From Clostridiales bacterium (GTDB taxonomy: Bacteria; Bacillota; Clostridia; Oscillospirales; Acutalibacteraceae): DNA of 64,000 nt. Below, piece after piece: positions 1-64,000 of this stretch. The number at the start of each line of letters is the position of its first letter. Position 1 is the stretch's first letter. Position numbers and translations under genes: made by a program. Location of the stretch: the NCBI GenBank assembly GCA_012839345.1, contig DUNN01000003.1:1-64000 (forward strand), in the 5' to 3' direction. The notes under the pieces were generated by a model, which did no database searches, was not told the origin of the DNA, and was given only the letters and a program-made list of their open reading frames with translations.

Positions 1-258
1 ATATGAGAACAGAGGGAAAACGCCGAATTAGAGTCCTTTTTTGCGCAAATTCGGGCGGATTTCACGCTGCTGCATCCATATCGCGCCCGCTGAGCTGGGG
101 AAAGGCTGTTTAATCAGCGGTTCCCTAGAACTATTGATGTATCTGAAAATAGCAACCTCATCTAAAGATAATATCAATACAAGAATTTTGTCCGAGTCAG
201 CTTGGACAATAAATATTCTGTCAGGATCGTTGTTCAAGCTGCAAAAGAGGTGGATTAG
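1..258. other. Leader upstream of the reverse transcriptase; no convincing gene
   Basis: On the plus strand, frame 2 is open from the window edge to a TAG at 29-31 (last residues YENRGKTPN). This may be the tail of an upstream element gene, but it is too short to identify. The rest has no ORF with a good start. Two inverted repeats are visible: CCGCTGA (87-93) with TCAGCGG (114-120), and TTGTCC (188-193) with GGACAA (204-209). Leaders of defence reverse transcriptases sometimes encode a structured RNA, so this stretch could be functional, but nothing here proves it. Confidence 0.4.
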
Positions 259-2328
259 TTGTTTTCAATGAGAGATATTTCCAAACAGGACAACCTGCTC
301 CTAGCATATAATCGTCTATTAACCAATCCAGAGAGCACCTATAAAAATTTTTTTAGAGATACTTATTCTGCGTATGGAATGGCTATTAGTAAAAATATTG
401 CTTTATTACATAAGAAGGTAAAATCTGGATATTTGCCAGTTGATACGGTTCGTGTGTTTATGCCCAAAGCAAATGGCTTAAGTAGAATGTATACTTTGAT
501 GTCCATCGAGGATCAAATTGTATATCAAGCATATGCGAATGTTTTAGCAGAAGCTTTAGTAACAAATCCAAAGGTAAAAAGGCGATACAAGAAAAGTGTA
601 TTTGGCAATTTATATTCCAATGCTGATAGTTTGTTCTTTTATCAGAAATGGCAAGATTCCTATAAAGCTTATACGAAAGCTATAATTAAGGCATATGAAA
701 ATGGAAACAAATATATTGCCTCATTTGACCTTACGGCTTGTTATGACAGTATAAATCATCATCTGTTACGAACTATATTAAAGGACAGCCACTTTAGTGA
801 TAATTGTGCTGATCTGTTTATTCAATTACTGGCTCGATGGGAGTCATCGGACGGTTTGGAACTTGCTACTGGAATACCTCAAGGCCCCCAAGCATCTGGG
901 ATAGTAGCAGAGGCAGTTTTACAAGAATATGATTTATATATTGAGGGACTACAAAAACAGATTCCCTTTCGCTATTTTCGATATGTAGATGATATTCGTA
1001 TCCTTGCTGATAATGAGGAAACTGTTCGCTGGGTGTTATTTCTTTTAGACAAAAAGAGTAAAGAGCTAGGATTATTTCCTCAGTCATCTAAAATTGCTAT
1101 TCATGAGATTTCAAATATTGATGATGAAATTAAACGCATCAGTAAACCATTATTCGAAGATGAACTTGATGATGAGAAAAAACCAGACATAGCTGTAAAT
1201 GCAATAAAGTTATTGATGAAGGAAGAACCCGCTGATCTTACAACGATCAAACGCTATTTTCAATATGTAAAGCAAGACACAAAATCAAATAAACTAGCTA
1301 TTGCTGCGGTTGAAAAATTCCCTAATATGATTCACTCGTTTGCATTCTATGTGCAAAGGTATCCTAGAAGAATACCTCCGACCATTAGCAATTATATTTA
1401 TAAATGTTGTCAAGATAAGACCCAACAATTCTCTTCAGGCATATTGTTGCAGGCTGTTATCGGTAATCTAAATGATAAAGATGCACACAGATTTACAGAA
1501 CTTGCAAAACAGTTACTTAATGCAGATAAAAAGAGTAGCTTTATTATAGATAGTAGATATCGTTTACAACTAATCGCATTCATCCTTTTGTATGATTCCA
1601 AATTTGGAAGTAGGCAGAAAAACTACATTAAGAAAAGTAACTGGTGGGTTAGAAGCAATGTGGTTTATCAGGCACAAAAAAATGGTTCCTTAAATAAACT
1701 TGGACCGTCTTTTATTGAAGAATATATCAAGTCTCAAGAGTGCGAGTTAGCTACATCTGGTGCATACTGCTATTTACTGGCCCCGATGCCTAATAATTTG
1801 CCCCCAGTTAATACGCTTTCTCCATATGCTCAAAACATATTTAAACAAGCTGGAGTAATAAAACGAAATAGATATTCCAATAGTCAGATTCAACGATATT
1901 TGAAGGAGTTGGCAAACATTCAGCAAAAACTTCAATGGAAAAAGAAGTTAGGGAAAGATCATGATCAAATTGAGAGGACATTATTTACTGCAATAGGCTA
2001 TTGGAAAACAGATCTCACTGCATTTGTAAACATTTGGGACACGATGGACGATAGGATTTGTAGTCTAATTACAAAGGATCATCCGGAACTGGGCGGCTAC
2101 ACACTTGGAAAGATTGGAGCGATAGTACAAAGTAGAGGATTTATCAGCAATATGCCTAAATTTCACAAAATGTGCATGGAGTTACATCAACTACGACTTC
2201 ATTCACATTTATCACATTCTGAAATCAAGAGTACTCATCAGTATACGGGGCCAATCCCTCAAAACAAGAGAAGGTTGATTATTAAGCTCATAAAGGAAGG
2301 TGTTGAAGAACTAATTCAATATTGGTAA
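259..2328 (+). CDS. Stand-alone reverse transcriptase with AbiA-like C-terminus, probable phage-defence protein
   Basis: A 689-residue RNA-directed DNA polymerase. RT motifs are visible in order: FDLTACYD (156-163, first catalytic Asp), GIPQGP (205-210) and YVDD (242-245, the catalytic Asp pair). After the RT core comes a long helical region with no maturase/X or HNH domain, so it is not a group II intron protein. Near the C-terminus RLHSHLSH (646-653) is an R-x6-H motif, as in the HEPN-type C-terminal domain of the abortive-infection RT AbiA. The family assignment is inference. The start is TTG at 259, 8 nt after AGAGG; the in-frame ATG at 268 is 17 nt away. The gene is much more AT-rich than the following relaxase, which suggests separate acquisition as element cargo. 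A hairpin terminator follows at 2365. Confidence 0.85.
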   Translation: MFSMRDISKQDNLLLAYNRLLTNPESTYKNFFRDTYSAYGMAISKNIALLHKKVKSGYLPVDTVRVFMPKANGLSRMYTLMSIEDQIVYQAYANVLAEALVTNPKVKRRYKKSVFGNLYSNADSLFFYQKWQDSYKAYTKAIIKAYENGNKYIASFDLTACYDSINHHLLRTILKDSHFSDNCADLFIQLLARWESSDGLELATGIPQGPQASGIVAEAVLQEYDLYIEGLQKQIPFRYFRYVDDIRILADNEETVRWVLFLLDKKSKELGLFPQSSKIAIHEISNIDDEIKRISKPLFEDELDDEKKPDIAVNAIKLLMKEEPADLTTIKRYFQYVKQDTKSNKLAIAAVEKFPNMIHSFAFYVQRYPRRIPPTISNYIYKCCQDKTQQFSSGILLQAVIGNLNDKDAHRFTELAKQLLNADKKSSFIIDSRYRLQLIAFILLYDSKFGSRQKNYIKKSNWWVRSNVVYQAQKNGSLNKLGPSFIEEYIKSQECELATSGAYCYLLAPMPNNLPPVNTLSPYAQNIFKQAGVIKRNRYSNSQIQRYLKELANIQQKLQWKKKLGKDHDQIERTLFTAIGYWKTDLTAFVNIWDTMDDRICSLITKDHPELGGYTLGKIGAIVQSRGFISNMPKFHKMCMELHQLRLHSHLSHSEIKSTHQYTGPIPQNKRRLIIKLIKEGVEELIQYW

Positions 2329-2364
2329 CCCATTACAACATTTTTTATAATAATGATTCACACG

Positions 2365-2396
2365 GCGGTCTGCTTCGGCAGGCCGCTATTCTTTTT
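2365..2396 (+). terminator. Rho-independent terminator after the RT gene
   Basis: A nine-base-pair stem GCGGTCTGC/GCAGGCCGC (one G-T wobble) closes a TTCG tetraloop and is followed by a T-rich run. It lies between the RT stop and the relaxase start, so it should separate the two transcription units. Confidence 0.75.
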
Positions 2397-2415
2397 CAAG
2401 GGAGGTATCGTAGTA

Positions 2416-3828
2416 ATGGCAACCACACGCATCATGCCGCTGCATATCGGCAAGGGCCGGACCGAGAGCCGAGCCATCAGCGCGATTATCGACTATGTGG
2501 CCAACCCGCAAAAAACCGACCACGGCAAGCTCATAACCGGCTACGAGTGCGACAGCCGTGTGGCCGACGCTGAGTTCATGCTGGCCAAGCGTCAGTATAT
2601 TGCCGCCACCGGACGGGTCCGTGGAGCGGACGATGTGATCGCCTACCATGTCCGCCAGTCCTTCTGCCCTGGGGAGATCACCCCGGAGGAAGCCAACCGG
2701 CTGGGCGTGGAGTTTGCCAAGCGATTCACCAAGGGCAAACACGCTTTTATCGTCTGCACCCATATTGACAAGGCCCATGTCCATAATCATATCATTTGGA
2801 GTTCGGTCAACCTGGACTGTGACCGGAAGTTCCGCAATTTTTGGGGCAGCACGAAGGCTGTCCGGCGTTTGAGCGACACCATATGCATCGAGAACGGATT
2901 GTCCATTATCGAGAACCCAAAGCCCCACGGAAAAAGCTACGACCAATGGCTGGGGGACCAGGCGAAGCCCTCCCATCGGGGATCGCTCCGTGCTGCCATT
3001 GACAACGCCCTGGCACAAAAGCCCGCTGACCTGGACGAGCTGCTGAAGCTGCTCCGGGAATCCGGCTGCGAAGTATCCAAGCGCGGAAAATCCTACCGCT
3101 TGAAGCTCCCCGGCTGGGGAAAAGTGGCCCGGCTGGACAGCCTGGGCGAAGGCTACACCCAGGAGGACCTGCTGGCCGTTCTTGCCGGTCATAAGCAGCA
3201 CATCCCACGCAAAAAAATCATCATACAGCCGGAGCCGCCCAAGGTCAATCTGCTCCTTGACATCCAGGCAAAGCTCCGGGCCGGAAAAGGTGCTGGGTAT
3301 GTGCGGTGGGCCAAGGTTTTTAATCTGAAACAGATGGCGCAGACTGTGAACTATCTCACCGAGCATAATCTGCTGGAGTATGCGGTGCTGGAAGAAAAGG
3401 CTGCGGCAGCCACAGCCCACCATAATGAGCTATCTGCCAAAATCAAGGCAGCGGAGAAGCGCATGGCAGAGATCGCTGTTCTGCGGACCCATATCATCAA
3501 CTACGCCAAGACCCGCGACACCTATGTGTCCTACCGGAAGGCCGGTTACTCCAAGAAATTCCGAGAGGAACATGATGAAGAAATCCTGCTCCATCAAGCG
3601 GCGAAAAACGCCTTTGACGATATGGGGATCAAGAAGCTGCCCAAGGTCAAGGAGTTGCAAGCCGAGTATGCCCGGCTCCTGGAGGAAAAGAAAAAGACCT
3701 ATGCCGAATACCGGCGCTCTCGTGAAGAAATGCGGGAGCTGCTGGCGGCAAAGGCCAATGTGGACCGGCTCTTAAACATGGAGGCGGAACACGATACCGA
3801 AAGAGAAAAAGACCACGAGCAGCGGTAA
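2416..3828 (+). CDS. Relaxase / mobilization nuclease (MobA/VirD2-like)
   Basis: A 470-residue conjugative relaxase that should nick oriT and pilot the transferred strand. The N-terminal nuclease domain carries the three-histidine metal motif HIDKAHVHNHI (His116, His121, His123), typical of MOB-P-type relaxases. The C-terminal third is charged and helical, probably coiled coil. The ATG at 2416 is preceded by GGGAGG at a good distance. An in-frame upstream ATG at 2353 would put the RT terminator hairpin inside the protein, so I reject it. GC content is high and unlike the RT next door. No type IV secretion genes are seen in the window; they may lie to the left, or the element may be mobilized in trans. 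Confidence 0.9.
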   Translation: MATTRIMPLHIGKGRTESRAISAIIDYVANPQKTDHGKLITGYECDSRVADAEFMLAKRQYIAATGRVRGADDVIAYHVRQSFCPGEITPEEANRLGVEFAKRFTKGKHAFIVCTHIDKAHVHNHIIWSSVNLDCDRKFRNFWGSTKAVRRLSDTICIENGLSIIENPKPHGKSYDQWLGDQAKPSHRGSLRAAIDNALAQKPADLDELLKLLRESGCEVSKRGKSYRLKLPGWGKVARLDSLGEGYTQEDLLAVLAGHKQHIPRKKIIIQPEPPKVNLLLDIQAKLRAGKGAGYVRWAKVFNLKQMAQTVNYLTEHNLLEYAVLEEKAAAATAHHNELSAKIKAAEKRMAEIAVLRTHIINYAKTRDTYVSYRKAGYSKKFREEHDEEILLHQAAKNAFDDMGIKKLPKVKELQAEYARLLEEKKKTYAEYRRSREEMRELLAAKANVDRLLNMEAEHDTEREKDHEQR

Positions 3829-4017
3829 GCTGATCGTGGTCCAAAGCGTTCGCAGAACGCGCAGCCGCAGAATGAAATTCTGCGTTCATGGGGGCTTGGG
3901 GGATACCCTCAACAAGCAGCGCCTGGAGTCGAATGGCTATCCAGGGGCATTGCTTGCCCCTTTTTACCCGGAAATGAAAGGAGCCAGTGAGGAAACAGTC
4001 AAATTTCACTCACCGGC
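3829..4017. other. Intergenic region after the relaxase, two hairpins
   Basis: No gene is seen. A perfect 8-bp hairpin with a 3-nt loop (CGCAGAAT/ATTCTGCG) lies near 3868-3886. A second hairpin at 3943-3961 has the form of a terminator. The relaxase and the leftward XRE gene converge here. An oriT could lie in or near this stretch, but no nick site is recognised. Confidence 0.5.
3943..3966 (+). terminator. Terminator of the relaxase gene
   Basis: Stem AGGGGCA/TGCCCCT with a five-base loop, followed by a run of five Ts. It lies about 115 nt after the relaxase stop. Confidence 0.7.
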
Positions 4018-4372
4018 TCAATTCGTTTCAAATTTCTCGGATAGTTCTGTTAGTTCTTTCGCAGTCTCCTGCGTATGGTGCAAGAGGGTTTCACGCATTT
4101 CTGACGGACAGCTGCAATAAAGCATCTTCATCTGATTGGCTCCCTCATCCTCTGAAGAAACATCTGGATTGATCAGAGTGTCCAGAGAGCGGAAGCACTT
4201 TTGCCAATGCCTTCAAAATCAAATAGGACGGATTTATTTGTCCCTTTTCAATGCTGGCGATCTGCTTGACAGATACATGGCTCAGATCCGCAAGCTCCTG
4301 TTGCGTCAGGTCTTTTTTCTTTCGGGCTTCCCGCATTTTTTGCCCCAAAGCGGTCAAATCATCAATCGGCAT
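4018..4372 (-). pseudogene. XRE-family transcriptional regulator, frameshifted in a CT repeat
   Basis: The first 63 codons from ATG 4372 (after GAGGTGAG) encode a classical XRE helix-turn-helix (LTQQELADLSHVSVKQIASI). The frame then runs into a stop at 4145-4147 after a tail (GHSDQSRCFFRG) unlike the family. In another frame the DNA continues as protein-like sequence (DTLINPDVSSEDEGANQMKM, then MRETLLHHTQETAKELTELS) to a TGA at 4018-4020. The join falls at (CT)3, AGAGAG at 4184-4189 on the plus strand. Restoring one CT would give LPLSLDTLINP and a protein of about 118 residues, the usual length for these element regulators. Without the repair the product is a 75-residue HTH protein. Whether it is a dead gene, a reversible slippage switch or a sequencing error cannot be told here. 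Confidence 0.75.
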
Positions 4373-4442
4373 AATCACTCACCTCAAATATATTCTATCG
4401 TGCCGATTTGCACAAAGGAATAACCTTATTATGCCGGTTGAT
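4361..4442. repeat. 15-bp inverted repeat flanking the XRE promoter region
   Basis: ATCAATCGGCATAAT (4361-4375, over the XRE start codon) recurs inverted as ATTATGCCGGTTGAT (4428-4442), matching at 14 of 15 positions. A partial third copy (TCGTGCCGATTTG) lies between them near 4398. The arrangement suits repeated operators for autoregulation by the XRE protein; that role is inference. Confidence 0.5.
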
Positions 4443-4497
4443 AGGAATGATTATACTGATTTTTGGTAGAACGAGAGCCAAAGACTATTTTTAATAT

Positions 4498-4526
4498 TTG
4501 TTTTTCAAGTATAATTACAGTATAAT
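4498..4526 (+). promoter_or_regulatory. Probable promoter of the AraC-GNAT/MFS operon
   Basis: TTGTTT (4498-4503), a 17-nt spacer and a consensus TATAAT (4521-4526) lie about 105 nt upstream of the start codon. Confidence 0.5.
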
Positions 4527-4631
4527 AAATGACCCATCTGAATTTAGAGAGGATTTTCAAAATTCGCAATAATTATTAAAACAATCTTTTTTGATTTTGT
4601 TATTATGCTTGATGGAAAGGAGGGAACATAA

Positions 4632-5486
4632 ATGGGCAATCAATCAGTCATCAGCATAGAGGCAGTCATTGACTATATCGAAAGTCATCTTGACGGAAAG
4701 CTGGAATTAGAAACGGTTGCGGAGGCTGTTCACTATTCAAAATATCACTTACACCGACTATTTACCGAAACCGTAGGAATGACAATTCATGATTATGTGC
4801 AACGCCGCCAGCTTACAGAGGCGGCAAAGCTTCTGGTCTTTTCGGATAAACCTATTATCGAAATTGCTTTTATCTGCGGATACGAGAGCCAGCAATCGTT
4901 TTCATTAGCTTTTAAGGCTATGTATAAATCGCCGCCTGCGGAGTATCGTGAAGAACGGAGCTTTTATCCTTTGCAGTTGCGGTTCATTTTACATCGAAGA
5001 ACGACGGCTATGGAATTTACAATACAGGATATTCGGTTAGCAGAAAAGAAAGATATTGTCGATTGGATGAACTTAATGCGGCTTGTTATTGATGGGTATC
5101 CTGTAATGGATGAAGATGACTACTTAGCTAAGCTGGAAGAAAGTATTGACGAAAAGCGTGCGCTTGTGCTAAGGGAGGGAGATATTCTCATTGGAGCGAT
5201 GGCATTTACCTATTCTCCAGGCAGTATAGAATTTCTTGGCGTACATCCGCAATATCGAAATCGCGGACTTCAAAAGTTATTCTTGGATGCCTTATTGGAA
5301 ACATATCTTCCAGGGCAGGAAATCAGCACAACAACCTTTCGAGAACAGGACAAGGCCGATACAGGGCATCGAGATATGCTATTGCAACTTGGTTTTGCCG
5401 AAAAAGAATTGCTGACAGAGTTTGGCTATCCCACGCAGCGCTTTGTGCTCCCTCCTAAAAAACAGGAGGATATACAACATGGATGA
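4632..5486 (+). CDS. AraC-type regulator fused to a GNAT acetyltransferase domain
   Basis: A 284-residue two-domain protein. Residues about 8-105 form an AraC/XylS DNA-binding domain with both helix-turn-helix units (YHLHRLFTETVGMTIHDYVQ and the second around EIAFICGYESQQSFSLAFK). Residues about 130-270 resemble a GNAT acetyltransferase (FLGVHPQYRNRGLQKLFLDA, acetyl-CoA loop). AraC proteins usually carry sugar-binding or effector domains, so the acetyltransferase may serve as ligand sensor or as a drug-modifying enzyme. It has a strong AAAGGAGGG site before ATG 4632. Its last codons overlap the start of the MFS gene by 8 nt, so the two are translationally coupled and the regulator probably controls the efflux pump. 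Confidence 0.85.
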   Translation: MGNQSVISIEAVIDYIESHLDGKLELETVAEAVHYSKYHLHRLFTETVGMTIHDYVQRRQLTEAAKLLVFSDKPIIEIAFICGYESQQSFSLAFKAMYKSPPAEYREERSFYPLQLRFILHRRTTAMEFTIQDIRLAEKKDIVDWMNLMRLVIDGYPVMDEDDYLAKLEESIDEKRALVLREGDILIGAMAFTYSPGSIEFLGVHPQYRNRGLQKLFLDALLETYLPGQEISTTTFREQDKADTGHRDMLLQLGFAEKELLTEFGYPTQRFVLPPKKQEDIQHG

Positions 5487-6690
5487 CACGCAACGCACCG
5501 GCTGGCAGAAAAGAATACTCCTTTTCTTAACCAGTCAATGTATCACACTCTTTGGCTCTACGCTTGTTCAAATGGCGCTCGTTTGGTATGCAACCATGCA
5601 GACATCCAGCGGCGTGTGGGTGGCTGCATTTACAGTCTGTTCCTATCTGCCGCAATTTCTCATTTCATTTATAGGCGGCGTATGGGCAGACCGATACCAC
5701 AGAAAAAAATTGATTATAGGCGCAGATCTGCTGATTGCATTTGTCACTTTCGTAATGGTATTGGCAATTCCGCATATTTCATCGGAGCCTGCTTTGCTCG
5801 GCGGTTTGCTTGTTATGTCGGTCATACGATCCTTGGGGGCAGGAATACAAACTCCAGCGGTCAATGCCGTTATCCCACAGCTTGTCCCGGAAGATCAGCT
5901 TATGCGGTACAACGGCATCAATGCAACAATGCAGTCTATTGTTAATTTTGCGGCTCCAGCGGCGGCAGGTGCAGTTTTTGCAATCAGCACATTGAGAATG
6001 ACGCTTATGATAGACATTGTAACGGCGATCTTGGGAACGAGCCTATTGTCCTGCTTGGCACTTCCGAAACAAAATACTTCCATTGAGAAGGCCAGCGTCT
6101 TTTCTGACATGAAAATTGGCGTCAAATACGCTTTTGCAGACAAACTAATTGGAAAGCTTTTAATCATCTACGGACTATTCACTTTCTTTTGTGTTCCAGC
6201 AGGCTATCTTGCAGGACTTCTTGTTCGGCGAGTATTCGGTGATACTTACTGGTATCTTACCGCAGTGGAAGTAGTAGGGTTCGCAGGTATGATGGCAGGC
6301 GGAGTTATTATGAGTACATGGGGAGGTTTTAAGCACCGAGGAAAAACTTTGGCAGTTGGACTTTTTGCGTTTGGCTCTTTTGCAATCGGAATGGGCTTTT
6401 CAAAGAATTTTATTTTTTACCTTGGCCTAATGGTATGTTATGGAGTCGCATTAACAATGGTGCAAACAGCAATTACCACTATGTTACAAGAAAAAACGGA
6501 CACCTCTATGCAGGGGCGTGTATTTGGATTACTTGGCACGATGTATGCTGGCTTTTTACCGATTGGTATGGCTATGTTTGGCCCTTTGGCTGATATTCTT
6601 CCCTTGCAGTGGATTATGATTGGATCAGGTATAGCCCTTATTGTAATTGCAGGTATAGCTTATTATAGTCGGGAACTCAAAACAATCTAA
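5479..6690 (+). CDS. MFS efflux transporter (macrolide-efflux-like)
   Basis: A 403-residue integral membrane protein of about 12 segments, with the MFS loop signature GGVWADRYHRKK between the second and third helices. It resembles the Mef/MFS_3 drug exporters common on Firmicutes mobile elements. The substrate cannot be read from sequence. The start is ATG 5479 after AACAGGAGGA. It overlaps the preceding AraC-GNAT gene and forms an operon with it. GC is lower than the host average, fitting acquired cargo. A hairpin terminator follows at 6777. Confidence 0.85.
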   Translation: MDDTQRTGWQKRILLFLTSQCITLFGSTLVQMALVWYATMQTSSGVWVAAFTVCSYLPQFLISFIGGVWADRYHRKKLIIGADLLIAFVTFVMVLAIPHISSEPALLGGLLVMSVIRSLGAGIQTPAVNAVIPQLVPEDQLMRYNGINATMQSIVNFAAPAAAGAVFAISTLRMTLMIDIVTAILGTSLLSCLALPKQNTSIEKASVFSDMKIGVKYAFADKLIGKLLIIYGLFTFFCVPAGYLAGLLVRRVFGDTYWYLTAVEVVGFAGMMAGGVIMSTWGGFKHRGKTLAVGLFAFGSFAIGMGFSKNFIFYLGLMVCYGVALTMVQTAITTMLQEKTDTSMQGRVFGLLGTMYAGFLPIGMAMFGPLADILPLQWIMIGSGIALIVIAGIAYYSRELKTI

Positions 6691-6776
6691 AAGAAAAAAG
6701 TCGCCCAACGGGAATAAAAAAACCGTTGTTTCGGCGGCTGGGTATTTATGCGCCAAAACAAAATACAGTGGCCTTA

Positions 6777-6820
6777 CGGCGGTTTTGAAATAACATATTT
6801 CAGAGCCGCCGTTTCTTTTT
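6777..6820 (+). terminator. Terminator downstream of the MFS gene
   Basis: Outer stem CGGCGG/CCGCCG with an inner stem TGAAAT/ATTTCA, followed by a T-rich run (6812-6820). It lies about 90 nt after the MFS stop. Confidence 0.65.
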
Positions 6821-6844
6821 CAACGATGCTCATGCGATCAGGAG

Positions 6845-6868
6845 GGCGGTATATAGGAGGATACCGCC
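6845..6868 (+). promoter_or_regulatory. Hairpin that presents the Shine-Dalgarno sequence in its loop
   Basis: A perfect 8-bp stem GGCGGTAT (6845-6852)/ATACCGCC (6861-6868) encloses the 8-nt loop ATAGGAGG. The full AGGAGG is in the loop, and the stem abuts the ATG of the small ORF at 6869. This can only act as RNA, either exposing or masking the ribosome site. Confidence 0.6.
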
Positions 6869-6976
6869 ATGTCAATTTTCGTCATTCACAATAGCCATGA
6901 GTTACACCAGCTAAAAAAAGTCTTGCCCCTCCTCCGGGGAGATATGACTATCTATCGGCATTATCATTCTTACTAA
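6869..6976 (+). CDS. Small hypothetical protein, 35 residues
   Basis: A short ORF starting ATG at 6869, beginning MSIFVIHNSHELHQL and ending YRHYHSY before TAA. The Shine-Dalgarno AGGAGG is ideal and is held in a hairpin loop just upstream. No family is recognised. It sits between the MFS terminator and another terminator-like hairpin at 7004, so it could be a small peptide gene, a leader peptide or a chance ORF behind an RNA structure. Confidence 0.35.
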   Translation: MSIFVIHNSHELHQLKKVLPLLRGDMTIYRHYHSY

Positions 6977-7003
6977 AACAGAAGAATCATAGTCATTTTT
7001 GTT

Positions 7004-7040
7004 GCGCCAGTTTCCCATTGCGGGGAGCTGGCGCTTTTTA
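7004..7040 (+). terminator. Terminator after the small ORF
   Basis: Stem GCGCCAG/CTGGCGC with an additional inner CCC/GGG pairing, followed by TTTTTATT. Confidence 0.7.
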
Positions 7041-7094
7041 TTGTCGATTTTTCGGGAAAGCTCCCGAAGTATGTCGCTGCCGATCTCCGCCTCC

Positions 7095-7129
7095 TTTCGA
7101 TTCACTCGTCAATCGCCCGTGAATCGAAA
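7095..7129. promoter_or_regulatory. Perfect 11-bp inverted repeat before the sigma-like gene
   Basis: TTTCGATTCAC (7095-7105) and GTGAATCGAAA (7119-7129) are exact complements 13 nt apart. They end one base before the GGAGG site of the gene at 7142. It could be an operator or an RNA hairpin limiting translation. Confidence 0.5.
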
Positions 7130-7141
7130 TGGAGGTACATA

Positions 7142-7555
7142 ATGAAGAAAGTCAATCTTAGGGACTTATATCCCGATGTTTACAAAAATGATCACTTTGT
7201 AGAAGTAACGGAAGATGTGCTGGAGACGATCCGAGCCGCTGAGCGCGCAGAGGCTGCCTATGACCGGAGAATGTATCGCTATAAGGCGCATTACTCCCTG
7301 GACTGCGACAACGGCATTGAAAATGCGATCCTGATGAAGCCCCAGACACCGGAAATGCTTCTGGAGGAAAAGCAGCTGCGGGAGCAGCTTTATGCCGCAG
7401 TGATGGCTCTGCCGGAGAAGCAGGCCAAGCGGATCTATGCCCGGTATTACCTGGGTATGCGCGTGAGTGAGATCGCCGCAGAGGAGGGTGTAGACCCAAG
7501 CCGTGTTCGTGACAGTATCCGGCGCGGTCTGAAACAGCTGGCAAAGTATTTTTGA
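7142..7555 (+). CDS. Sigma-70 region 4-like regulator of the mobile element
   Basis: A 137-residue protein with a C-terminal sigma-region-4 helix-turn-helix (MRVSEIAAEEGVDPSRVRDS) and a preceding helix (LPEKQAKRIYARYYLG). Small proteins like this are encoded just upstream of xis/int in Tn916/Tn1549-type elements and act in element transcription. The start is ATG 7142 after GGAGG. The N-terminal half has no recognisable sigma region 2, so it is more likely an accessory regulator than a full sigma factor. Confidence 0.75.
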   Translation: MKKVNLRDLYPDVYKNDHFVEVTEDVLETIRAAERAEAAYDRRMYRYKAHYSLDCDNGIENAILMKPQTPEMLLEEKQLREQLYAAVMALPEKQAKRIYARYYLGMRVSEIAAEEGVDPSRVRDSIRRGLKQLAKYF

Positions 7556-8126
7556 AAAAGTTTCGTTTGGTGCGCTCGTTTTTTGCTCTTTTTGTCAGAG
7601 TTAATAAGAAGGACAAGTTTTCTCCCTTCAACAGCACTTTGACAATTTCATAGACAGCATAACAGGTACATAACCCGTGTACGAGCGAGTGTGGAACGCC
7701 GCGAAGATAGAGCAGTCAGGGAGGTGATGAACAAAGCTGCTTTGGAGCGATCTACGATTCCACAAAACGGATGGTGGCAGATCCGGCGCGAGGACTGCAC
7801 GGGGGCTTAAAGATACTTCCTCACGGCCTCCTAAAGACTTGGGGGGAACCCTGCGGCGCACGTTATGAACGACGCTGCGGAGTTATGACAGCCGCGCCAG
7901 CGGAGACCTGTTCTGTCCCCGGCGTCAGGGATGCGTGGCAAATGTGACGAAAGCAACGGATATAATCTGAAAGGATGCGTCCATTTGCTGTTAGCAACAA
8001 GACAACATTTAGGTGCAGTCCTTTCTTTTCAAAGTCAGATACCATGCGCTGGCAGCTCCGGTTGCCAGCGCATTCATGTGATTTTGAAAGCCACAACCAC
8101 ATCCTTGACAGAAAGGGGGAACATTT
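7556..8126. other. Gene-poor stretch between sigma-like gene and excisionase
   Basis: No convincing gene in 570 nt. A 27-codon ORF starts at ATG 7727 (MNKAALERSTIPQNGWWQ), but its GGGAGG is only 2 nt from the start. A perfect 11-bp hairpin ATGCGCTGGCA (8044-8054)/TGCCAGCGCAT (8063-8073) with an 8-nt loop is the most striking structure; it lacks a T-run and so is not a standard terminator. Tn916-like elements keep regulatory RNA structure in the equivalent place. Confidence 0.4.
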
Positions 8127-8357
8127 ATGGAAAAACTGATTTCTCGAAAAGAGGCGGCCAAAATCCTGGGTATCAGCATTGCAACTTTGGATGCAGCGCG
8201 CACCAGCGGGCTGATTTCCTATGTTCAGTATGTGCAGAACGGCTGTGTGTATTTTACAGATGCGGGCCTTCAGGAGTATATCGCAAAATGCACCCATCGT
8301 GCAAAGCCGATGGAAAAAAGCACTACATTCCGCAATCCGCGAAGCGCAAGAGGTTGA
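8127..8357 (+). CDS. Excisionase-like winged-helix DNA-binding protein
   Basis: A 76-residue protein with an N-terminal MerR/excisionase-type helix-turn-helix (SRKEAAKILGISIATLDAAR). The start is ATG 8127 after AAAGGGGGAA. It lies directly upstream of the tandem integrases, the normal place for xis, and would direct the recombinase toward excision. No catalytic function is expected. Confidence 0.75.
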   Translation: MEKLISRKEAAKILGISIATLDAARTSGLISYVQYVQNGCVYFTDAGLQEYIAKCTHRAKPMEKSTTFRNPRSARG

Positions 8358-8441
8358 GCTATTTCGTATCCTTGCTGGAATCTAAAATGTCTGATAAAAC
8401 AAAGGTACAGCGCTGGAGATTATTCTTAGGAGGTGACGGAA

Positions 8442-9656
8442 TTGGCCAAACGGCAAATAATAATTCCTCAATATGGCACCGTCACGAAAAAGGGTGTTCT
8501 GTATTATAGAACCAGAATCAAAGATGCGAATGGAAAGCTCATTGCTCTTTACGCAAAAACACCTGAAGAACTTTACAAAAGAGAAACGATTGCATTGGAG
8601 CAGATTGAGAATGCTACTTTCCATCGGAAAACGCCTACGGTGGCCGAGTATTGTGAAAAGTGGCTGCTGATGCAATCGGTCCATGTGCGAGCAACCACCT
8701 TGACGGACTATACCTCAAAGGTCAGGCGGCATATCATTGCGGAACTGGGAGATAAGCGGATGGGAGAGGTTAGCTTGGACGATATTCAGCTTGCTCTCGT
8801 TCCGGTTTCTAAGAAATCCGTATCGGTTTACAAGTCCGTGGTGATTCTTTATAAGTCTATCTTTCGTTCAGCAATGGAAAGCCGGATTATCGACCACAAC
8901 CCGACAATTCATCTAATGACAAAAGGGGGCGGCGTTCCCCAAGAGGATCGGCAGGCTTTGACGGACGAACAGGTAGAACGCCTTTTAGACGCTATCCGAG
9001 GTTTGCCGCCTTATGTATTTGTTATGATCGGCTTGTATGCGGGCCTACGACGTGAAGAAATTCTTGCACTGCAATGGGATTCTGTATATCTGGATACGGA
9101 CACTCCATACCTGACGGTAAGGCGGGCATGGCACACAGAGCATAACAGACCGGTCATCCTGGATGAATTGAAAACAAAGGCGGCGGAGAGAAATATCCCT
9201 CTCCCTGTTTGTCTGGCAGAGTGCTTAAAAGAGGCAAAAGCAACCTCAACTTCGGAGTATGTAGTTTGAAACCGGGATGGTGAACCGCTGTCTTACACAC
9301 AGTTTAAGCGGCTCTGGCAGTATATTGTTACCAGAACCGTTAAGGAACGGTCGTATTATCGGTACGAAGATGGAAAGCGTGTAAAACATACGGTTACCCC
9401 TGTTCTTGGAGAAAAGGCAGCTCATAATGGCAAGGTGGTTTACAGCTTGGATTTTGAGGTTACTCCGCATCAGCTGCGGCATACCTACATCACCAATCTT
9501 ATCCATGCGTCGGTAGATCCTAAAACAGTTCAATACCTGGCAGGCCATGAAAGCAGCAAGATTACCATGGACATCTATGCAAAGGTCAAATACAACCGGC
9601 CGGACGAGCTGGTGAGATCAATGAGCAGCGCATTTGCAGGCTGGGAAGCAGTATAA
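8442..9656 (+). pseudogene. Tyrosine recombinase (integrase) interrupted by an in-frame TGA
   Basis: Read through, this is a 404-codon integrase collinear with the intact copy at 9805. Codon 276 (9267-9269) is TGA; the frame continues without other interruption to TAA at 9654-9656. The truncated 275-residue product keeps the SAM-like core-binding domain and the first catalytic Arg (YAGLRREE) but loses HQLRHTY, the second His (LAGHESSK) and the Tyr nucleophile (MDIYAKV), so it cannot recombine DNA. The start is TTG 8442, 8 nt after AGGAGG, and matches the paralogue's MAKKK N-terminus. A single-base change explains the stop. The dead fragment could still bind DNA. Confidence 0.85.
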
Positions 9657-9679
9657 GAATAAAATAGGAAGTGAAACAG

Positions 9680-9711
9680 GAGCGAGGCAAGGATGTCTCG
9701 CTCTTTGTTTT
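9680..9711 (+). terminator. Terminator after the first integrase
   Basis: Stem GAGCGAG (9680-9686)/CTCGCTC (9697-9703) followed by TTTGTTTT. Confidence 0.7.
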
Positions 9712-9804
9712 GCCCAGGCCGTATCTTTGATTAAATTGAGGCTTTCTGATAAAAAGGGAGTGTAGATACGGAAACTGCACATTATCAGGAAAGGAAGATC
9801 GAAG

Positions 9805-11016
9805 ATGGCTAAAAAGAAACCGGAGGTCCCGAAGTATGGAACCATTACATTAAAAGGAATCCAGTATTACAGGACCCGGATTATGGACGCAGATGGTAAG
9901 CAGGTGAGTCTGTATGCCACCACTTGCGAGGAATTATATGAGAAGGAATTAGAGGCGCGACGGCAGGTGGAGGAGATCATCTTTCATCGGCAGCATCCAA
10001 CGGTGGCAGAGTATTGCGAAAAGTGGCTGTTGATGCAGTCGGCAAAAGTTTCTGCCTCTACGCTCAGAGGCTATACGAGGGACATGAAAAACTATATCAT
10101 CAAACCCTTGGGCGAGATGTATATGGAGGAAGTCACTTCTGATGATATTCGGTTGGCGCTTGTCCCGCTGTCGAAAAAGTCAGAGGGATTGTATAATAAG
10201 GTAAATATGCTCCTAAAATGTGTTTTTTACACGGCAGAGCGGAGCCAAATTCTCGAACACAATCCCTGTGAAGGAATATCGGGCAAAGGTGGAAAACCCG
10301 CAAAAAAGAGGGAAGCATTAACCGATCAGCAGGTAGCCGTGCTTCTGGATACAGTCAAAGGGCTTCCCCCCTACTTATTTATTATGCTTGGATTGTATTC
10401 CGGTTTGCGCCGGGAAGAAATCCTCGCGCTGCAATGGGACTGTGTATTTCTGGACGAGCCTACACCTTATCTATCGGTAAGGCGAGCATGGCGTACAGAG
10501 CATAACAGGCCCGTGGTTTCTACGGTGCTAAAGAGTAAAGCAGCCAAAAGGGATATTCCGATTCCCAAGTGCCTGGTGGATTGTCTGCGGGAAGCCAAGG
10601 AAACCTCTCGTTCGGACTATGTGATTGCAGACAGTAACGGAGAGCCGTTGGCTGCATCCCAGTTTCAGCGGGTATGGAAGTATGTAGTTGTCCGGTCCAC
10701 CAAGCCCCGCAACTATTATAAATATGTGAATGGGCAGAGCATCAAATACACAGTTACCCCAACGCTGGGCATGACGCAGAAAAATCAACCCAAAATCAGA
10801 TATACGTTGGACTTTGATGTAACCCCGCATCAGCTGCGACACACTTACATCACCAATCTTCTCTATGCTGGTGTTGATCCAAAGACCGTCCAATACCTTG
10901 CTGGACATGAAAACAGCAAAACAACTATGGACATCTACGCCAAGGTGAAATACAATAAACCAGAGGAGCTGTTTGGGGTGGTAAACGGTGCTTTCCATCA
11001 GGCTCCGGCTCAATGA
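9805..11016 (+). CDS. Tyrosine recombinase, intact integrase of the mobile element
   Basis: A 403-residue site-specific recombinase for insertion and excision of the element. The N-terminal arm-type binding domain includes the YGTITLKGIQYYRTR strip, the core-binding domain spans about residues 65-155, and the catalytic domain follows. Catalytic residues are visible: Arg202 (SGLRREE), His342-x-x-Arg345 (HQLRHT), His368 (LAGHEN) and Tyr378 (MDIYAK). The ATG at 9805 follows AAAGGAAG. It is a full-length paralogue of the broken integrase just upstream and is separated from it by a terminator, so it probably has its own expression. The family is Tn916-like. Confidence 0.92.
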   Translation: MAKKKPEVPKYGTITLKGIQYYRTRIMDADGKQVSLYATTCEELYEKELEARRQVEEIIFHRQHPTVAEYCEKWLLMQSAKVSASTLRGYTRDMKNYIIKPLGEMYMEEVTSDDIRLALVPLSKKSEGLYNKVNMLLKCVFYTAERSQILEHNPCEGISGKGGKPAKKREALTDQQVAVLLDTVKGLPPYLFIMLGLYSGLRREEILALQWDCVFLDEPTPYLSVRRAWRTEHNRPVVSTVLKSKAAKRDIPIPKCLVDCLREAKETSRSDYVIADSNGEPLAASQFQRVWKYVVVRSTKPRNYYKYVNGQSIKYTVTPTLGMTQKNQPKIRYTLDFDVTPHQLRHTYITNLLYAGVDPKTVQYLAGHENSKTTMDIYAKVKYNKPEELFGVVNGAFHQAPAQ

Positions 11017-11183
11017 AAACCCCCCTGTTTTTTGTGGTTACCACATAGGATAACCGAGAGCTAAAAAGCCGGAAAAGCCCGGAATATCAAGGAAAATCGG
11101 CTCTAAAACTCGCGCAGTACGGCTTGAAAGCAGCCCGTCGCGCTCCGCAGTTCAGCAAGAGATAAATTTTATCCAGAAGCTTC

Positions 11184-11220
11184 AAATCCCCGGAAACTCA
11201 AGGTTTCCGGGGATTTTTCT
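11184..11220 (+). terminator. Strong terminator near the right end of the element
   Basis: A perfect 14-bp stem AAATCCCCGGAAAC (11184-11197)/GTTTCCGGGGATTT (11203-11216) with loop TCAAG and a T-run. Confidence 0.8.
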
Positions 11221-11241
11221 TTTCCCAAAAGTGACCATCGC

Positions 11242-11443
11242 TTTCTATATATAATAGAAGGCCGCGACAACAGATAAAATAGAAAATTTACTATTATATA
11301 TAGAAAGAAAAAGAGCGATTATTTTTCAAACTTAAAACAAAAGTTATAGGTTATTATAGATTAAGTAAAATTTGATTTTTCACCCACAATTTATGACCGA
11401 ATCATCTTATGGAAGAGGTCCAGAAAAACGCTACTATATATAG
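11242..11443. repeat. Three copies of a TATATATAG-type motif in inverted orientation
   Basis: TTTCTATATATAATAG (11242-11257) recurs as its exact reverse complement CTATTATATATAGAAA (11291-11306). A third related site, ACTATATATAGT, itself palindromic, lies near 11432-11443 and is followed by AAGAAA as in the second copy. The role is unknown; protein-binding sites at an integration boundary are possible. Confidence 0.5.
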
Positions 11444-11886
11444 TAAGAAATTTCAGCCGAAAACGAGGGTAAAAGGAACGCAATTTTACACCCGGTTTGT
11501 TCAAAATAGAAAACAAGATAAATGGAAAAGGAATCCTAAATATTGACAAAAAGCGGCAATTATTATTCAAAATTAGAAAGAAAAAGAAAACTTTTGTGGA
11601 AGAAAAGGACACGGCGTAATTTTGCTAAATAATTGTAAAATATCCAAATTACGACAAACCAGATAAAATGCAGTAACAGAGCCATTTTTTAAAGAATTGC
11701 AAAGATATTACGTGCCGAAAAATGGCAGAAAAGTATCAAAATCGGCAAAAAAAACAGCACTGTAATATTTGTAACAAGTTTGTAACTTTCGAATTCTTGC
11801 AATTTGCACAGAAACGCTTCGGAGAAAATCCGCAGGAAAAGGGGAAAAGAACCTTACAAAGGCTAAAATAATTCTTTTTAAAAATA

Positions 11887-11902
11887 ATTACAAATTTGTA
11901 AT
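11887..11902. promoter_or_regulatory. 16-bp palindrome upstream of the G5/3D protein promoter
   Basis: ATTACAAATTTGTAAT is a perfect palindrome ending 35 nt before the -35 box at 11938. Several further TTTGTAA and TACAAATT half-copies lie between about 11766 and 11925. It may be an operator or a curved UP-element-like region. Confidence 0.4.
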
Positions 11903-11937
11903 TGTACAAATTGCACAAATTCACATCTCTGTAACAT

Positions 11938-11966
11938 TTGACAACTATGCATTCAGTGAATATAAT
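11938..11966 (+). promoter_or_regulatory. Consensus sigma-A promoter
   Basis: TTGACA (11938-11943), exactly 17 nt, TATAAT (11961-11966): a full consensus housekeeping promoter. Its transcript would begin near 11973 and cover a leader of about 90 nt before the start codon at 12063. Confidence 0.85.
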
Positions 11967-12062
11967 TACTGCCATCGTGCATATCCTAAGAATTGATGGC
12001 TGGCAAATGTAGGGAAAAAATTTAACAAAAGACCCTGCCGGCACAAGGAAAAGGGTGAATTC

Positions 12063-13283
12063 ATGCAATTTCTAAAGAGAATCAGTCCGCAAGTGCAAAA
12101 TGTCATAAAAAGAGTCTCTGCTTTGGCGGTCATGATCGTAATTACGGTTAGTTCCGTCATTACCGTAGCGGCTTCTACGTGCAATGCCTTGGTAGAGTAT
12201 AACGGCGAAAAGAAAAACGTGCAGCTCATGAGCAGCAGTACAGAGGATATTTTGAAGGCGGCCGGGGTTGAAACCCATCCTTCCGACCAGGTTACGCGGA
12301 AAGAAACTGGAACCGACGGCGAAATCACCATTGTGGTCCGTAGCGGTTACCGTGTAACAGTAAAGGCCGACGGCAAAACAGCCGCGGCGCAGGTTCATTA
12401 CGGCGACACGGTGGCCAAAGCGCTGAGCACGGCGGGTATTACGCTGAAAGCAAACGATCAGGTAGAGCCTTCCGCAAGCGAACTGGTATCGGATGGATTG
12501 CAGATTGCCGTAAAGCGCCAGTATAACGTTGCGGTCACTGCCGATGGAAAGACCCAGTCTGTTCTGGTTCCGGAAGGTACTGTGGGGCAGGCACTGAGTC
12601 AGGCAAATGTTACCCTGGATGAGGATGACTTGGTTACGCCCGCAAAAGAAACTGCCGTGACGGAAAATATGAACATCAAGGTTTCCCGTGTGACGTTCCA
12701 AGAGGTTACTACCGTACAGCCGATTGCCTATTCCCATACGACTGTGAATGACGCTTCGCTTTATCAGGGCGAGAAAAAAATAAAAACACCCGGAAAGAAC
12801 GGATCAAAAACCGTCGTAACCCGGCAGAAGCTGGTGGACGGCAAGCTGGTTTCCAGCGAAGTGGCCAGTACTTCCGTAACGGCGCAGCCAGTCGCCCAGG
12901 TGACCAGTGTGGGAACCAAAAAGCGCCCCGCCGCCGTTGCGAAGATTCGCGGCGACGGAACTGTGGTGGACCATTTGGGCAACACGATTCGTTATAAACA
13001 GTGTTTCACCGGAAAATGCACCGCGTATTCCGGCGGTGGACGCACATCCACCGGCCGTGCGGTTTCCTTCGGTATGGTTGCGGTTAACCCAAACATCATT
13101 CCGTATGGCTCTCGGCTTTATATCTGCTCCACCGACGGCAAAACCGTTTACGGTTATGCCACTGCAGCAGATACTGGCACCGGTGTTATGAAGGGCCGCA
13201 TTCTGGCAGATTTGTATTACCCAACGTCGAGCAAATGCAAGAGCTTCGGCGTACGCAATATGAATATTTACGTGTTGAGCTGA
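12063..13283 (+). CDS. YabE-like cell-wall protein: DUF348, G5 and 3D domains
   Basis: A 406-residue secreted or membrane-anchored protein of the Rpf/YabE type, expected to act on peptidoglycan. Residues about 17-37 form a hydrophobic signal/anchor. Three DUF348-like repeats follow (VEYNGEKKNVQL, VKADGKTAAAQV and VTADGKTQSVLV). A G5 domain spans about 215-280. The C-terminal 3D domain (about 315-406) has the conserved Asp-rich core (AADTGTGVMKGRILADLYYP), shared with MltA-type lytic transglycosylases. It sits behind a perfect consensus promoter and ends well before a strong terminator at 13415, so it is monocistronic. Confidence 0.88.
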   Translation: MQFLKRISPQVQNVIKRVSALAVMIVITVSSVITVAASTCNALVEYNGEKKNVQLMSSSTEDILKAAGVETHPSDQVTRKETGTDGEITIVVRSGYRVTVKADGKTAAAQVHYGDTVAKALSTAGITLKANDQVEPSASELVSDGLQIAVKRQYNVAVTADGKTQSVLVPEGTVGQALSQANVTLDEDDLVTPAKETAVTENMNIKVSRVTFQEVTTVQPIAYSHTTVNDASLYQGEKKIKTPGKNGSKTVVTRQKLVDGKLVSSEVASTSVTAQPVAQVTSVGTKKRPAAVAKIRGDGTVVDHLGNTIRYKQCFTGKCTAYSGGGRTSTGRAVSFGMVAVNPNIIPYGSRLYICSTDGKTVYGYATAADTGTGVMKGRILADLYYPTSSKCKSFGVRNMNIYVLS

Positions 13284-13414
13284 GTCCTGCCTGAAAACAG
13301 GAAAGGCTGGAGCTGCATTGATTTCGATTTCCCCGTTGCGGCGGCGTTTCGACCGTGACGGAGCGTTCAAGAAGAAATGATTATTTTTCCCGACCGACGG
13401 GAACTTATTATACC

Positions 13415-13445
13415 AAAAAGAACGGGGCGCGCCCCGTTCTTTTTG
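13415..13445. terminator. Bidirectional terminator after the YabE-like gene
   Basis: AAAAAGAACGGGGC pairs perfectly with GCCCCGTTCTTTTT around a GC centre, giving A-run and T-run on both sides. It lies 130 nt after the stop. Confidence 0.85.
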
Positions 13446-13493
13446 CGTGTGGGATATCGGTGTACCGAAATAGTCTCAGGTGAAAAAATTCCC

Positions 13494-13523
13494 TTGCATT
13501 TAACAGAACATATGTGTTATTAT
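13494..13523 (+). promoter_or_regulatory. Possible promoter of the small membrane protein gene
   Basis: TTGCAT (13494-13499), 18-nt spacer, TATTAT (13518-13523), about 50 nt upstream of ATG 13573. Confidence 0.5.
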
Positions 13524-13572
13524 AAGACAGGGTTAGAACATATGAGCGACGATCGATCGGAGGATTTTGATT

Positions 13573-13875
13573 ATGGATACCATCATTGGTGTTTTGATGA
13601 TAACACTTTCCGTTGGGATATTGGTCCTCTTTCGCCCGCGTTTTCAAAGCAGCCGCATCCTGAGCGGCATAGCTCTGGCCATGGGGCTGATGACGCTGGG
13701 AACCGCTTCGGGCGATATGGTGTACCAACTGTTTCAGCTTGCGATGCAGGCGACGGTCGCCGTTTGCTGTGTGTTGCAAATTCGCCGGGAGGCAGTGCTC
13801 CGCGCCCGCCGCGCCGCGCGGAAACGCAGCAGCGACTTGCACAGGGCCAGCCGGGAGGCCAGAAACTGCGCGTAA
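13573..13875 (+). CDS. Small hypothetical membrane protein
   Basis: A 100-residue protein not recognised. Two hydrophobic segments are visible (about 3-19 and 30-66), then a strongly basic tail rich in Arg (RARRAARKRSSDLHRASREA), so the C-terminus is probably cytoplasmic. The ATG at 13573 is 9 nt after GGAGG; an in-frame TTG six bases upstream is too close to that site. A consensus-like promoter for the next gene starts just after its stop. Confidence 0.55.
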   Translation: MDTIIGVLMITLSVGILVLFRPRFQSSRILSGIALAMGLMTLGTASGDMVYQLFQLAMQATVAVCCVLQIRREAVLRARRAARKRSSDLHRASREARNCA

Positions 13876-13878
13876 TGC

Positions 13879-13907
13879 TTGACAAGTCGGGTTTTCCAAG
13901 CTATAGT
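13879..13907 (+). promoter_or_regulatory. Sigma-A promoter of the gene at 13949
   Basis: TTGACA (13879-13884), 17 nt, TATAGT (13902-13907). Transcription would start near 13914, which argues against the ATG at 13919 as the start of the following gene. Confidence 0.75.
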
Positions 13908-13948
13908 GAAATTACAGAATGTTACAGCGGTTTGAATGGGGGATTCGT

Positions 13949-14245
13949 GTGGCTTATCTTTACGCTGCCATGTGGCTGGCGGCAGGTCTGATCCTGATTT
14001 TTCGAATGGGAAAGGAAAACCGGGTCTTTTACGCAGCCGGCGCTTTTTTTCTGCTGCTGGGCGGATGGTGGCTTGCCGACGCGCTCCTTCCGGGGGATCA
14101 GTTCGCGGGAACGGCCGGCTGGGTGCTGCGGGGCATCACGTTTGCGGCACTGCTGGTCATGTGTGTCGCGTTCTTTCGGGAGAACCGAAAGGAAAAACAA
14201 ATGCAGAGCCCGGAACAAACCGATGGGGACAAGCCCGAGAAGTAA
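13949..14245 (+). CDS. Small hypothetical membrane protein
   Basis: A 98-residue protein with three hydrophobic segments (starting YLYAAMWLAAGLILIF, then the AAGAFFLLLGGWW and GITFAALLVMCVAFF regions) and a charged C-terminal tail (ENRKEKQMQSPEQTDGDK). I use GTG 13949, which follows GGGGGA at a normal distance; the upstream ATG 13919 has no ribosome site and would give only a 5-nt leader. No family is recognised. Confidence 0.5.
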   Translation: MAYLYAAMWLAAGLILIFRMGKENRVFYAAGAFFLLLGGWWLADALLPGDQFAGTAGWVLRGITFAALLVMCVAFFRENRKEKQMQSPEQTDGDKPEK

Positions 14246-14342
14246 CCTGGGCTGTTGAGGGAAAGGTGAAAAATCACTGCCAAAACGGGGCAGGGTGCAT
14301 AAAATAGAGTGCGGGGCATACTTTGACCGCTTTATATAGATT

Positions 14343-14382
14343 GCCCGTCGGAGCTGGTTTCCGGCGGGCACCTATTTATTTT
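14343..14382 (+). terminator. Weak terminator before rpe
   Basis: Stem GCCCGTCGGA/TCCGGCGGGC (one wobble) followed by ACCTATTTATTTT. Confidence 0.5.
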
Positions 14383-14400
14383 ACGGGGCATGCGGCAGGG

Positions 14401-14429
14401 TTGAAAAGCGGCGCGTTTTAGGGTAGAAT
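14401..14429 (+). promoter_or_regulatory. Promoter of rpe and probably the Rnf-like genes
   Basis: TTGAAA (14401-14406), 17 nt, TAGAAT (14424-14429). No terminator is seen between rpe and the RnfC-like gene, so one transcript may cover both. Confidence 0.65.
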
Positions 14430-14484
14430 AATACAAAAGATTACCGGGGCCGCCGCAGGGCAGTTCCTCATGGAGGATTTAAAA

Positions 14485-15135
14485 ATGTTGATTGCACCTT
14501 CCGTACTGGCATCCGATTTTTCACAGCTGGGAAACGAAGTAAAGCGGGTTGCCGCTGCAGGCGCCGACTGGATTCATCTGGATATTATGGACGGGCATTT
14601 TGTTCCGAATATTACGTTCGGTGCGCCGGTTGTTGCGTCCATCCGCAACCACACGGACAAGCTGTTTGATGTACACCTGATGTTGGACGAGCCGCTCCGC
14701 TATGTGCCGGACTTTTTAAAGGCGGGCGCGGACCTGATTACGTTTCATATCGAATCCCAGTCAGACCCGAAAAAGACGATTGCCGCCATTCGGGAAGGCG
14801 GCGCTAAGGCCGCACTTTCCGTCAAGCCCGGCACGCCGGTGGAGGCAGTTTATCCTTTTTTGGACGACCTGTATATGGTGCTGGTCATGACGGTGGAACC
14901 CGGGTTTGGCGGTCAGGCGTTTATGGAGGACATGATGCCGAAGGTCGAGGCGCTCAAAAAGAGGAAGCCGCAGCTGATGGTAGAAGTGGACGGCGGAATC
15001 GGCGTCCAGACAATCGGTGTGGCGGCGCGCGCGGGCGTGGATGTCTGTGTGGCGGGGACCAGTGTGTTCCGGTCGCCGGATGCACAACAAGCGATTGCAG
15101 AACTGAAGGCCGCGGCGCAAAACGCCCTGCGGTAA
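14485..15135 (+). CDS. rpe: Ribulose-phosphate 3-epimerase
   Basis: A 216-residue TIM-barrel enzyme interconverting ribulose-5-phosphate and xylulose-5-phosphate in the pentose phosphate pathway. Family hallmarks: IAPSVLASDF at the N-terminus, HLDIMDGHFVPNITFG (metal and catalytic residues), FDVHLM, VEPGFGGQ and the phosphate-binding VDGGIG and AGTSVF. I start at ATG 14485, 8 nt after TGGAGG; the in-frame ATG at 14470 overlaps that site. Length is normal. Confidence 0.95.
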   Translation: MLIAPSVLASDFSQLGNEVKRVAAAGADWIHLDIMDGHFVPNITFGAPVVASIRNHTDKLFDVHLMLDEPLRYVPDFLKAGADLITFHIESQSDPKKTIAAIREGGAKAALSVKPGTPVEAVYPFLDDLYMVLVMTVEPGFGGQAFMEDMMPKVEALKKRKPQLMVEVDGGIGVQTIGVAARAGVDVCVAGTSVFRSPDAQQAIAELKAAAQNALR

Positions 15136-15197
15136 GAGCGAAGTACAAACAGAACGCATTGGGTGGGTTTAGTTTAAAGCGAACGGGGTGACAGGGC

Positions 15198-16226
15198 GTG
15201 ATATTCAAACACGGCGTCATGTTGGAGCAGCACAGGGAAGAATCCCTGAAATATCCGATTCAGACGGTTCCGGCGCCAGAGGGATTTCCCCGGCCGAAGT
15301 ACTTTGCTCCGCCCAAGGGGAAACCCGGTACAGAGGCCATTCTTCAGGCCGCAGAGGCAGCGGGCATTGTGGATGAATTTGACGGTGTGCCCCTCAGCCA
15401 GAAGCTGAAGCGGATGCGGCGGCTGAAAATCAACACCGTTCTGGCCTGCTGCGCGGATGAGGACCCCTACATTTCCGGGGCTGCCGCCGTTTTGCGCGAA
15501 AACCCGGACGCGGTGATTTCCGGTTTGCTGCTTGCTGCGCGTGCCTGCGGCGCGAAGGAAAATAAGATCGTCGTGGAAACGAAGCGGGAAGCAAAGGAAA
15601 TCCGCAGGAAAAATCCGAATGCGGAATTGATTGTGTCGGGGACGCGCTATCCTGCGCGTGCCCTGTTGAAACGAAAACTTCAAGCGGCGGGGAAAAAGAC
15701 CGCATATGTGGGGGCCCAGGCCTGTATTGCGCTGGCTCAGGCGCTGGACGACGGAAAAATGCAGAGTGAAACCGTCATTACGGTAGCGGGCGATGCGGTG
15801 GAGACCCCCTCCAACCTGCGGGTGCGCATCGGCGTGCCGCTGCAGACCCTGTTTGATTTCTGCGGGGTGAGCGACCGGGCCCGCGCGGTTTATATTGGCT
15901 CTTCCATTGCGGGGAAAATGGTCACCGACCTGAGTACGCCGGTGACGGCGGATACCCGCTGCGTAATTGCAACCCTGCGCGTGCCGAAGCGGAAAGTCTA
16001 TTCCTGTGTGGGCTGCGGCCGTTGCAGCCGCGCATGTCCCCGAGGCATTGTACCGTGGCGCATTTTGCGGGAAGTCGGGCTGGAAAAACCCGATCCGCTG
16101 CGCATGCTGAATGCGCAGAAATGCATTCGCTGTGCTTCCTGCTCATTGGTGTGCCCTTCCGGTATCGATTTGGCGGGCGCGGTTTCTAAGGCTGCGGCCA
16201 TCCGAAAGAGCGGTGATTTTGATTGA
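15198..16226 (+). CDS. RnfC-like iron-sulfur protein lacking the FMN/NADH motif
   Basis: A 342-residue RnfC homologue, about 100 residues short at the N-terminus, where RnfC normally has a barrel-sandwich domain. Two 4Fe-4S motifs are intact: CVGCGRCSRACP (Cys270/273/276/280) and CIRCASCSLVCP (Cys309/312/315/319). The glycine-rich GxGGAGFPT loop that binds FMN/NADH in RnfC and NuoF is missing: after AAGIV the sequence reads DEFDGVPLSQKLK. The next motif NGAECEPY has become CCADEDPY. The SLBB-type segment (RIGVPLQTLFDFCG) is kept. The start is GTG 15198 after GGGGTG. The stop overlaps the TTG of the RnfD-like gene. It probably accepts or passes electrons through Fe-S clusters but is unlikely to oxidise NADH. 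Confidence 0.8.
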   Translation: MIFKHGVMLEQHREESLKYPIQTVPAPEGFPRPKYFAPPKGKPGTEAILQAAEAAGIVDEFDGVPLSQKLKRMRRLKINTVLACCADEDPYISGAAAVLRENPDAVISGLLLAARACGAKENKIVVETKREAKEIRRKNPNAELIVSGTRYPARALLKRKLQAAGKKTAYVGAQACIALAQALDDGKMQSETVITVAGDAVETPSNLRVRIGVPLQTLFDFCGVSDRARAVYIGSSIAGKMVTDLSTPVTADTRCVIATLRVPKRKVYSCVGCGRCSRACPRGIVPWRILREVGLEKPDPLRMLNAQKCIRCASCSLVCPSGIDLAGAVSKAAAIRKSGDFD

Positions 16227-17200
16227 ACCTAAAAAGAACAAACGTGCCGCTTATCCGGAGCGAGTCCACGGTGGCCTCTATGATGCGCGACGCGCTGTTT
16301 GCGCTGGTGCTGCTGCTGGTGCTGCCGGTGGTCCGCTATGGGTTCCGCCCGGCGGTCATGGCCGTGGTGACGGGGGCCGTGTGCGCTGTTTCGGAAGTGC
16401 TGTTTAACCTGATTCGAAAGCTGAACCGGGGGCTGAGCGACTGTTCCCCTATGGTAACCGGATTTATCATTGCGTTGATGATGCCGGTTAACGCGCCGCT
16501 CTGGCTTCCCTGTACAGCGGGCCTGTTCGCGATTCTGGTTGCAAAGGGGCCGTTCGGCTCCACCGGGCGCAACCCATTCAATCCGGCCGCGGCGGGAATC
16601 GCTTTTGTAACGGTCTGCTGGCCAAGCCTGGTGTTTTCCTATTGCGACCCCGAGCTGGTACGAAACCTGCCTTTGTTTGCGGATTGTTCCGTGCCGACGG
16701 CTGTTTCGCCCGACGCAGTGCTAAAAAGTGGGCTGAAGCCGCAGATTTTGCCGTTCGATATGCTTTGGGGCGATTTCCCGGGTCCGGTCGGCACCACAGC
16801 GGTGCTGGTGGTGGCGGCATGCGGACTGTATTTGTTTTTGAAGCGCACCGCCCGGTGGGAAATTACAGCATTCTTTCTGGCTGCGGCAGCTTTCATCGCT
16901 GCATTTTTTCCGCGCATCGCGTGCAGTGCAATGACTTCTGTAAAATATGAGCTGCTTTCCGGTTCTTTACTGTTTTGCTCGGTATTTCTGGTAACAGACC
17001 CTGTCACCGCCCCGCATACTACGGCCGGGCGGTGCATGTACGGCGCATTTGCGGGCGCCATGGTTATGGTGTTTCGGCGGTACGGCGCATATCAGCAGGG
17101 CGCCGTTTTCGCGGTGCTGATTGCCAACGCGCTGGCGCCGCTGATGGATGACCTTGTGTTCCGGGCAAGAGGATGGGGGAGTGAGCTTCGTGAAATATAA
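16223..17200 (+). CDS. RnfD-like membrane subunit with altered flavinylation site
   Basis: A 325-residue polytopic protein of the NqrB/RnfD family. The conserved FGSTGRNPFNPAAAG (111-125) is the family's loop between membrane helices. The D-x-x-T-x-A-T-P motif, in which the Thr receives covalent FMN from ApbE, is not present; the aligned stretch reads PTAVSPDAVLKSG (158-170), placing a Ser (162) at the acceptor and losing the Asp and Ala. Start TTG 16223 overlaps the RnfC-like stop (ATTGA). No rnfG follows, although rnfG normally lies between rnfD and rnfE. Confidence 0.8.
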   Translation: MNLKRTNVPLIRSESTVASMMRDALFALVLLLVLPVVRYGFRPAVMAVVTGAVCAVSEVLFNLIRKLNRGLSDCSPMVTGFIIALMMPVNAPLWLPCTAGLFAILVAKGPFGSTGRNPFNPAAAGIAFVTVCWPSLVFSYCDPELVRNLPLFADCSVPTAVSPDAVLKSGLKPQILPFDMLWGDFPGPVGTTAVLVVAACGLYLFLKRTARWEITAFFLAAAAFIAAFFPRIACSAMTSVKYELLSGSLLFCSVFLVTDPVTAPHTTAGRCMYGAFAGAMVMVFRRYGAYQQGAVFAVLIANALAPLMDDLVFRARGWGSELREI

Positions 17201-17828
17201 AGGCCTTTACCGGGGCACCACGAAAATATTTGTCAACGGATATTTTTATCGCAACCCCGTGCTGATTGCGGCGCTTGGGCTTTACCCAGTGGCGGCGGCG
17301 GGCTATAACCTGCGCAATGCGGTGGAGCTTTCTCTGCTGTTTTTGTTTCTTTCCCTGCCGGTGGGGTTAATTGCCTGCATGGTGGGCCAGATGATTCCCT
17401 ACTGGGCGCGCCCCGGCGTTATTCTTGCCGCGGCGGGTGTGTGCTGGCTGCCAGCCGCCTGGCTGACGGAGCGAGTGCTGCCCGGTTCTATTACGGCGCT
17501 CGGGATGTTCGGCGGGTTAATGGTCTGTAATTCCGTGATTTTGTCCCGTGCGACAGAATATGATGTGACGCACATTGCGCCCGCGGTTGTTGCCGACGCA
17601 GTGGGAAGCTCGGTTGGGTTTGCGCTGGTGATCTGCTTCTGCGGCATCGTGCGCGAGCTGTGGCTTAAGGGGAGCCTTTGGGGCGTGAACACAGGAGTTT
17701 ACGGCACCGGGGACGGAGGCATTTCGCTGCCGTTTTTCGGGTTTATCCTAGTGGGATTTTTGGCGGCATTCCTGCAGTGGATTAACCGCGTTCGGGGAGA
17801 CAAGCAGAAGAAGGGGATGCGTGAATGA
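17190..17828 (+). CDS. RnfE/NqrD-like membrane subunit without Fe-S cysteines
   Basis: A 212-residue, about six-helix protein. Homology to RnfE shows in FVNGYFYRNPVLIAALGLYP (usual ENPVF...LGLCP) and in GLMVCNSVILSRATEYD (usual VVNCIILGRAEAF). In RnfE/NqrD the Cys of each motif ligates the intramembrane iron-sulfur centre; here the first is Tyr32 and the second Ser115. A nearby Cys113 is two residues off register. The start is GTG 17190; GTG 17181, 6 nt after GAGGAT, is an alternative. It overlaps the end of the RnfD-like gene and overlaps the next gene by 4 nt, so the operon is tight. Confidence 0.78.
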   Translation: MKYKGLYRGTTKIFVNGYFYRNPVLIAALGLYPVAAAGYNLRNAVELSLLFLFLSLPVGLIACMVGQMIPYWARPGVILAAAGVCWLPAAWLTERVLPGSITALGMFGGLMVCNSVILSRATEYDVTHIAPAVVADAVGSSVGFALVICFCGIVRELWLKGSLWGVNTGVYGTGDGGISLPFFGFILVGFLAAFLQWINRVRGDKQKKGMRE

Positions 17829-18415
17829 ACGATTTCTTGCAGGTGCTGATGACCGCGCTGGCGGCGCTGACCGTGGAAAATGCTCTGTTTTCCGGGGGGA
17901 TTGGATTCGGAAAAATGCTTCGCGCCGCCCGCCGCCCACGGCAAATTCGCATGCATTCGCTGCTGGTCGCCTGGTTTTCGCTGATTTCCATTCTGCTTGG
18001 CTCGGTGCTGAACCCGGTCATTCAGGAAAACGAGGTTTTGCAGTTTATGCGGCCCGCCCTGTACGCGCTCTTCACCGCGGCGGCATATCTGCTGTTTGCG
18101 TTTCTGGTGAAAGCGTTCTTGCCGAAATTCCATATCAAGTACGGGGAGTTGCTTGCCCCGGCGGCGATCAATACGGTGGTGCTTGCCATGCCGTATGTGC
18201 AGAAAGCCTTTAAACTTTCACCGTTTCAGGCGGTGGGGTACGCGCTGGGAACCGGTGCTGCGTTTTACCTTGGTTCGCTGATTTTAGCGGGGGCCGCCCT
18301 GCACTGCAAGGATGAGGAGTGCCCCAAAGCCTTTGCAGGCTTGCCGTCCCTGCTGATTTACATTGGAATTTTATCACTCGCATTTGCAGGTTTTACGGGC
18401 GCAAAGCTGTTTTAA
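17825..18415 (+). CDS. RnfA/NqrE-like membrane subunit without Fe-S cysteines
   Basis: A 196-residue, six-helix protein. The C-terminal CPKAFAGLPSLLIYIGILSL and AFAGFTGAKLF closely match the RnfA end (P-x-x-F-x-GLP-x-x-L and AFMGFSGL). The first Fe-S motif (SRFLGICPFLG in RnfA) is SGGIGFGKMLR here, Cys replaced by Gly29; the second (TNCAILG) is INTVVLA, Cys replaced by Thr117. Start ATG 17825 overlaps the upstream stop (ATGA). It is the last gene of the cluster: rnfB, the ferredoxin-facing subunit, is absent and a strong terminator follows at 18421. Confidence 0.78.
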   Translation: MNDFLQVLMTALAALTVENALFSGGIGFGKMLRAARRPRQIRMHSLLVAWFSLISILLGSVLNPVIQENEVLQFMRPALYALFTAAAYLLFAFLVKAFLPKFHIKYGELLAPAAINTVVLAMPYVQKAFKLSPFQAVGYALGTGAAFYLGSLILAGAALHCKDEECPKAFAGLPSLLIYIGILSLAFAGFTGAKLF

Positions 18416-18420
18416 AAACG

Positions 18421-18471
18421 AAAAAAGGGCGCCGCGAAATGAATTTCCATTCATTGCGCGGCACCCTTTTT
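18421..18471. terminator. Bidirectional terminator after the Rnf-like operon
   Basis: AAAAAGGGCGCCGCG pairs with CGCGGCACCCTTTTT (one mismatch), with a further inner stem AATGAAT/ATTCATT. A and T runs on both sides let it also serve the leftward gene at 18586. Confidence 0.8.
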
Positions 18472-18585
18472 GCTTTGATTCCATTTTAGGGAACGCCGAT
18501 GGATCCGTAACACGAAATTCAAAGCCAAACGCATCGGCCGCCGATTTTCCTCTGTGGCGGCTTCGGAAGAAAAAAGTAGGCGCCC

Positions 18586-18981
18586 TTAGTGTTGCAAGGT
18601 GTTCCGAAGATATGTATCGATTAGCCGGCGCTTGTTCCAAATCCTCAACCGTTTCTTGGGGGCGTTGCTGCCGGGGACGGACGGTACCTCCCCTGGGAAT
18701 TCCAATATATTTCCTTGGGAAAGGATTTCGTTCATAAACCAGTCCTCTGTTGCAAGAGCCAGCCAGGGCTCGGACGCGGCGTTGGTTTCCTCGTCCGCAG
18801 TTCGGAAGGGCTGGTCGATTTTCAGTGGATTGCAGGGCACAAGAGGCGGACTTTCCAAGTCCGTCATCAGCGACTGTTCCCTGACGTGGTAAAGAACCAG
18901 TCCGCTGCACGGGGTATCCCAGTATTCACCGGTGGGCAGATTCATTTTGTTCAGTAATTCGATGAGCTCGTCCTTTTTCAT
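18586..18981 (-). CDS. Hypothetical protein
   Basis: A 131-residue soluble protein with no recognised family. It begins MKKDELIELLNKMNLPTGEY and has a middle region rich in Pro, Glu and Leu. The ATG at 18981 follows AGGAG by 11 nt. It faces the Rnf-like operon, shares its bidirectional terminator, and is followed upstream by the lipoprotein gene on the same strand. The coding character (clear start, GC-rich third positions) supports a real gene. Confidence 0.6.
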   Translation of the reverse strand: MKKDELIELLNKMNLPTGEYWDTPCSGLVLYHVREQSLMTDLESPPLVPCNPLKIDQPFRTADEETNAASEPWLALATEDWFMNEILSQGNILEFPGEVPSVPGSNAPKKRLRIWNKRRLIDTYLRNTLQH

Positions 18982-19055
18982 ATGGTGGCGTTCTCCTGAT
19001 TAAATTCCATGCGGATAACAGGGGAGGCCGCCGGAAAGACACGGCGGATTTCGTG

Positions 19056-19514
19056 TTAATATTTGGCAGCCTTTACAAAGTCATCCACTTGGTTTTGATG
19101 GCCGGAATTTGCTTTGCCGTAAAGAAGGGTGTCGTTCATACGGATAATGGTATAATTCAGTTCCCCATTGACCACGGTGAATTTGTTATAGGAGGAAGAG
19201 TCCAGCGTGGTGGTTTTTGCGCCGGTTCCCTGGGAAACGTTTGCTTTCACGGAGGTGTAGGCAGTCTGTGCGTCGGACTCAGTTTTAAAAGTGATAAAGA
19301 TCAGCTGCGTCTGCGTTTTGGAGTCGTCAGCCTGCAGATACTTGACGACGGCAGTGTTCGTCGCGCTCTGTTCCGTTACGGTAAAACCCAGATCCTTTGC
19401 CTGCTTGGAAAACTCGTCTGCAGAAATCGGGGTGCGCGCGGAACAGCCCGCCAGGGAAAAGAACAGGACCATAGTCAGCAGAATAGAGAAAAACAGAATC
19501 CTTTTTTTCAACAA
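19056..19514 (-). CDS. Small lipoprotein
   Basis: A 152-residue exported lipoprotein: basic start (MLKKR), hydrophobic stretch, then lipobox LAGC (Cys about 24), so it should be lipid-anchored on the outer face of the membrane. The mature part is a small alpha/beta domain of unknown function (SADEFSKQAKDLGFTV and TFKTESDAQTAYTSVKA). GGAGG precedes two successive TTG codons, and either may be the start. No catalytic residues are recognised. Confidence 0.7.
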   Translation of the reverse strand: MLKKRILFFSILLTMVLFFSLAGCSARTPISADEFSKQAKDLGFTVTEQSATNTAVVKYLQADDSKTQTQLIFITFKTESDAQTAYTSVKANVSQGTGAKTTTLDSSSYNKFTVVNGELNYTIIRMNDTLLYGKANSGHQNQVDDFVKAAKY

Positions 19515-19816
19515 TAAAACCTCCAGTAAAAACGGTCGAAAGATCGTACTTTGCGTTGTAAAAAATGTGTGACCGGACCGAAGCCCGGAATAAAAATATT
19601 ATAGTACGCGAAGCCTTGGTTTACAAGAAAAAAGCGGTGCACAGTATAAAAAATTTGCTCGCCTTTTTGAATTGTTGGAAAATACCGATTTCTGGCGGCA
19701 CAAGCCCCAGAAATGCAGAAAACAATTTCCAGAAACACCCTTGTAAAATCCTGCATAGCAAGGACTTTCTGGAGGATAATAAGTCATGACAACACCGCAC
19801 ACAGGAGGTAATAATT

Positions 19817-20353
19817 GTGAAAGCAACAGGTATAGTCAGAAGAATTGATGATTTAGGCAGAGTTGTCATTCCAAAGGAAATCCGCCGTACCCTCCGTATC
19901 CGCGAAGGTGACGCGCTTGAAATTTTTACAGATACACAGGGTGGTGTGATTTTTAAAAAATATTCGCCGGTCGGCGAACTTTCCTCATTTGCCGCTCAAT
20001 ACTGCGATGTGCTGGCCAAATCCGCCGGCCTGCCCACACTGGTCTGCGACCGTGACCACGTCGTCGCGGCGGCAGGCGTTTCCCGCAAGGAATACCTGGA
20101 ACGCCGCGTAGCCCCCGACCTGGAAGATTATATGCAGAATCGGCGCTCGTTTGTCAGCACCGGAAAATCTGAGCTGTTTCCGGTGGAAGGCATCGACCGT
20201 CCTGCCGCGGTAGTCTTCCCGATTATCGCGTCCAGTGATGTAACAGGTGCGGTTGTTCTGTTGGAAGGGGACACCGAAACCGTCCCCGGGGAATCCGAAA
20301 CCAAGCTGGCACAGGTCGCGGCGGGTTTTCTTGGCAAACAAATGGAGGAATAA
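19817..20353 (+). CDS. spoVT: Stage V sporulation protein T, AbrB-type regulator
   Basis: A 178-residue regulator of forespore (sigma-G) genes. The N-terminal AbrB swapped-hairpin DNA-binding domain is near canonical (MKATGIVRRIDDLGRVVIPK then REGDALEIFTD). Residues about 55-178 form the GAF-like domain specific to SpoVT. The start is GTG 19817, 8 nt after AGGAGG. It marks the organism as a spore former. I could not fit a convincing sigma-G promoter upstream. It is monocistronic, with a GC-rich hairpin after it. Confidence 0.93.
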   Translation: MKATGIVRRIDDLGRVVIPKEIRRTLRIREGDALEIFTDTQGGVIFKKYSPVGELSSFAAQYCDVLAKSAGLPTLVCDRDHVVAAAGVSRKEYLERRVAPDLEDYMQNRRSFVSTGKSELFPVEGIDRPAAVVFPIIASSDVTGAVVLLEGDTETVPGESETKLAQVAAGFLGKQMEE

Positions 20354-20366
20354 CGGCAAATCGTGT

Positions 20367-20423
20367 CCGGGGCCGGACGCACTGCAAAAGCAAAGCGCCG
20401 GGCCCCGGCAGTTACAGTTTTTT
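20367..20423 (+). terminator. Terminator after spoVT
   Basis: CCGGGGCCGG (20367-20376) can pair with CCGGGCCCCGG (20398-20408) with one bulge; a TTTTTT run lies at 20418-20423, a few bases after the stem. Confidence 0.5.
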
Positions 20424-20435
20424 CCCGATTTTCCC

Positions 20436-20464
20436 TTGCAATTATGCTTCGATTGTGTTATCAT
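20436..20464 (+). promoter_or_regulatory. Promoter of the rimP-nusA-infB operon
   Basis: TTGCAA (20436-20441), 17 nt, TATCAT (20459-20464). The transcript would start near 20471, just upstream of the attenuator hairpin. Confidence 0.7.
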
Positions 20465-20490
20465 AATCAAAGTAATATTAAGTTAGGATG

Positions 20491-20520
20491 AAAGAGTGGG
20501 GCGACCCGCTCTTTTGTTTG
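20491..20520 (+). terminator. Leader terminator (attenuator) of the rimP-nusA operon
   Basis: Stem AAAGAGTGGG/CCCGCTCTTT (one wobble), loop GCGA, followed by TTTTGTTTG. It lies between the promoter and the rimP start, so full transcription of the operon requires read-through. In Bacillus subtilis NusA represses its own operon by promoting leader termination; this hairpin is placed to do the same. Confidence 0.7.
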
Positions 20521-20539
20521 TATTATGAGGTGAATCGAT

Positions 20540-21040
20540 TTGGCTTATTCAAAAAAAGGCGGAAACACGGTAGAAGTGGTCCGTGCGCTCGCGGAGCCGA
20601 TTGCGGCCGGTCTGGGGCTGAGCGTTTGGGATGTTCGTTTCCTGAAAGAGGGCGCCGATTGGTTCCTTCGCATTTTCATCGATAAGCCCGGAGGGGTCGG
20701 TATCGATGACTGCGAGGCCATGAGCCGTGCCATTGATAAACCATTGGATGAGCTGGATCCGATTGACCAGTCGTACTGCCTGGAGGTTTCTTCCCCCGGA
20801 ATGAACCGGGAACTGGTTCGTCCGGAGCATTTTGCGGCGTTTTTGGACTCGCCGGTGCGTGTAAAGCTGATTCGCCCGCGTGAGGATGGCGCCCGCACAC
20901 TGGACGGGACTTTGAAACGCTATGAAAACGGCGAAATCCAGCTTCAGGCGGACGATGGGGAGCTGCTTGTTTTGAACTTGAAGGACACAGCATCCGTACG
21001 GGTTTCGGATGATGATTTTATTGGAGGGATTGAGGAATGA
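20540..21040 (+). CDS. rimP: Ribosome maturation factor RimP
   Basis: A 166-residue 30S assembly factor. Family features: VEVVRALAEPIAAGLGLSVW, the IFIDKPGGVGIDDCEAMSRA motif and YCLEVSSPGMNRELVRPEHF, followed by the SH3-like C-terminal domain. The start is TTG 20540, 9 nt after GAGG. It overlaps nusA by 4 nt, as in most Firmicutes. Confidence 0.95.
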   Translation: MAYSKKGGNTVEVVRALAEPIAAGLGLSVWDVRFLKEGADWFLRIFIDKPGGVGIDDCEAMSRAIDKPLDELDPIDQSYCLEVSSPGMNRELVRPEHFAAFLDSPVRVKLIRPREDGARTLDGTLKRYENGEIQLQADDGELLVLNLKDTASVRVSDDDFIGGIEE

Positions 21041-22083
21041 ATAACGAGGTTTTCGAGGCGTTGAGCCTTTTGGAAAAGGAGCGCGGCATTCCAGTTGATT
21101 TTATGCTGGATCGGATTAAAAAGGCGATTGTGACCGCCTGCAAGAACAGCTATGGCAACGAGGATTGTGAGGTTGACATGGACCCCGCAAAAGGAACGTT
21201 CGATGTTTTCCTGCGCAAGACCGCCGTTGAGGACATAACCAATCAGGGCACGGAAATTCTTCTGGAAAAGGCCCGGGAGATCGATCCCTCCGCTGTGCCG
21301 GGCGACACGGTCGCGGTGCCGCTTAACACCAAGGAGTTCGGCCGCATTGCGGCGCAGACTGCGCGCAACATCATCCGTCAGGGCATCCGCGACGGGGAAC
21401 GCGGGCAGATGCTGCAGGAGTTCCAGAGCAAGCATCAGGAGCTTGTAACCGCGCGCGTGGAGCGTATTGACCCCCGTACCGGCGCGGCAACGTTGATCAT
21501 CGGCAAGGCCGAGGCGGTCCTGCCCAAAAGCGAGCAGGTTGCAGATGAGAAAATTACGGAGGGTGACCTCATTAAAGTTTATGTGGTAGATGTAAAGGAA
21601 ACGGAAAAAGGCCCCCGCGCCATGATCAGCCGGGTGCATCCGGACCTGGTGAAACGCCTGTTTGAAACCGAGGTTCCCGAAATTTACGACGGAACCGTGG
21701 AAATTAAGGCGGTCGCCAGAGAAGCTGGTTCCCGCACGAAAATTGCCGTGCTGAGCCACAACGCCGACGTGGACGCAGTCGGCGCGTGCATTGGCGCGCG
21801 CGGTACGCGAGTTTCCAATATTGTGAATGAACTGGGCGGGGAGAAAATCGACATCGTGGAATACAACGAAGATCCGGTTAAGTTCATTGCCAGCGCGCTT
21901 TCCCCGGCGGACGTACTTTCGGTTGTTCCAGCGGAGGACGGCAGCCATTCCTGCCGTGTGACCGTTCCCGACAGCCAGCTTTCGCTTGCCATTGGCAACA
22001 AGGGCCAGAACGCGCGTCTTGCCGCCAAGCTGACTGGCTGGAAAATCGACATTAAGCCGGAAAGCGGATTCTTCGGCGAATAA
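21037..22083 (+). CDS. nusA: Transcription termination/antitermination factor NusA
   Basis: A 348-residue RNA-polymerase-associated factor. The N-terminal polymerase-binding domain covers about 1-130, S1 about 135-200, KH1 about 205-275 (ACIGARGTRVSNIVNELGG) and KH2 about 280-345 (LAIGNKGQNARLAAKLTGWK). It lacks the C-terminal acidic repeats of proteobacterial NusA, as is normal for Firmicutes. The ATG at 21037 overlaps the rimP stop. It probably controls its own operon through the leader hairpin at 20491. Confidence 0.97.
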   Translation: MNNEVFEALSLLEKERGIPVDFMLDRIKKAIVTACKNSYGNEDCEVDMDPAKGTFDVFLRKTAVEDITNQGTEILLEKAREIDPSAVPGDTVAVPLNTKEFGRIAAQTARNIIRQGIRDGERGQMLQEFQSKHQELVTARVERIDPRTGAATLIIGKAEAVLPKSEQVADEKITEGDLIKVYVVDVKETEKGPRAMISRVHPDLVKRLFETEVPEIYDGTVEIKAVAREAGSRTKIAVLSHNADVDAVGACIGARGTRVSNIVNELGGEKIDIVEYNEDPVKFIASALSPADVLSVVPAEDGSHSCRVTVPDSQLSLAIGNKGQNARLAAKLTGWKIDIKPESGFFGE

Positions 22084-22185
22084 CACAGGTTCTGACTGGA
22101 ATCAGGGAATAACCGGCGGACATTCGCAGTTTGTTTGTTTCAGCCGTTTTTATAGATATTTTCGAAATGAAAGGCGGTATGTGCA

Positions 22186-22455
22186 ATGCATCCCAAGAAA
22201 GTGCCGATGCGTATGTGCACGGGCTGCGGCCAGATGAAACCGAAAAAGGAACTGATAAGGGTGGTAAAGTCCCCCGAGGACGAAATCTCCTTAGACCTAA
22301 CGGGCCGTAAACCGGGGCGCGGCGCTTATGTCTGCAAAAGCGCAGACTGCCTGAAAGCCGCCCGCAAAGCGAGAAAGTTTGAAAAAGCCTTCTCCTGTAA
22401 AATTCCGGACGAAGTATACGACCGTATGGAGGAGGAAATCAGCCAAAATGAGTGA
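22186..22455 (+). CDS. rnpM: YlxR/RnpM RNA-binding protein
   Basis: An 89-residue DUF448 protein: CTGCGQMKPKKELIRVV followed by GRKPGRGAYVC are the family signatures. In Bacillus this protein binds RNase P RNA and modulates its activity. The ATG at 22186 lies behind AAAGGCGG. Its last codons overlap the start of the L7Ae-like gene. The position between nusA and infB is conserved across Firmicutes. Confidence 0.93.
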   Translation: MHPKKVPMRMCTGCGQMKPKKELIRVVKSPEDEISLDLTGRKPGRGAYVCKSADCLKAARKARKFEKAFSCKIPDEVYDRMEEEISQNE

Positions 22456-22765
22456 TGCGCTGCTGCACTTTTTGGGCTTGGCCCGCCGGGCCGGAAAACT
22501 TTCGCTTGGCAGCGACCCCGCACAGGAGTCCCTGCGGAAAGGCCTCGCACGGCTGGTCCTTTTGGCGAGCGACCTTTCTCCCCGCACGGCCGGTGGAGTG
22601 GAGCTTGCGGCGAAAGAAAAAGGCGTTGCCGTGGTGAAAATCGGGGCAACCATGGATGAAATCAGCACGGCTCTCGGCAAGCGGACCGGCGTGGTTGCGG
22701 TGAATGACCCGGGGTTTGCGAAAAAACTGATTGCGCTGTGCGCGGATGAACGAGGAGGAATCTGA
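22448..22765 (+). CDS. L7Ae/L30e-family RNA-binding protein (YlxQ)
   Basis: A 105-residue ribosomal-like protein: LHFLGLARRAGKLSLGSDPA at the N-terminus and the later LVLLASDLSPRT match the L7Ae/YlxQ fold that binds kink-turn RNA. Start ATG 22448 overlaps the rnpM stop; the site GGAGGAAATC lies inside rnpM. It is cotranscribed with infB, which starts 3 nt after its stop. Confidence 0.9.
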   Translation: MSDALLHFLGLARRAGKLSLGSDPAQESLRKGLARLVLLASDLSPRTAGGVELAAKEKGVAVVKIGATMDEISTALGKRTGVVAVNDPGFAKKLIALCADERGGI

Positions 22766-22768
22766 TAT

Positions 22769-25291
22769 ATGATGATAAAGTACAGGGTCCATGAAGTGGC
22801 AAAGGACCTGAATCTGTCCAACAAGGACGTCATCGACGTCCTGCAGAAATATACGGGTGAAACAAAAAAACATATGACCGCTTTAACGGAAGACGAACTG
22901 GATTTGGTGTTTGAAACCTTTACCCAGAGTCATCAACTGGCAAGTCTGGATTCCTACTTCGCGCAGGCGTCCCAGCGGGAAGTGGTGGTAGAGCAGGAGC
23001 GCACCGGCCTTACCGTGGAAGCGGCAAAGCCGCAGGAAAAAGCATCGGCCAAGGCGGCGCACACCCAGCCGTCGGCTTCTGCACAGAATAAGCAGGCGGC
23101 CGCGAAATCAACCCAGCAGTCGCCCCGCAAGGCGGTAAAACCCGGCAAGATTACGCCGGTCGGCCCCGCCCCAACGGCGAACCGTGCTGCTGCATCCAAG
23201 CAGCCTGCCAAGGCAGCGCAGAACAGCCAGCGTGCGGCTCAGAACCAGCCGAATGCTGCGGCGCACAAGCCCCAGCAGAGCGCAGCCCCCAAAGATACCT
23301 CCAACACCATTCGCCGGCCGGAGGGCCGTATTGTAGACACCCGCGCCGCACATGTGGAGCTGGACCGCTACAATGAAAAATACGACCGTCTTGCCTCCGA
23401 AAAGGTCCGTACAACGGACAATACCGTGCAGAAGCAGAAGCTGACACAGCGCAGCAGCCAGTATCGCGGCAAGCCGAAGAACTCCCGCAAGGAAACGGAA
23501 GCAGAGCGTCTGCGCCGCATTGCGCTGGAACGCAAGGCAAAGCCGATTACCGTTCAGATTCCGGATGAAATCACGGTCGGTGAGCTGGCGCTCCGGTTGA
23601 AGGCGACCGCGGCAGAAGTCATCAAGAAGCTGATGGGCCTGGGCGTGTTCGCCACGGTGAACGACGTCATTGATTTTGATACCGCATCGCTTGCCGCTAT
23701 GGAATTCCATGCTAAGGTAGAAAAGGAAGTTGTCGTTACCATTGAGGAACGCATCATCGACGACAGCGAGGACGAGGACGACAATCTGGTTCCCCGCGCG
23801 CCGGTTGTGGTGGTTATGGGCCACGTTGACCACGGCAAAACCTCTTTGCTTGACGCCATTCGCCATGCCAACGTGACCGCGACCGAAGCGGGCGGCATTA
23901 CGCAGCACATCGGCGCCTATCAGGTTGCGGTGGGTGACCGCAACGTAACATTCCTGGATACCCCGGGTCACGCGGCGTTTACCACCATGCGTGCCAGAGG
24001 CGCTCAGGTAACGGATATTGCCGTGCTGGTGGTTGCTGCGGATGACGGTATCATGCCGCAGACGGTTGAGGCCATCAACCATGCCAAGGCCGCAAATGTT
24101 TCGATTATTGTTGCGATTAATAAAATGGATAAGCCCGGCGCAAACCCACAGCACGTAATGGAACAGCTGACCGAATACGAGCTGGTTCCGGAAGAGTGGG
24201 GCGGCGACACCCCGTGTATCCCGGTTTCTGCTGTGACAAAGCAGGGCATTCAAGAGTTGCTGGAAATGATTCTTCTGGTAGCCGATATGAAAGAACTGAA
24301 AGCCAACCCGGACCGCGCCGCAAGGGGTACCGTGATTGAAGCGCGGCTGGATAAGGGCCGCGGCCCGATTGCTACTATGCTGGTTCAGAACGGCACCCTG
24401 CACACTGGCGACATCCTTGTTGCCGGCACCAGTGTGGGCCGTGTGCGCGCCATGACCAACGCTAATGGGCAGAGGATTAACGAGGCCGGCCCAAGCGTTC
24501 CGGTTGAAATCACCGGCCTGGACGATGTGCCGACTGGCGGCGACACTTTCAACGCCGTTTCGGATGAACGCCTTGCAAGGGAGCTGGTGGAACAGCGCCG
24601 CAACCAGCAGAAGGAAGAGATGTTCAACTCCCGCACCAAGGTTACGCTCGACAATCTGTTTGAGCAGATGAAGCAGGGCGATATGAAGGAACTGCAGATT
24701 ATCGTGAAGGCGGACGTTCAGGGTTCGGTGGAAGCGGTTCGTCAGTCGCTGGAAAAACTGAGCAACGACGAGGTGCGTGTGAACGTGATTCACAGCGGCG
24801 TCGGCGCCATCAGCGAATCCGACGTGATGCTTGCCACCGCTTCCAACGCGATTATCGTGGGATTTAACGTACGCCCCGACCCGGTCGCAGAGGAAAACGC
24901 CAAGCGCGACGGCGTAGATATGCGCTTGTACCGCATTATTTACGACTGCATTGAAGAAATCGAGTCCGCCATGAAGGGTATGCTCGCGCCGAAGTACCGC
25001 GAGGTTATGCTCGGCAAGGCGGAATGCCGCGAGGTATATAAGATTACGAACGTCGGCACGATAGCCGGTGCCCATGTTACTACTGGCAAGGTGACCCGCG
25101 CCGCCCAGATCCGTGTGGTGCGCGACGGCATTGTCATTACCGAAGACAAGGTTGCCTCGCTCCGGCGCTTTAAGGATGACGTGAAGGAAGTCGCCGAAGG
25201 CTACGACTGCGGCATCGGGCTGGAACATTTCAGCGATATCAAGGTTGGCGATATTCTGGAAGCCTTTATGATGGAGGAATACCGCGATTAA
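22769..25291 (+). CDS. infB: Translation initiation factor IF-2
   Basis: An 840-residue GTPase that delivers initiator tRNA to the ribosome. An N-terminal IF2_N helix bundle is followed by a long Ala/Gln/Lys/Pro-rich linker (about 75-245), a second IF2_N-like domain (265-315) and the G domain with [12 protein letters not shown] (351-362), DTPGHAAF and NKMD. Domains II-IV follow to the C-terminus. The linker is low complexity and probably disordered. ATG 22769 is preceded by GAGGAGGAATC and immediately followed by a second ATG. Confidence 0.98.
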
Positions 25292-25616
25292 CCTGCCCTG
25301 CGCGGAATAACAGGAACTGGGGCAGCATCACGCGGTATTTTAGGATGCGGGTCGAATGGACCCAGGGATCACTTTTCTTGCCGTAATGCGGCGTGTTCAA
25401 GCAGCCAATCGTAAATAAAACGTGATTTTTTTATTACACTAGTCAATGCCGTGGCATTTGCCGCGGCATTGACTGAGTAATCGCTGATTCTGCCGCAAAG
25501 GGCCTTAATCAGTGGTTCTCTGGGCTCGATTAGAAACAATCGGCCAGTTTTATGGCTTTGTTTACTGTTATGAACAAGCCGGAAAAATTCTGAATAAAAT
25601 TAAGGGGGATACCATT
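25292..25616. other. 325-nt gap between infB and rbfA with a long hairpin
   Basis: infB and rbfA usually lie close together; here 325 nt separate them with no ORF worth calling. A hairpin AGTCAATGCCGTGGCA (25441-25456)/TGCCGCGGCATTGACT (25459-25474) has a 16-bp stem with one wobble and a 2-nt loop. It has no T-run after it on either strand, so it is not a standard terminator. A run of seven Ts lies before it. It may be an RNA-processing or stability element. Confidence 0.5.
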
Positions 25617-25979
25617 ATGGCCAGCCACAAACTGGGACGCGTGACCGAGGATATACGACGCGAACTGACCGCGATTTTTCGGGAACTGAAAGACCCGCGC
25701 GTGCAGGGATTAATCAGCATAGTCCGCGTGGAGGTCACGAACGATCTCTCCTTCTGCACCGTGTATATCAGCGCCATGGAAGGAATGGAACGTGCCAAGC
25801 AGGCTGTGGCGGGGCTGAAATCCGCCTCCGGCTTCATTCGGCATGAACTGGGCAATCGGCTTCAGCTCCGCCATGTTCCGGAGCTGCTGTTTAAGCCGAC
25901 CGATTCCATTGAATACGGCGCGAACATCAGCAAGCTGCTGAACGACCTGAGGAGTGATCAGAATGATCCGTCTGAATGA
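25617..25979 (+). CDS. rbfA: Ribosome-binding factor A
   Basis: A 120-residue KH-like 30S maturation factor. Signature segments: RVTEDIRRELTAIFRELKDP, VQGLISIVRVEVTNDLSFC, and LRHVPELLFKPTDSIEYGA near the end. The start is ATG 25617 after AAGGGGG. The C-terminus overlaps the nrnA start. Confidence 0.95.
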   Translation: MASHKLGRVTEDIRRELTAIFRELKDPRVQGLISIVRVEVTNDLSFCTVYISAMEGMERAKQAVAGLKSASGFIRHELGNRLQLRHVPELLFKPTDSIEYGANISKLLNDLRSDQNDPSE

Positions 25980-26922
25980 AGCGGCGGATTTCCTACTGGC
26001 AAAGGACCGATTTGTCATTCTGAGCCACAACTACCCCGACGGGGACACGCTGGGTTCTTCCACGGCCCTGTGCAGGGGACTGCAAAAGCTGGGCAAGCAC
26101 GCCATGATTCGCTGCTCCGACGAAATTGGGGCGAAGTACCGGTATTTGTTCGAGGGGGTCACCCCGGAGGACTTTACGCCGGAAACCGTGGTCGCGGTTG
26201 ATATTGCCGACACCGCTCTGTTCGGCGAACCGCTGCTCAGCCTGTATGGGGAGAAGGTCGATCTTTGCATCGACCATCATCCGTCCAACACCGGCTACGC
26301 CGCACGGAGCTATGTGGACCCGAAAGCGGCGGCGACTTGTGAAATTATCTTCGATCTGCTCCGCCTGCTCGGCGTGGAGCTGGATGTTTTTCTTGCCGCC
26401 AGCCTGTACACCGGCATTACGACGGACACGGGCGGCTTTAAATATACCAACGTCACCCCGCGCACCTACCGCATTGCTGCGGATTTGGTGGAAACAGGTT
26501 GCGATGCGCCCGGAATCAACCGGAGCATGTTCGACACGAAAAGCCGCGCCCATATGGAGCTGGAACGCCGCGTGATGGACACCATGGAGTATTCTCACAA
26601 TGACCGCATTGCTGTTGTTTCCGTAACCCAGCAGATGATCCGGGAAACGGGTGCAACAGAAGACGATATGGACGGCATTTCCTCCATTCCGCGCCAGGTG
26701 GAAGATGTACTGGTCGGCATTACCGTGCGCGAAAGAGCGGAGGGCGGCTATAAGATTTCCCTGCGCGCCCAGCGGCCGGTGAACGCTTCCGAAATCTGCG
26801 CCAAGTTCGGCGGCGGCGGGCACCCCGGTGCGGCGGGATGCACCCTGCAAACTACGTTGGAGGAAGCCAAGGCACAGGTTGTTGCGGCGGCCTCGGCGTA
26901 TTTAAAGCAATTAAACTTATAG
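25963..26922 (+). CDS. nrnA: Bifunctional oligoribonuclease / pAp phosphatase, DHH family
   Basis: A 319-residue NrnA-type enzyme that degrades nano-RNA and 3'-phosphoadenosine 5'-phosphate. DHH domain: SHNYPDGDTLGS (21-32), VVAVDIADT and the metal-binding LCIDHHPSN. DHHA1 domain: GGGGHPGAAG near the C-terminus. ATG 25963 is 8 nt after GAGGAG; the GTG at 25954 overlaps that site. It overlaps rbfA by 17 nt, suggesting coupled translation. Confidence 0.93.
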   Translation: MIRLNEAADFLLAKDRFVILSHNYPDGDTLGSSTALCRGLQKLGKHAMIRCSDEIGAKYRYLFEGVTPEDFTPETVVAVDIADTALFGEPLLSLYGEKVDLCIDHHPSNTGYAARSYVDPKAAATCEIIFDLLRLLGVELDVFLAASLYTGITTDTGGFKYTNVTPRTYRIAADLVETGCDAPGINRSMFDTKSRAHMELERRVMDTMEYSHNDRIAVVSVTQQMIRETGATEDDMDGISSIPRQVEDVLVGITVRERAEGGYKISLRAQRPVNASEICAKFGGGGHPGAAGCTLQTTLEEAKAQVVAAASAYLKQLNL

Positions 26923-27016
26923 CCGTACGGGTTGTTCTGCTGCGATACGGCTTGATTTCATTTCACTCCATGGAACGTAAGGGTTCCTGGGGAAAGGCAG
27001 ATTCAGGAGGGATTTT

Positions 27017-27934
27017 TTGGACGGCGTTATCATCGTGGACAAACCGCAGGACTTCACTTCGTTTGACGTGGTCGCAGTCATGCGGCGGCTGAGCGGAGAG
27101 CGTAAAATCGGGCACACCGGAACGCTCGACCCAATGGCCACGGGCGTGCTGCCCCTCCTTCTGGGAAAGGCAACGCGCGCCATCCCCTTTCTGGACGATA
27201 CCGACAAGGAATATGCCGCGTCCTTTCGTTTTGGCGTTTCTACCGACACACAGGACAGCACTGGAAAAATTCTGGCAGAAAGCGACGTACCCGTGCCGCG
27301 CGCCCGACTGGAGGCGGTTTTGCCCGAATTTTGCGGGGACATTTTGCAGGTGCCGCCCATGTATTCCGCGGTGCGGAAAAATGGACAGCGGCTTTACGAC
27401 CTTGCGCGGCAGGGCATCGAAGTGGAGCGGGAGCCCCGCCCCGTAACGATTGACCGGCTGGAGTTAAACGACTACGACGAAGCGGCCCGAACCGGCAGCC
27501 TGACCATCCGCTGCTCCAAGGGCACCTACATCCGCACCATCTGCGCGGACCTTGGGGAGCGGCTGGGTGCGCACGGCGTGATGACCGCCCTGCGGCGAAC
27601 CGTGGCTTCCGGCTTTACGTTGGCGGACGCGGTCACGTTGGAGCAGGCAAAAGAGTTGGCCGTGCGTGGGGAACTGCAGGAACACGTGCTTCCGGTGGAG
27701 CGCCTATTTCTGCGGAACCCGGTCCTTACGGTGACCACCGCGCAGGCGTCACGTTTCTGCAACGGAGGCGCACTCAGCCTGAACCGCACCGCGCTGGCGT
27801 CGGAAAGCGAGCAGGATGGCGCCGTTTACCGCGTGCATTCCCCGCAGGGGGAATTCCTTGGGTTGGGAACGGTTTGCGCGGCCAGCGGCGAGCTCCGGGT
27901 GCTCCGGCTGTTTGCCGAAGCGCATTCGAACTAA
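27017..27934 (+). CDS. truB: tRNA pseudouridine-55 synthase
   Basis: A 305-residue enzyme making pseudouridine 55 in the tRNA T-loop. Catalytic motif HTGTLDPMATGVL with Asp38; also the DKPQDFTSF N-terminal motif, VPPMYSAVRKNGQRLYDLAR and the RCSKGTYIRTICADLG motif. The start is TTG 27017, 6 nt after AGGAGG. The conserved rbfA-nrnA-truB-ribF-rpsO order is kept. Confidence 0.96.
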   Translation: MDGVIIVDKPQDFTSFDVVAVMRRLSGERKIGHTGTLDPMATGVLPLLLGKATRAIPFLDDTDKEYAASFRFGVSTDTQDSTGKILAESDVPVPRARLEAVLPEFCGDILQVPPMYSAVRKNGQRLYDLARQGIEVEREPRPVTIDRLELNDYDEAARTGSLTIRCSKGTYIRTICADLGERLGAHGVMTALRRTVASGFTLADAVTLEQAKELAVRGELQEHVLPVERLFLRNPVLTVTTAQASRFCNGGALSLNRTALASESEQDGAVYRVHSPQGEFLGLGTVCAASGELRVLRLFAEAHSN

Positions 27935-27979
27935 CTGCACGGCGGGTATTTTGTAATACAAATTTGGAGCGCATGGACC

Positions 27980-28909
27980 ATGAAGATCTATTCGAAACTG
28001 GCACCGTCTTCCGGTGATTCGGCGGTTGCGCTGGGCAATTTTGACGGCCTGCACATCGGCCATCAACAGGTGATTTCCCGCGCAGTCGCGGAAAAGGAGC
28101 ACGGACTGATTCCCACGGTTTTTACATTTGCAGCGAATCCTTTGAAGGACCTCGGCGGAAACCCCGGCGGGGAGCTGATTACCCAGGAGCGTAAAATCGC
28201 ATTGCTGGAAGAAATGGGCGTGGAACAGCTTTATATTTTGTCTTTTTCGGAGATTAAGGATTTATCGCCGGAAGAGTTCGTTTCCGGTGTGCTGGAAGGC
28301 ATCTGCCGGGCAAAGCGGGTCTGCTGTGGGTTTAACTTTACGTTCGGCCGCGGCGGGCATGGCAACAGCACCATGCTGACCGAGCTATGCGAAGCTCGGG
28401 GCATTGCGGTCAGCGTCATCGAGGCGGTGCTTTCCGGCGGCGAAACGATCAGCTCCACGCGCATTCGGGGGTTGATTTCCTCCGGTGCTGTGGATGAAGC
28501 AGCCAAACTGCTGGGCAGGCCGTACGGTTATGTGACCCAAGTGGTGCACGGCCGTCGACTTGGGCGGGAGCTGGGCACCCCCACCCTGAATCAGGCGATT
28601 TCGGAACGGCTTGTCCTTCCGCGCTTCGGCGTGTATGTGTCCCGCGTGTTTCTGCGGGGGAAAGAGTACATTGGCGTAACCAACATCGGCGTAAAGCCCA
28701 CCGTCGGCTCGCCCTGTGCGCTGGCGGAAACCTGGATGCCGGAATACACAGGGCCGGATTTTTACGGCGAAACCGTCCGAGTTGATTTAATAAAATTTCT
28801 TCGCCCTGAAATCTGTTTTTCTGGTTTAGAAGAGCTGAAAACGGCAATTCTAAAGGATGGGGAAGATGCAGTTCACTTTTTTTGTGAATCGAGCAAAACC
28901 GAGAGCTGA
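27980..28909 (+). CDS. ribF: Bifunctional riboflavin kinase / FAD synthetase
   Basis: A 309-residue enzyme converting riboflavin to FMN and FAD. The N-terminal nucleotidyltransferase has GNFDGLHIGHQ (19-29) and ISSTRIRGLISSG. The C-terminal flavokinase has GRELGTPTLNQ, slightly different from the usual GxPTAN, and a downstream GVTNIGVKPTVGS. ATG 27980 has no strong Shine-Dalgarno (GGAG lies at 27966-27969). A short stem-loop with TTTTT follows near 28925-28940. Confidence 0.95.
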   Translation: MKIYSKLAPSSGDSAVALGNFDGLHIGHQQVISRAVAEKEHGLIPTVFTFAANPLKDLGGNPGGELITQERKIALLEEMGVEQLYILSFSEIKDLSPEEFVSGVLEGICRAKRVCCGFNFTFGRGGHGNSTMLTELCEARGIAVSVIEAVLSGGETISSTRIRGLISSGAVDEAAKLLGRPYGYVTQVVHGRRLGRELGTPTLNQAISERLVLPRFGVYVSRVFLRGKEYIGVTNIGVKPTVGSPCALAETWMPEYTGPDFYGETVRVDLIKFLRPEICFSGLEELKTAILKDGEDAVHFFCESSKTES

Positions 28910-28983
28910 CTGAATTTTCTTTTCTGCAAAGCAGTTTTTCGAGTTCCCATTCGGCCTGCAGACAAGCCCTTAGGAAAAAATGA

Positions 28984-29012
28984 TTTACAAAAAGAAATGT
29001 TCATGTTATAAT
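28984..29012 (+). promoter_or_regulatory. Promoter of rpsO
   Basis: TTTACA (28984-28989), 17 nt, TATAAT (29007-29012). The transcript would begin near 29019, giving a leader of about 100 nt that contains a CCCCGAACGGGG hairpin. S15 commonly represses its own leader, so this RNA may be its target. Confidence 0.75.
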
Positions 29013-29119
29013 TTATCTGTATTATGCCCCTTTCCCGGATTACGGAGCAAGCCCCGAACGGGGATTTCACCGGCCGCATTCTGCGAATGAGGGTAAATTT
29101 TAAAAAGGTGGAAAGAACC

Positions 29120-29383
29120 ATGTTAAAAGAAGAAAAGACAGCGATTATTAAAGAGTATGCCATGCACGAAGGCGACACCGGTTCTCCGGAGGTTCAGATT
29201 GCTGTTCTGACCAAGCGCATCGACGATTTGACCGAGCACCTGAGAACCCATAACAAGGATCACCATTCCCGCCGCGGTCTGCTCAAAATGGTTGGCCAGA
29301 GAAGAAATCTTCTCAACTACCTGATGAAGACCGACATCGAGCGTTACCGTACCCTGATTGCCAGACTTGGCATTCGTAAATAA
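29120..29383 (+). CDS. rpsO: 30S ribosomal protein S15
   Basis: An 87-residue primary 16S rRNA-binding protein. Canonical segments [36 protein letters not shown] and [10 protein letters not shown] are present. ATG 29120 is preceded by AAAAAGGTGG. Upstream in-frame codons from 29024 lie in the leader and lack a ribosome site. A palindromic terminator follows. Confidence 0.97.
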
Positions 29384-29397
29384 TCACAGTCTGTTTG

Positions 29398-29432
29398 GGC
29401 AGGCGGCATATGCCGCCTGCCTTTAGGCTATT
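29398..29432 (+). terminator. Terminator of rpsO
   Basis: The perfect 24-nt palindrome GGCAGGCGGCA plus TGCCGCCTGCC (29398-29421, TA centre) is followed by TTTAGGCTATTT. The T-run is weak. Confidence 0.6.
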
Positions 29433-29573
29433 TATTCTTATTTATCATTTTGAGTTTTTAACATTTACAAATCAAACGGGTGAAATGGATTTTAGCAGTG
29501 AAACGAACCCCCGTGCGCGGAGGCTGGTTTTATTGCTAAACCTGTTTCCCCGCTATGAAAAAGGAGGAACAGT

Positions 29574-31793
29574 ATGTTCGAAAATTTCAAAGTGTTTTCT
29601 ACCGATTTTGCAGGACGCCCGCTGGTTGTGGAAACCGGTAAAATGGCGCAGTTAGCCAACGGCGAATGCCTGGTGCGCTACGGCGAAACCGTGGTTCACG
29701 TTGCCGTAACCGCTTCTGCCAAACCGCGTGAGGGTGTGGATTTCTTCCCGCTTTCCGTTGACTTTGAGGAAAAGCTTTATTCCGTAGGCCGCATTCCGGG
29801 TTCTTACCTGAAGCGTGAGGGCCGCCCGAGCGATAAGGCCATTTTGGTTTCCCGTGTGATTGACCGCCCCATTCGCCCGCTTTTCCCGAAAGATATGCGC
29901 AACGATGTTTCCGTCGTTTGCACCGTGATGTCAGTTGACCACGATTGCCTGCCGGAAATCGCGGCTATGGTGGGTACCTCCATTGCCCTCAGCATTTCCG
30001 ATATTCCGTGGAACGGGCCGATTTCCGGCGTTTCCGTCGGCTATGTGGACGGCGAATACGTGATTAACCCGACCTCCGCACAGCGTGCCGTTTCCCAAAT
30101 GGCGGTCACCGTAGCTTCCACCGATTCCCGCATCGCCATGATTGAGGCGGGCGCGAACATCGTAAGCGACGAAGTGATGTACAACGGCATTATGGCGGGC
30201 CATGAAGCCAACCAGAAAATCATTGAGTTTATCAAAGGCATTCAGAAGGAAATCGGCAAGCCGAAGTTCGAGTACCCGAGCAACGAGCCGGACGAGGAAA
30301 TGCTCAATGCCATCAAGGAATTTGCCATGGAGGACGTAAAGCTTGCGCTCGATACTGACGACAAGAACGTCCGCGACGAACGCCTGAAGCCGATTTACGA
30401 AAAAGTGCATGAAAAGTTCGACGAGATTTACCCCGAGCAGGAGGCAAAAATCGACGAATGCATGTATCGCACGCAGAAATATATTGTCCGCCGCTGGCTG
30501 CTGGATGAGCAGAAGCGCGTGGATGGCCGCGGTATGGATGAGATGCGTCCGCTAGCGGCGGAAGTGGATCTGCTGCCCCGCGTGCATGGTTCCGGTATGT
30601 TTACCCGGGGCCAGACGCAGGTGCTGACGGTGGCCACCCTTGGCCCGGTCAGCGACGAGCAGCTTCTCGACGGCATTGACGAAGAGGAAACGAAGCGCTA
30701 TATTCACCAGTACAACTTCCCGTCCTATTCCGTGGGCGAAACCAAGCCGAGCCGCGGCCCGGGCCGCCGTGAAATTGGTCATGGCGCACTGGCGGAACGC
30801 GCGTTGGTCCCGGTGATTCCTTCGGTGGATGAATTCCCATATGCCTACCGTCTGGTTTCCGAAGTGCTGTCCTCCAACGGCTCCACTTCCCAGGCTTCCA
30901 TCTGCGGTTCCACACTGGCCCTGATGGCTGCGGGCGTGCCGATTAAGGCGCCGGTCGCGGGTATTTCCTGCGGCCTGATTACCGAAGGCGACCGCTGGAT
31001 GACCATGGTGGACATTCAGGGTCTGGAGGACTTCTTCGGCGATATGGACTTTAAGGTGGCCGGTACTAAGGAAGGCATCACCGCCATTCAGATGGACCTG
31101 AAAATCAGCGGCCTGACCCCGGAAATGGTGAAGGAAGCGCTGGAAAAGACCCATAAGGCCAGAAACTATATCATTGATGAAATCATTCTGAAAACTATTC
31201 CGGAGCCGCGCAAGGAACTTTCCAAGTACGCTCCGAAGATGCTTTCCATGACGATTCCGGTGGATAAAATCCGCGAAGTAATCGGCACAGGCGGAAAGGT
31301 GATTCAGAAGATCTGCGCAGAATGCGACGTTAAGGTGGACGTGGAGGAAGACGGCCACGTTTATGTTTCCGGCATCGATGCCGACAACTGCAAACGCGCA
31401 TTGACGATTATTGATACGATTGTGAACGACCCCGAAGTGGGCGCGATTTACAAGGGCAAGGTAACCCGCCTGATGGATTTCGGCGCATTCGTTGAAATCG
31501 CACCAGGCAAAGAGGGCCTTGTGCATATTTCCCGTCTGGACGTGAAGCGCACCGAAAAAGTGACCGATGTGGTCAACGTAGGCGACGAGGTCATGGTTAA
31601 GGTGTTGGAAATCGACGACAAGGGCCGCTTGAACCTGTCCCGCCGTGATGCTTTGATTGAGGTGGAGGGTCTGGTTCCGGAAAACGAAATTTCCGATGCA
31701 CCCCGCCGTCCGCGCCGCGATGACCGCCGCCGTGACGATCGTCCCCGCGCAAGCAACGGCTTTATCGCCAACACCAATAAACCAAGACAATAA
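29574..31793 (+). CDS. pnp: Polyribonucleotide nucleotidyltransferase (PNPase)
   Basis: A 739-residue phosphorolytic 3'-5' exoribonuclease. Two RNase PH domains (about 10-220 and 310-540) flank a helical linker; the KH domain has IREVIGTGGKVIQKICAE and the S1 domain has YKGKVTRLMDFGAFVEI. The C-terminus is rich in Arg and Asp (PRRPRRDDRRRDDRPR). ATG 29574 follows AAGGAGGAAC. It follows rpsO, the conserved order in many bacteria. Confidence 0.98.
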   Translation: MFENFKVFSTDFAGRPLVVETGKMAQLANGECLVRYGETVVHVAVTASAKPREGVDFFPLSVDFEEKLYSVGRIPGSYLKREGRPSDKAILVSRVIDRPIRPLFPKDMRNDVSVVCTVMSVDHDCLPEIAAMVGTSIALSISDIPWNGPISGVSVGYVDGEYVINPTSAQRAVSQMAVTVASTDSRIAMIEAGANIVSDEVMYNGIMAGHEANQKIIEFIKGIQKEIGKPKFEYPSNEPDEEMLNAIKEFAMEDVKLALDTDDKNVRDERLKPIYEKVHEKFDEIYPEQEAKIDECMYRTQKYIVRRWLLDEQKRVDGRGMDEMRPLAAEVDLLPRVHGSGMFTRGQTQVLTVATLGPVSDEQLLDGIDEEETKRYIHQYNFPSYSVGETKPSRGPGRREIGHGALAERALVPVIPSVDEFPYAYRLVSEVLSSNGSTSQASICGSTLALMAAGVPIKAPVAGISCGLITEGDRWMTMVDIQGLEDFFGDMDFKVAGTKEGITAIQMDLKISGLTPEMVKEALEKTHKARNYIIDEIILKTIPEPRKELSKYAPKMLSMTIPVDKIREVIGTGGKVIQKICAECDVKVDVEEDGHVYVSGIDADNCKRALTIIDTIVNDPEVGAIYKGKVTRLMDFGAFVEIAPGKEGLVHISRLDVKRTEKVTDVVNVGDEVMVKVLEIDDKGRLNLSRRDALIEVEGLVPENEISDAPRRPRRDDRRRDDRPRASNGFIANTNKPRQ

Positions 31794-31823
31794 TTTTCAT
31801 GATCCGCACTCATGATATACGAC

Positions 31824-31860
31824 ACAGCCATCCGATTTTCGGGTGGCTGTCCGTTTATCT
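31824..31860 (+). terminator. Terminator of pnp
   Basis: Stem ACAGCCATCCGA/TCGGGTGGCTGT with one wobble and a TTT loop (31824-31850), followed by CCGTTTATCT. Confidence 0.55.
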
Positions 31861-31911
31861 CCGGAAAAGGGGAGTATGGGTGGCGCCGAAGTCCCCATTT
31901 ATAGATAGTTC

Positions 31912-31940
31912 TTCAATCCGCTTCTAAAATATGATATAAT
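31912..31940 (+). promoter_or_regulatory. Extended -10 promoter of proBA
   Basis: TGATATAAT (TG-n-TATAAT, -10 box 31935-31940) with a weak -35 TTCAAT 17 nt upstream (31912-31917). Confidence 0.5.
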
Positions 31941-31970
31941 TTAGTTTACTAAACCGAAGGAGTAAAAGAT

Positions 31971-32771
31971 ATGTCCGCAGTCACTCAGGCGAAACGAATT
32001 GTAGTAAAGGTCGGCACTTCTACGCTGACTTATGAAAACGGAAAAATGAACCTCCGCCGCATGGAAACGCTGTGCAAGGTGCTGACCGACCTGCAGAATT
32101 CCGGCAAGGAGATTATTCTGGTTACCTCCGGTGCCATCGGGGTCGGGGTTGGAAAGCTGGGTCTGCGGGAGCGACCGCAGGAAACGGAAAAAAAACAGGC
32201 CGTCGCCGCCGTGGGGCAGTGCGAGCTGATGTTTACGTATGACAAGCTGTTCGGGGAGTACAACCGCACCGTGGCGCAGGTACTGCTTACCGCGGACGTA
32301 ATTGCCAATGAAATCAATAAGAAAAACACACAGAATACCTTTAACGAACTGATTAAAATGGATATTATTCCCGTCGTGAACGAAAACGACTCCGTTGCCA
32401 TCGACGAGCTGGTGGGAAACAACTTCGGCGATAACGACACGCTTTCCGCAACCGTCGCGATTTTGACCAATGCCGACCTGTTGGTTATCCTCACTGATAT
32501 TGACGGGCTGTACGATGCCAATCCGCGTGTTAACCCGGACGCGAAGCGAATCCCCTATGTTGCGCAGGTTACGGACGATATCCGCGCGCTGGCAGGGGGT
32601 ACAGGTTCCAACCGGGGCACCGGCGGCATGAGCACCAAGGTAAAGGCGGCGGCCATGGCAAACGAGGCAGGAATCTGTTGCTGCGTAATAAGCGGCGCCG
32701 ACCCGAAGATACTGTACCGTCTTTTCGACGGGGAACAAATTGGGACAGTTTTCGGTGGACAAAGGAAGTAA
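31971..32771 (+). CDS. proB: Glutamate 5-kinase, short form without PUA domain
   Basis: A 266-residue kinase that makes gamma-glutamyl phosphate, the first step of proline synthesis. Amino-acid-kinase motifs: VVKVGTSTLT, VTSGAIGVGVGKL, PVVNENDSVA, FGDNDTLSA, TDIDGLYDANP and GTGGMSTKVKAA. It ends after the kinase domain; the PUA domain of E. coli-type ProB is absent, as in some other clostridia. ATG 31971 follows AAGGAG. The partner enzyme proA follows 134 nt downstream. Confidence 0.95.
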   Translation: MSAVTQAKRIVVKVGTSTLTYENGKMNLRRMETLCKVLTDLQNSGKEIILVTSGAIGVGVGKLGLRERPQETEKKQAVAAVGQCELMFTYDKLFGEYNRTVAQVLLTADVIANEINKKNTQNTFNELIKMDIIPVVNENDSVAIDELVGNNFGDNDTLSATVAILTNADLLVILTDIDGLYDANPRVNPDAKRIPYVAQVTDDIRALAGGTGSNRGTGGMSTKVKAAAMANEAGICCCVISGADPKILYRLFDGEQIGTVFGGQRK

Positions 32772-32905
32772 AATAAGGAAAATGAACCGAGAACAAAGAA
32801 CATGAGACCGGAAAGAGTAAATTGTTTTCACAAAACCCGTATCTACAAGCGGCAAATCGGTTTCAACTGTGATTCATTGTTCATTGATTAAAGGAGTGTT
32901 ACGGT

Positions 32906-34150
32906 ATGACTGCTCTGGAAACCATGGGAAAAAACGCAAAACTGGCAGCGCGCGTGCTGGCAACGGCGGGCGCAAAAAAAGATAAAGCCCTGCTTGCCAT
33001 GGCCGACGCACTGGAAGCAGGAGAGGCAGAAATCCTTGCCGCAAATCAGGAGGATCTTAATGCTGCGCGTGCCGCCGGCATGAGCGATTCCCTGCTGGAC
33101 CGTCTTGCGCTGAACCACGCGCGGATTCAGGGCATGGCACAGGGCGTGCGCGCGGTAGCGGCGCAGAACGACCCGGTCGGTACCGTGGTGGGCGGAAGCG
33201 TCCGCCCGAACGGCTTAAAGATTGAGCAGGTGTGTGTGCCGCTCGGTGTCATCGGTATTATTTATGAAGCCCGTCCGAATGTGACCGCCGACGCCGCGGC
33301 GCTGTGCCTGAAAGCGGGCAACGCCGTGATTCTGCGCGGTGGAAAAGAAGCGTTCCGTTCCAATCAGGCAGTTGCACAGGCGATGCGCTCCGCCCTGGAG
33401 CAGGTCGGTCTGCCAAAGGACTGCGTGCAGCTGGTGCAGGACACCAGCCGTTCCTCCGCGGTAGAGATGATGCAGCTGACCGAATACCTTGACGTTCTGA
33501 TTCCCCGTGGAGGCAAGGGGCTGATTCAGTCCGTCGTGCAAAATTCCCGTGTGCCGGTTATTGAAACCGGCGCTGGCAACTGCCACGTTTTTGTGGATGA
33601 ATCCGCCGACCTGGAAATGGCGGCAGAGATTATCTTTAACGCCAAAACGTCACGCCCTTCCGTGTGCAACGCGATTGAAACCATCCTTGTCCACAAAAAG
33701 ATTGCGGAAAGGGCGCTGCCGGTTATCAAAGCCCGGCTGGACGAAAAGCATGTGGAGCTGCGCGGCTGCGAGCGGACATGCGCCATTTTGGGGGATTCGG
33801 TGCTCCCCGCCACAGAAGAGGACTGGGCAACGGAGTACCTGGATTATGTCCTTGCGGTAAAGGTTGTGGATAGCCTGGAGGAAGCGATGGAGCATATTGC
33901 GCGGTATTCCAGCGGGCACAGCGAAGCGATTGTGACCGAAAGCTACCGCAATGCGCAGCGGTTTACCCAAGAGGTGGACAGCGCGGCGGTGTACGTGAAT
34001 GCTTCTACACGCTTTACCGACGGCGGCGAGTTCGGGCTGGGCGCGGAAATCGGAATTTCCACCCAAAAGCTGCACGCGCGCGGGCCCATGGGTGTGAACG
34101 AACTGACCTCTACAAAATTTATTGTGACCGGCAGCGGTCAAATTCGATAG
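32906..34150 (+). CDS. proA: Gamma-glutamyl phosphate reductase
   Basis: A 414-residue NADPH-dependent reductase producing glutamate semialdehyde. Aldehyde-dehydrogenase fold with catalytic Cys in SRPSVCNAIETILVH and family motifs YEARPNVTADAAALCLK, LRGGKEAF and the C-terminal GPMGVNELTSTKF. ATG 32906 follows AAAGGAGTG. proC is not in the window. Confidence 0.96.
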   Translation: MTALETMGKNAKLAARVLATAGAKKDKALLAMADALEAGEAEILAANQEDLNAARAAGMSDSLLDRLALNHARIQGMAQGVRAVAAQNDPVGTVVGGSVRPNGLKIEQVCVPLGVIGIIYEARPNVTADAAALCLKAGNAVILRGGKEAFRSNQAVAQAMRSALEQVGLPKDCVQLVQDTSRSSAVEMMQLTEYLDVLIPRGGKGLIQSVVQNSRVPVIETGAGNCHVFVDESADLEMAAEIIFNAKTSRPSVCNAIETILVHKKIAERALPVIKARLDEKHVELRGCERTCAILGDSVLPATEEDWATEYLDYVLAVKVVDSLEEAMEHIARYSSGHSEAIVTESYRNAQRFTQEVDSAAVYVNASTRFTDGGEFGLGAEIGISTQKLHARGPMGVNELTSTKFIVTGSGQIR

Positions 34151-34166
34151 GAACGGGGCTGTTTGA

Positions 34167-35078
34167 ATGAGCAAGAAAAAAGAAAAAAAACAGGTCAGCG
34201 GCTTTTCAGCCGACTACCGAGGCGCTTTCGATCAGTCGGCGGAAAAGGAACCCGTTGACCCTGTCATCGCCGAGCAGAATGTCGACGATTTCCTGCCGGA
34301 AGACCATGAAGATCCCGACGAGGAGCTGCTGACCAAATGGTCCGAGGAACCGGAGCCGGCTGAGCAGCCAGCTCTGCCCGAGGAGCAGCCGGAGGAACTT
34401 CCCAAATCAAAACCCACCGCCCGCCGGCGCGGCAGGCGGCGCTACGGCGTGGCGGTGGGTTCCCTGGTACTTCTTCTTGCCCTGACGGGCGTGGTGTTTA
34501 TTGTCGGCACGCTGGGGAAGCAAATTTATTCCGCTGCGACCGACGACAGCAAACTTCGCGCTTACGACACCTTCCTTACGCCGGTGGTCATGCAGGACCC
34601 GCAGCCGTTCGCATCCCCGGACAAAGCTCCGGATGACCTGGTTCTGAACGCTTCGCTTTGGAAAGCGATTACGGCGAACAATGGAACGAATTACACGGAA
34701 TATGACGACGCGGGCAAAGTACTGGTGCCGCTGGGCGACGTGGTGCAGGCTTGCCGTGACCTGTTTGGACCAAACTGTCAGCTTCAGCCGAAAACACCCG
34801 CGCAGGAAACCTTTTTTACGTATGACTCTGAGGAAAATAAATTTCACGTAGCGCTTTATTCTTCCGACAGTACGTTTATGCCGTACACCGTGAAAGCCAG
34901 TAAACAGGGTGACAGTATCGTCCTGCGCGTTGGTTATGTTTCCCCGAGCGATACCTGGAGAACCCAGACATCCAGCACGGTGTCCGGCCCGAAGCCGACA
35001 AAATATATGAACTATGTATTGAAAACCGATACCGCGACCAACAAGGAGTATATCTACGCGGTGCAAGCCGCGTCCTGA
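34167..35078 (+). CDS. Hypothetical single-pass membrane protein
   Basis: A 303-residue protein. Residues 1-80 are very acidic and Pro/Glu-rich (low complexity), 85-92 are a basic RRRGRRR stop-transfer, and 94-116 form a single membrane helix (VAVGSLVLLLALTGVVFIVG). The outside domain of about 185 residues is unrecognised. It starts 16 nt after proA, so it is probably cotranscribed. The topology suggests a cytoplasmic tail and an extracytoplasmic domain. Confidence 0.65.
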   Translation: MSKKKEKKQVSGFSADYRGAFDQSAEKEPVDPVIAEQNVDDFLPEDHEDPDEELLTKWSEEPEPAEQPALPEEQPEELPKSKPTARRRGRRRYGVAVGSLVLLLALTGVVFIVGTLGKQIYSAATDDSKLRAYDTFLTPVVMQDPQPFASPDKAPDDLVLNASLWKAITANNGTNYTEYDDAGKVLVPLGDVVQACRDLFGPNCQLQPKTPAQETFFTYDSEENKFHVALYSSDSTFMPYTVKASKQGDSIVLRVGYVSPSDTWRTQTSSTVSGPKPTKYMNYVLKTDTATNKEYIYAVQAAS

Positions 35079-35204
35079 ATCGGTGCGTCCAGACTTTTTT
35101 TCTTCTGACCTTTCAGATTCATTCCTGTTGGGATGGTTTGCAAAAATACGCCCTGTTTTGCACACAGGTGCGGTCCTGCTGAAAAAGCGGGTTCCGCACG
35201 GTGC

Positions 35205-35591
35205 TTACAGGATCAGGTACATCAGAGCCAATATCACCCCCGTATCGGCCTTTTCTTCCATTAATATGACTAGAAGAACTAAAATCAGGGTTCGTTCACT
35301 GTCGGCCATCAAGCTGTCGAAAAGATCCCCTACCGGCCCGGGAAGATTCGGTTTAAAGCCGCTGGCAGGGGGATTGTGCGCGTGGGGAGGCGGCGGTTCA
35401 GCCGGGGCACGGGACGGCTCCTGTGTATGCCGGACCGGAACGGAACCGGGCATGGGTGCTCTTCCCGCGGGGGGCCTTGCCGGCGCAGGGGGAGGAACAG
35501 GAGGTTTGGCCCGGGCCTGCATCTCCCTTGCCCTCCGAATAGCCTCTTGCTGGAGGTACTGCATATCGTAGCTGTTGTTTGTATCGGCCAT
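35205..35591 (-). CDS. Proline-rich protein with C-terminal hydrophobic segment
   Basis: A 128-residue protein: a charged N-terminus (YLQQEAIRRAREMQARAK), a proline-rich middle (about 30-75), then a hydrophobic end (SERTLILVLLVILM and TGVILALMYLIL). It is the last gene of a leftward three-gene set (36154 to 35205). No family is recognised. The leucine-rich C-terminus resembles those of small clostridial spore-associated proteins, but this is only an impression. Confidence 0.55.
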   Translation of the reverse strand: MADTNNSYDMQYLQQEAIRRAREMQARAKPPVPPPAPARPPAGRAPMPGSVPVRHTQEPSRAPAEPPPPHAHNPPASGFKPNLPGPVGDLFDSLMADSERTLILVLLVILMEEKADTGVILALMYLIL

Positions 35592-35603
35592 GGCCTCTAC
35601 CCC

Positions 35604-35984
35604 TTAGAATAAGTTGAACAGTCCGCTGCTTTTGAGCAGGGGCAGAACACGCATCAGCTGAAGCAGCTTGATGGCTTCATCCAGTTTTTTCTGGCGCTCA
35701 GGGCCCAGAAGTGGCCGCAGCGCGTGCAGCAGCCGTGTGTTGTCGTCTTCCTGACGGATGGCGGAAAGCAGTGGCGCCACTTTCATAATGGTGGTCACCG
35801 TGTCGCCATCCAACGGGGACGTGGATTTCGGTTGCTCCGGCTGCGGCGGCTGTGGTGCGGGCGCTGGCGGAATTGCCGGCGCACCGGCGGCCGACCCACC
35901 CAAAAGACCGGCAAGGTTCTTGATTTGTTCAAGACTGCCGGGGTTGTTCAGCAGCTCGCCGAGCTTCGAAGCAAGGTCATCCAT
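35604..35984 (-). CDS. Proline-rich hypothetical protein
   Basis: A 126-residue protein: helical N-terminus (MDDLASKLGELLNNPGSLEQ), a Pro/Ala linker (about 36-55) and a helical C-terminus (TRLLHALRPLLGPERQKKLD). Its ATG overlaps the stop of the upstream gene (TAATG), so the two are translationally coupled, and the gene at 35591 follows 12 nt later. Function unknown. Confidence 0.6.
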   Translation of the reverse strand: MDDLASKLGELLNNPGSLEQIKNLAGLLGGSAAGAPAIPPAPAPQPPQPEQPKSTSPLDGDTVTTIMKVAPLLSAIRQEDDNTRLLHALRPLLGPERQKKLDEAIKLLQLMRVLPLLKSSGLFNLF

Positions 35985-36154
35985 TATTTTCCTCCCTTTA
36001 TTTTTTTCATGAGCTGCTGTGCTTCCGGTGTGCTCAGAATTTTTTGCGTTGCGGTTTTGTCGGCCAGGATGCTTTCCAACGTCTTCTTGTCCTGATCGCT
36101 AAGCATGCTTAACAAACTGTTGATCATTTGCTTTTGATCTTCATTATTTGGCAT
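35984..36154 (-). CDS. Small hypothetical protein, 56 residues
   Basis: Begins MPNNEDQKQMINSLLSMLSD and is all-helical and charged. ATG 36154 follows GGGGTGAT; the in-frame ATG at 36172 has no site. It heads the leftward three-gene set. The repeated pattern of short helices and leucines across the three genes suggests they act together. Unrecognised family. Confidence 0.6.
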   Translation of the reverse strand: MPNNEDQKQMINSLLSMLSDQDKKTLESILADKTATQKILSTPEAQQLMKKIKGGK

Positions 36155-36394
36155 ACTATCACCCCATATCATTGTATGTTGAGGGTCTTGAATATATAAC
36201 CCCCGCTGTGTGCTTTACGGCTTGTATTCTACGGGAACGGCATTCCATCGGCCGGAACGGTTTGCCCGTGTTTCGCTCCGGCAGCGGCGGGAATATTATA
36301 GATTGCTGTTCTAAATTATGTAATGCACGGAGAAACGGTGATAATGTTGACGGAAAAAATAACAGATCTTGAAACAAAGGAAGCGAACGATGCA

Positions 36395-36862
36395 ATGCGG
36401 GTTTTAGTGGTGTCTGATACGCACCGGGATGAATACGCCCTGCGCAGGGCGATTTTAAGCCAACCCCGGGCCGAAGTGGTAATTCATCTGGGCGATGGCG
36501 AAGAGGAAGCCATTTTGATGAAAGAAAGCTTCCCCGATAAAATGTTTGTGCTGGTGCGCGGGAACTGCGACTGGAATTCCATGCTGCCCGTGAAAGAGGA
36601 AATTACCCTGATGCAAAAGCGCCTGTTCTGTACGCACGGCTATACGTATCGGGTAAAAATGGGATTGTGGGACGCAAAAGCGGCCGCGCGTGACGCAAAG
36701 GCGGATATTCTGCTTTATGGCCACACCCACGTGGCACAAACCGATTATGAGGACGGCCTGTATATTATGAATCCCGGCAGTCTGCACGGTTCCCAAGGAA
36801 CGTACGGAATTATCGACATTACCTCCGCCGGCATCGTAACCAATATTCTGAAACTTCATTGA
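36395..36862 (+). CDS. YfcE-type metallophosphoesterase
   Basis: A 155-residue calcineurin-like phosphodiesterase. Metal-binding motifs in order: VVSDTHRDE, HLGDGEEEA, VRGNCDW, CTHGY and YGHTHVAQ, then NPGSL. The substrate is unknown; relatives hydrolyse artificial phosphodiesters or 2',3'-cyclic nucleotides. I start at ATG 36395 (MRVLVVSDTH) by family alignment; an in-frame ATG at 36344 is possible. Confidence 0.88.
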   Translation: MRVLVVSDTHRDEYALRRAILSQPRAEVVIHLGDGEEEAILMKESFPDKMFVLVRGNCDWNSMLPVKEEITLMQKRLFCTHGYTYRVKMGLWDAKAAARDAKADILLYGHTHVAQTDYEDGLYIMNPGSLHGSQGTYGIIDITSAGIVTNILKLH

Positions 36863-36902
36863 ATGAACAGAAAAGTAGGGAAAGATTTTTCTTAGAATAC
36901 GA

Positions 36903-36931
36903 TTGACAGCGGATTTTTGGAATGCTACCCT
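36903..36931 (+). promoter_or_regulatory. Promoter of the phosphohexomutase gene
   Basis: TTGACA (36903-36908), 17 nt, TACCCT (36926-36931). The leader to the start codon is about 165 nt. Confidence 0.55.
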
Positions 36932-37104
36932 TTTATAGAGAACGAATTATTACGGGAAACGATGAGGGAATCGCGGATTCCATCGTAAGGCCGCAGTTCA
37001 AAGCCGCGGATCATCTGACTTGAGTGGCTTTTGAAGGGCTTTCAACAGCGGTTCCCAAGAACCAATTCAGCTTATCATTTTATTTAGAAGGGATTGAGAC
37101 TGAT

Positions 37105-38799
37105 ATGACAGAATATGAGAGATGGCTCAATACAGAACTGGATGACCCTGATTTAACGGAGGAACTCCGCAGCATTCAGAATCAGTCGGAAGAAATCAAC
37201 GACCGGTTTTACCGCAATTTGGAATTCGGAACCGGCGGACTGCGCGGCGTAATCGGCGCCGGGACGAACCGGATGAACGTATATACGGTGCGAAAGGCGA
37301 CGCAGGGCCTTGCGAATTACCTGAAAAAGCATACGAAAAAAGCCTCTGTGGCCATTGCATATGACAGCCGCATTAAGTCGGAGCTGTTCGCCCGCCAGAG
37401 CGCCGCGGTACTTGCCGCCAACGGAATCACCGCGCATATTTACCCGTGGCTTTCGCCTACGCCGACCCTTTCCTATGCCGTTCGGTACCTGAAATGCGAT
37501 GCGGGCATCTGTGTAACCGCAAGCCACAACCCGGCCAAATACAATGGTTACAAGGTTTACGGCAGTGACGGCTGCCAGATTACCCTGAAAATGGCAGACG
37601 AGGTACTTGCTGAAATCAATGCGCTGGATATTTTCAATGATGTAAAGCAGATGGACTTTGACGAGGGTCTGCGCCAGGGCTTAATCCAGTATATTTCCGA
37701 TGACGTGATCGACTCCTTCCTCGACGAGGTGCAGGGACAAAGCGTCATCGAAGGCACCTGTGACGGGCTGAAGGTGGTTTACACCCCGCTGAACGGCACG
37801 GGCCGCGTTTGTGTAACCCGGATTTTGGACCGCATTGGGGTAAAGGACGTTACCGTAGTGCCGGAACAGGAATTCCCGGACGGCCATTTCCCGACCTGCC
37901 CGTTCCCGAACCCGGAAATCCGGGAAGCGCTGCAAAAGGGCTTGGAATTAAGCGAACGGGTCAAACCCGACCTGCTGCTGGCCACGGACCCGGACTGCGA
38001 CCGCTGCGGCATCGCTGTAAACCAGAATGGGAAATTCGTGTTGATGACCGGAAACGAAGTAGGCGTACTGCTGCTGGACTTTATTGCCCGCAGCCGGATT
38101 CAAAACGGCAAAATGCCGAAAAATCCTGTGGCGGTTACCACCATTGTCAGCACCGATATGGCGGACCCGGTAGCGAAGGAATACGGTATTGGCATGGTTC
38201 GCGTGCTGACCGGATTTAAATACATCGGCGACCAAATTGCGCTGTTGGAAGAAAAGCACGAAGCCGAACGCTATATTTTCGGATTTGAGGAGAGCTACGG
38301 TTATCTTTCCGGCGGCTATGTGCGCGACAAAGACGCGGTAGACGCCAGCATGCTCATTTGCCAAATGGCGTACGACTACAAGAAAAAAGGCATGACTTTG
38401 GTGGATGCCATGGAAGCGCTCTACCGTAAGTACGGTTATTATAAGAATTCCTTGATGAATTTCGGCTTTGAGGGCGAAGACGGCATGATTCAAATGGGGA
38501 AGATTATGGACACCCTGCGCCAAAATCCACCGAAGGAAATTGCGGGCGTTCCCGTAGTGGGATGGAGCGATTACCAGGCCTCTGTGCGCCACGACGGTGG
38601 AACAGAAACGGAAATTACCCTGCCGAAGTCCAACGTGTTGGAATATCGTATGGAAAACGGCGGCAAGCTGATTGTCCGCCCAAGCGGAACCGAGCCGAAA
38701 ATCAAGATTTATCTTTCTGCGAACGCTGCCAGTCATGAAGCGTCGCAGGCACTGGTAAAGGAAATGGAGGCCGCGGTGCCCGCACTGCTGGGCATTTAA
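37105..38799 (+). CDS. pgcA: Phosphoglucomutase / phosphomannomutase
   Basis: A 564-residue alpha-D-phosphohexomutase linking glucose-6-P and glucose-1-P for cell-envelope sugars. Active-site phosphoserine Ser140 in TASHNPAKYNGYK; metal loop ATDPDCDRCG; sugar-binding GFEESYGYLSG; phosphate-binding RPSGTEPKIKIY. Length fits the PgcA subfamily. ATG 37105 follows AGAAGGGA; the upstream in-frame codons from 37024 look like leader. Confidence 0.94.
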   Translation: MTEYERWLNTELDDPDLTEELRSIQNQSEEINDRFYRNLEFGTGGLRGVIGAGTNRMNVYTVRKATQGLANYLKKHTKKASVAIAYDSRIKSELFARQSAAVLAANGITAHIYPWLSPTPTLSYAVRYLKCDAGICVTASHNPAKYNGYKVYGSDGCQITLKMADEVLAEINALDIFNDVKQMDFDEGLRQGLIQYISDDVIDSFLDEVQGQSVIEGTCDGLKVVYTPLNGTGRVCVTRILDRIGVKDVTVVPEQEFPDGHFPTCPFPNPEIREALQKGLELSERVKPDLLLATDPDCDRCGIAVNQNGKFVLMTGNEVGVLLLDFIARSRIQNGKMPKNPVAVTTIVSTDMADPVAKEYGIGMVRVLTGFKYIGDQIALLEEKHEAERYIFGFEESYGYLSGGYVRDKDAVDASMLICQMAYDYKKKGMTLVDAMEALYRKYGYYKNSLMNFGFEGEDGMIQMGKIMDTLRQNPPKEIAGVPVVGWSDYQASVRHDGGTETEITLPKSNVLEYRMENGGKLIVRPSGTEPKIKIYLSANAASHEASQALVKEMEAAVPALLGI

Positions 38800-38951
38800 C
38801 GGCTCGCCCGGCAAGGCAAAACGGGCGGGTTCCCGGTGAAAAGAATCAGCGGCACTTTCGTGCCGCTGATTTTGTTATGGAAGACAGTGCCGCTGCGCAA
38901 CAACCGCGCAGGGGACAGGTACGGCAATACCGTGCGGAAAAGAGGGACATA

Positions 38952-39878
38952 ATGGCAAAACGGTTTATCGACTGCGGAGCTTCCGATTTTCGGAATATGA
39001 ATAAATATGAAATCTTGAAATCTATTGCCCAGAGCGAAGGACGCGTGCTGGCGTGTGAAACCATCGGCGCAGTACAGCCCATGTTGGGCAACCTGACCAA
39101 CGCGGAGCTTGCGGCGGCTATGGGGGCGGATTTCCTGATTCTGAATATGTTTGACGTGAACGACCCTTTCCTGTGGGGGATGCCGCCGGTGGAAAAGGGT
39201 GAAATCATCCGTGAGCTGAAACGCTTGACGGGACGCATCATCGGCATTGAGCTGGAACCGCAGGATGGCAGCTACCCGGGCGCAGAGGACGAGGATGGGG
39301 AACGCATGGCCGACGGACGGCTTGCCACGCTGCAAAACGCACAGAAAGCCTGCGCCATGGGTGCGGATTTGATTGTGCTGACCGGCAGCCCGGCCGCGCT
39401 GGCGCAGAACCCCGCCATTATCGACTCGCTCCGGGAAATTTCAAAGGAGCTGGGCGATCGTGTAATTTTGGCCGCCGGGAAGGTACATCCTTCCGGCATG
39501 CTGAAAGAGTCAGGGCAAAAACTGATTACGAAAGACGATATCCGCCTGTTTGCGGATGCAGGGGCGGATCTTATCCTGTTGCCCGCACCGGGAACCGTGC
39601 CGGGCATTACGATGGAATATATCCGCTCGTTGGTGGAGTTTGCCCACAACGCGGGTGCGCTGACGATGACCACGGTGGGAACTTCGCAGGAGGGTGCCGA
39701 TCCGGATACCATCCGGCAGATTGCCCTGATGTGCAAAATGACCGGTACGGATATTCATCACCTGGGCGACACAGGTTATGTGGGCATGGCGCTGCCGGAA
39801 AACATTATGGCCTATTCCATTGCGATTAAAGGGGTGCGGCATACCTACCGCCGAATGGCACGTTCTATTAATCGATAA
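38952..39878 (+). CDS. PEP-mutase-like TIM-barrel protein (DUF7916 type)
   Basis: A 308-residue protein resembling the phosphoenolpyruvate-phosphomutase-like family often found beside PTS genes: ACETIGAVQPMLGNLTNAEL at the N-terminus and GDTGYVGMALPENIMAYSIA near the end. No PTS genes accompany it here. The reaction is not established. ATG 38952 follows AGAGGGA. The identification rests on recall of the family's terminal motifs. Confidence 0.6.
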   Translation: MAKRFIDCGASDFRNMNKYEILKSIAQSEGRVLACETIGAVQPMLGNLTNAELAAAMGADFLILNMFDVNDPFLWGMPPVEKGEIIRELKRLTGRIIGIELEPQDGSYPGAEDEDGERMADGRLATLQNAQKACAMGADLIVLTGSPAALAQNPAIIDSLREISKELGDRVILAAGKVHPSGMLKESGQKLITKDDIRLFADAGADLILLPAPGTVPGITMEYIRSLVEFAHNAGALTMTTVGTSQEGADPDTIRQIALMCKMTGTDIHHLGDTGYVGMALPENIMAYSIAIKGVRHTYRRMARSINR

Positions 39879-39940
39879 GGCACAAAATAACTATTAATTA
39901 TATAAGTTTAAAAAATTTTTTATAAAATACGTAGAAATTG

Positions 39941-39969
39941 TTGACATATTAACGGCTGCATGCTATTAT
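39941..39969 (+). promoter_or_regulatory. Promoter of the putative small RNA
   Basis: TTGACA (39941-39946), 17 nt, TATTAT (39964-39969), with no coding start downstream before a terminator 110 nt away. Confidence 0.75.
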
Positions 39970-39975
39970 AATTAC

Positions 39976-40109
39976 AGTTATACGAGACAGAACAAACGTA
40001 GTTCGCGCGATATATTTGAATCAGCGCCATGCGTATGCATACTATCTTTTAAAGATAGGTCGGTCTGTATATTCACAGGAGGTTGAGGATTTTCCTCAAC
40101 CTCCTTTTT
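39976..40109 (+). ncRNA. Putative small RNA, about 134 nt
   Basis: A consensus promoter is followed by no ORF but by a strong terminator: AGGAGGTTGAGGA (40077-40089)/TCCTCAACCTCCT (40093-40105), loop TTT, five Ts. Internal pairing is visible, for example CTATCTTT/AAAGATAG just before it. The terminator arm CCTCAACCTCC is complementary to Shine-Dalgarno sequences, a property of several Firmicutes trans-acting RNAs. It fits no riboswitch or RNA family I recognise. The 5' end is estimated from the promoter. Confidence 0.6.
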
Positions 40110-40154
40110 CGTTGTATTTCGAAGAACAAGAAGAGCTTTGCCCGTATAGAAGGA

Positions 40155-40175
40155 CCCCCCGGCTGTGCCGGGGGG
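40155..40175. terminator. GC-rich hairpin between the small RNA and the leftward acetyltransferase
   Basis: A perfect stem CCCCCCGGC (40155-40163)/GCCGGGGGG (40167-40175) with a 3-nt loop. On the minus strand it is followed by TCCTTCTATA, so it probably ends the leftward acetyltransferase transcript. Confidence 0.5.
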
Positions 40176-40205
40176 TGGGGTAACTCTTCATATGAAAAGC
40201 AGGGG

Positions 40206-40868
40206 TCAGCCGTTTATTTCATGATCCCCGCCAGGCATGGAATTTTTCTTTTCTGAAGACGGAGAAGATTTGTGGGAAAGAATGTTTGTTTCCGATTTCC
40301 ACAGCTGCTGTATCAGAAATTCTTCATCTAGTTCATAGAACGGCATGCAGGGTTCCGGTTTTTCGGGAAAGGATGCAAGCTGCTTTTCCATGACAATTAA
40401 ATCATACCATTTTCCGAATTTATATCCGGTATTTTTATAAACACCCAGCGCATAATAGCCTTGACTGCGGTGAAACCCTTCGCTGGCGGGGTGTGGGTGC
40501 GTGATGAGCGCATACAGATTGATGTAGCCCTGCTCCCGAAGAATGGTTTCCATACAGGAGTACAATGCGGCGGCAATTCCCATGTGGTGGAATTCCGGTG
40601 CAAGGTAGATGCTGACCTCGGCGTCCCATTGGAACGCCGCACGGGGGCGGAAACGGGCCGCATAGGCGTAGCCGGCCGCCTGGCCGTCCACTTCACAAAT
40701 CAACCACGGAAATTGGTTTGTGACGGTTTGAATCCGGTTTTTAAAATCCTTTAATCCAGGCACTTCATATTCAAAGGTAATTGCTGTGTCCCGCACATAG
40801 GGAGCATAGATTTCCAGCATGGTTTTTGCGTCGCCTATATTGGCGAAACGGACTTTTATTTGTTTCAT
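40206..40868 (-). CDS. GNAT acetyltransferase, phosphinothricin-acetyltransferase-like
   Basis: A 220-residue protein. Residues 1-170 match the PAT/YncA subgroup: IRFANIGDA-type opening (VRFANIGDAKTMLEIYAPYV), TAITFEYEVP, YAYAARFRPRAAFQWDAEVS and the acetyl-CoA loop PEFHHMGIAAALY. The last 45 residues are an extra charged tail. Such enzymes acetylate phosphinothricin, methionine sulfoximine or related compounds; the substrate here is unknown. The ATG at 40868 follows AAAGGTCG. Confidence 0.85.
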   Translation of the reverse strand: MKQIKVRFANIGDAKTMLEIYAPYVRDTAITFEYEVPGLKDFKNRIQTVTNQFPWLICEVDGQAAGYAYAARFRPRAAFQWDAEVSIYLAPEFHHMGIAAALYSCMETILREQGYINLYALITHPHPASEGFHRSQGYYALGVYKNTGYKFGKWYDLIVMEKQLASFPEKPEPCMPFYELDEEFLIQQLWKSETNILSHKSSPSSEKKNSMPGGDHEING

Positions 40869-41002
40869 TCAAATCGACCTTTATTAACAGTATTCCTAAA
40901 CGGATTATAGCACGGAAACCGGGGGATTCCTAGAGAGTAAACGGATGTAATATATGGCATCTTAGTTTCCCATTTTTAAAACGCTAAAAATGTAAGAACC
41001 GC

Positions 41003-41031
41003 TTGACAAACCCGAGCGGTTCGTCTAAACT
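41003..41031 (+). promoter_or_regulatory. Promoter of the copper operon
   Basis: TTGACA (41003-41008), 17 nt, TAAACT (41026-41031). The start of transcription would fall within the palindrome at 41040-41056. Confidence 0.7.
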
Positions 41032-41039
41032 AACTATAG

Positions 41040-41056
41040 ACACCCCACCGGGGTGT
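41040..41056. promoter_or_regulatory. Probable CsoR operator
   Basis: ACACCCC-ACC-GGGGTGT is a GC-rich inverted repeat of the type bound by CsoR (C-runs and G-runs with TA flanks), sitting on the transcription start of copA. Copper binding to CsoR would release it. Confidence 0.65.
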
Positions 41057-41083
41057 AGGGTTTTGCTTTTAAGGGGTGATAAT

Positions 41084-43678
41084 ATGAAGCAAAAATATAA
41101 TATTACGGGAATGACCTGCTCCGCTTGTTCCGCTGCGGTGGAAAAGAGCGTGCGAAAGGTGGAGGGGGTTGCTTCTGTTCAGGTGAACCTTCTAACCAAC
41201 AGTATGGCGGTGGATTACGATGAAGCGGTAACCGAAAGTGGCGCAATTATCCGTGCGGTGGAAGAAGCAGGCTATGGGGCCTCCGAACAGCGCGCGGGCA
41301 GCAAAGCGGAGCAACCAGTGAAGGTTGCGCCTTTGGAAGGGCAGCTCCGTGGGATGAAACGTCGGCTGATCGTTTCCTTTTCGTTTTTGATTCCTTTGCT
41401 CTACATTTCCATGGGGTATATGCTGGGACTTCCTCTGCCGGGGTGGCTCCACGGCACGCAAAACGCGGCGGTATTTTCGTTCCTGCAGTTTTTGCTTACG
41501 CTCCCGGTTGTTTTTGTAAACCGCAGTTATTATCAGGTGGGCTTTAAAACGCTGGCACACCGGTCGCCCAACATGGATTCGCTGATTGCCATCGGTTCCT
41601 CCGCCGCGCTGGTGTACGGCGTATTTGCCATTTTTAAAATCGGCTATGCACTAGGCCATGGCGACAGCATGACGGCGGAGCATTACAGCATGGACCTGTA
41701 CTTTGAGTCTGCCGCAACTATTTTGACGCTGATTACGCTCGGCAAGTTTCTGGAAGCTCGTTCCAAGGGGAAAACATCGGAAGCGCTGGCAAAGCTGATG
41801 GACCTTGCGCCGAAAACTGCCGTGGTTCTGCGCAGCGGGCAGGAGCAGGAAATTCCGGTGGAACAGGTTGCCGTGGATGATATTGTTGTGGTCCGGCCGG
41901 GGCAAAGCATTCCGGTGGACGGCGTGGTGACAGAAGGCAGCTCGGCGGTGGACCAGTCCGCCCTGACGGGCGAAAGCATTCCGGTGGAAAAGCAGCCGGG
42001 TGACCCGGTGATGGCTGCCACCATCAACAAAACCGGATTTTTGAAATTTCGCGCGCAAAAAGTGGGCGAAAATACAACGCTAGCTCAGATTATCGCGCTG
42101 GTAGAGGATGCGAACGCGACCAAAGCCCCGATTGCCAAGCTGGCGGATCGGATCAGCGGCATTTTTGTGCCGGTGGTCATCGCCATCGCCGTGCTGTCCG
42201 CCGCCGTGTGGCTGCTATTGGGACAGTCGTTTGAATTTGCCCTTTCCACGGCGATTGCAGTTCTGGTGATTTCCTGCCCCTGTGCGCTGGGCCTTGCCAC
42301 GCCGGTGGCTATTATGGTTGGCACGGGGCGCGGCGCTTCCAACGGCATTCTGATTAAATCAGCGGAAGCGTTGGAGGTAGCCCGCTCGGTCAAAACGGTG
42401 GTGCTCGACAAAACCGGTACCCTTACGGAGGGAAAACCCCGTGTGACGGATCTTTTTCCCGCGTTCGGTGTTTCGGAAGAGGAACTGCTCGGGGTTGCGG
42501 CTTCGCTGGAACAGCCCTCGGAACATCCGCTTGCCGGGGCGATCTTGGAATATGCTCAGGAAAGAAAAGTCAAAATCCGCCCGGTGGAGGCGTTTTCCGC
42601 CATTCCTGGGAAAGGGGTATCCGCCGTGCTGGACGGGACAACATATTTTGCGGGGAATCCCGCACTGATGGATCAGCAGGGAATTGATGCCTCATCCGTA
42701 GCGAAGCAGGCAGAGGCACTGGCGCAGGCTGGGAAAACGCCGCTTTATTTTGGCGGCGCGGGCCGGCTGCTCGGCGTAATCGCCGCGGCGGATGTCATTA
42801 AGCCAACCAGCCGTGAAGCGGTTGCACAGTTTAAGGCAATGGGCATCGACGTAGTAATGCTGACCGGCGATAACCGCCGTACAGCGGAAGCCATCCGCGC
42901 GCAGCTTGGAATTGACCGCGCGGTTTCCGAGGTGCTCCCGCAGGACAAGGAAGCCGAAGTTCGCCGGATTCAGCAGCAGGGCGGCAAGGTGGCTATGATT
43001 GGTGACGGAATCAACGATGCCCCGGCGCTGGTACGTGCCGACGTAGGCATCGCCATCGGCGCGGGAACGGATATTGCGATTGATTCTGCGGACATAGTGT
43101 TGATGAAGAGTGACCTGATGGACGCAGTTACGGCCATTCAACTCAGCCGCGCGACGCTGCGCAATATCAAAGAAAACCTGTTCTGGGCGTTCTTTTACAA
43201 CTGCATTGGCATTCCGCTTGCGGCGGGCGTTTTTTACGCCCTGTTCGGCTGGACGCTCAGCCCCATGTTTGCCGCAGCGGCCATGAGCCTGAGTTCCGTC
43301 TGTGTGGTGACCAATGCCCTGCGGCTTCGCTTTTTCCACCCCCGCAGGGAAACGATTTCTATCAACGGCGTAAAACAGACCTCCACGGAGCATTCCGTGA
43401 TAAATATACAACAAAATACGGCATTGCCGGAAGGAGAAGATTTGACCATGAAAAAAGTAATTACCATTCAGGGAATGAGCTGCGAACACTGCCAGAAGCG
43501 CGTGGAAGACGCACTGAACGCCATTACGGGCGTAGAGGCCAAGGTGGACTTAAAAAAGGGAACTGCAACGGTATCCATGAAGGACCCGGTCGATGATGAA
43601 ACGCTGAAAAAGGCAGTCAGCGACGCGGGGTACAAACCGGTCAAGGTGGAAGAGAAAAAGGGCCTGTTCGGCAAATAA
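41084..43678 (+). CDS. copA: Copper-exporting P1B-type ATPase with C-terminal CopZ-like domain
   Basis: An 864-residue copper pump. The N-terminal HMA domain has GMTCSACS (Cys12, Cys15); membrane helices carry [11 protein letters not shown] (copper site); P-domain [12 protein letters not shown]-binding SEHPLAGA; hinge [12 protein letters not shown]. After the last helices a linker of about 45 residues leads to a second HMA domain with [10 protein letters not shown] (Cys800, Cys803). This second domain looks like a free CopZ chaperone fused in frame: just before it lie AGGAG (43432-43436), TTG 43442 and ATG 43448, all in the same frame, so internal initiation could also make a separate chaperone. 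ATG 41084 follows AAGGGGTGAT. Confidence 0.95.
43442..43678 (+). CDS. Possible internal CopZ-like product inside copA
   Basis: In the copA frame, TTG 43442 is 5 nt and ATG 43448 is 11 nt after AGGAG. Starting there gives a protein of about 76-78 residues, a complete HMA metallochaperone ([20 protein letters not shown]) with the size of CopZ. Independent translation is a hypothesis; the full fusion is also made if ribosomes read from 41084. Confidence 0.4.
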
Positions 43679-43697
43679 ACAGATGGGGGATACACGG

Positions 43698-43970
43698 ATG
43701 CAAGCGGACAAGGCGAAAGTGACCCGGCTGCTCAAGACCGCGCGCGGCCAGCTGGACGGTCTGCTGAAAATGGTGGAGGACGACCGTTACTGTACCGATA
43801 TTTCCAACCAGCTGATGGCCACACAGGCGATTCTGCGCGCAGCCAATAAAGAAATTCTGCACGCGCATTTGAACTGTTGTGTGCGGGAAGCATTTGAGCA
43901 GGGCGATGAGCTGGAGAAAAATAAAAAAGTTGAAGAAATATTAGCAATGCTTGATCAACTGACCAAATAA
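43698..43970 (+). CDS. csoR: Copper-sensing repressor CsoR
   Basis: A 90-residue all-helical metal-sensing repressor (DUF156). The copper triad is intact and correctly spaced: Cys32, His57, Cys61. Motif TRLLKTARGQLDGLLKMVED is the DNA-binding/tetramer helix. ATG 43698 is 7 nt after GGGGGA; the in-frame ATG 43683 has no site. It lies 19 nt after copA, so it is autoregulated from the same operator. Confidence 0.93.
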   Translation: MQADKAKVTRLLKTARGQLDGLLKMVEDDRYCTDISNQLMATQAILRAANKEILHAHLNCCVREAFEQGDELEKNKKVEEILAMLDQLTK

Positions 43971-43986
43971 CAAACAAAACTCAAAC

Positions 43987-44025
43987 AGGGCCGGAAGAAA
44001 TTTCATTCTTCTTGGCCCTACTTTT
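43987..44025 (+). terminator. Terminator of the copA-csoR operon
   Basis: AGGGCC/GGCCCT outer stem with AAGAA/TTCTT inside (43987-44019), followed by ACTTTT. Confidence 0.7.
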
Positions 44026-44171
44026 ATGGAATTAATCGGAATAAGTAGCTTTTGATTTAATTTATAAAAAAGATTAATACATAAATTTATATAATTTTTG
44101 TATATTTAATTTAAATAGCGTAATATGGTATATTAATAAAATATTAAATTTGCCGATACTCTTATTGCGGG

Positions 44172-46259
44172 ATGATGCATCAGCCAACGGCAGAAAAGGA
44201 AAATCCTTTCCGCAGAAATTCTATGAAAGAGAAGCATGAAATGATAAAAGGGAAAAGCAGAAAAAGCAGGTCGATATCCCTGCAGAGAAAACTGATGTCT
44301 ATGTTAATTCTTTTGGCGATGAGTGTCTCGCTGGTTTTAGGAACTTCTTCAGCGATTATTCTTTACACCAATGAAAGAGAAAGTATGATTTCCGAAGTCA
44401 ATTCCAGCGCAACGGCATATAACCGTTATGTGCAGAAAGCCATTGAGAAATTCAAGCTGAATGCGGAAGCGATTGCGCAGGATGAGGAAATTACGGATAT
44501 GACGAAAACTTTGGAGCAGCGCAATACGCGTATGGCGGAGCTTGCCGAAAAATATGGCTTTGTTGAGGTAATGGCAGCGGATTCCACTGGGCAGACCAAC
44601 AACAATACCTCGGTGCAGGACCGCGATTATTTTCAAGCGGCCATGGCAGGAAAAACCTACATATCTTCCACGCTGGTTCGGAAAACGGACTCCAGCATTG
44701 CGCTGATGGTAGCGACGAAGGTGAACAACGGAACGAATTTCAATGGAATTGTAATTGCTGTTCTGTCCAGCGATACGTTCAGCAAGATGGTTGATGAGAT
44801 TGCGGTCGGTCAGCGCGGGTATGCTTTTATTGTGGACAAGGACGGAAAAATCATTGCACATAAAAACCGCACGAATGTGACAGACTTTGTCAACTACGTC
44901 GACAAGGCGAAACAAGACCGTTCCTATGCCGAAGTCGCGGGATTAATCAATACCATGATGCAGGGCAAAACCGGCACCCAAATCGTAACCTTTGAGGGAG
45001 AGCGGCAGTGCATTGGCTATTCGCCGATTTCAGATACCGACGGATGGTCAATTGCCGTAAGTGCCAATACCTACGAGATGACAAGGGGCTTTTATTCCTC
45101 CATCAACCTGACGGTAATTCTCATGATGCTGATGGTCATCGTTTCCATTTTGATTGGGTATTTCAATTCGCGTTCCATCACAGCTCCCATTAAGGTTCTG
45201 ATAGATCGTATTCAAAAGCTGGCGCAGGGCGACCTGCACTCTGAAGTGCCCAACGTGCAAGGGGTTACGGAAATCAATACGTTGGCGCAGTCCTGTGCCA
45301 GCATGACCGACACATTAGGGCGCTACGTGGGCGAAATGTCCGACATTATGGACCGCCTTGCGGATGGCGACTGCACGGTGGAAACCCGGGAGGATTACAA
45401 GGGCGACTTTGTGCGCATGGAATCCTCGATGAAAACGATTATCGACAACCTGAATCAAATTTTTGAGGGCATCCGTTCCTCCGCCAATCAGGTGGCCAAC
45501 GGCGCGGAACAGGTTTCCAGTACAGCACAGGCTCTTTCCCATGGCGCCACCGAACAGGCGAGTTCCATTGAGGAGCTTTCTGCAACCATTACCGATATTG
45601 CCAGAGAGGTGAACCAGAACGCGTCCAATGCGTCGAACGCAAGCCAGTATTCCCATGAGGCTGCCTCCGAGGTGGAACGCGGGGATCGCCACATGAACGA
45701 GATGATCGACGCCATGGGCGAAATCAGTGAGTCTTCCGGGCAAATCGAAAAGATTATCAAAGTCATTGAGGATATTGCGTTCCAGACCAATATTCTGGCG
45801 CTGAACGCGGCCGTGGAAGCAGCACGCGCGGGCGAAGTGGGCAAAGGCTTCGCCGTGGTGGCGGACGAAGTGCGCAACCTGGCAGGGAAAAGCGCGGCTG
45901 CTGCGAAAGACACGACCCAGCTGATTCAGCGGTCCATGGAAGCCGTGGATAAAGGTTCTAAAACTGCGGCTGAAACTGCAGAATCCCTGAAACAAATCAT
46001 AGAGGCAACCAGAAAAACCTCTGAATTGATTGAGGCGATTTCCGAAGCGTCCAACCATCAGGCAACCGCCATCAATCAGGTGACCCAGGGGGTCGACCAG
46101 ATCTCCGCCGTGGTGCAGACGAATTCTGCCACCAGTGAAGAGAGCGCCGCTACCAGCAAGGAATTAACCGCACAGGCGCAGAAAATGCGCAGCACGCTGG
46201 CGTTTCTCCGGTTGAAGGAACAGGCGCCCCGGGCGAATGATTCCGAGCAAAAGGATTAA
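44172..46259 (+). CDS. Methyl-accepting chemotaxis protein with Cache sensor domain
   Basis: A 695-residue chemoreceptor. Transmembrane helices lie near residues 42-65 and 333-353, enclosing an extracellular dCache-type domain ([20 protein letters not shown], a typical Cache stretch). A HAMP domain follows (about 354-406). The cytoplasmic signalling hairpin has the conserved tip [20 protein letters not shown]. It would signal to CheA and the flagellar motor. Ligand unknown. The start is uncertain: ATG 44172 has a weak site; 44223 or 44241 would shorten only the cytoplasmic N-terminus. The basic segment before the first helix is unusual in length. Confidence 0.9.
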
Positions 46260-46332
46260 GACGGTTTCAAAATATCGGATTCCCGCGAAAAACCTGTATT
46301 TTTCTTTCGCGTATAAGTCGAAATCCCTCCAT

Positions 46333-46376
46333 AAAACGAAACGGCATACGCCTTTTGGCGTATGCCGTTTCGTTTT
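46333..46376. terminator. Bidirectional terminator, perfect 20-bp stem
   Basis: The arms 46333-46352 and 46357-46376 are perfectly complementary over 20 bp with a TTTT loop, starting AAAACGAAACGG and ending CCGTTTCGTTTT. It serves both the chemoreceptor and the convergent dehydrogenase. Confidence 0.9.
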
Positions 46377-46427
46377 CACTCTTTCCGCAGGTCCGCTTGT
46401 ACCGCGGCACCGGAAAGGGAACTTCCA

Positions 46428-47597
46428 TTAGAGAGAAGCCTTGTAAATCGCCAAAACATCCTTTTCATCGAGCGGGTAATAGGCATTCTCCAATCCCATG
46501 GACGCTGCTTTCTTGGCCATGATTTCCAGATTTTCTTCGCCAATGCCGACTTCGCGGAGCGTGGAGGGAATGCCGATTTCCGTAAAGAAATCCCGCGTCT
46601 TCTGAATGGCCTGTTTCGCAATCTCCATCTTGTCCAAGTCCTCACGGATGCCCCATACGTTGATTCCGTATTCCGCAAACCGGTCCACCGTGCTCTTGTC
46701 GTGTTCCAACACATAGGTCATCCAGTTCGGGGTCAAAATGGCAAGCCCAACGCCATGGGTAATGTCATAAAACGCGCTGAGCTCGTGCTCCATGGGGTGT
46801 GCGCTCCACGCGACACCCGCGCCGTAGGATAGAATTCCGTTGATTGCGAGGCTGGACGCCCACATCAGGTTTGCGCGTGCTTCATAGTTATGGGGGTCAT
46901 TTACGGCGATCTTTCCGTATTTGATGCAGGTCTTCAGCAGGCCTTCCGCAAAGCGGGCCTGAATGAATGTGCCCGGAACGCGGTTGAAGTACACTTCAAA
47001 AATATGGCTCATAATATCCGCCGTACCGGCTGCGGTTTGATTTTTCGGCACGGAATATGTGTATTCCGGGTCAAGAATGGAAACCTTCGGTTTTAGTGCA
47101 AGGCCGGCGGTGCCGAACTTGTCGTTCTTGCTCATGTCGGAAATTACCGCGTTTCCGTTCATTTCGGAACCGGTTGCGGCAAGGGTCAGCACTGTAACAA
47201 GAGGAAGCGCCCGCTTGATTTTTTCGGGGTGGATGACCAAATCCCAGGCATCGCCGTCATAGCAGGCGCCCGCTGCAACGACCTTTGCGCAGTCAATGGA
47301 GCTGCCGCCGCCGACCGCCAGAACGATATCCACATTGTTCTCTTTGCAAAGGCGGACTCCTTCCCGTACGGATTCAATCTTTGGATTCGGTTCCACGCCG
47401 GAAAGTTCAAAAACCGGAATGTTGTTTTCCTTCAGCTGGGCAAGGACCTTATCATACAGGCCAGTCCGCTTAATGCTGCCTCCGCCGTACACCAGCAGGG
47501 CGCGTGTCCCGTACAAGCTGACAGCCTCCCCAAGGCGGGCGATTTGGCCTTTGCCAAACAGAACCTTTGTCGGAATGTAATACTCAAAATTGTTCAT
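46428..47597 (-). CDS. Iron-containing alcohol dehydrogenase (butanol-dehydrogenase-like)
   Basis: A 389-residue group III alcohol dehydrogenase reducing aldehydes to alcohols with NAD(P)H. The nucleotide-binding GGGSSIDCAK and the metal-binding region around WSAHPMEHELSAFYDITHG are characteristic of the BdhA/YugJ subgroup. The start at 47597 (MNNFEYYIPTKVLFGKGQ) follows AAAGGATGG and matches the family N-terminus. It fits a fermentative lifestyle together with LDH and malic enzyme. Confidence 0.92.
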   Translation of the reverse strand: MNNFEYYIPTKVLFGKGQIARLGEAVSLYGTRALLVYGGGSIKRTGLYDKVLAQLKENNIPVFELSGVEPNPKIESVREGVRLCKENNVDIVLAVGGGSSIDCAKVVAAGACYDGDAWDLVIHPEKIKRALPLVTVLTLAATGSEMNGNAVISDMSKNDKFGTAGLALKPKVSILDPEYTYSVPKNQTAAGTADIMSHIFEVYFNRVPGTFIQARFAEGLLKTCIKYGKIAVNDPHNYEARANLMWASSLAINGILSYGAGVAWSAHPMEHELSAFYDITHGVGLAILTPNWMTYVLEHDKSTVDRFAEYGINVWGIREDLDKMEIAKQAIQKTRDFFTEIGIPSTLREVGIGEENLEIMAKKAASMGLENAYYPLDEKDVLAIYKASL

Positions 47598-47810
47598 GTG
47601 AACCATCCTTTCTTTTTTAGAATCCGCTTCTTCCAATTTATCACTATTGTAGCATATCATACCCCGCCATTCAATCAGGTCGGCCGTAAAATCAGGGCTT
47701 TTTTGGGGTTGGCCGAAGGCATGTCCGGGGGGGAACCGGATGCCGTCGAGATCCTCCAAAATCGCAGTTCGTTTTTTCTATTGTGGACTGGCGGGTGAGT
47801 TACCAAACTC

Positions 47811-47839
47811 TTGCATTTTTATTTCCAATCGGCTATCAT
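47811..47839 (+). promoter_or_regulatory. Promoter of the SDR gene
   Basis: TTGCAT (47811-47816), 17 nt, TATCAT (47834-47839). Confidence 0.65.
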
Positions 47840-47896
47840 GGGAGCAAACAGTTATTCCTTTCGGTCGGTTCGAAAGGAGCCTAAAGGAGGCATTCG

Positions 47897-48649
47897 ATGA
47901 AAGCGCTGATCACAGGTGCAAGCTCGGGCATTGGGCGCGATATGGCGCGAATTCTGAGCGATAAAGGATATGATGTGATACTGGTAGCCCGCAGGCGGGA
48001 ACGGTTGGAACAGCTGGCCAGTACCCTCAAAACAAAAACAGAGATTATTACCGCCGACCTGTCCAAACCGGAGGAATGTTTCCGTGTGTTTGAGCAGGTG
48101 AAAAACGATGCGGTGGATGTGCTGATTAACAACGCAGGCTTCGGCCTTTTCGGTGCGTTCGACGAAACCGACCTGGACCGGGAGCTACAGATGCTGGATA
48201 CGAATATCCGTGCGGTCCATATCCTGACCAAGCTGTTTTACCGCCAGATGAAGGAACGGGATTCGGGTTATATTCTCAACGTCGCGTCCTCTGCGGCGTT
48301 TTATCCAGGACCGCTGTTGTCGTCCTATTATGCGTCCAAGGCCTATGTGTTCCGACTGACGGAAGCCCTGTCGGAAGAACTCCGGCGTTCCGGCAGCCAT
48401 GTGCATGTTTCCGTGCTTTGCCCGGGGCCGGTGCACACGGAGTTCGATTCGGTCGCGCAGGTAAAATTCAGCGTGAAGGGGCTGGAAAGCCAAACGGTGG
48501 CTGCCTACGCCATTGACGGCATGTTCCGGGGCAAGCTTGTGCTGGTGCCGGGCGGAATCATGAAATGCGCCCACGTTTTGGGTCGCTTTGTTCCCGATAA
48601 GCAGCTTTTGAAAATCGCGTATCATATGCAGAAGCGGAAAACGCAGTAA
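47897..48649 (+). CDS. Short-chain dehydrogenase/reductase
   Basis: A 250-residue classical SDR. Cofactor motif TGASSGIG (6-13), NNAGFG, catalytic Ser in NVASSAAFYPG and YYASK (Tyr-x-x-x-Lys). The Arg-rich VARRRERLEQL after beta-2 favours NADPH. The substrate is not predictable. ATG 47897 follows AAAGGAGG. Confidence 0.88.
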   Translation: MKALITGASSGIGRDMARILSDKGYDVILVARRRERLEQLASTLKTKTEIITADLSKPEECFRVFEQVKNDAVDVLINNAGFGLFGAFDETDLDRELQMLDTNIRAVHILTKLFYRQMKERDSGYILNVASSAAFYPGPLLSSYYASKAYVFRLTEALSEELRRSGSHVHVSVLCPGPVHTEFDSVAQVKFSVKGLESQTVAAYAIDGMFRGKLVLVPGGIMKCAHVLGRFVPDKQLLKIAYHMQKRKTQ

Positions 48650-48664
48650 AACAGAATCCTATGG

Positions 48665-48720
48665 GATGCCATGGAATCAGAATTCAATGGAATTTGAATT
48701 CCATGGCATCAATTTTATTT
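48665..48720 (+). terminator. Terminator of the SDR gene
   Basis: Stem GATGCCATGGAAT (48665-48677)/ATTCCATGGCATC (48698-48710), followed by AATTTTATTTT. Confidence 0.7.
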
Positions 48721-48827
48721 TACGTTCCCTCTCAGAAAAATTCGGTCGAATTTCGGAGGGCATATTTTTGTTTTGGGCAGCATACCATTCATTGATCTGC
48801 GGGTGACCATGAATGGGAGGGAAAGCA

Positions 48828-49418
48828 ATGGCTGAGGTTGCGGCGAATGAGTTCAATCAAGATTTTTTGGATATTTTGGAGCTTTGGGACCTAAATTATT
48901 CCATGGTAATGGACTGCCGCGCAAAAGCGTGCGAACTGTATGTAAAAGCGTTTTCCGACCAGGAAAGCGCTGTTTTTGGAAGCTATCAGCTCACGGTTCT
49001 ATATAAGAAATCATATGTGGGCGATGATAAAAATTTTGCCACATATAACGTCCGAAAAAACATCTGTATAAAAATTCCCTATGCGGCGGCGCAGAATGCC
49101 CAAGCGGAGCTCCTTTTAGAGCCGGTGTGCCCATTCCGGTACGAAGGCAGCACGCAGAAAAACGCTGCGTGGAGGGTGCAAATCAAAGGGAAAATCCGAA
49201 TTTTCCGCGCGGCCGAAGAGGAAGCGCCGAAGGAGGAAGAATGCCTGAAAGAGGAAGAACCATCTCCGTCTAGCGGGGAAAAGCCGAACGGCGCAGCGGA
49301 AATGCTGGTGGAATCCGACACCCTGCAGTTTGAGGAAAACGAGGATTTCCCCATGGAACAGCTGCTGGAGATGGATCTGGATTCACTGAAAAAGCTGAAG
49401 GAGCAGAAAAAACTATAA
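48828..49418 (+). CDS. Probable spore-associated protein with SPOCS-like domain
   Basis: A 196-residue protein. The middle (KNICIKIPYAAAQNAQAELL to WRVQIKGKIRIF) resembles part of a DUF3794/SPOCS domain, and the C-terminal third is acidic (repeated EEE) and probably disordered. ATG 48828 is 8 nt after GGGAGG. It converges with a clearer SPOCS gene on the other strand, supporting a link to sporulation. The family call is tentative. Confidence 0.45.
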   Translation: MAEVAANEFNQDFLDILELWDLNYSMVMDCRAKACELYVKAFSDQESAVFGSYQLTVLYKKSYVGDDKNFATYNVRKNICIKIPYAAAQNAQAELLLEPVCPFRYEGSTQKNAAWRVQIKGKIRIFRAAEEEAPKEEECLKEEEPSPSSGEKPNGAAEMLVESDTLQFEENEDFPMEQLLEMDLDSLKKLKEQKKL

Positions 49419-49422
49419 AAAC

Positions 49423-49454
49423 ACCGGCGGGGCCGCGTTATCAGCCCCGCCGGT
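49423..49454. terminator. Terminator between the two convergent spore-type genes
   Basis: Perfect 11-bp stem ACCGGCGGGGC (49423-49433)/GCCCCGCCGGT (49444-49454); on the minus strand it is followed by GTTTTTATAG. Confidence 0.75.
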
Positions 49455-49487
49455 GGATACTACGAAATTTGAGGGAAATCGTTTGGT

Positions 49488-50108
49488 TTAATATTCGGGC
49501 TGTACCTTGACTTCCTCAATGCGGATGATCTTAGCAGAGATTTTGACCAGGATTTTTTCGAGAAGCTTGTTATAGGTTACTGCCCAATCCGGAGCGCCTT
49601 TGCACGGGGGATTTGGGTCCAGCAAGTCTTCTTTTTCGCCTTCCACAACCGCACTTAAAATTTCTACCTTGTCACAGTCTTTCACTTTTTCCTTCGTCTT
49701 AATTTCAACGAAGGTAGAGAAATAGGCGCGCGTTGTAAAATGATACACAGGCCCGTTTACATCTTCGCAGGTGAAGTCCGTGATGGTCTTATAATTTACG
49801 TTTTTATCTACGTAACCGTTGATAATTACTTTATTCAGCCACCACTTCTGGTCATAGTCCTTGTCGTCGTAGCAGTCATCGTAGTTCACGGAGGGAACCA
49901 GTTTTGCTTGCGTGATGACCACGTATTTATCTACGTCTTTAATTCGGAAAATTGGGGGACTTGGCGGAGAAATCATGGATTCCTTTACGACAAGGTGCTG
50001 CTTTTCCCCTTTACCAAGGATAACAGGAACCTGTATTGTCTTTTTGGGCGGCTTCGGAGGAGGGGGAGGAAGTGGTCCGAGATATTCTTTGGTATCTATT
50101 TCACTCAT
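49488..50108 (-). CDS. SPOCS/DUF3794 domain protein, probable spore coat or morphogenesis
   Basis: A 206-residue protein. A Pro-rich start (GPLPPPPPKPPKKT) precedes a DUF3794-type beta domain (KVIINGYVDKNVNYKTITDF, then HFTTRAYFSTFVEI). The family includes SipL and other clostridial spore proteins. Many paired Asp/Tyr/Lys residues (NYDDCYDDKDYDQK) suggest a structural role. The start at 50108 lacks a good ribosome site. A sigma-E/K-like -10 CATATAATA lies on the minus strand at 50165-50157. Confidence 0.65.
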   Translation of the reverse strand: MSEIDTKEYLGPLPPPPPKPPKKTIQVPVILGKGEKQHLVVKESMISPPSPPIFRIKDVDKYVVITQAKLVPSVNYDDCYDDKDYDQKWWLNKVIINGYVDKNVNYKTITDFTCEDVNGPVYHFTTRAYFSTFVEIKTKEKVKDCDKVEILSAVVEGEKEDLLDPNPPCKGAPDWAVTYNKLLEKILVKISAKIIRIEEVKVQPEY

Positions 50109-50417
50109 AAGAACGATTCACACTCTTTTCTAAATGTTAGAGGACCAGGACTGTTATATTATATGTGGGCAAGGCTCTATCCGATACAGTGCGGTGAATC
50201 CGGCGCGGCCAGGGTTTCATCCGGCCGTTTCGATGAAAAAAGTGGTGCCGCAAAAGGAAGATTTCTTCCTTTTGCGACATCACTTTCTCGGGATATGCAA
50301 ATTCAATTGCTAAAATCGGCACTTTTTAAAACACGGGCGGTGAGGCCGGGGTTCCCGGTTCACGCGCCCGTGTTCTTTGATGTGCGGATAGTTATTTTCC
50401 TTGAAAAGGAGGGAAAA
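50109..50417. other. Intergenic region with two leftward terminators and a possible mother-cell promoter
   Basis: No gene. Hairpin 1: AACACGGGCG (50330-50339)/CGCCCGTGTT (50365-50374). Hairpin 2: GCAAAAGGAAG (50250-50260)/CTTCCTTTTGC (50265-50275), extended by AAAGTG/CACTTT and, on the minus strand, followed by six Ts. Both stand after the malic enzyme gene (leftward). CATATAATA (minus strand, 50165-50157) could be a sporulation promoter for the SPOCS gene. Confidence 0.6.
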
Positions 50418-51590
50418 TTAGATTCTTGCTACGCCGGTCTTGCGGGCGGCTTCTGCAACCGCTTTTGCAACGGCAGCAGCAACATTCTTGTCGAGTGCGC
50501 TCGGAATGATGTAGTCCGGGGAAAGTTTGTCATCGGTAACAAAGGATGCAATCGCCCTTGCGGCGGCAATCTTCATTTCGTCGTTGATGTCGCTTGCGCG
50601 CACGTCAAGCGCACCGCGGAAGATGCCCGGGAATGCAAGCACGTTGTTGATCTGGTTCGGGAAGTCGCTGCGGCCGGTGCCCACAACGGCAGCACCTGCG
50701 GCTTTTGCAACGTCCGGCATAATTTCCGGAACCGGGTTTGCCATTGGGAAGAGGATCGGGTCCTTGTTCATGCTCTTGACCATTTCTGCGGTGACGCAGT
50801 TCGGAGCGGAAACGCCGATGAACACGTCCGCGCCCTTGAGCATGTCGGCAAGGGTACCACTGCGCTTTTCTCTGTTGGTGATGCGCGCCATTTCTTTCTT
50901 TTCTTCATTCAAACCTTCGCGGCCCTCATAGATCGCGCCGGTGCGGTCGCACATGATCACGTTCTTAAGGCCGAGAGCGATGAGCAGCTTAATGATGGCG
51001 ATACCGGCAGCGCCTGCGCCGCTGGTGACAACTTTAATTTCTTCAATCTTCTTGCCGGTCAGTTTCAATGCGTTGAACATAGCGGCAAGGGTAACAACGG
51101 CGGTGCCGTGCTGGTCGTCGTGGAAAATCGGAATATCGCAGCATTCCTTCAGCTTGCGTTCGATTTCGAAGCAGCGGGGAGCGGAAATATCCTCCAGGTT
51201 TACGCCGCCAAAGCTGCCGGCGAGCAGGCGAACCGTGTTGACAATGTCGTCCACGTTCTTGGAACGCACGCAGAGCGGGATTGCGTCCACATTGCCGAAT
51301 GTCTTAAACAGGGCGCATTTGCCTTCCATAACCGGCATACCGGCTTCCGGGCCGATGTCGCCAAGGCCGAGCACTGCAGTGCCGTCGGTTACGACCGCAA
51401 CCAAGTTGGAACGGCGGGTCAAATCGTAGCTTTTATTAACATCTTTCTGAATTTCCAGGCAGGGCTGTGCAACGCCGGGGGTATAGGCGAGGGAAAGATC
51501 GTCGCGGGTTTCCAGAGGAGCGCGGCAGATTACTTCGATTTTGCCTTTCCATTCGGCATGTTTTTTCAGTGATTCTTTTGCGTAATCCAT
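50418..51590 (-). CDS. NAD(P)-dependent malic enzyme
   Basis: A 390-residue oxidative decarboxylase converting malate to pyruvate and CO2. Signatures: LAYTPGVAQPCLEI, GLGDIGPEAGMPVMEGK, IFHDDQHGTAVVTLAA, and the dinucleotide fold GAGAAGIAI. Length fits the short bacterial form. The start at 51590 (MDYAKESLKKH) is supported by AAGGATG 6-8 nt upstream; 51614 (MNDLERMF) is possible. Confidence 0.95.
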   Translation of the reverse strand: MDYAKESLKKHAEWKGKIEVICRAPLETRDDLSLAYTPGVAQPCLEIQKDVNKSYDLTRRSNLVAVVTDGTAVLGLGDIGPEAGMPVMEGKCALFKTFGNVDAIPLCVRSKNVDDIVNTVRLLAGSFGGVNLEDISAPRCFEIERKLKECCDIPIFHDDQHGTAVVTLAAMFNALKLTGKKIEEIKVVTSGAGAAGIAIIKLLIALGLKNVIMCDRTGAIYEGREGLNEEKKEMARITNREKRSGTLADMLKGADVFIGVSAPNCVTAEMVKSMNKDPILFPMANPVPEIMPDVAKAAGAAVVGTGRSDFPNQINNVLAFPGIFRGALDVRASDINDEMKIAAARAIASFVTDDKLSPDYIIPSALDKNVAAAVAKAVAEAARKTGVARI

Positions 51591-51791
51591 TCTAAACATC
51601 CTTTCAAGGTCATTCATTCTGCAAATTTTACCGGAACCGCCGTCCGGCCCAAAAAACATTCTATTTCAGGCTTGAGCCGGGGAAAGCGGGGGGGGCAAAC
51701 TGACTTTTGTTATTATTATAACAATCTTTTATCGGAAAAGAAAGGGTTTTGGCGCGATTTGCACCGAAAAGTTGCGATGCCGTGAATTGAA

Positions 51792-52745
51792 TTAGATGTT
51801 GACAGAGGAAATAACGGTCTTCAGGGCGTTGCAGCTTGCGACAAACTGTTCCTGTTCCTCGTTGGTCATCGGCGGAGCCATCAGGTTGGTCAGGCCATCG
51901 GAACCAAGCAGGGCCGGCAGGCTGACGCACACGTCGCTGACACCGTATTCGCCGTGCAGCATGGTGGACAGGGTCAAAACGGAATTGGTATTGCGCAGGA
52001 TGCATTCGCAGATGCGGCAGGTGGAAAGTGCGATGGCATAGAAGGTAGCGCCCTTCAGCTTAATGACCTTTCCGCCGGACTTGTGCACGTCCTCCAGAAT
52101 GGCAGCGTGGTCCAGTTCCTGATAATTCGGGTTCTTCACGCGCATGCTGGAAAGGTAGGTATCCATCGGGACGCCGCTGATGCTGGTCAGGGACCACGGA
52201 ATCATGGAGCTGTCGCCGTGCTCACCGAACACATAGGCATGAACACTCTTCGGGCTGACGCCAACGTTCTGTGCGATTGCAGCGCGCAGACGGCTGGTGT
52301 CGAGCAGGGTACCGGAACCGAATACCTGAGACTCCGGCAGGCCGGTGGTTTTCAGAATGGTGTAGGTAATGATGTCAACCGGGTTGCTGACCACCACGTA
52401 CTTTGCGTTCGGAGCATATTTCAAAGCCTGCGGCATAACGCTCTTGATGATGTTGATGTTGCCCTGGGCAAGATCAATTCTTGTCTGGCCGGGTTTACGA
52501 GCGCTGCCAAGGGTTACGATAACAATGTCGGAATCCTTAATATCCGGGTAGTCACCGTTAAAAATATCAACTGGCGGGCACAGAGCAGTTCCCTGATAAA
52601 TGTCCATTGCTTCGCCTTCGGCCTTTTCCTTGTTGATGTCGACCAGAACAATTTCTGATGCAAGGCCCTGCACGGTCAGCGTGTAAGCAATGGTAGCGCC
52701 TACATTACCCGCGCCAAGAATACTGATTTTGTTTCCTTTTTCCAT
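51792..52745 (-). CDS. ldh: L-lactate dehydrogenase
   Basis: A 317-residue NAD-dependent enzyme reducing pyruvate to L-lactate. NAD-binding GAGNVG (11-16); substrate Arg in SARKPGQTR; DTSRLR; catalytic His in FGEHGDSSMIPW. The start at 52745 follows AGGAGAAG by about 9 nt. It lies upstream of malic enzyme on the same strand, both feeding or draining pyruvate, but 200 nt apart. Confidence 0.95.
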   Translation of the reverse strand: MEKGNKISILGAGNVGATIAYTLTVQGLASEIVLVDINKEKAEGEAMDIYQGTALCPPVDIFNGDYPDIKDSDIVIVTLGSARKPGQTRIDLAQGNINIIKSVMPQALKYAPNAKYVVVSNPVDIITYTILKTTGLPESQVFGSGTLLDTSRLRAAIAQNVGVSPKSVHAYVFGEHGDSSMIPWSLTSISGVPMDTYLSSMRVKNPNYQELDHAAILEDVHKSGGKVIKLKGATFYAIALSTCRICECILRNTNSVLTLSTMLHGEYGVSDVCVSLPALLGSDGLTNLMAPPMTNEEQEQFVASCNALKTVISSVNI

Positions 52746-52903
52746 GATATCACTTCTCCTGTAAATACTGAAAATATATGAATTTTGCGCGTATCCCCAG
52801 CTTTTTCGCTTCCGGCTCGCGGTTTCAGGGAAAAGCCGCGCGGGGGGAGACGGAACATGTGAAAACACGCAAAGCAAAATTGTCTAAAAAAATGCCCAGC
52901 GGT

Positions 52904-53608
52904 TCAGTCTTCGTCCGGCATACGGTAGCCAACGCCCACTTCGGTCAAAATATATTTCGGCTCCGCCGGATTTTTTTCAATTTTTCGCCGGATATTTGCC
53001 ATGTTTACCCTTAGAATCTGGCGGTCGTTCTGGGCGAACTGCCCCCAAACCTGATTCAATATATAGGAATATGTCAGCACCTGACCGACGTGCTTGCAAA
53101 TCAGGGTGACAATTTTAAATTCGTTTTGCGTCAGGTGCACGTCCTTGCCGTCCACCGTGACAATCCGCTTTTTAAAGTCTACGGCTAAGTCACCCCGCGT
53201 GAACTTTCCGTCCGGAAGATCCTCACCCATTTCCATTTTGATTCCGTGGCGGATGGCAGCGCGGATACGCGCCATCAGTTCGGAGGAACCGAACGGTTTG
53301 GTAATGTAATCGTCCGCGCCAAGGTCGAGTGCTTCGACTTTTTGCTGTTCCTCACCGCGTGCAGAAACAACCAGAATCGGAATTCCCGACCATTCGCGCG
53401 TTTTGCGCAGAACCTCCAGCCCATCCATGTCTGGCAGGCCAAGGTCTAACAGAATCAAATCGGGGCAGTGAGAGGAAATGAGCGAAATCGCTTCCGCTCC
53501 GTTCGTCGCGTTAATGGTGCGGTATCCGTTGGCCGTCAGAACGGTGGAAATGAAGTGCGCAATGGCGTCCTCGTCTTCTACAATTAAAACAGTGGTTTTA
53601 TTCGTCAT
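52904..53608 (-). CDS. KdpE-like response regulator
   Basis: A 234-residue OmpR-family regulator. The receiver has the acidic pocket VEDED and phosphoacceptor Asp55 (LILLDLGLPDMDG), and Lys in ADDYITKPF. The C-terminal winged helix ends with YILTEVGVGYRMPDED, typical of KdpE. The start at 53608 follows GGAGGAGG and overlaps the sensor kinase stop by 11 nt. No kdpFABC genes are in the window, so the target may be elsewhere or different. Confidence 0.88.
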   Translation of the reverse strand: MTNKTTVLIVEDEDAIAHFISTVLTANGYRTINATNGAEAISLISSHCPDLILLDLGLPDMDGLEVLRKTREWSGIPILVVSARGEEQQKVEALDLGADDYITKPFGSSELMARIRAAIRHGIKMEMGEDLPDGKFTRGDLAVDFKKRIVTVDGKDVHLTQNEFKIVTLICKHVGQVLTYSYILNQVWGQFAQNDRQILRVNMANIRRKIEKNPAEPKYILTEVGVGYRMPDED

Positions 53609-55151
53609 GAGAGTTCGCCTCCTCCAGCGGGAGCGTAAACGTGAAAACGGCGCCTCCGTCCGGCCGGTTTGCGGCGGTAATCGTACCGCCGTGCGCGCGG
53701 ACAATGGACTTGCAGATGGACAACCCGACTCCGCTTCCGCGGGTGGAGTCGCTGTTGTCGGAAGGATAGCCGTCAAAAATATGGGGAAGCAGCGTTTCGG
53801 AAAGACCCTTTCCGCGGTCGCGAACTTCAAAGACGGCGTTTTTCTGTTCTACCCCAACTTGAAGCTCGATGGGCTGGGTGGCGCCGGCGTGCCGCACCGC
53901 GTTTTCCAGCAGGTTAATCAGAACCTGTTCAATCAGCGTTGCGTCCATGGGGACCATCAGGAACTCTTCAGGAACCGAAACGTGGACGGCTGCGCCCGGA
54001 AAACGTTTTTTCAACCGGGTGACGGATTCCGCCGCGATTTCCTCAACGGCTTCCGGCTGCTTTTTCAGCCGTGCGGGTGCGCTGTGGATGCGTGTGACGG
54101 TCAGCAGGTTTTCCACCATGCGGATCAGCCACTGCGCCTCCTGGTGAATGTCGCTGATCAGGCGGTTTCGCGTTTGGGGGTCAATGCGCTCCGGGTTTTC
54201 CAGAATTGCGGAACTGGCGCCGATAATGCTGGTCAGCGGTGTGCGCAGGTCGTGGGAAACGGAGCGGAGCAGGTTGGTGCGCATTTTTTCCTTTTCTGCT
54301 TCCACCACAGCCGCCTGCTGCTTTTCGGAAAGCCTTTGACGTTCCAGCGCAAGGGCAGTTTGCGAAATTAGCATTTCCAAAAAGGTAAGAATATTTACAG
54401 CCGGTTCCCCATCCTGCGTAACAAGAAAACCCACTGCGCCAAGCATGCATCCGTGGGCAGCAACCGGAAAATAGCAGGCCGCGGCTTTCGGGCAGATTTT
54501 CGTGCCCGCCCCGGTTCTTACCCCGGTTACAAAGGCCTGATGTGCAGCTTCCTGTTCGTCCATGGAACAAAGCGTCAGCGCGTCGCGGTCGCAGGTGGTT
54601 TTCAGCGTGCCGCGGCCTCCGGCCGCAGGGTCCTCCGTATAAAATATGACGGAGCGCTTCAAAGTTCGGAATAAGTATTCCAGCGTAAGGGAAACAATGG
54701 AGTCAATTCCGCCGGCGGAAAGAAGCTTTTGGGAAAACTCATAAAGGTTGTCCGTGCGTTTTTCCCGCAGTAAGGCAAGGCGGGCGTGTTCCCTCAGGCG
54801 CACGGTGGCCGTGCTGGTCATTAAGGAAACGACCAGCATGCTGAAAAATGTAATGGAATAGCCGGAAGAAAACTCCAGCGTATGATAAGGAACGGTAAAG
54901 AAGTAATTGGTGCCGAATACGCCCAGAACCGAGGCGATGATTCCCCACAGGTAACCGGAGGTGAAACGGCTTACCAGCACTACGGCCAGAACGTAAATCA
55001 CGCCGATGTTGTCGTTGCTCCCCGACCAGCGGGAAACAAGCAACGAAATTCCCGTGACGGCGGCTGGAATCACAAGGGTTACCGCAGCGTCACGAATGGG
55101 TGACGGTAGTCTGGAAAGTGCCGCGTATTTTTGATTTCGAGTAATTTTCAA
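53598..55151 (-). CDS. KdpD-like sensor histidine kinase, short form
   Basis: A 517-residue kinase. Four membrane helices (about 23-115, DUF4118) are followed by a GAF-like domain (about 140-275), HisKA with His300 (SVSHDLRTPLTS) and HATPase with LLENAVRHA and GSGVGLSI. It lacks the about 370-residue N-terminal KdpD/universal-stress domain of full KdpD, so it is a DUF4118 kinase rather than a classical K+ sensor. The start is TTG 55151 near AAGGAAG. It is coupled to the regulator gene by overlap. Confidence 0.85.
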   Translation of the reverse strand: MKITRNQKYAALSRLPSPIRDAAVTLVIPAAVTGISLLVSRWSGSNDNIGVIYVLAVVLVSRFTSGYLWGIIASVLGVFGTNYFFTVPYHTLEFSSGYSITFFSMLVVSLMTSTATVRLREHARLALLREKRTDNLYEFSQKLLSAGGIDSIVSLTLEYLFRTLKRSVIFYTEDPAAGGRGTLKTTCDRDALTLCSMDEQEAAHQAFVTGVRTGAGTKICPKAAACYFPVAAHGCMLGAVGFLVTQDGEPAVNILTFLEMLISQTALALERQRLSEKQQAAVVEAEKEKMRTNLLRSVSHDLRTPLTSIIGASSAILENPERIDPQTRNRLISDIHQEAQWLIRMVENLLTVTRIHSAPARLKKQPEAVEEIAAESVTRLKKRFPGAAVHVSVPEEFLMVPMDATLIEQVLINLLENAVRHAGATQPIELQVGVEQKNAVFEVRDRGKGLSETLLPHIFDGYPSDNSDSTRGSGVGLSICKSIVRAHGGTITAANRPDGGAVFTFTLPLEEANSHDE

Positions 55152-55747
55152 CCACTTCCTTCTTCGGATTCAGCCAGGGATGAAAAGCAGTTGATTCTTT
55201 ACGAAAAAACGACCGAATGGCTTGAATCATTCATGCAAAAGCAACAAAAAAGCAGGGCGTTACAACGCATATTTTTAATTGCAAGAACAAAGATTGATAA
55301 AAATTTAACACCAAAATCAAAATTTACGCCATTATAATAAATATCATAGCACAATTCGTCACAGGATAAAAGGGGAAAGCCGAAAATTTTTTTAGGGCCT
55401 GAAAAACGACCGTTTTTACGCCCCGGCAAAAAATATGCTTCAAATGAAAGCGCATGAAAGGAAAACGGATAAAACGAGAGGAAAACGGAGAAATTTGGAA
55501 TGATTCAAGGTACACTTTGAATTATTGCTGAAATATTAAATCATATAAATATTTAAAGCGAAAAACATTGACATTTATAGTGCTTTATCGTACTATTAAT
55601 TTCAGTTTTAATACACCTTAAAAGTCCGGACTCAAACTCGCCTAAAGCGGGCAGGACCTCCGAGGCCTTCGACCGTTGGCAATTCACTTTTCACGGGAGA
55701 ACATAAGGTGGAGGAACCGGCGAAACAGAAATTTAGGAAGGGGCGTG
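55152..55747. other. Long intergenic region holding the speD promoter and leader
   Basis: About 400 nt of AT-rich sequence with no gene separates the divergent sensor kinase from the speD promoter at 55569. From about 55604 to 55747 a leader of about 144 nt precedes speD. It includes a palindrome AGTCCGGACT, a stem GTCC/GGAC enclosing CGC/GCG, and CGAGGCCTTCG, enough to fold into a compact structure. It does not match a SAM or guanidine riboswitch that I can recognise. Confidence 0.5.
55569..55597 (+). promoter_or_regulatory. Promoter of the polyamine operon
   Basis: TTGACA (55569-55574), 17 nt, TACTAT (55592-55597). The transcript would start near 55604. Confidence 0.8.
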
Positions 55748-56575
55748 ATGATAAGGTTGGAAAATAAGCTGAAATTATACGGCTTTAACAACCTCACAAA
55801 AACACTTAGCTTCAACATCTATGATGTGTGCTATGCAAAAAGTGAGCGGGAGCAGAAAGACTATATCGCTTACGTGGACGAGCAGTACAATTCCGAACGA
55901 TTGACGAACATCCTTTGTGACGTAACGGAAATGATCGGTGCGCACGTGCTGAATGTAAGCAAGCAGGATTACGACCCGCAGGGGGCCAGCGTGACGATTT
56001 TAATTACCGAAGAGTCGCTGCCCGTAACCTGTATTGACCCGTCCTGCAATCAGGGCGAGATCGATATTCTGAAAACGCGGAATACCGTGGTCGGCCATCT
56101 GGATAAAAGCCACGTTACCGTTCATACCTATCCGGAGTACCATCCGGATAACGCGATCGCCACCTTCCGCGTGGACATTGATGTTTCCACCTGCGGCGAG
56201 GTTTCCCCGCTGAACGCGCTGAATTACCTAATCGGCAGCTTCGATTCGGATATTATCACCGCCGATTACCGCGTGCGCGGTTTTACTCGGGATGTTGACG
56301 GCAGAAAATTGTTTATTGATCACAACATTACTTCCATACAGGATTATATAGATGATGCGACGCTCCGGAAATACGATGCGATTGACGTGAACGTCTATCA
56401 GGCAAATCTTTTTCATACGAAAATGCTAATTAAGGAAATTAATCTGCAGAACTACCTGTTCAATACCGATGTGTACGAGCTGCCCCCAAAGGAAAGGCTG
56501 CGCATCACCAACAGCCTTCGCCGGGAAATGATTGAAATTTTCAGCGGCTCCAACATCTACGACGGGGAACGCTGA
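55748..56575 (+). CDS. speD: S-adenosylmethionine decarboxylase proenzyme
   Basis: A 275-residue pyruvoyl enzyme supplying decarboxylated SAM for spermidine synthesis. Self-cleavage should occur before Ser121 in [16 protein letters not shown], which becomes the pyruvoyl group. Length matches the long E. coli-type class rather than the short Bacillus class. ATG 55748 is 5 nt after AAGGGG. It is the first gene of the polyamine operon and lies behind a 144-nt leader. Confidence 0.93.
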
Positions 56576-56605
56576 ACTATGAATACAGCGGGAACAGGAA
56601 GAGAA

Positions 56606-58057
56606 ATGGAGCGGTTCAATCAAAACAGGGCGCCGGTTTACGAGGCGCTGGAACAATACAAGGAAGCGCGCGTGGTGCCGTTTGACGTGCCGGGCCACAA
56701 GCGTGGAAAAGGCAATCCCGAACTAACCGCCTTTCTGGGGGAGCGCTGCCTGACGGTGGATGTGAACTCCATGAAGCCGCTGGACAACCTCTGCCATCCG
56801 GTCTCGGTCATTAAAGAGGCGGAGGAGCTTGCCGCCGACGCGTTCGGCGCGCAGGACGCGTTTTTTATGGTGAACGGCACCACCTCCGCAGTGCAGAGCA
56901 TGGTGATGAGCGCCTGCAAGCGCGGCGAAAAAATTATTATGCCGCGCAATGTGCACCGCAGCGCCATTAACGCGCTGATTCTGAGCGGTGCGGTTCCAGT
57001 TTATGTTAACCCGGGCATCGACCGGCGGCTGGGCATTCCGCTTGGCATGGCGCTGGAGGATGTGGAGCGTGCCATTCAGGAAAATCCGGACGCCAAGGCG
57101 GTGCTGGTCAACAACCCCACCTATTACGGCATTTGTTCCGACCTGCGCGCGATTGTAGAACTGGCGCACCGCCACAATATGGCCGTGCTGGCGGATGAAG
57201 CGCACGGCACGCATTTCTATTTCGGCGAAGGTCTGCCCGTTTCCGCCATGGCCGCCGGTGCAGACATGGCGGCGGTCAGCATGCACAAAACCGGCGGTTC
57301 GCTGACCCAGAGCTCGCTGCTGCTGTCCAACGGACGGATTCCCGAGGGATATATCCGGCAGATTATCAACCTGACGCAGACGACCAGCGGGTCATACCTA
57401 CTGATTTCGTCGCTGGATATTTCCCGCCGCAATTTGGCGCTGCGCGGGAAAGAAATTTTTGATAAGGTCACCCGGCTGGCGCAGTACGCGCGGGAGGAAA
57501 TCAACCGCATCGGCGGATACTACGCGTTTTCGCGCGAACTGAACGGTTCCCCGGCGGTGTATGATTTCGATGTGACCAAACTCTCCGTGAATACGCTGGA
57601 AATCGGCCGCGCGGGCATCGAGGTGTACGATATTCTGCGGGACGATTACGGAATCCAGATTGAATTTGGTGACATCGGCAATATTCTGGCCATCATCTCC
57701 GTGGGCGACACCGAGCTTGCAGTGGAGCGGCTGGTTTCCGCACTGTATGAAATTAAGCGCCTCTATTCCAAGGACCGCGCGGGCATGCTGGACCACGAAT
57801 ATATTACCCCCGAGGTGGTGCTGCCGCCGCAGGCTGCGTTTTACGGCGAAAAACGCTCGGTTCCCCTGCGCGAAAGTGCAGGTGGGGTCTGCAGCGAATT
57901 TGTCATGTGCTATCCGCCGGGAATCCCGATTCTCGCCCCTGGCGAGCGCATTACACCGGAGATTCTGGACTATATTGAATACGCCAAGGCAAAGGGCAGC
58001 ACGTTGACCGGCACCGAAGACAAAGAAATTAAACGGATTAATATCCTTGTTCGGTGA
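56606..58057 (+). CDS. Arginine/lysine/ornithine decarboxylase (probable arginine decarboxylase)
   Basis: A 483-residue PLP enzyme of the aspartate-aminotransferase-fold decarboxylases. FDVPGHKRGKGNPEL at the N-terminus, NGTTSAVQSMVMSACKRGEK, LADEAHGTHFYFG and the PLP lysine in SMHKTGGSLTQSS. The family includes arginine, lysine and ornithine decarboxylases; the presence of agmatinase downstream favours arginine. I use ATG 56606 after AGGAAGAG; ATG 56579, 4 nt after the speD stop, is an alternative. Confidence 0.9.
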   Translation: MERFNQNRAPVYEALEQYKEARVVPFDVPGHKRGKGNPELTAFLGERCLTVDVNSMKPLDNLCHPVSVIKEAEELAADAFGAQDAFFMVNGTTSAVQSMVMSACKRGEKIIMPRNVHRSAINALILSGAVPVYVNPGIDRRLGIPLGMALEDVERAIQENPDAKAVLVNNPTYYGICSDLRAIVELAHRHNMAVLADEAHGTHFYFGEGLPVSAMAAGADMAAVSMHKTGGSLTQSSLLLSNGRIPEGYIRQIINLTQTTSGSYLLISSLDISRRNLALRGKEIFDKVTRLAQYAREEINRIGGYYAFSRELNGSPAVYDFDVTKLSVNTLEIGRAGIEVYDILRDDYGIQIEFGDIGNILAIISVGDTELAVERLVSALYEIKRLYSKDRAGMLDHEYITPEVVLPPQAAFYGEKRSVPLRESAGGVCSEFVMCYPPGIPILAPGERITPEILDYIEYAKAKGSTLTGTEDKEIKRINILVR

Positions 58058-58131
58058 ACCGTGAATAGTAACCAACGGAACCCGGTTCCAATTTGCAGTT
58101 CATGATTCATTCAGATGGAAAGGAGCAGTTT

Positions 58132-58983
58132 ATGGAATTATGGTACACGGAGGAGCACTCCGACAACGTCCGCTTTTCCATTAAGGTTGACCGGCAGCTC
58201 TATTCCGCCGTCAGCCCGTTCCAGCGGATTGATATTATGGAAGCGTGGGAGTTCGGCCGGTTTTTAACACTGGACGGCTACATGATGGTGACGGAAAAAG
58301 ATGAATTCATCTATCATGAAATGATTGTCCATGTGCCCATGGCAACGAACCCGAATATTAAGAATGTATTGGTCATCGGCGCGGGTGACGGCGGTTCGGT
58401 GCGCGAGCTGACCCGCTACGGCACGATAGAGCATATTGACATGGTAGAAATTGACCGAATGGTGGTAGAAGCCTGCCGGGAGTACCTACCCCAGACCGCC
58501 TGTAAGCTGGACGACCCGCGCGTGACCATCTATTATGAAGACGGGCTTCGTTTTGTGCGCACCAAAGAAAACGCTTACGACCTGATTATCGTGGATTCCA
58601 CCGACCCGTTCGGCCCGGGCGAAGGGCTGTTCACCCGTGAATTTTACGGGAACTGCTATAAAGCGCTGAAGGACGACGGCATTTTGATTAACCAGCACGA
58701 AAGCCCGTATTACGCAAAATATGCGAAGTCTATGAAGCGCGCGCATACCCGGATTTCGGAATTTTTCCCGGTCTGCCGCGTGTATCAGGCGCACATTCCA
58801 ACGTACCCCTCCGGGCACTGGCTGTTCGGCTTCGCTTCGAAAAAATACGACCCGCTGTCCTTTGACGCGGACGCGTGGAATCGGCTTGGCCTTACCACCC
58901 GGTATTACAATACGGAAATCCATCGCGGGAGCTTCGCGCTACCTACCTATGTGCGGGAACTGCTGGAACAGAGGGAGGACTAG
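58132..58983 (+). CDS. speE: Spermidine synthase
   Basis: A 283-residue aminopropyltransferase joining putrescine and decarboxylated SAM. Signatures: MTEKDEFIYHEMIVHVPM, VIGAGDGGSVRELTRY, IVDSTDPFGPGEGLFTREFY. ATG 58132 follows AAAGGAGC. It is followed 1 nt later by speB. Confidence 0.95.
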   Translation: MELWYTEEHSDNVRFSIKVDRQLYSAVSPFQRIDIMEAWEFGRFLTLDGYMMVTEKDEFIYHEMIVHVPMATNPNIKNVLVIGAGDGGSVRELTRYGTIEHIDMVEIDRMVVEACREYLPQTACKLDDPRVTIYYEDGLRFVRTKENAYDLIIVDSTDPFGPGEGLFTREFYGNCYKALKDDGILINQHESPYYAKYAKSMKRAHTRISEFFPVCRVYQAHIPTYPSGHWLFGFASKKYDPLSFDADAWNRLGLTTRYYNTEIHRGSFALPTYVRELLEQRED

Positions 58984-58984
58984 G

Positions 58985-59836
58985 ATGGAACGCAACGTAG
59001 ACACTTTTCTTGCCTGTGACCGTACGTTTGAGGACGCAAAAATTGTTCTGTTCGGCGCGCCGTTCGATTCCACCACCTCGTTCCGTCCCGGCACGCGCTT
59101 TGCCAGCCGCGCCATCCGGGGGGATTCGTTCGGACTTGAAACCTACAGTCCGTATCAGGACAAGGACTTGACCGATACTGCGGCCTTCGATGGCGGCGAC
59201 CTGGAGCTGCCGTTCGGCAATCCCGTTCCCGCGCTGGAAAAAATCGAGCAGTATACGGAAAGGATTTTGAGAGCGGGCAAGCTGCCCTGCATGGTCGGCG
59301 GGGAGCATTTGGTTACGCTGGGCGCGGCGCGCGCCGTAATCCGGCATTTCCCGGACCTGCACGTTCTGCATTTCGATGCCCACGCCGATCTGCGTGACGA
59401 ATACTTGGGCGAGGCGCTTTCCCATGCTTCGGTCATGCGCCGGGTGTGGGAGCTGGTCGGGGACGGACGGATTTTCCAGTTTGGCATCCGTTCCGGCGAC
59501 CGTTCGGAGTTTCTTTGGGCGAAGGAACATGTATTTACGAACCGCTTCAACTTCAACGGATTGGAAGAAACCGTCCGTAAATTAAGCGGAAAGCCGGTTT
59601 ACCTTTCCATTGACTTGGACGTGCTCGACCCGTCGGTGTTCCCCGGCACGGGCACACCCGAGGCGGGCGGCGTAAGCTTTTTGGAGCTGCTGCGCGCAGT
59701 GCTCACCGTTTCAAACCTGAACATCGTCGCCTGCGACGTAAACGAGCTTTGCCCGGTCTACGACCAGAGCGGTGTTTCCACCGCCGTGGCCTGCAAGCTT
59801 TTACGGGAATTGCTGATTGCACTGAGCAAATCGTGA
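58985..59836 (+). CDS. speB: Agmatinase
   Basis: A 283-residue ureohydrolase cleaving agmatine to putrescine and urea. Manganese-ligand motifs: GGEHLVTLG, HFDAHADLRD, SIDLDVLDPS. ATG 58985 follows GGGAGGACTAG, just after the speE stop. It completes an arginine-agmatine-putrescine-spermidine route within one operon; urea would be a by-product. Confidence 0.94.
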   Translation: MERNVDTFLACDRTFEDAKIVLFGAPFDSTTSFRPGTRFASRAIRGDSFGLETYSPYQDKDLTDTAAFDGGDLELPFGNPVPALEKIEQYTERILRAGKLPCMVGGEHLVTLGAARAVIRHFPDLHVLHFDAHADLRDEYLGEALSHASVMRRVWELVGDGRIFQFGIRSGDRSEFLWAKEHVFTNRFNFNGLEETVRKLSGKPVYLSIDLDVLDPSVFPGTGTPEAGGVSFLELLRAVLTVSNLNIVACDVNELCPVYDQSGVSTAVACKLLRELLIALSKS

Positions 59837-59847
59837 GTGATTATAGA

Positions 59848-59889
59848 AGCACCCCATTCGGAATTCAGTTCCAAATGGGGTGCTTTTTG
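59848..59889. terminator. Terminator of the polyamine operon
   Basis: AGCACCCCATT pairs with AATGGGGTGCT, followed by TTTTTG. The convergent leftward gene at 59895 may share it. Confidence 0.8.
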
Positions 59890-59894
59890 AATGC

Positions 59895-62357
59895 CTAAAT
59901 AAACAAACTTGTGTCGGACCGCTCTGCTGAGCCGAGGAAGGTGGCCACACCACCGATTTCCACACCGTCAATCAGTTCTTCGCGCCGGATGCCCATAATG
60001 TCCATGGACATTTGGCACGCCACCAGGCGGACACCGTTTGCCATGGCGGACTGGAGCAGTTCCTCCAGCGACGAAACGTTCTTCTTTTTCATAATCCCGC
60101 GAATCATCTTCGGTCCCATGCCGAGCATGTTCATGCGGGAAAGGCCGAGCTTTCCTGCGCCGCGCGGCATCATGATTCCGAACATTTTTTCCACCGCGCT
60201 TTTTGCCACGCGGACGCGGTTCGGTTTGCGCAGAACGTTCAACCCCCAAAAGGTGAAAAACAGCGTTACCTTGCGGCCCATGGCGGCTGCGCCATTTGCA
60301 ATAATCAGCGCCGCGAGCGCGCGGTCCAGGTCGCCGCTGAACACAACCATGCTTTTGTCGTTACCCGCCGAGGAGGAAACGGCCGGTGCCGCCAAACCTT
60401 TTCGGATGCGTACCGAATAGGCTCCGTTTTCGCGCTCTACAGAAAGCAGGTCGTTGCCCGTGCGTTCGCACCAAACATTGATGTCCGAAGCAAAGGCCGG
60501 GTCGGTAGCCCGGACCAGCAGGCATTCCCCGTCACGGATGGACTTGATTCCCTCCGCGACTTTCATAATGGGGCCGGGGCACTGCAGGCCGCAGGCGTCC
60601 ACCTCAATGACATTTTTCGCTTCGCAGCGGATGGGAGAGGACGATTCTGCCGGCTTCGGGATGCCCACACAGTCCGTGAGGCAGGGCGGCTCCCGGTCCG
60701 CCTTGGCGGTGATATAGGTCTTGTAGCCGCCGCTCAGGTTGTAAGCCTCGTAGCCGTTCTGCATCAGGATGCGGGAGGCCACGTACCCACGTAAACCGAC
60801 CTGGCAGAACAGATAAACCGGTTTGTCCTTCGGCAGCTCTTCCATGCGGGCGCGCAGGTCATCCAGCGGGAGATTGACCGCACCGGGGATGGTTCCCATA
60901 GCGTATTCATCCGGAGTGCGCACGTCCACCAAGGAAACTGCGCTTCGATCCAACGCATCCACTTGGTCGTAATGGAAGATTTTTGTTTCCCCACGCAGAA
61001 CGTTTGCCGCGACAAATCCAATCATGTTGACTGGGTCCTTGGCGGAGGAATACGGCGGAGCGTAGCAAAGCTCCAGCTTTTCCAAGTCGAATACCGTGCC
61101 GCCCAGACGGAGTGCGGTGGCCAGCACGTCGATGCGCTTGTCGACGCCTTCAGTACCAATCGCCTGTGCGCCAAGCAGTTTGCCTTCCGGCGTGAAGAGC
61201 AGCTTCATGCTCAACTGGGAAGCACCGGGGTAATACGTTGCATGGCTGGCGGGGTGGGTGTAGACCTTTTGGTATGGGATGCTCTGTGCTTTCAACTGCT
61301 TTTCGTTCAATCCGGTGGAAGCGGCCGTAAGTTCAAATACTTTCAGAACAGCGCTGCCCTGCACGCCGCCGTCCGGCTCCACAGGCCGATTCAGGACACT
61401 GCCCGCCACCAAGCGTGCCTGCCGGTTTGCCGGACCCGCAAGGGGAACCAGCGTTTCGGTTCCGGTGCCGAACTGATGCACGCCGATGGCATCGCCCACG
61501 GCAAAAATATGGGGGTCGCTGGTCGCGTAGGTTCCATCCACTTTTATGCTTCCTCCCACGCCCAGCTCCAGCCCGGCGTCCCGGGCAAGGGTGCTGTCCG
61601 GCGAAACCCCAATGCTGAGGATCACCAGATCAGCAGGAATGGATTTTTCTATGGACTGATCGGCGGCCAGATGCACCATCAGGGCATTTTCCTGCCCGGA
61701 GGAGGAAAATCCCTTTACACCATTGCCAAACAACAGCCGGATGCCATGCTCGCGCATCGCGCGATGGAGAATCGCCGCCATTTCCGGGTCCAGCGAGGCG
61801 ACCGCTTGATTCTGGAATTCCACAATGGTTACGTTTAGCCCGCGCTGACACAGGTTTTCCGCCATTTCCACGCCGATGAAGCCTGCGCCCACTACCACGG
61901 CGTTTTTCGGCTTGTTTTCCCGGATGTACTCGTCGATACGATAGGTATCCGGAACGGTGCGCAGGGTGAAAATGCCGTTCAGATCGATACCGGGCAGGTT
62001 GGGCCGCTTGGGCTGTGCACCGGGGGAGAGAATCAGCTTGTCATAGCTTTCTACATAGGTGCTTCCGTCCCGATGATTTATAACGTTAACAGTCTTTTGC
62101 TCCCGGTTGATTTGGACAACCTCCTGCATGGTGCGAACATCCACGCCAAAGCGCCTGCGAAGCAGCTCCGGCTGAGTGACGATGAGATTTTCTTTTTCGC
62201 GGATGGTTCCGCCAATATAATATGGAAGCCCGCAGTTTGCGTAGGAAATATATTCGCCCTTTTCAAACAGGATGATTTCCGCGTCCTCGCTCAGGCGGCG
62301 CAGCTTTGCCGCTGCACCTGCACCCCCTGCGACACCTCCAACAATCAGTACTTTCAT
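59895..62357 (-). CDS. Four-domain sulfur-redox protein: CoA-disulfide reductase, rhodanese, TusA and DsrE-like
   Basis: An 820-residue fusion. Residues 1-about 440 are an FAD/NAD(P)H disulfide oxidoreductase of the CoA-disulfide/persulfide reductase type, with GGVAGGAGAA and active-site Cys42 (YANCGLPYYIGG). About 450-550 are a rhodanese with active Cys in LFCQVGLRGY. About 590-660 are a TusA-like sulfur carrier with CGLQCPGPIM. The last 160 residues are a DsrE/F-like domain. It probably moves sulfane sulfur from persulfides along its own cysteines. The start at 62357 follows GAAAGGCGG and gives MKVLIVGG, matching the family. Confidence 0.9.
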   Translation of the reverse strand: MKVLIVGGVAGGAGAAAKLRRLSEDAEIILFEKGEYISYANCGLPYYIGGTIREKENLIVTQPELLRRRFGVDVRTMQEVVQINREQKTVNVINHRDGSTYVESYDKLILSPGAQPKRPNLPGIDLNGIFTLRTVPDTYRIDEYIRENKPKNAVVVGAGFIGVEMAENLCQRGLNVTIVEFQNQAVASLDPEMAAILHRAMREHGIRLLFGNGVKGFSSSGQENALMVHLAADQSIEKSIPADLVILSIGVSPDSTLARDAGLELGVGGSIKVDGTYATSDPHIFAVGDAIGVHQFGTGTETLVPLAGPANRQARLVAGSVLNRPVEPDGGVQGSAVLKVFELTAASTGLNEKQLKAQSIPYQKVYTHPASHATYYPGASQLSMKLLFTPEGKLLGAQAIGTEGVDKRIDVLATALRLGGTVFDLEKLELCYAPPYSSAKDPVNMIGFVAANVLRGETKIFHYDQVDALDRSAVSLVDVRTPDEYAMGTIPGAVNLPLDDLRARMEELPKDKPVYLFCQVGLRGYVASRILMQNGYEAYNLSGGYKTYITAKADREPPCLTDCVGIPKPAESSSPIRCEAKNVIEVDACGLQCPGPIMKVAEGIKSIRDGECLLVRATDPAFASDINVWCERTGNDLLSVERENGAYSVRIRKGLAAPAVSSSAGNDKSMVVFSGDLDRALAALIIANGAAAMGRKVTLFFTFWGLNVLRKPNRVRVAKSAVEKMFGIMMPRGAGKLGLSRMNMLGMGPKMIRGIMKKKNVSSLEELLQSAMANGVRLVACQMSMDIMGIRREELIDGVEIGGVATFLGSAERSDTSLFI

Positions 62358-62880
62358 AGAACAGCCGCCTTTCTGTTTATATCGAAATTTCTTCGAACAA
62401 GGCTCTTGTGAGATCCGAATCGGCGTGTGAGGTATGTTTCCTTGTATCCGGACCGGGGCTTTGCTCTGAAGAAAATGAATTTGCATCCACAATCGAGCAA
62501 ATTTCTTTGCTTCTATTTTAAGAAATCCCGATTGCTTTTTCCGTGACTTTATCACGAAGGCGGTTCATTCGGATGGAGTGGTGCTGCCTATGTGGTACGG
62601 TTTATAAAAATGCCGCCGGTTTTACCGGCGGCATCGAAAAGAGGATGATATGGTCTTCAATCAGCGGGGTCAGCCAGCATCGGGGAAATTCCCGAAGTGG
62701 TTACGGCAGATAAAAAATCGAGCTGCAAATGCTTTTCTTGCTGCTTTTGATGACATTTTTATGGGAAGACAGGCAGAATTTGCGTGAAAAAATCTATTTC
62801 CGGAAATTATTACCCGGGAAATGAAAGCCAAAATAGAAGAGCCTGTCCAAACACTGCTGGTTCAGAGGCAGGTTGTCCGG
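62358..62880. other. Gene-free stretch between two leftward genes
   Basis: No ORF is convincing. It contains the leader of the sulfur-redox gene on the right part of its promoter region and the terminator of the transglutaminase-like gene at 62605-62634. Between 62635 and 62880 nothing distinct is seen, so that gene has a long 3' untranslated region of about 245 nt. Confidence 0.5.
62604..62634 (-). terminator. Terminator of the leftward transglutaminase-like gene
   Basis: A perfect stem ATGCCGCCGGT (62610-62620)/ACCGGCGGCAT (62624-62634) with a 3-nt loop; on the minus strand it is followed by TTTTATAAA. Confidence 0.7.
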
Positions 62881-64000
62881 CTAGTCCACAATACTTTCGT
62901 CGGTCCGTTTTAAAATATCGATCATCCGCTCTGGAAATTCCTCATCGTAGCCGGCACAGGCGTATGCCACGCAGGGCCCGGGGCGGACAATGAGAGTCAG
63001 CGGGTAAAGGCCCTGTTCCAGTCCGAAACGGTTGACAAGAAGCTGTGCGGTATCGTCAAAATCCGCACTGTAAATCTCGATAAACGGCAGTTCTCTGCAG
63101 GCGAAAGCTACCGTTGGGTCCTTTTGCAGGGGATAGTCCGGGAGGATGAGGAGCACCTTGCAGTTTAAGCTGCTGATTACGGACCGCAGCGAGATGAAAT
63201 GCAAAAGAAGGCGGTCTGTGTCCGGTGTATTTTCCTGGAACCAGATTAGCACAGCGGGTTGATCTTTTACAATTTCATTCACCATTTCCGAACGGAAATG
63301 CATATCGTGCAGGCGGAACGGCGCCAGGGGCACACAGCCCGTTTCCTCCTCCGGACGGAGGTTGTGACACTTCAGTTCCAGCCGTTCGGATTCCCCGCTT
63401 TTCAGCTGAAACACCGTTTTTATGCAGTACAGGTTTTCGTTTACCCCGCGAACGGCGGTAATCAGCCGGTAGCACCCCGGCCGAAGCGAAAGTTCCAACT
63501 CTCCGTTTTCCGACCAAGATGCACCATCCAGATTTAACGTATGATAAGACCCGTCTTTCAACACAGCCAAGGTCCAGTGCCTGCGGTAAACGCGGAACCG
63601 GCTCCCACCGGAAAGAATTAGATTTGCGTTGGGTACCCGTCGGGAGGGCTTTTCGTTCACGGAATGAAACGAGCCGTTGAAAAAGTACTCGGCCGAACGG
63701 TCCACCGGATTTAGACGTGCGGGATACCCGAATGTGCGGCAGATGGCCACAAACAAAATCCTGCGGCCGGTTTCATCCATTAAGCCGGTTTTCAGCATGC
63801 TAAGCGGGGACGCATTGTACAGGGACGGTTCAGTCAGGCAGGGGATTTCCCTGATGTATTTCCACAGCAGGCGGGGATCCTTCCGCAGAATGCCGGCGTG
63901 GGCGCCCAGCTGGGCAATGATTCCGGAACGGTAGGCGGTAATCGGTTCTTCCGCAATTCTGGGGTTCATTAGATTTTTGAGATACAGTTCGTAATCATAC
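62881..64000 (-). CDS. Transglutaminase-like protein, N-terminus beyond the window
   Basis: The reading frame is open to the right edge of the window: before the ATG at 63969 it reads YDYELYLKNL, which runs smoothly into MNPRIAEEPITAYRSGI, so the true start lies outside. At least 372 residues. The segment DETGRRILFVAICRTFGYPA and RLNPVDRSAEYFF matches the Cys-less variant of a transglutaminase-like core used by some large clostridial proteins. The C-terminal half resembles a thioredoxin-like or redox fold (PAVLIWFQENTPDTDRLLLH) but has no CxxC. Function unknown. Confidence 0.6.
   Translation of the reverse strand, partial: YDYELYLKNLMNPRIAEEPITAYRSGIIAQLGAHAGILRKDPRLLWKYIREIPCLTEPSLYNASPLSMLKTGLMDETGRRILFVAICRTFGYPARLNPVDRSAEYFFNGSFHSVNEKPSRRVPNANLILSGGSRFRVYRRHWTLAVLKDGSYHTLNLDGASWSENGELELSLRPGCYRLITAVRGVNENLYCIKTVFQLKSGESERLELKCHNLRPEEETGCVPLAPFRLHDMHFRSEMVNEIVKDQPAVLIWFQENTPDTDRLLLHFISLRSVISSLNCKVLLILPDYPLQKDPTVAFACRELPFIEIYSADFDDTAQLLVNRFGLEQGLYPLTLIVRPGPCVAYACAGYDEEFPERMIDILKRTDESIVD

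Follow-up and report, generated by a model that had tools for sequence, protein, structure and literature searches.

A reduced Rnf-like operon (C-D-E-A) of the Acutalibacteraceae with most redox-cofactor sites lost

What can an Rnf-type complex do once most of its redox-cofactor sites are gone? The window (the whole stretch of 64,000 nucleotides analysed here) raises this question with four consecutive genes of an anaerobic bacterium, related to rnfC, rnfD, rnfE and rnfA of the electron-driven sodium pump Rnf. To judge from its sequence, the operon appears to encode an Rnf-related membrane complex from which the parts for transmembrane electron transfer have been removed – a reading that, taken whole with the function proposed below, is given a probability of about 0.5.

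The operon and the loci compared with it

The genes of the operon and its upstream neighbor are:

14470..15135, + strand: rpe, ribulose-phosphate 3-epimerase (PF00834, 248 bits), upstream of C with a 62-base gap
15198..16226, + strand: C, RnfC-like Fe-S protein, GTG start, 342 aa, lacking the N-terminal domain and the FMN/NADH loop
16223..17200, + strand: D, RnfD/NqrB-like membrane protein, TTG start, 325 aa (PF03116, 256 bits), lacking the flavinylation motif
17190..17828, + strand: E, RnfE/NqrD-like membrane protein (PF02508, 73 bits), start uncertain, ORF opening at 17148
17825..18415, + strand: A, RnfA/NqrE-like membrane protein, 196 aa (PF02508, 55 bits)

All four reading frames are intact, and C and D, like E and A, overlap by 4 bases. 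An ATG at 17148 opens a 226-aa ORF for E, and the residue numbers of the preliminary description match a GTG at 17190; both numberings are given below. The top PDB matches of C, D, E and A are all Rnf chains. The relationship to RnfC, RnfD, RnfE and RnfA proposed in the preliminary description is thus upheld by Pfam and PDB matches, though every one of the four proteins, while of the correct family, scores under its curated NCBIfam cut-off (rnfC 129 bits against 246, rnfD 191 against 207, rnfE 51 against 213, rnfA 55 against 229).

The operon was compared with other reduced loci, 39 in all, picked by hand from the taxonomic order to which it belongs: that of the window, nine from its genus, 20 regions from the best D matches in which D and E were close or scored as reduced, and nine of 11 further picks, the other two (L110 and L111) being canonical and left out. 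Three loci carry two labels: L023 is also L096, L024 is L097, and L025 is L095. Locus L096, which is cut in E and has no A, was excluded from the counts for A and for the second E cysteine and from the tree. L048–L050 and L053–L056, short cuts only, were left out of the classification. There are 20 loci in the canonical set and 19 canonical D proteins, as L021 has no D row.

Cofactor sites in the four subunits

The sites and motifs discussed in this section are, all on the + strand:

16005..16037: C, first 4Fe-4S motif in the translation, CVGCGRCSRAC (C270-C280)
16122..16154: C, second 4Fe-4S motif in the translation, CIRCASCSLVC (C309-C319)
16580..16582: D, Asn120, aligned with riboflavin-site Asn123 (A. 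woodii, 9eri_D) and Asn124 (C. tetanomorphum, 7zc6_D)
16706..16708: D, Ser162, aligned with the flavinylated Thr/Ser, motif missing
16949..16951: D, Glu243, present in all 39 reduced D proteins but variable in the canonical ones
16997..16999: D, Asp259, aligned with riboflavin-site Asp249 (A. woodii) and Asp248 (C. tetanomorphum)
17283..17285: E, Tyr aligned with the first cluster cysteine (Y46 in the 226-aa ORF, Y32 from GTG 17190)
17409..17411: E, Arg88 (226-aa numbering), aligned with A. woodii RnfE Arg67, kept in 34/38 reduced loci
17532..17534: E, Ser aligned with the second cluster cysteine (S129 or S115), the Asn before it retained in the window
17909..17911: A, Gly29 aligned with the first cluster cysteine
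18170..18175: A, Asn116 (invariant, 38/38), then Thr117 aligned with the second cluster cysteine

The four cysteines that E and A contribute to the intramembrane cluster are present in each of the four columns in 20/20 canonical loci. In the reduced loci they are mostly gone – the first E cysteine is kept in 3/39 and the second in 0/38, the first A cysteine in 0/38 and the second in 11/38. Where both proteins are present (38 loci), none of the four survives in 25 loci, a single one in 12, and two in one locus. RnfE Arg67 is required for growth of A. woodii, according to the excerpt of PMC11889175 available. Other A/E residues named there have mostly changed, with RnfA Thr110 kept in 3/38 and RnfE Glu115 in 13/38.

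In D, the position of the flavinylation motif reads VPTAVSP in the window. In the alignment, Ala-[Thr/Ser] stands at the FMN acceptor in 19/19 canonical and 0/39 reduced D proteins. The residues that line the riboflavin site of RnfD, as named in the available parts of PMC11889175 and PMC9588780, are often retained; those of the window, N120 and D259, were omitted from the preliminary description. The Asn120 column has N in 29 of the 39 reduced proteins, and the Asp259 column has D in 28, E in 10 and N in one. Both N and D are retained in 26/39 loci, including the window. The pair occurs in 22/26 loci with C and 4/13 without, a comparison that comes down to two or three independent pairs, with no power once kinship is counted. 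D is also the subunit with the most gained constraint: 7 of its columns are switched and 17 newly conserved, where E totals 4 such columns and A 7.

The C protein of the window retains eight cysteines in its two 4Fe-4S motifs. AGIVDEFDGVPLSQKL replaces the canonical GxGGAGFPT loop, the aligned stretch being GIVDEFDGVPL, and the alignment begins only at residue 119, 134 or 144 of three solved RnfC chains. C is present in 26 of the 39 reduced loci; the other 13 consist of D-E-A. Both strict 4Fe-4S motifs are found in 22/26 reduced C proteins, and the remaining four (L081, L082, L087, L103), read by eye, also keep the cysteines of both. The strict GxGGAGFPT string, the FMN/NADH site of RnfC, is found in 0/26, though by itself it is not decisive, since it is also missing in canonical L110 and L111.

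The site losses described earlier from the window therefore hold in each subunit: Tyr32 and Ser115 in E and Gly29 and Thr117 in A stand at the four cluster cysteines when aligned with canonical loci and solved RnfA/E chains; D lacks the flavinylation motif and has Ser at the aligned acceptor; and C, aligned with solved RnfC, has both 4Fe-4S motifs without the GxGGAGFPT loop or the N-terminal domain.

Distribution, neighbors and known systems

The flanks fetched for the 39 reduced loci contain no rnfG or rnfB scoring 25 bits or above; the lack of G between D and E is partly a selection effect, as D beside E was partly a selection criterion, and the choice of loci took no account of the cysteines, the acceptor motif or B. 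The window's own genome (85.5% complete) contains neither a second PF02508 pair nor an FMN_bind protein (and so none of the NqrC type), and no RnfB over cut-off. It has one apbE, on a 45.7-kb contig, in a neighborhood without rnf. In a congener rnfCDGEAB adjoins apbE, and the own genome has other genes there. Canonical rnf thus seems to have been lost from this genome, a case that is strong, not absolute, at this completeness. Of the earlier proposals, the lack of rnfG and rnfB is confirmed in both the flanks and the genome. The suggested search of the genome for a separate complete rnf cluster and apbE returned the single apbE and no cluster, and the idea of partner subunits encoded elsewhere finds no candidate there.

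A reduced A-like gene was found in 57 of 394 genomes of the order, a count by score in a strict score search, outside which divergent members such as L089 and L104 fall. In the tree, 38 reduced rows stand apart from 19 canonical rows with support 100, though it does not give the direction of change between the two; several lineages are on long branches. C was lost in three changes on the tree with D-E-A remaining, and 13/13 genomes without C at the locus have one strong RnfC match elsewhere. Relatives are under purifying selection, dN/dS being 0.057–0.191 in 23 gene comparisons from six pairs; one of these, L090/L091, is C-less and was compared in D, E and A, and the window, whose closest relative is too distant, is in none of them. 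The survey of relatives thus turned up C-D-E-A without G and B repeatedly, along with D-E-A. With the same sites missing across species and five family codes, and with low dN/dS in relatives, it bears out the earlier view of a conserved reduced complex and not simple decay.

The most persistent neighbor is rpe: a script places it on the strand of the complex, no more than about 1.1 kb upstream, in 36/39 loci, and L102 makes this 37/39. No terminator-like site is listed between rpe and C in the window. The retention of the riboflavin-site residues in 26/39 loci and the upstream rpe in 37/39 are new here. Clustering places a MecA-like ORF next to the complex in 10 loci and a DUF4015-like one downstream of it in 12 (confirmed by Pfam in 2/10 and 3/12), and neither is beside the complex in the window. 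At gathering threshold no riboswitch or other RNA that might name a substrate was found in the window, and 20 scanned loci gave tRNAs only. In one paper an rpe of Caproicibacterium lactatifermentans is listed among the predicted Rex targets and is upregulated on lactate. Rex control was considered and rejected for the loci here: the window has four chance-level motif matches, none near rpe, and the published site is in no locus examined.

Compared with Rnf (C. tetanomorphum 7ZC6, A. woodii 9ERI, A. vinelandii 8AHX), the operon has homologous C, D, E and A, arranged as in rnfCDGEA, along with two 4Fe-4S motifs in C and riboflavin-site residues in D, but it has no RnfG or RnfB, no [2Fe-2S] ligands in A and E, no FMN attachment motif in D, and in C no FMN/NADH loop. 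Window D, E and A are likewise homologous to the membrane subunits NqrB, D and E of Na+-NQR (NqrABCDEF), which, in the available part of PMC12174285, retain FMN, riboflavin and the [2Fe-2S] cluster. The same source offers a precedent in NqrA, a C-type subunit that has lost all cofactors, unlike window C with its Fe-S motifs. Two-subunit Nqr/Rnf-like flavinylation systems, as described in the excerpts of PMC8238504 and PMC10979944, also have an RnfD/NqrB homolog without its own flavinylation Thr that keeps a non-covalent flavin site; their D is fused to a PF00175 NAD-binding domain and has an RnfG/NqrC partner, whereas window D has no PF00175, the genome yielded no FMN_bind, and the operon retains E and A. 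For isolate BL-6, an Acutalibacteraceae relative of C. galactitolivorans, the excerpt of PMC7764203 gives "only four genes" of Rnf plus an Ech complex, as in the own genome. These four are probably the same type of operon, though that excerpt says of them only that further Rnf genes were not found. No earlier description of a reduced C-D-E-A variant was found in the open-access literature searched; two "rnfCDEA" matches were rejected as precedent, being rnfCDEAB of thermophiles.

What the reduced complex may do

Ferredoxin:NAD+ oxidoreductase activity coupled to ion transport is predicted to be absent: the operon, which we infer to derive from a second rnf copy, would be incapable of such oxidoreduction coupled to a Na+ pump. 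The earlier suggestion that an Fe-S protein gates an ion channel or a transporter remains a reasonable guess. Because three lineages retain D-E-A without C, the job shared by the clade would lie in this membrane core. By its sequence features, the pump core is about evenly likely to have been reused without transmembrane electron transfer, probably as a D-centered transporter that is gated by C where C is present. RnfD is related in fold to ammonium and urea transporters (available parts of PMC12174285 and PMC9588780), and D, with this fold and the invariant Glu243, would probably provide a route through the membrane to some small solute or cation, A and E acting as its conformational partner. 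In loci with C, the two clusters of C could lie beside the riboflavin site of D and let the cytosolic redox state open or close this route. AlphaFold models from four-row alignments had pLDDT of 37.8 (D) and 36.0 (C) and were unusable for fold comparison. In the excerpt of PMC11889175 no Na+ path was found in RnfD of A. woodii, and D as a cation route is therefore weakened. The gating model leaves the linkage to rpe unexplained.

The Fe-S motifs in all 26 C proteins and the riboflavin-site residues, points against a D-centered transporter, suit a redox enzyme equally. Such an enzyme would be a short relay that passes electrons from a cytosolic donor through the clusters of C and the riboflavin of D to a membrane acceptor, as from NqrB riboflavin to quinone, with A and E structural. 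The N-terminal arm of RnfD is buried in RnfC (available part of PMC9588780), and a simple pattern for this arm is found in D in 19/26 loci with C and 2/13 without, as if C still docks on D. This residual enzyme is rather unlikely, however, given the three clades with no C, the riboflavin-site residues changed in 9/13 C-less loci, and the FMN/NADH loop found in none of the C proteins. A sensor or regulatory scaffold, responding to the state of ferredoxin or iron and acting on another protein, would account for a membrane core that carries an Fe-S domain but has no catalytic route, and for the MecA-like and DUF4015-like neighbors. The Rsx complex, which acts on SoxR in E. coli, is comparable in kind. 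We hold a scaffold to be improbable, as the window complex adjoins neither type of neighbor and the sensing part is missing in D-E-A without C.

Two further explanations are less likely still. A partial Rnf could depend on a canonical complex of its host cell for RnfB, RnfG and flavins, and judged by D scores 8/11 genomes of the genus do have both reduced and canonical-scoring D. But the acceptor motif and the cluster ligands are missing whatever the partners, and the own genome, for all its one apbE, seems to be without canonical rnf, which makes such borrowing very unlikely. Decay of an rnf duplicate on its way out, with most cofactor sites lost and several lineages on long branches, is hardly credible in view of the intact frames and 4-base overlaps, dN/dS of 0.06–0.19 in relatives, newly conserved columns, and the same genes with the same neighbor in five family codes.

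Returning to a reused transporter core, its history may tentatively, at slightly less than even odds, have been a single conversion in the ancestry of the order, from a redox-driven ion pump to a membrane transporter that needs no redox cofactor. The metal and FMN sites of A/E and D, together with RnfG and RnfB, would have been lost with C still gating; C would then have been dropped three times, giving a cofactor-free D-E-A tied to pentose-phosphate metabolism via rpe.

The Na+ route in Rnf and Nqr is disputed between A/E and D (PMC9588780 against PMC11889175, in the available parts of both). A natural lineage in which the membrane core is under selection after loss of the electron path is evolution's experiment on this route, and whatever D-E-A still transports would show the core's capacity without redox chemistry. 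There is also a risk in annotation – in a genome with the stripped operon and no canonical Rnf found, energy conservation from ferredoxin to NAD+ may be wrongly assigned, and at least one study (PMC7764203, in the excerpt available) has counted "four Rnf genes" in such a genome. Many related bacteria keep the stripped operon intact, so it probably has a new job.

Cofactor sites of the four proteins

The four ORFs lie where the preliminary description had placed them (15198–18415), with 4-base overlaps between C and D and between E and A. All are relatives of RnfC, RnfD, RnfE and RnfA by Pfam and NCBIfam, each under the NCBIfam subfamily cut-off, and the best PDB match of each of the four is a chain of a solved Rnf complex. 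The cofactor-site losses described from the sequence were borne out by alignment: Tyr and Ser occupy the two cluster-cysteine positions of E, and Gly and Thr those of A; D has no flavinylation motif; and C retains both 4Fe-4S motifs, with the FMN/NADH loop gone. The N-terminal domain of C, also said to be missing, is absent in the window and its genus, but some other C-bearing relatives (L076, L081, L089 and L104) seem by eye to retain it. Judged from sequence, the known Rnf electron route across the membrane is absent – the complex is related to Rnf, yet fails most of Rnf's defining tests. No earlier description of a reduced Rnf-related complex was found in the open-access literature (subscription journals were mostly outside the scope), and within that literature the reduced type is an undescribed variant.

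Distribution and gene neighborhood

NCBI places the genus of the window in the Acutalibacteraceae, Eubacteriales; the order searched follows GTDB, where it is named Oscillospirales. In an order-wide search of 394 genomes, regions were fetched and annotated with profiles from 19–20 canonical and 13–14 reduced loci, giving a comparison set of 39 reduced loci, window included. With a reduced-A profile, 57 of the 394 genomes (24 of 169 genera) pass an E-value of 1e-42, at 150–252 bits; the profile was built from 17 proteins, and divergent, low-scoring reduced copies could escape it. When 391 genomes were sampled across the class, the top match outside the order scored 138 bits, near the 129 bits of the canonical copies that order members carry. 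The 21 loci inspected outside the order were all canonical by score, with B in 21 of 21 and G in all 20 that covered that stretch. Within the genus, reduced D is found in 10 of 11 genomes and, on our reading of the scores, canonical-scoring D in 9 and both types in 8. A search of named records found the operon in a Clostridiales MAG and in Caproiciproducens galactitolivorans YR-4 and BS-1 (C identity 57–59%).

Neither rnfG nor rnfB reached 25 bits in the fetched flanks of the 39 loci, which mostly extend 4–7 kb and in a few cases stop at a contig edge; loci were picked partly by D lying next to E, and the absence of G between them is partly a selection effect. The first cysteine of E is kept in 3 of 39 reduced loci and the second in 0 of 38; for A the counts are 0 of 38 and 11 of 38. 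Each of these columns is 20 of 20 in canonical loci, and 25 of 38 reduced loci keep none of the four cysteines. Two loci of family f7, L049 and L055, appear to be a further divergent Rnf type with weak PF02508 scores and an altered C loop; a D–E gap of about 0.9 kb suggests an RnfG gene there.

In 37 of the 39 loci (36 by script, plus L102 allowing for ORF start), an rpe gene precedes the complex on the same strand at a distance of no more than about 1.1 kb. The two without it, L093 and L105, are sisters on the tree, and the wide flanks of the canonical loci L110 and L111 gave no rpe match. The window has no listed terminator-like site in the rpe–C gap, which makes a single rpe-CDEA transcript plausible there. 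In YR-4 and BS-1 the operon is flanked by rpe and an AbrB-rimP block, as in the window, with nusA within reach only in BS-1 (genes named by eye). Other neighbors are:

Ten loci (e.g. L084:9866-10474), on the opposite strand upstream of C or D: MecA-like adaptor ORF (clustering; Pfam in 2 tested), between rpe and the complex in eight of the rpe-linked loci
Downstream of A in 12 loci (e.g. L092:4927-6090), absent there in the window: DUF4015 putative glycosyl hydrolase (clustering; Pfam in 3 tested)
Window 19056–19514, minus strand: small lipoprotein-like ORF, no Pfam family over cut-off
Window 9805–11016, plus strand: phage-type integrase, about 3.5 kb of DNA separating its end from the downstream rpe

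By eye, the lipoprotein-like ORF resembles a family that follows the complex in 14 loci, a link that the script did not make. ORFs resembling the beta subunit of Na+-translocating decarboxylases lie upstream, near the complex, in L084, L093 and L105, with a biotin-carrier-like ORF alongside in L093 (both by eye). L093 and L105 have about 0.8 kb between D and E, which in L093 holds a CAP-domain protein.

Canonical Rnf in the source genome

The suggestion that the complex borrows partner subunits encoded elsewhere did not hold up in its own genome (85.5% complete), which yielded no FMN_bind match, no PF02508 pair beyond that of the window, and RnfB matches that were every one under cut-off. One apbE is retained (L145:3267-4346, on a 45.7-kb contig). 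In its congener BS-1, apbE is followed by one gene and then rnfCDGEAB (L146:3493-10416); in the source genome other genes come next, and a flanking ORF, YbaK-like by reading, is similar to the BS-1 flanking gene. With the rnf block missing beside apbE, canonical Rnf has apparently been lost from this species, though in an assembly of this completeness it may have moved elsewhere. Another contig carries six ORFs in Ech hydrogenase order, then a HypF-like ORF (L172:1394-6532; large subunit by Pfam, the others by eye). For isolate BL-6, an Acutalibacteraceae relative, PMC7764203 reports an Ech complex and, of Rnf, no more than four genes; these four are probably the reduced operon, seen in that text without explanation.

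Constraint and proposed function

Simple decay, already doubted in the preliminary description, is contradicted by selection in relatives and by newly conserved columns. Across 23 gene comparisons from six locus pairs (Nei-Gojobori, stop-to-stop frames, window outside the set), dN/dS was 0.057–0.191; in two of the pairs dS is close to 1 or higher. In D, 7 columns have switched to another conserved residue and 17 are newly conserved, against 1 and 3 in E and 5 and 2 in A; all 39 reduced loci carry Glu243 in D. A joined D-E-A tree (quick method) placed the 38 reduced and the 19 canonical rows on opposite sides of a branch with support 100, several reduced rows having long branches.

One-third of the loci have no C: 26 are C-D-E-A and 13 are D-E-A, the loss amounting to three changes on the tree. 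Each of the 13 C-less genomes has one strong RnfC-type match (open frames of 441–654 aa) and otherwise only weak ones in a reduced-C search, and thus no second C. The N-terminal arm of D, which in RnfD is reported to be buried in RnfC (PMC9588780), was found by a simple pattern in 19 of the 26 C-bearing loci versus 2 of the 13 C-less ones. The riboflavin-site Asn/Asp pair of D, whose change in A. woodii abolishes activity and autotrophic growth (PMC11889175), is present in 22 of 26 versus 4 of 13 (Fisher p 0.0027 ignoring kinship; only 2–3 independent pairs). The Arg aligned with RnfE Arg67 is kept in 34 of 38 reduced loci, the RnfE Glu115 position in 13 and RnfA Thr110 in 3; their roles are described in section 9 of PMC11889175.

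The main rival, a short redox relay from C to D, seems unlikely to us. We favor the following reading, to which as a whole we give a probability of about one-half: a D-E-A core reused without redox drive. The function shared across the clade would then be located in D-E-A and would not be redox-driven. D, whose RnfD fold has relatives among the transporters of urea and ammonium (PMC12174285, section 16; PMC9588780, section 9, part 1), would be the likeliest path through the membrane, a path that C, its two clusters lying against riboflavin, may open or close.
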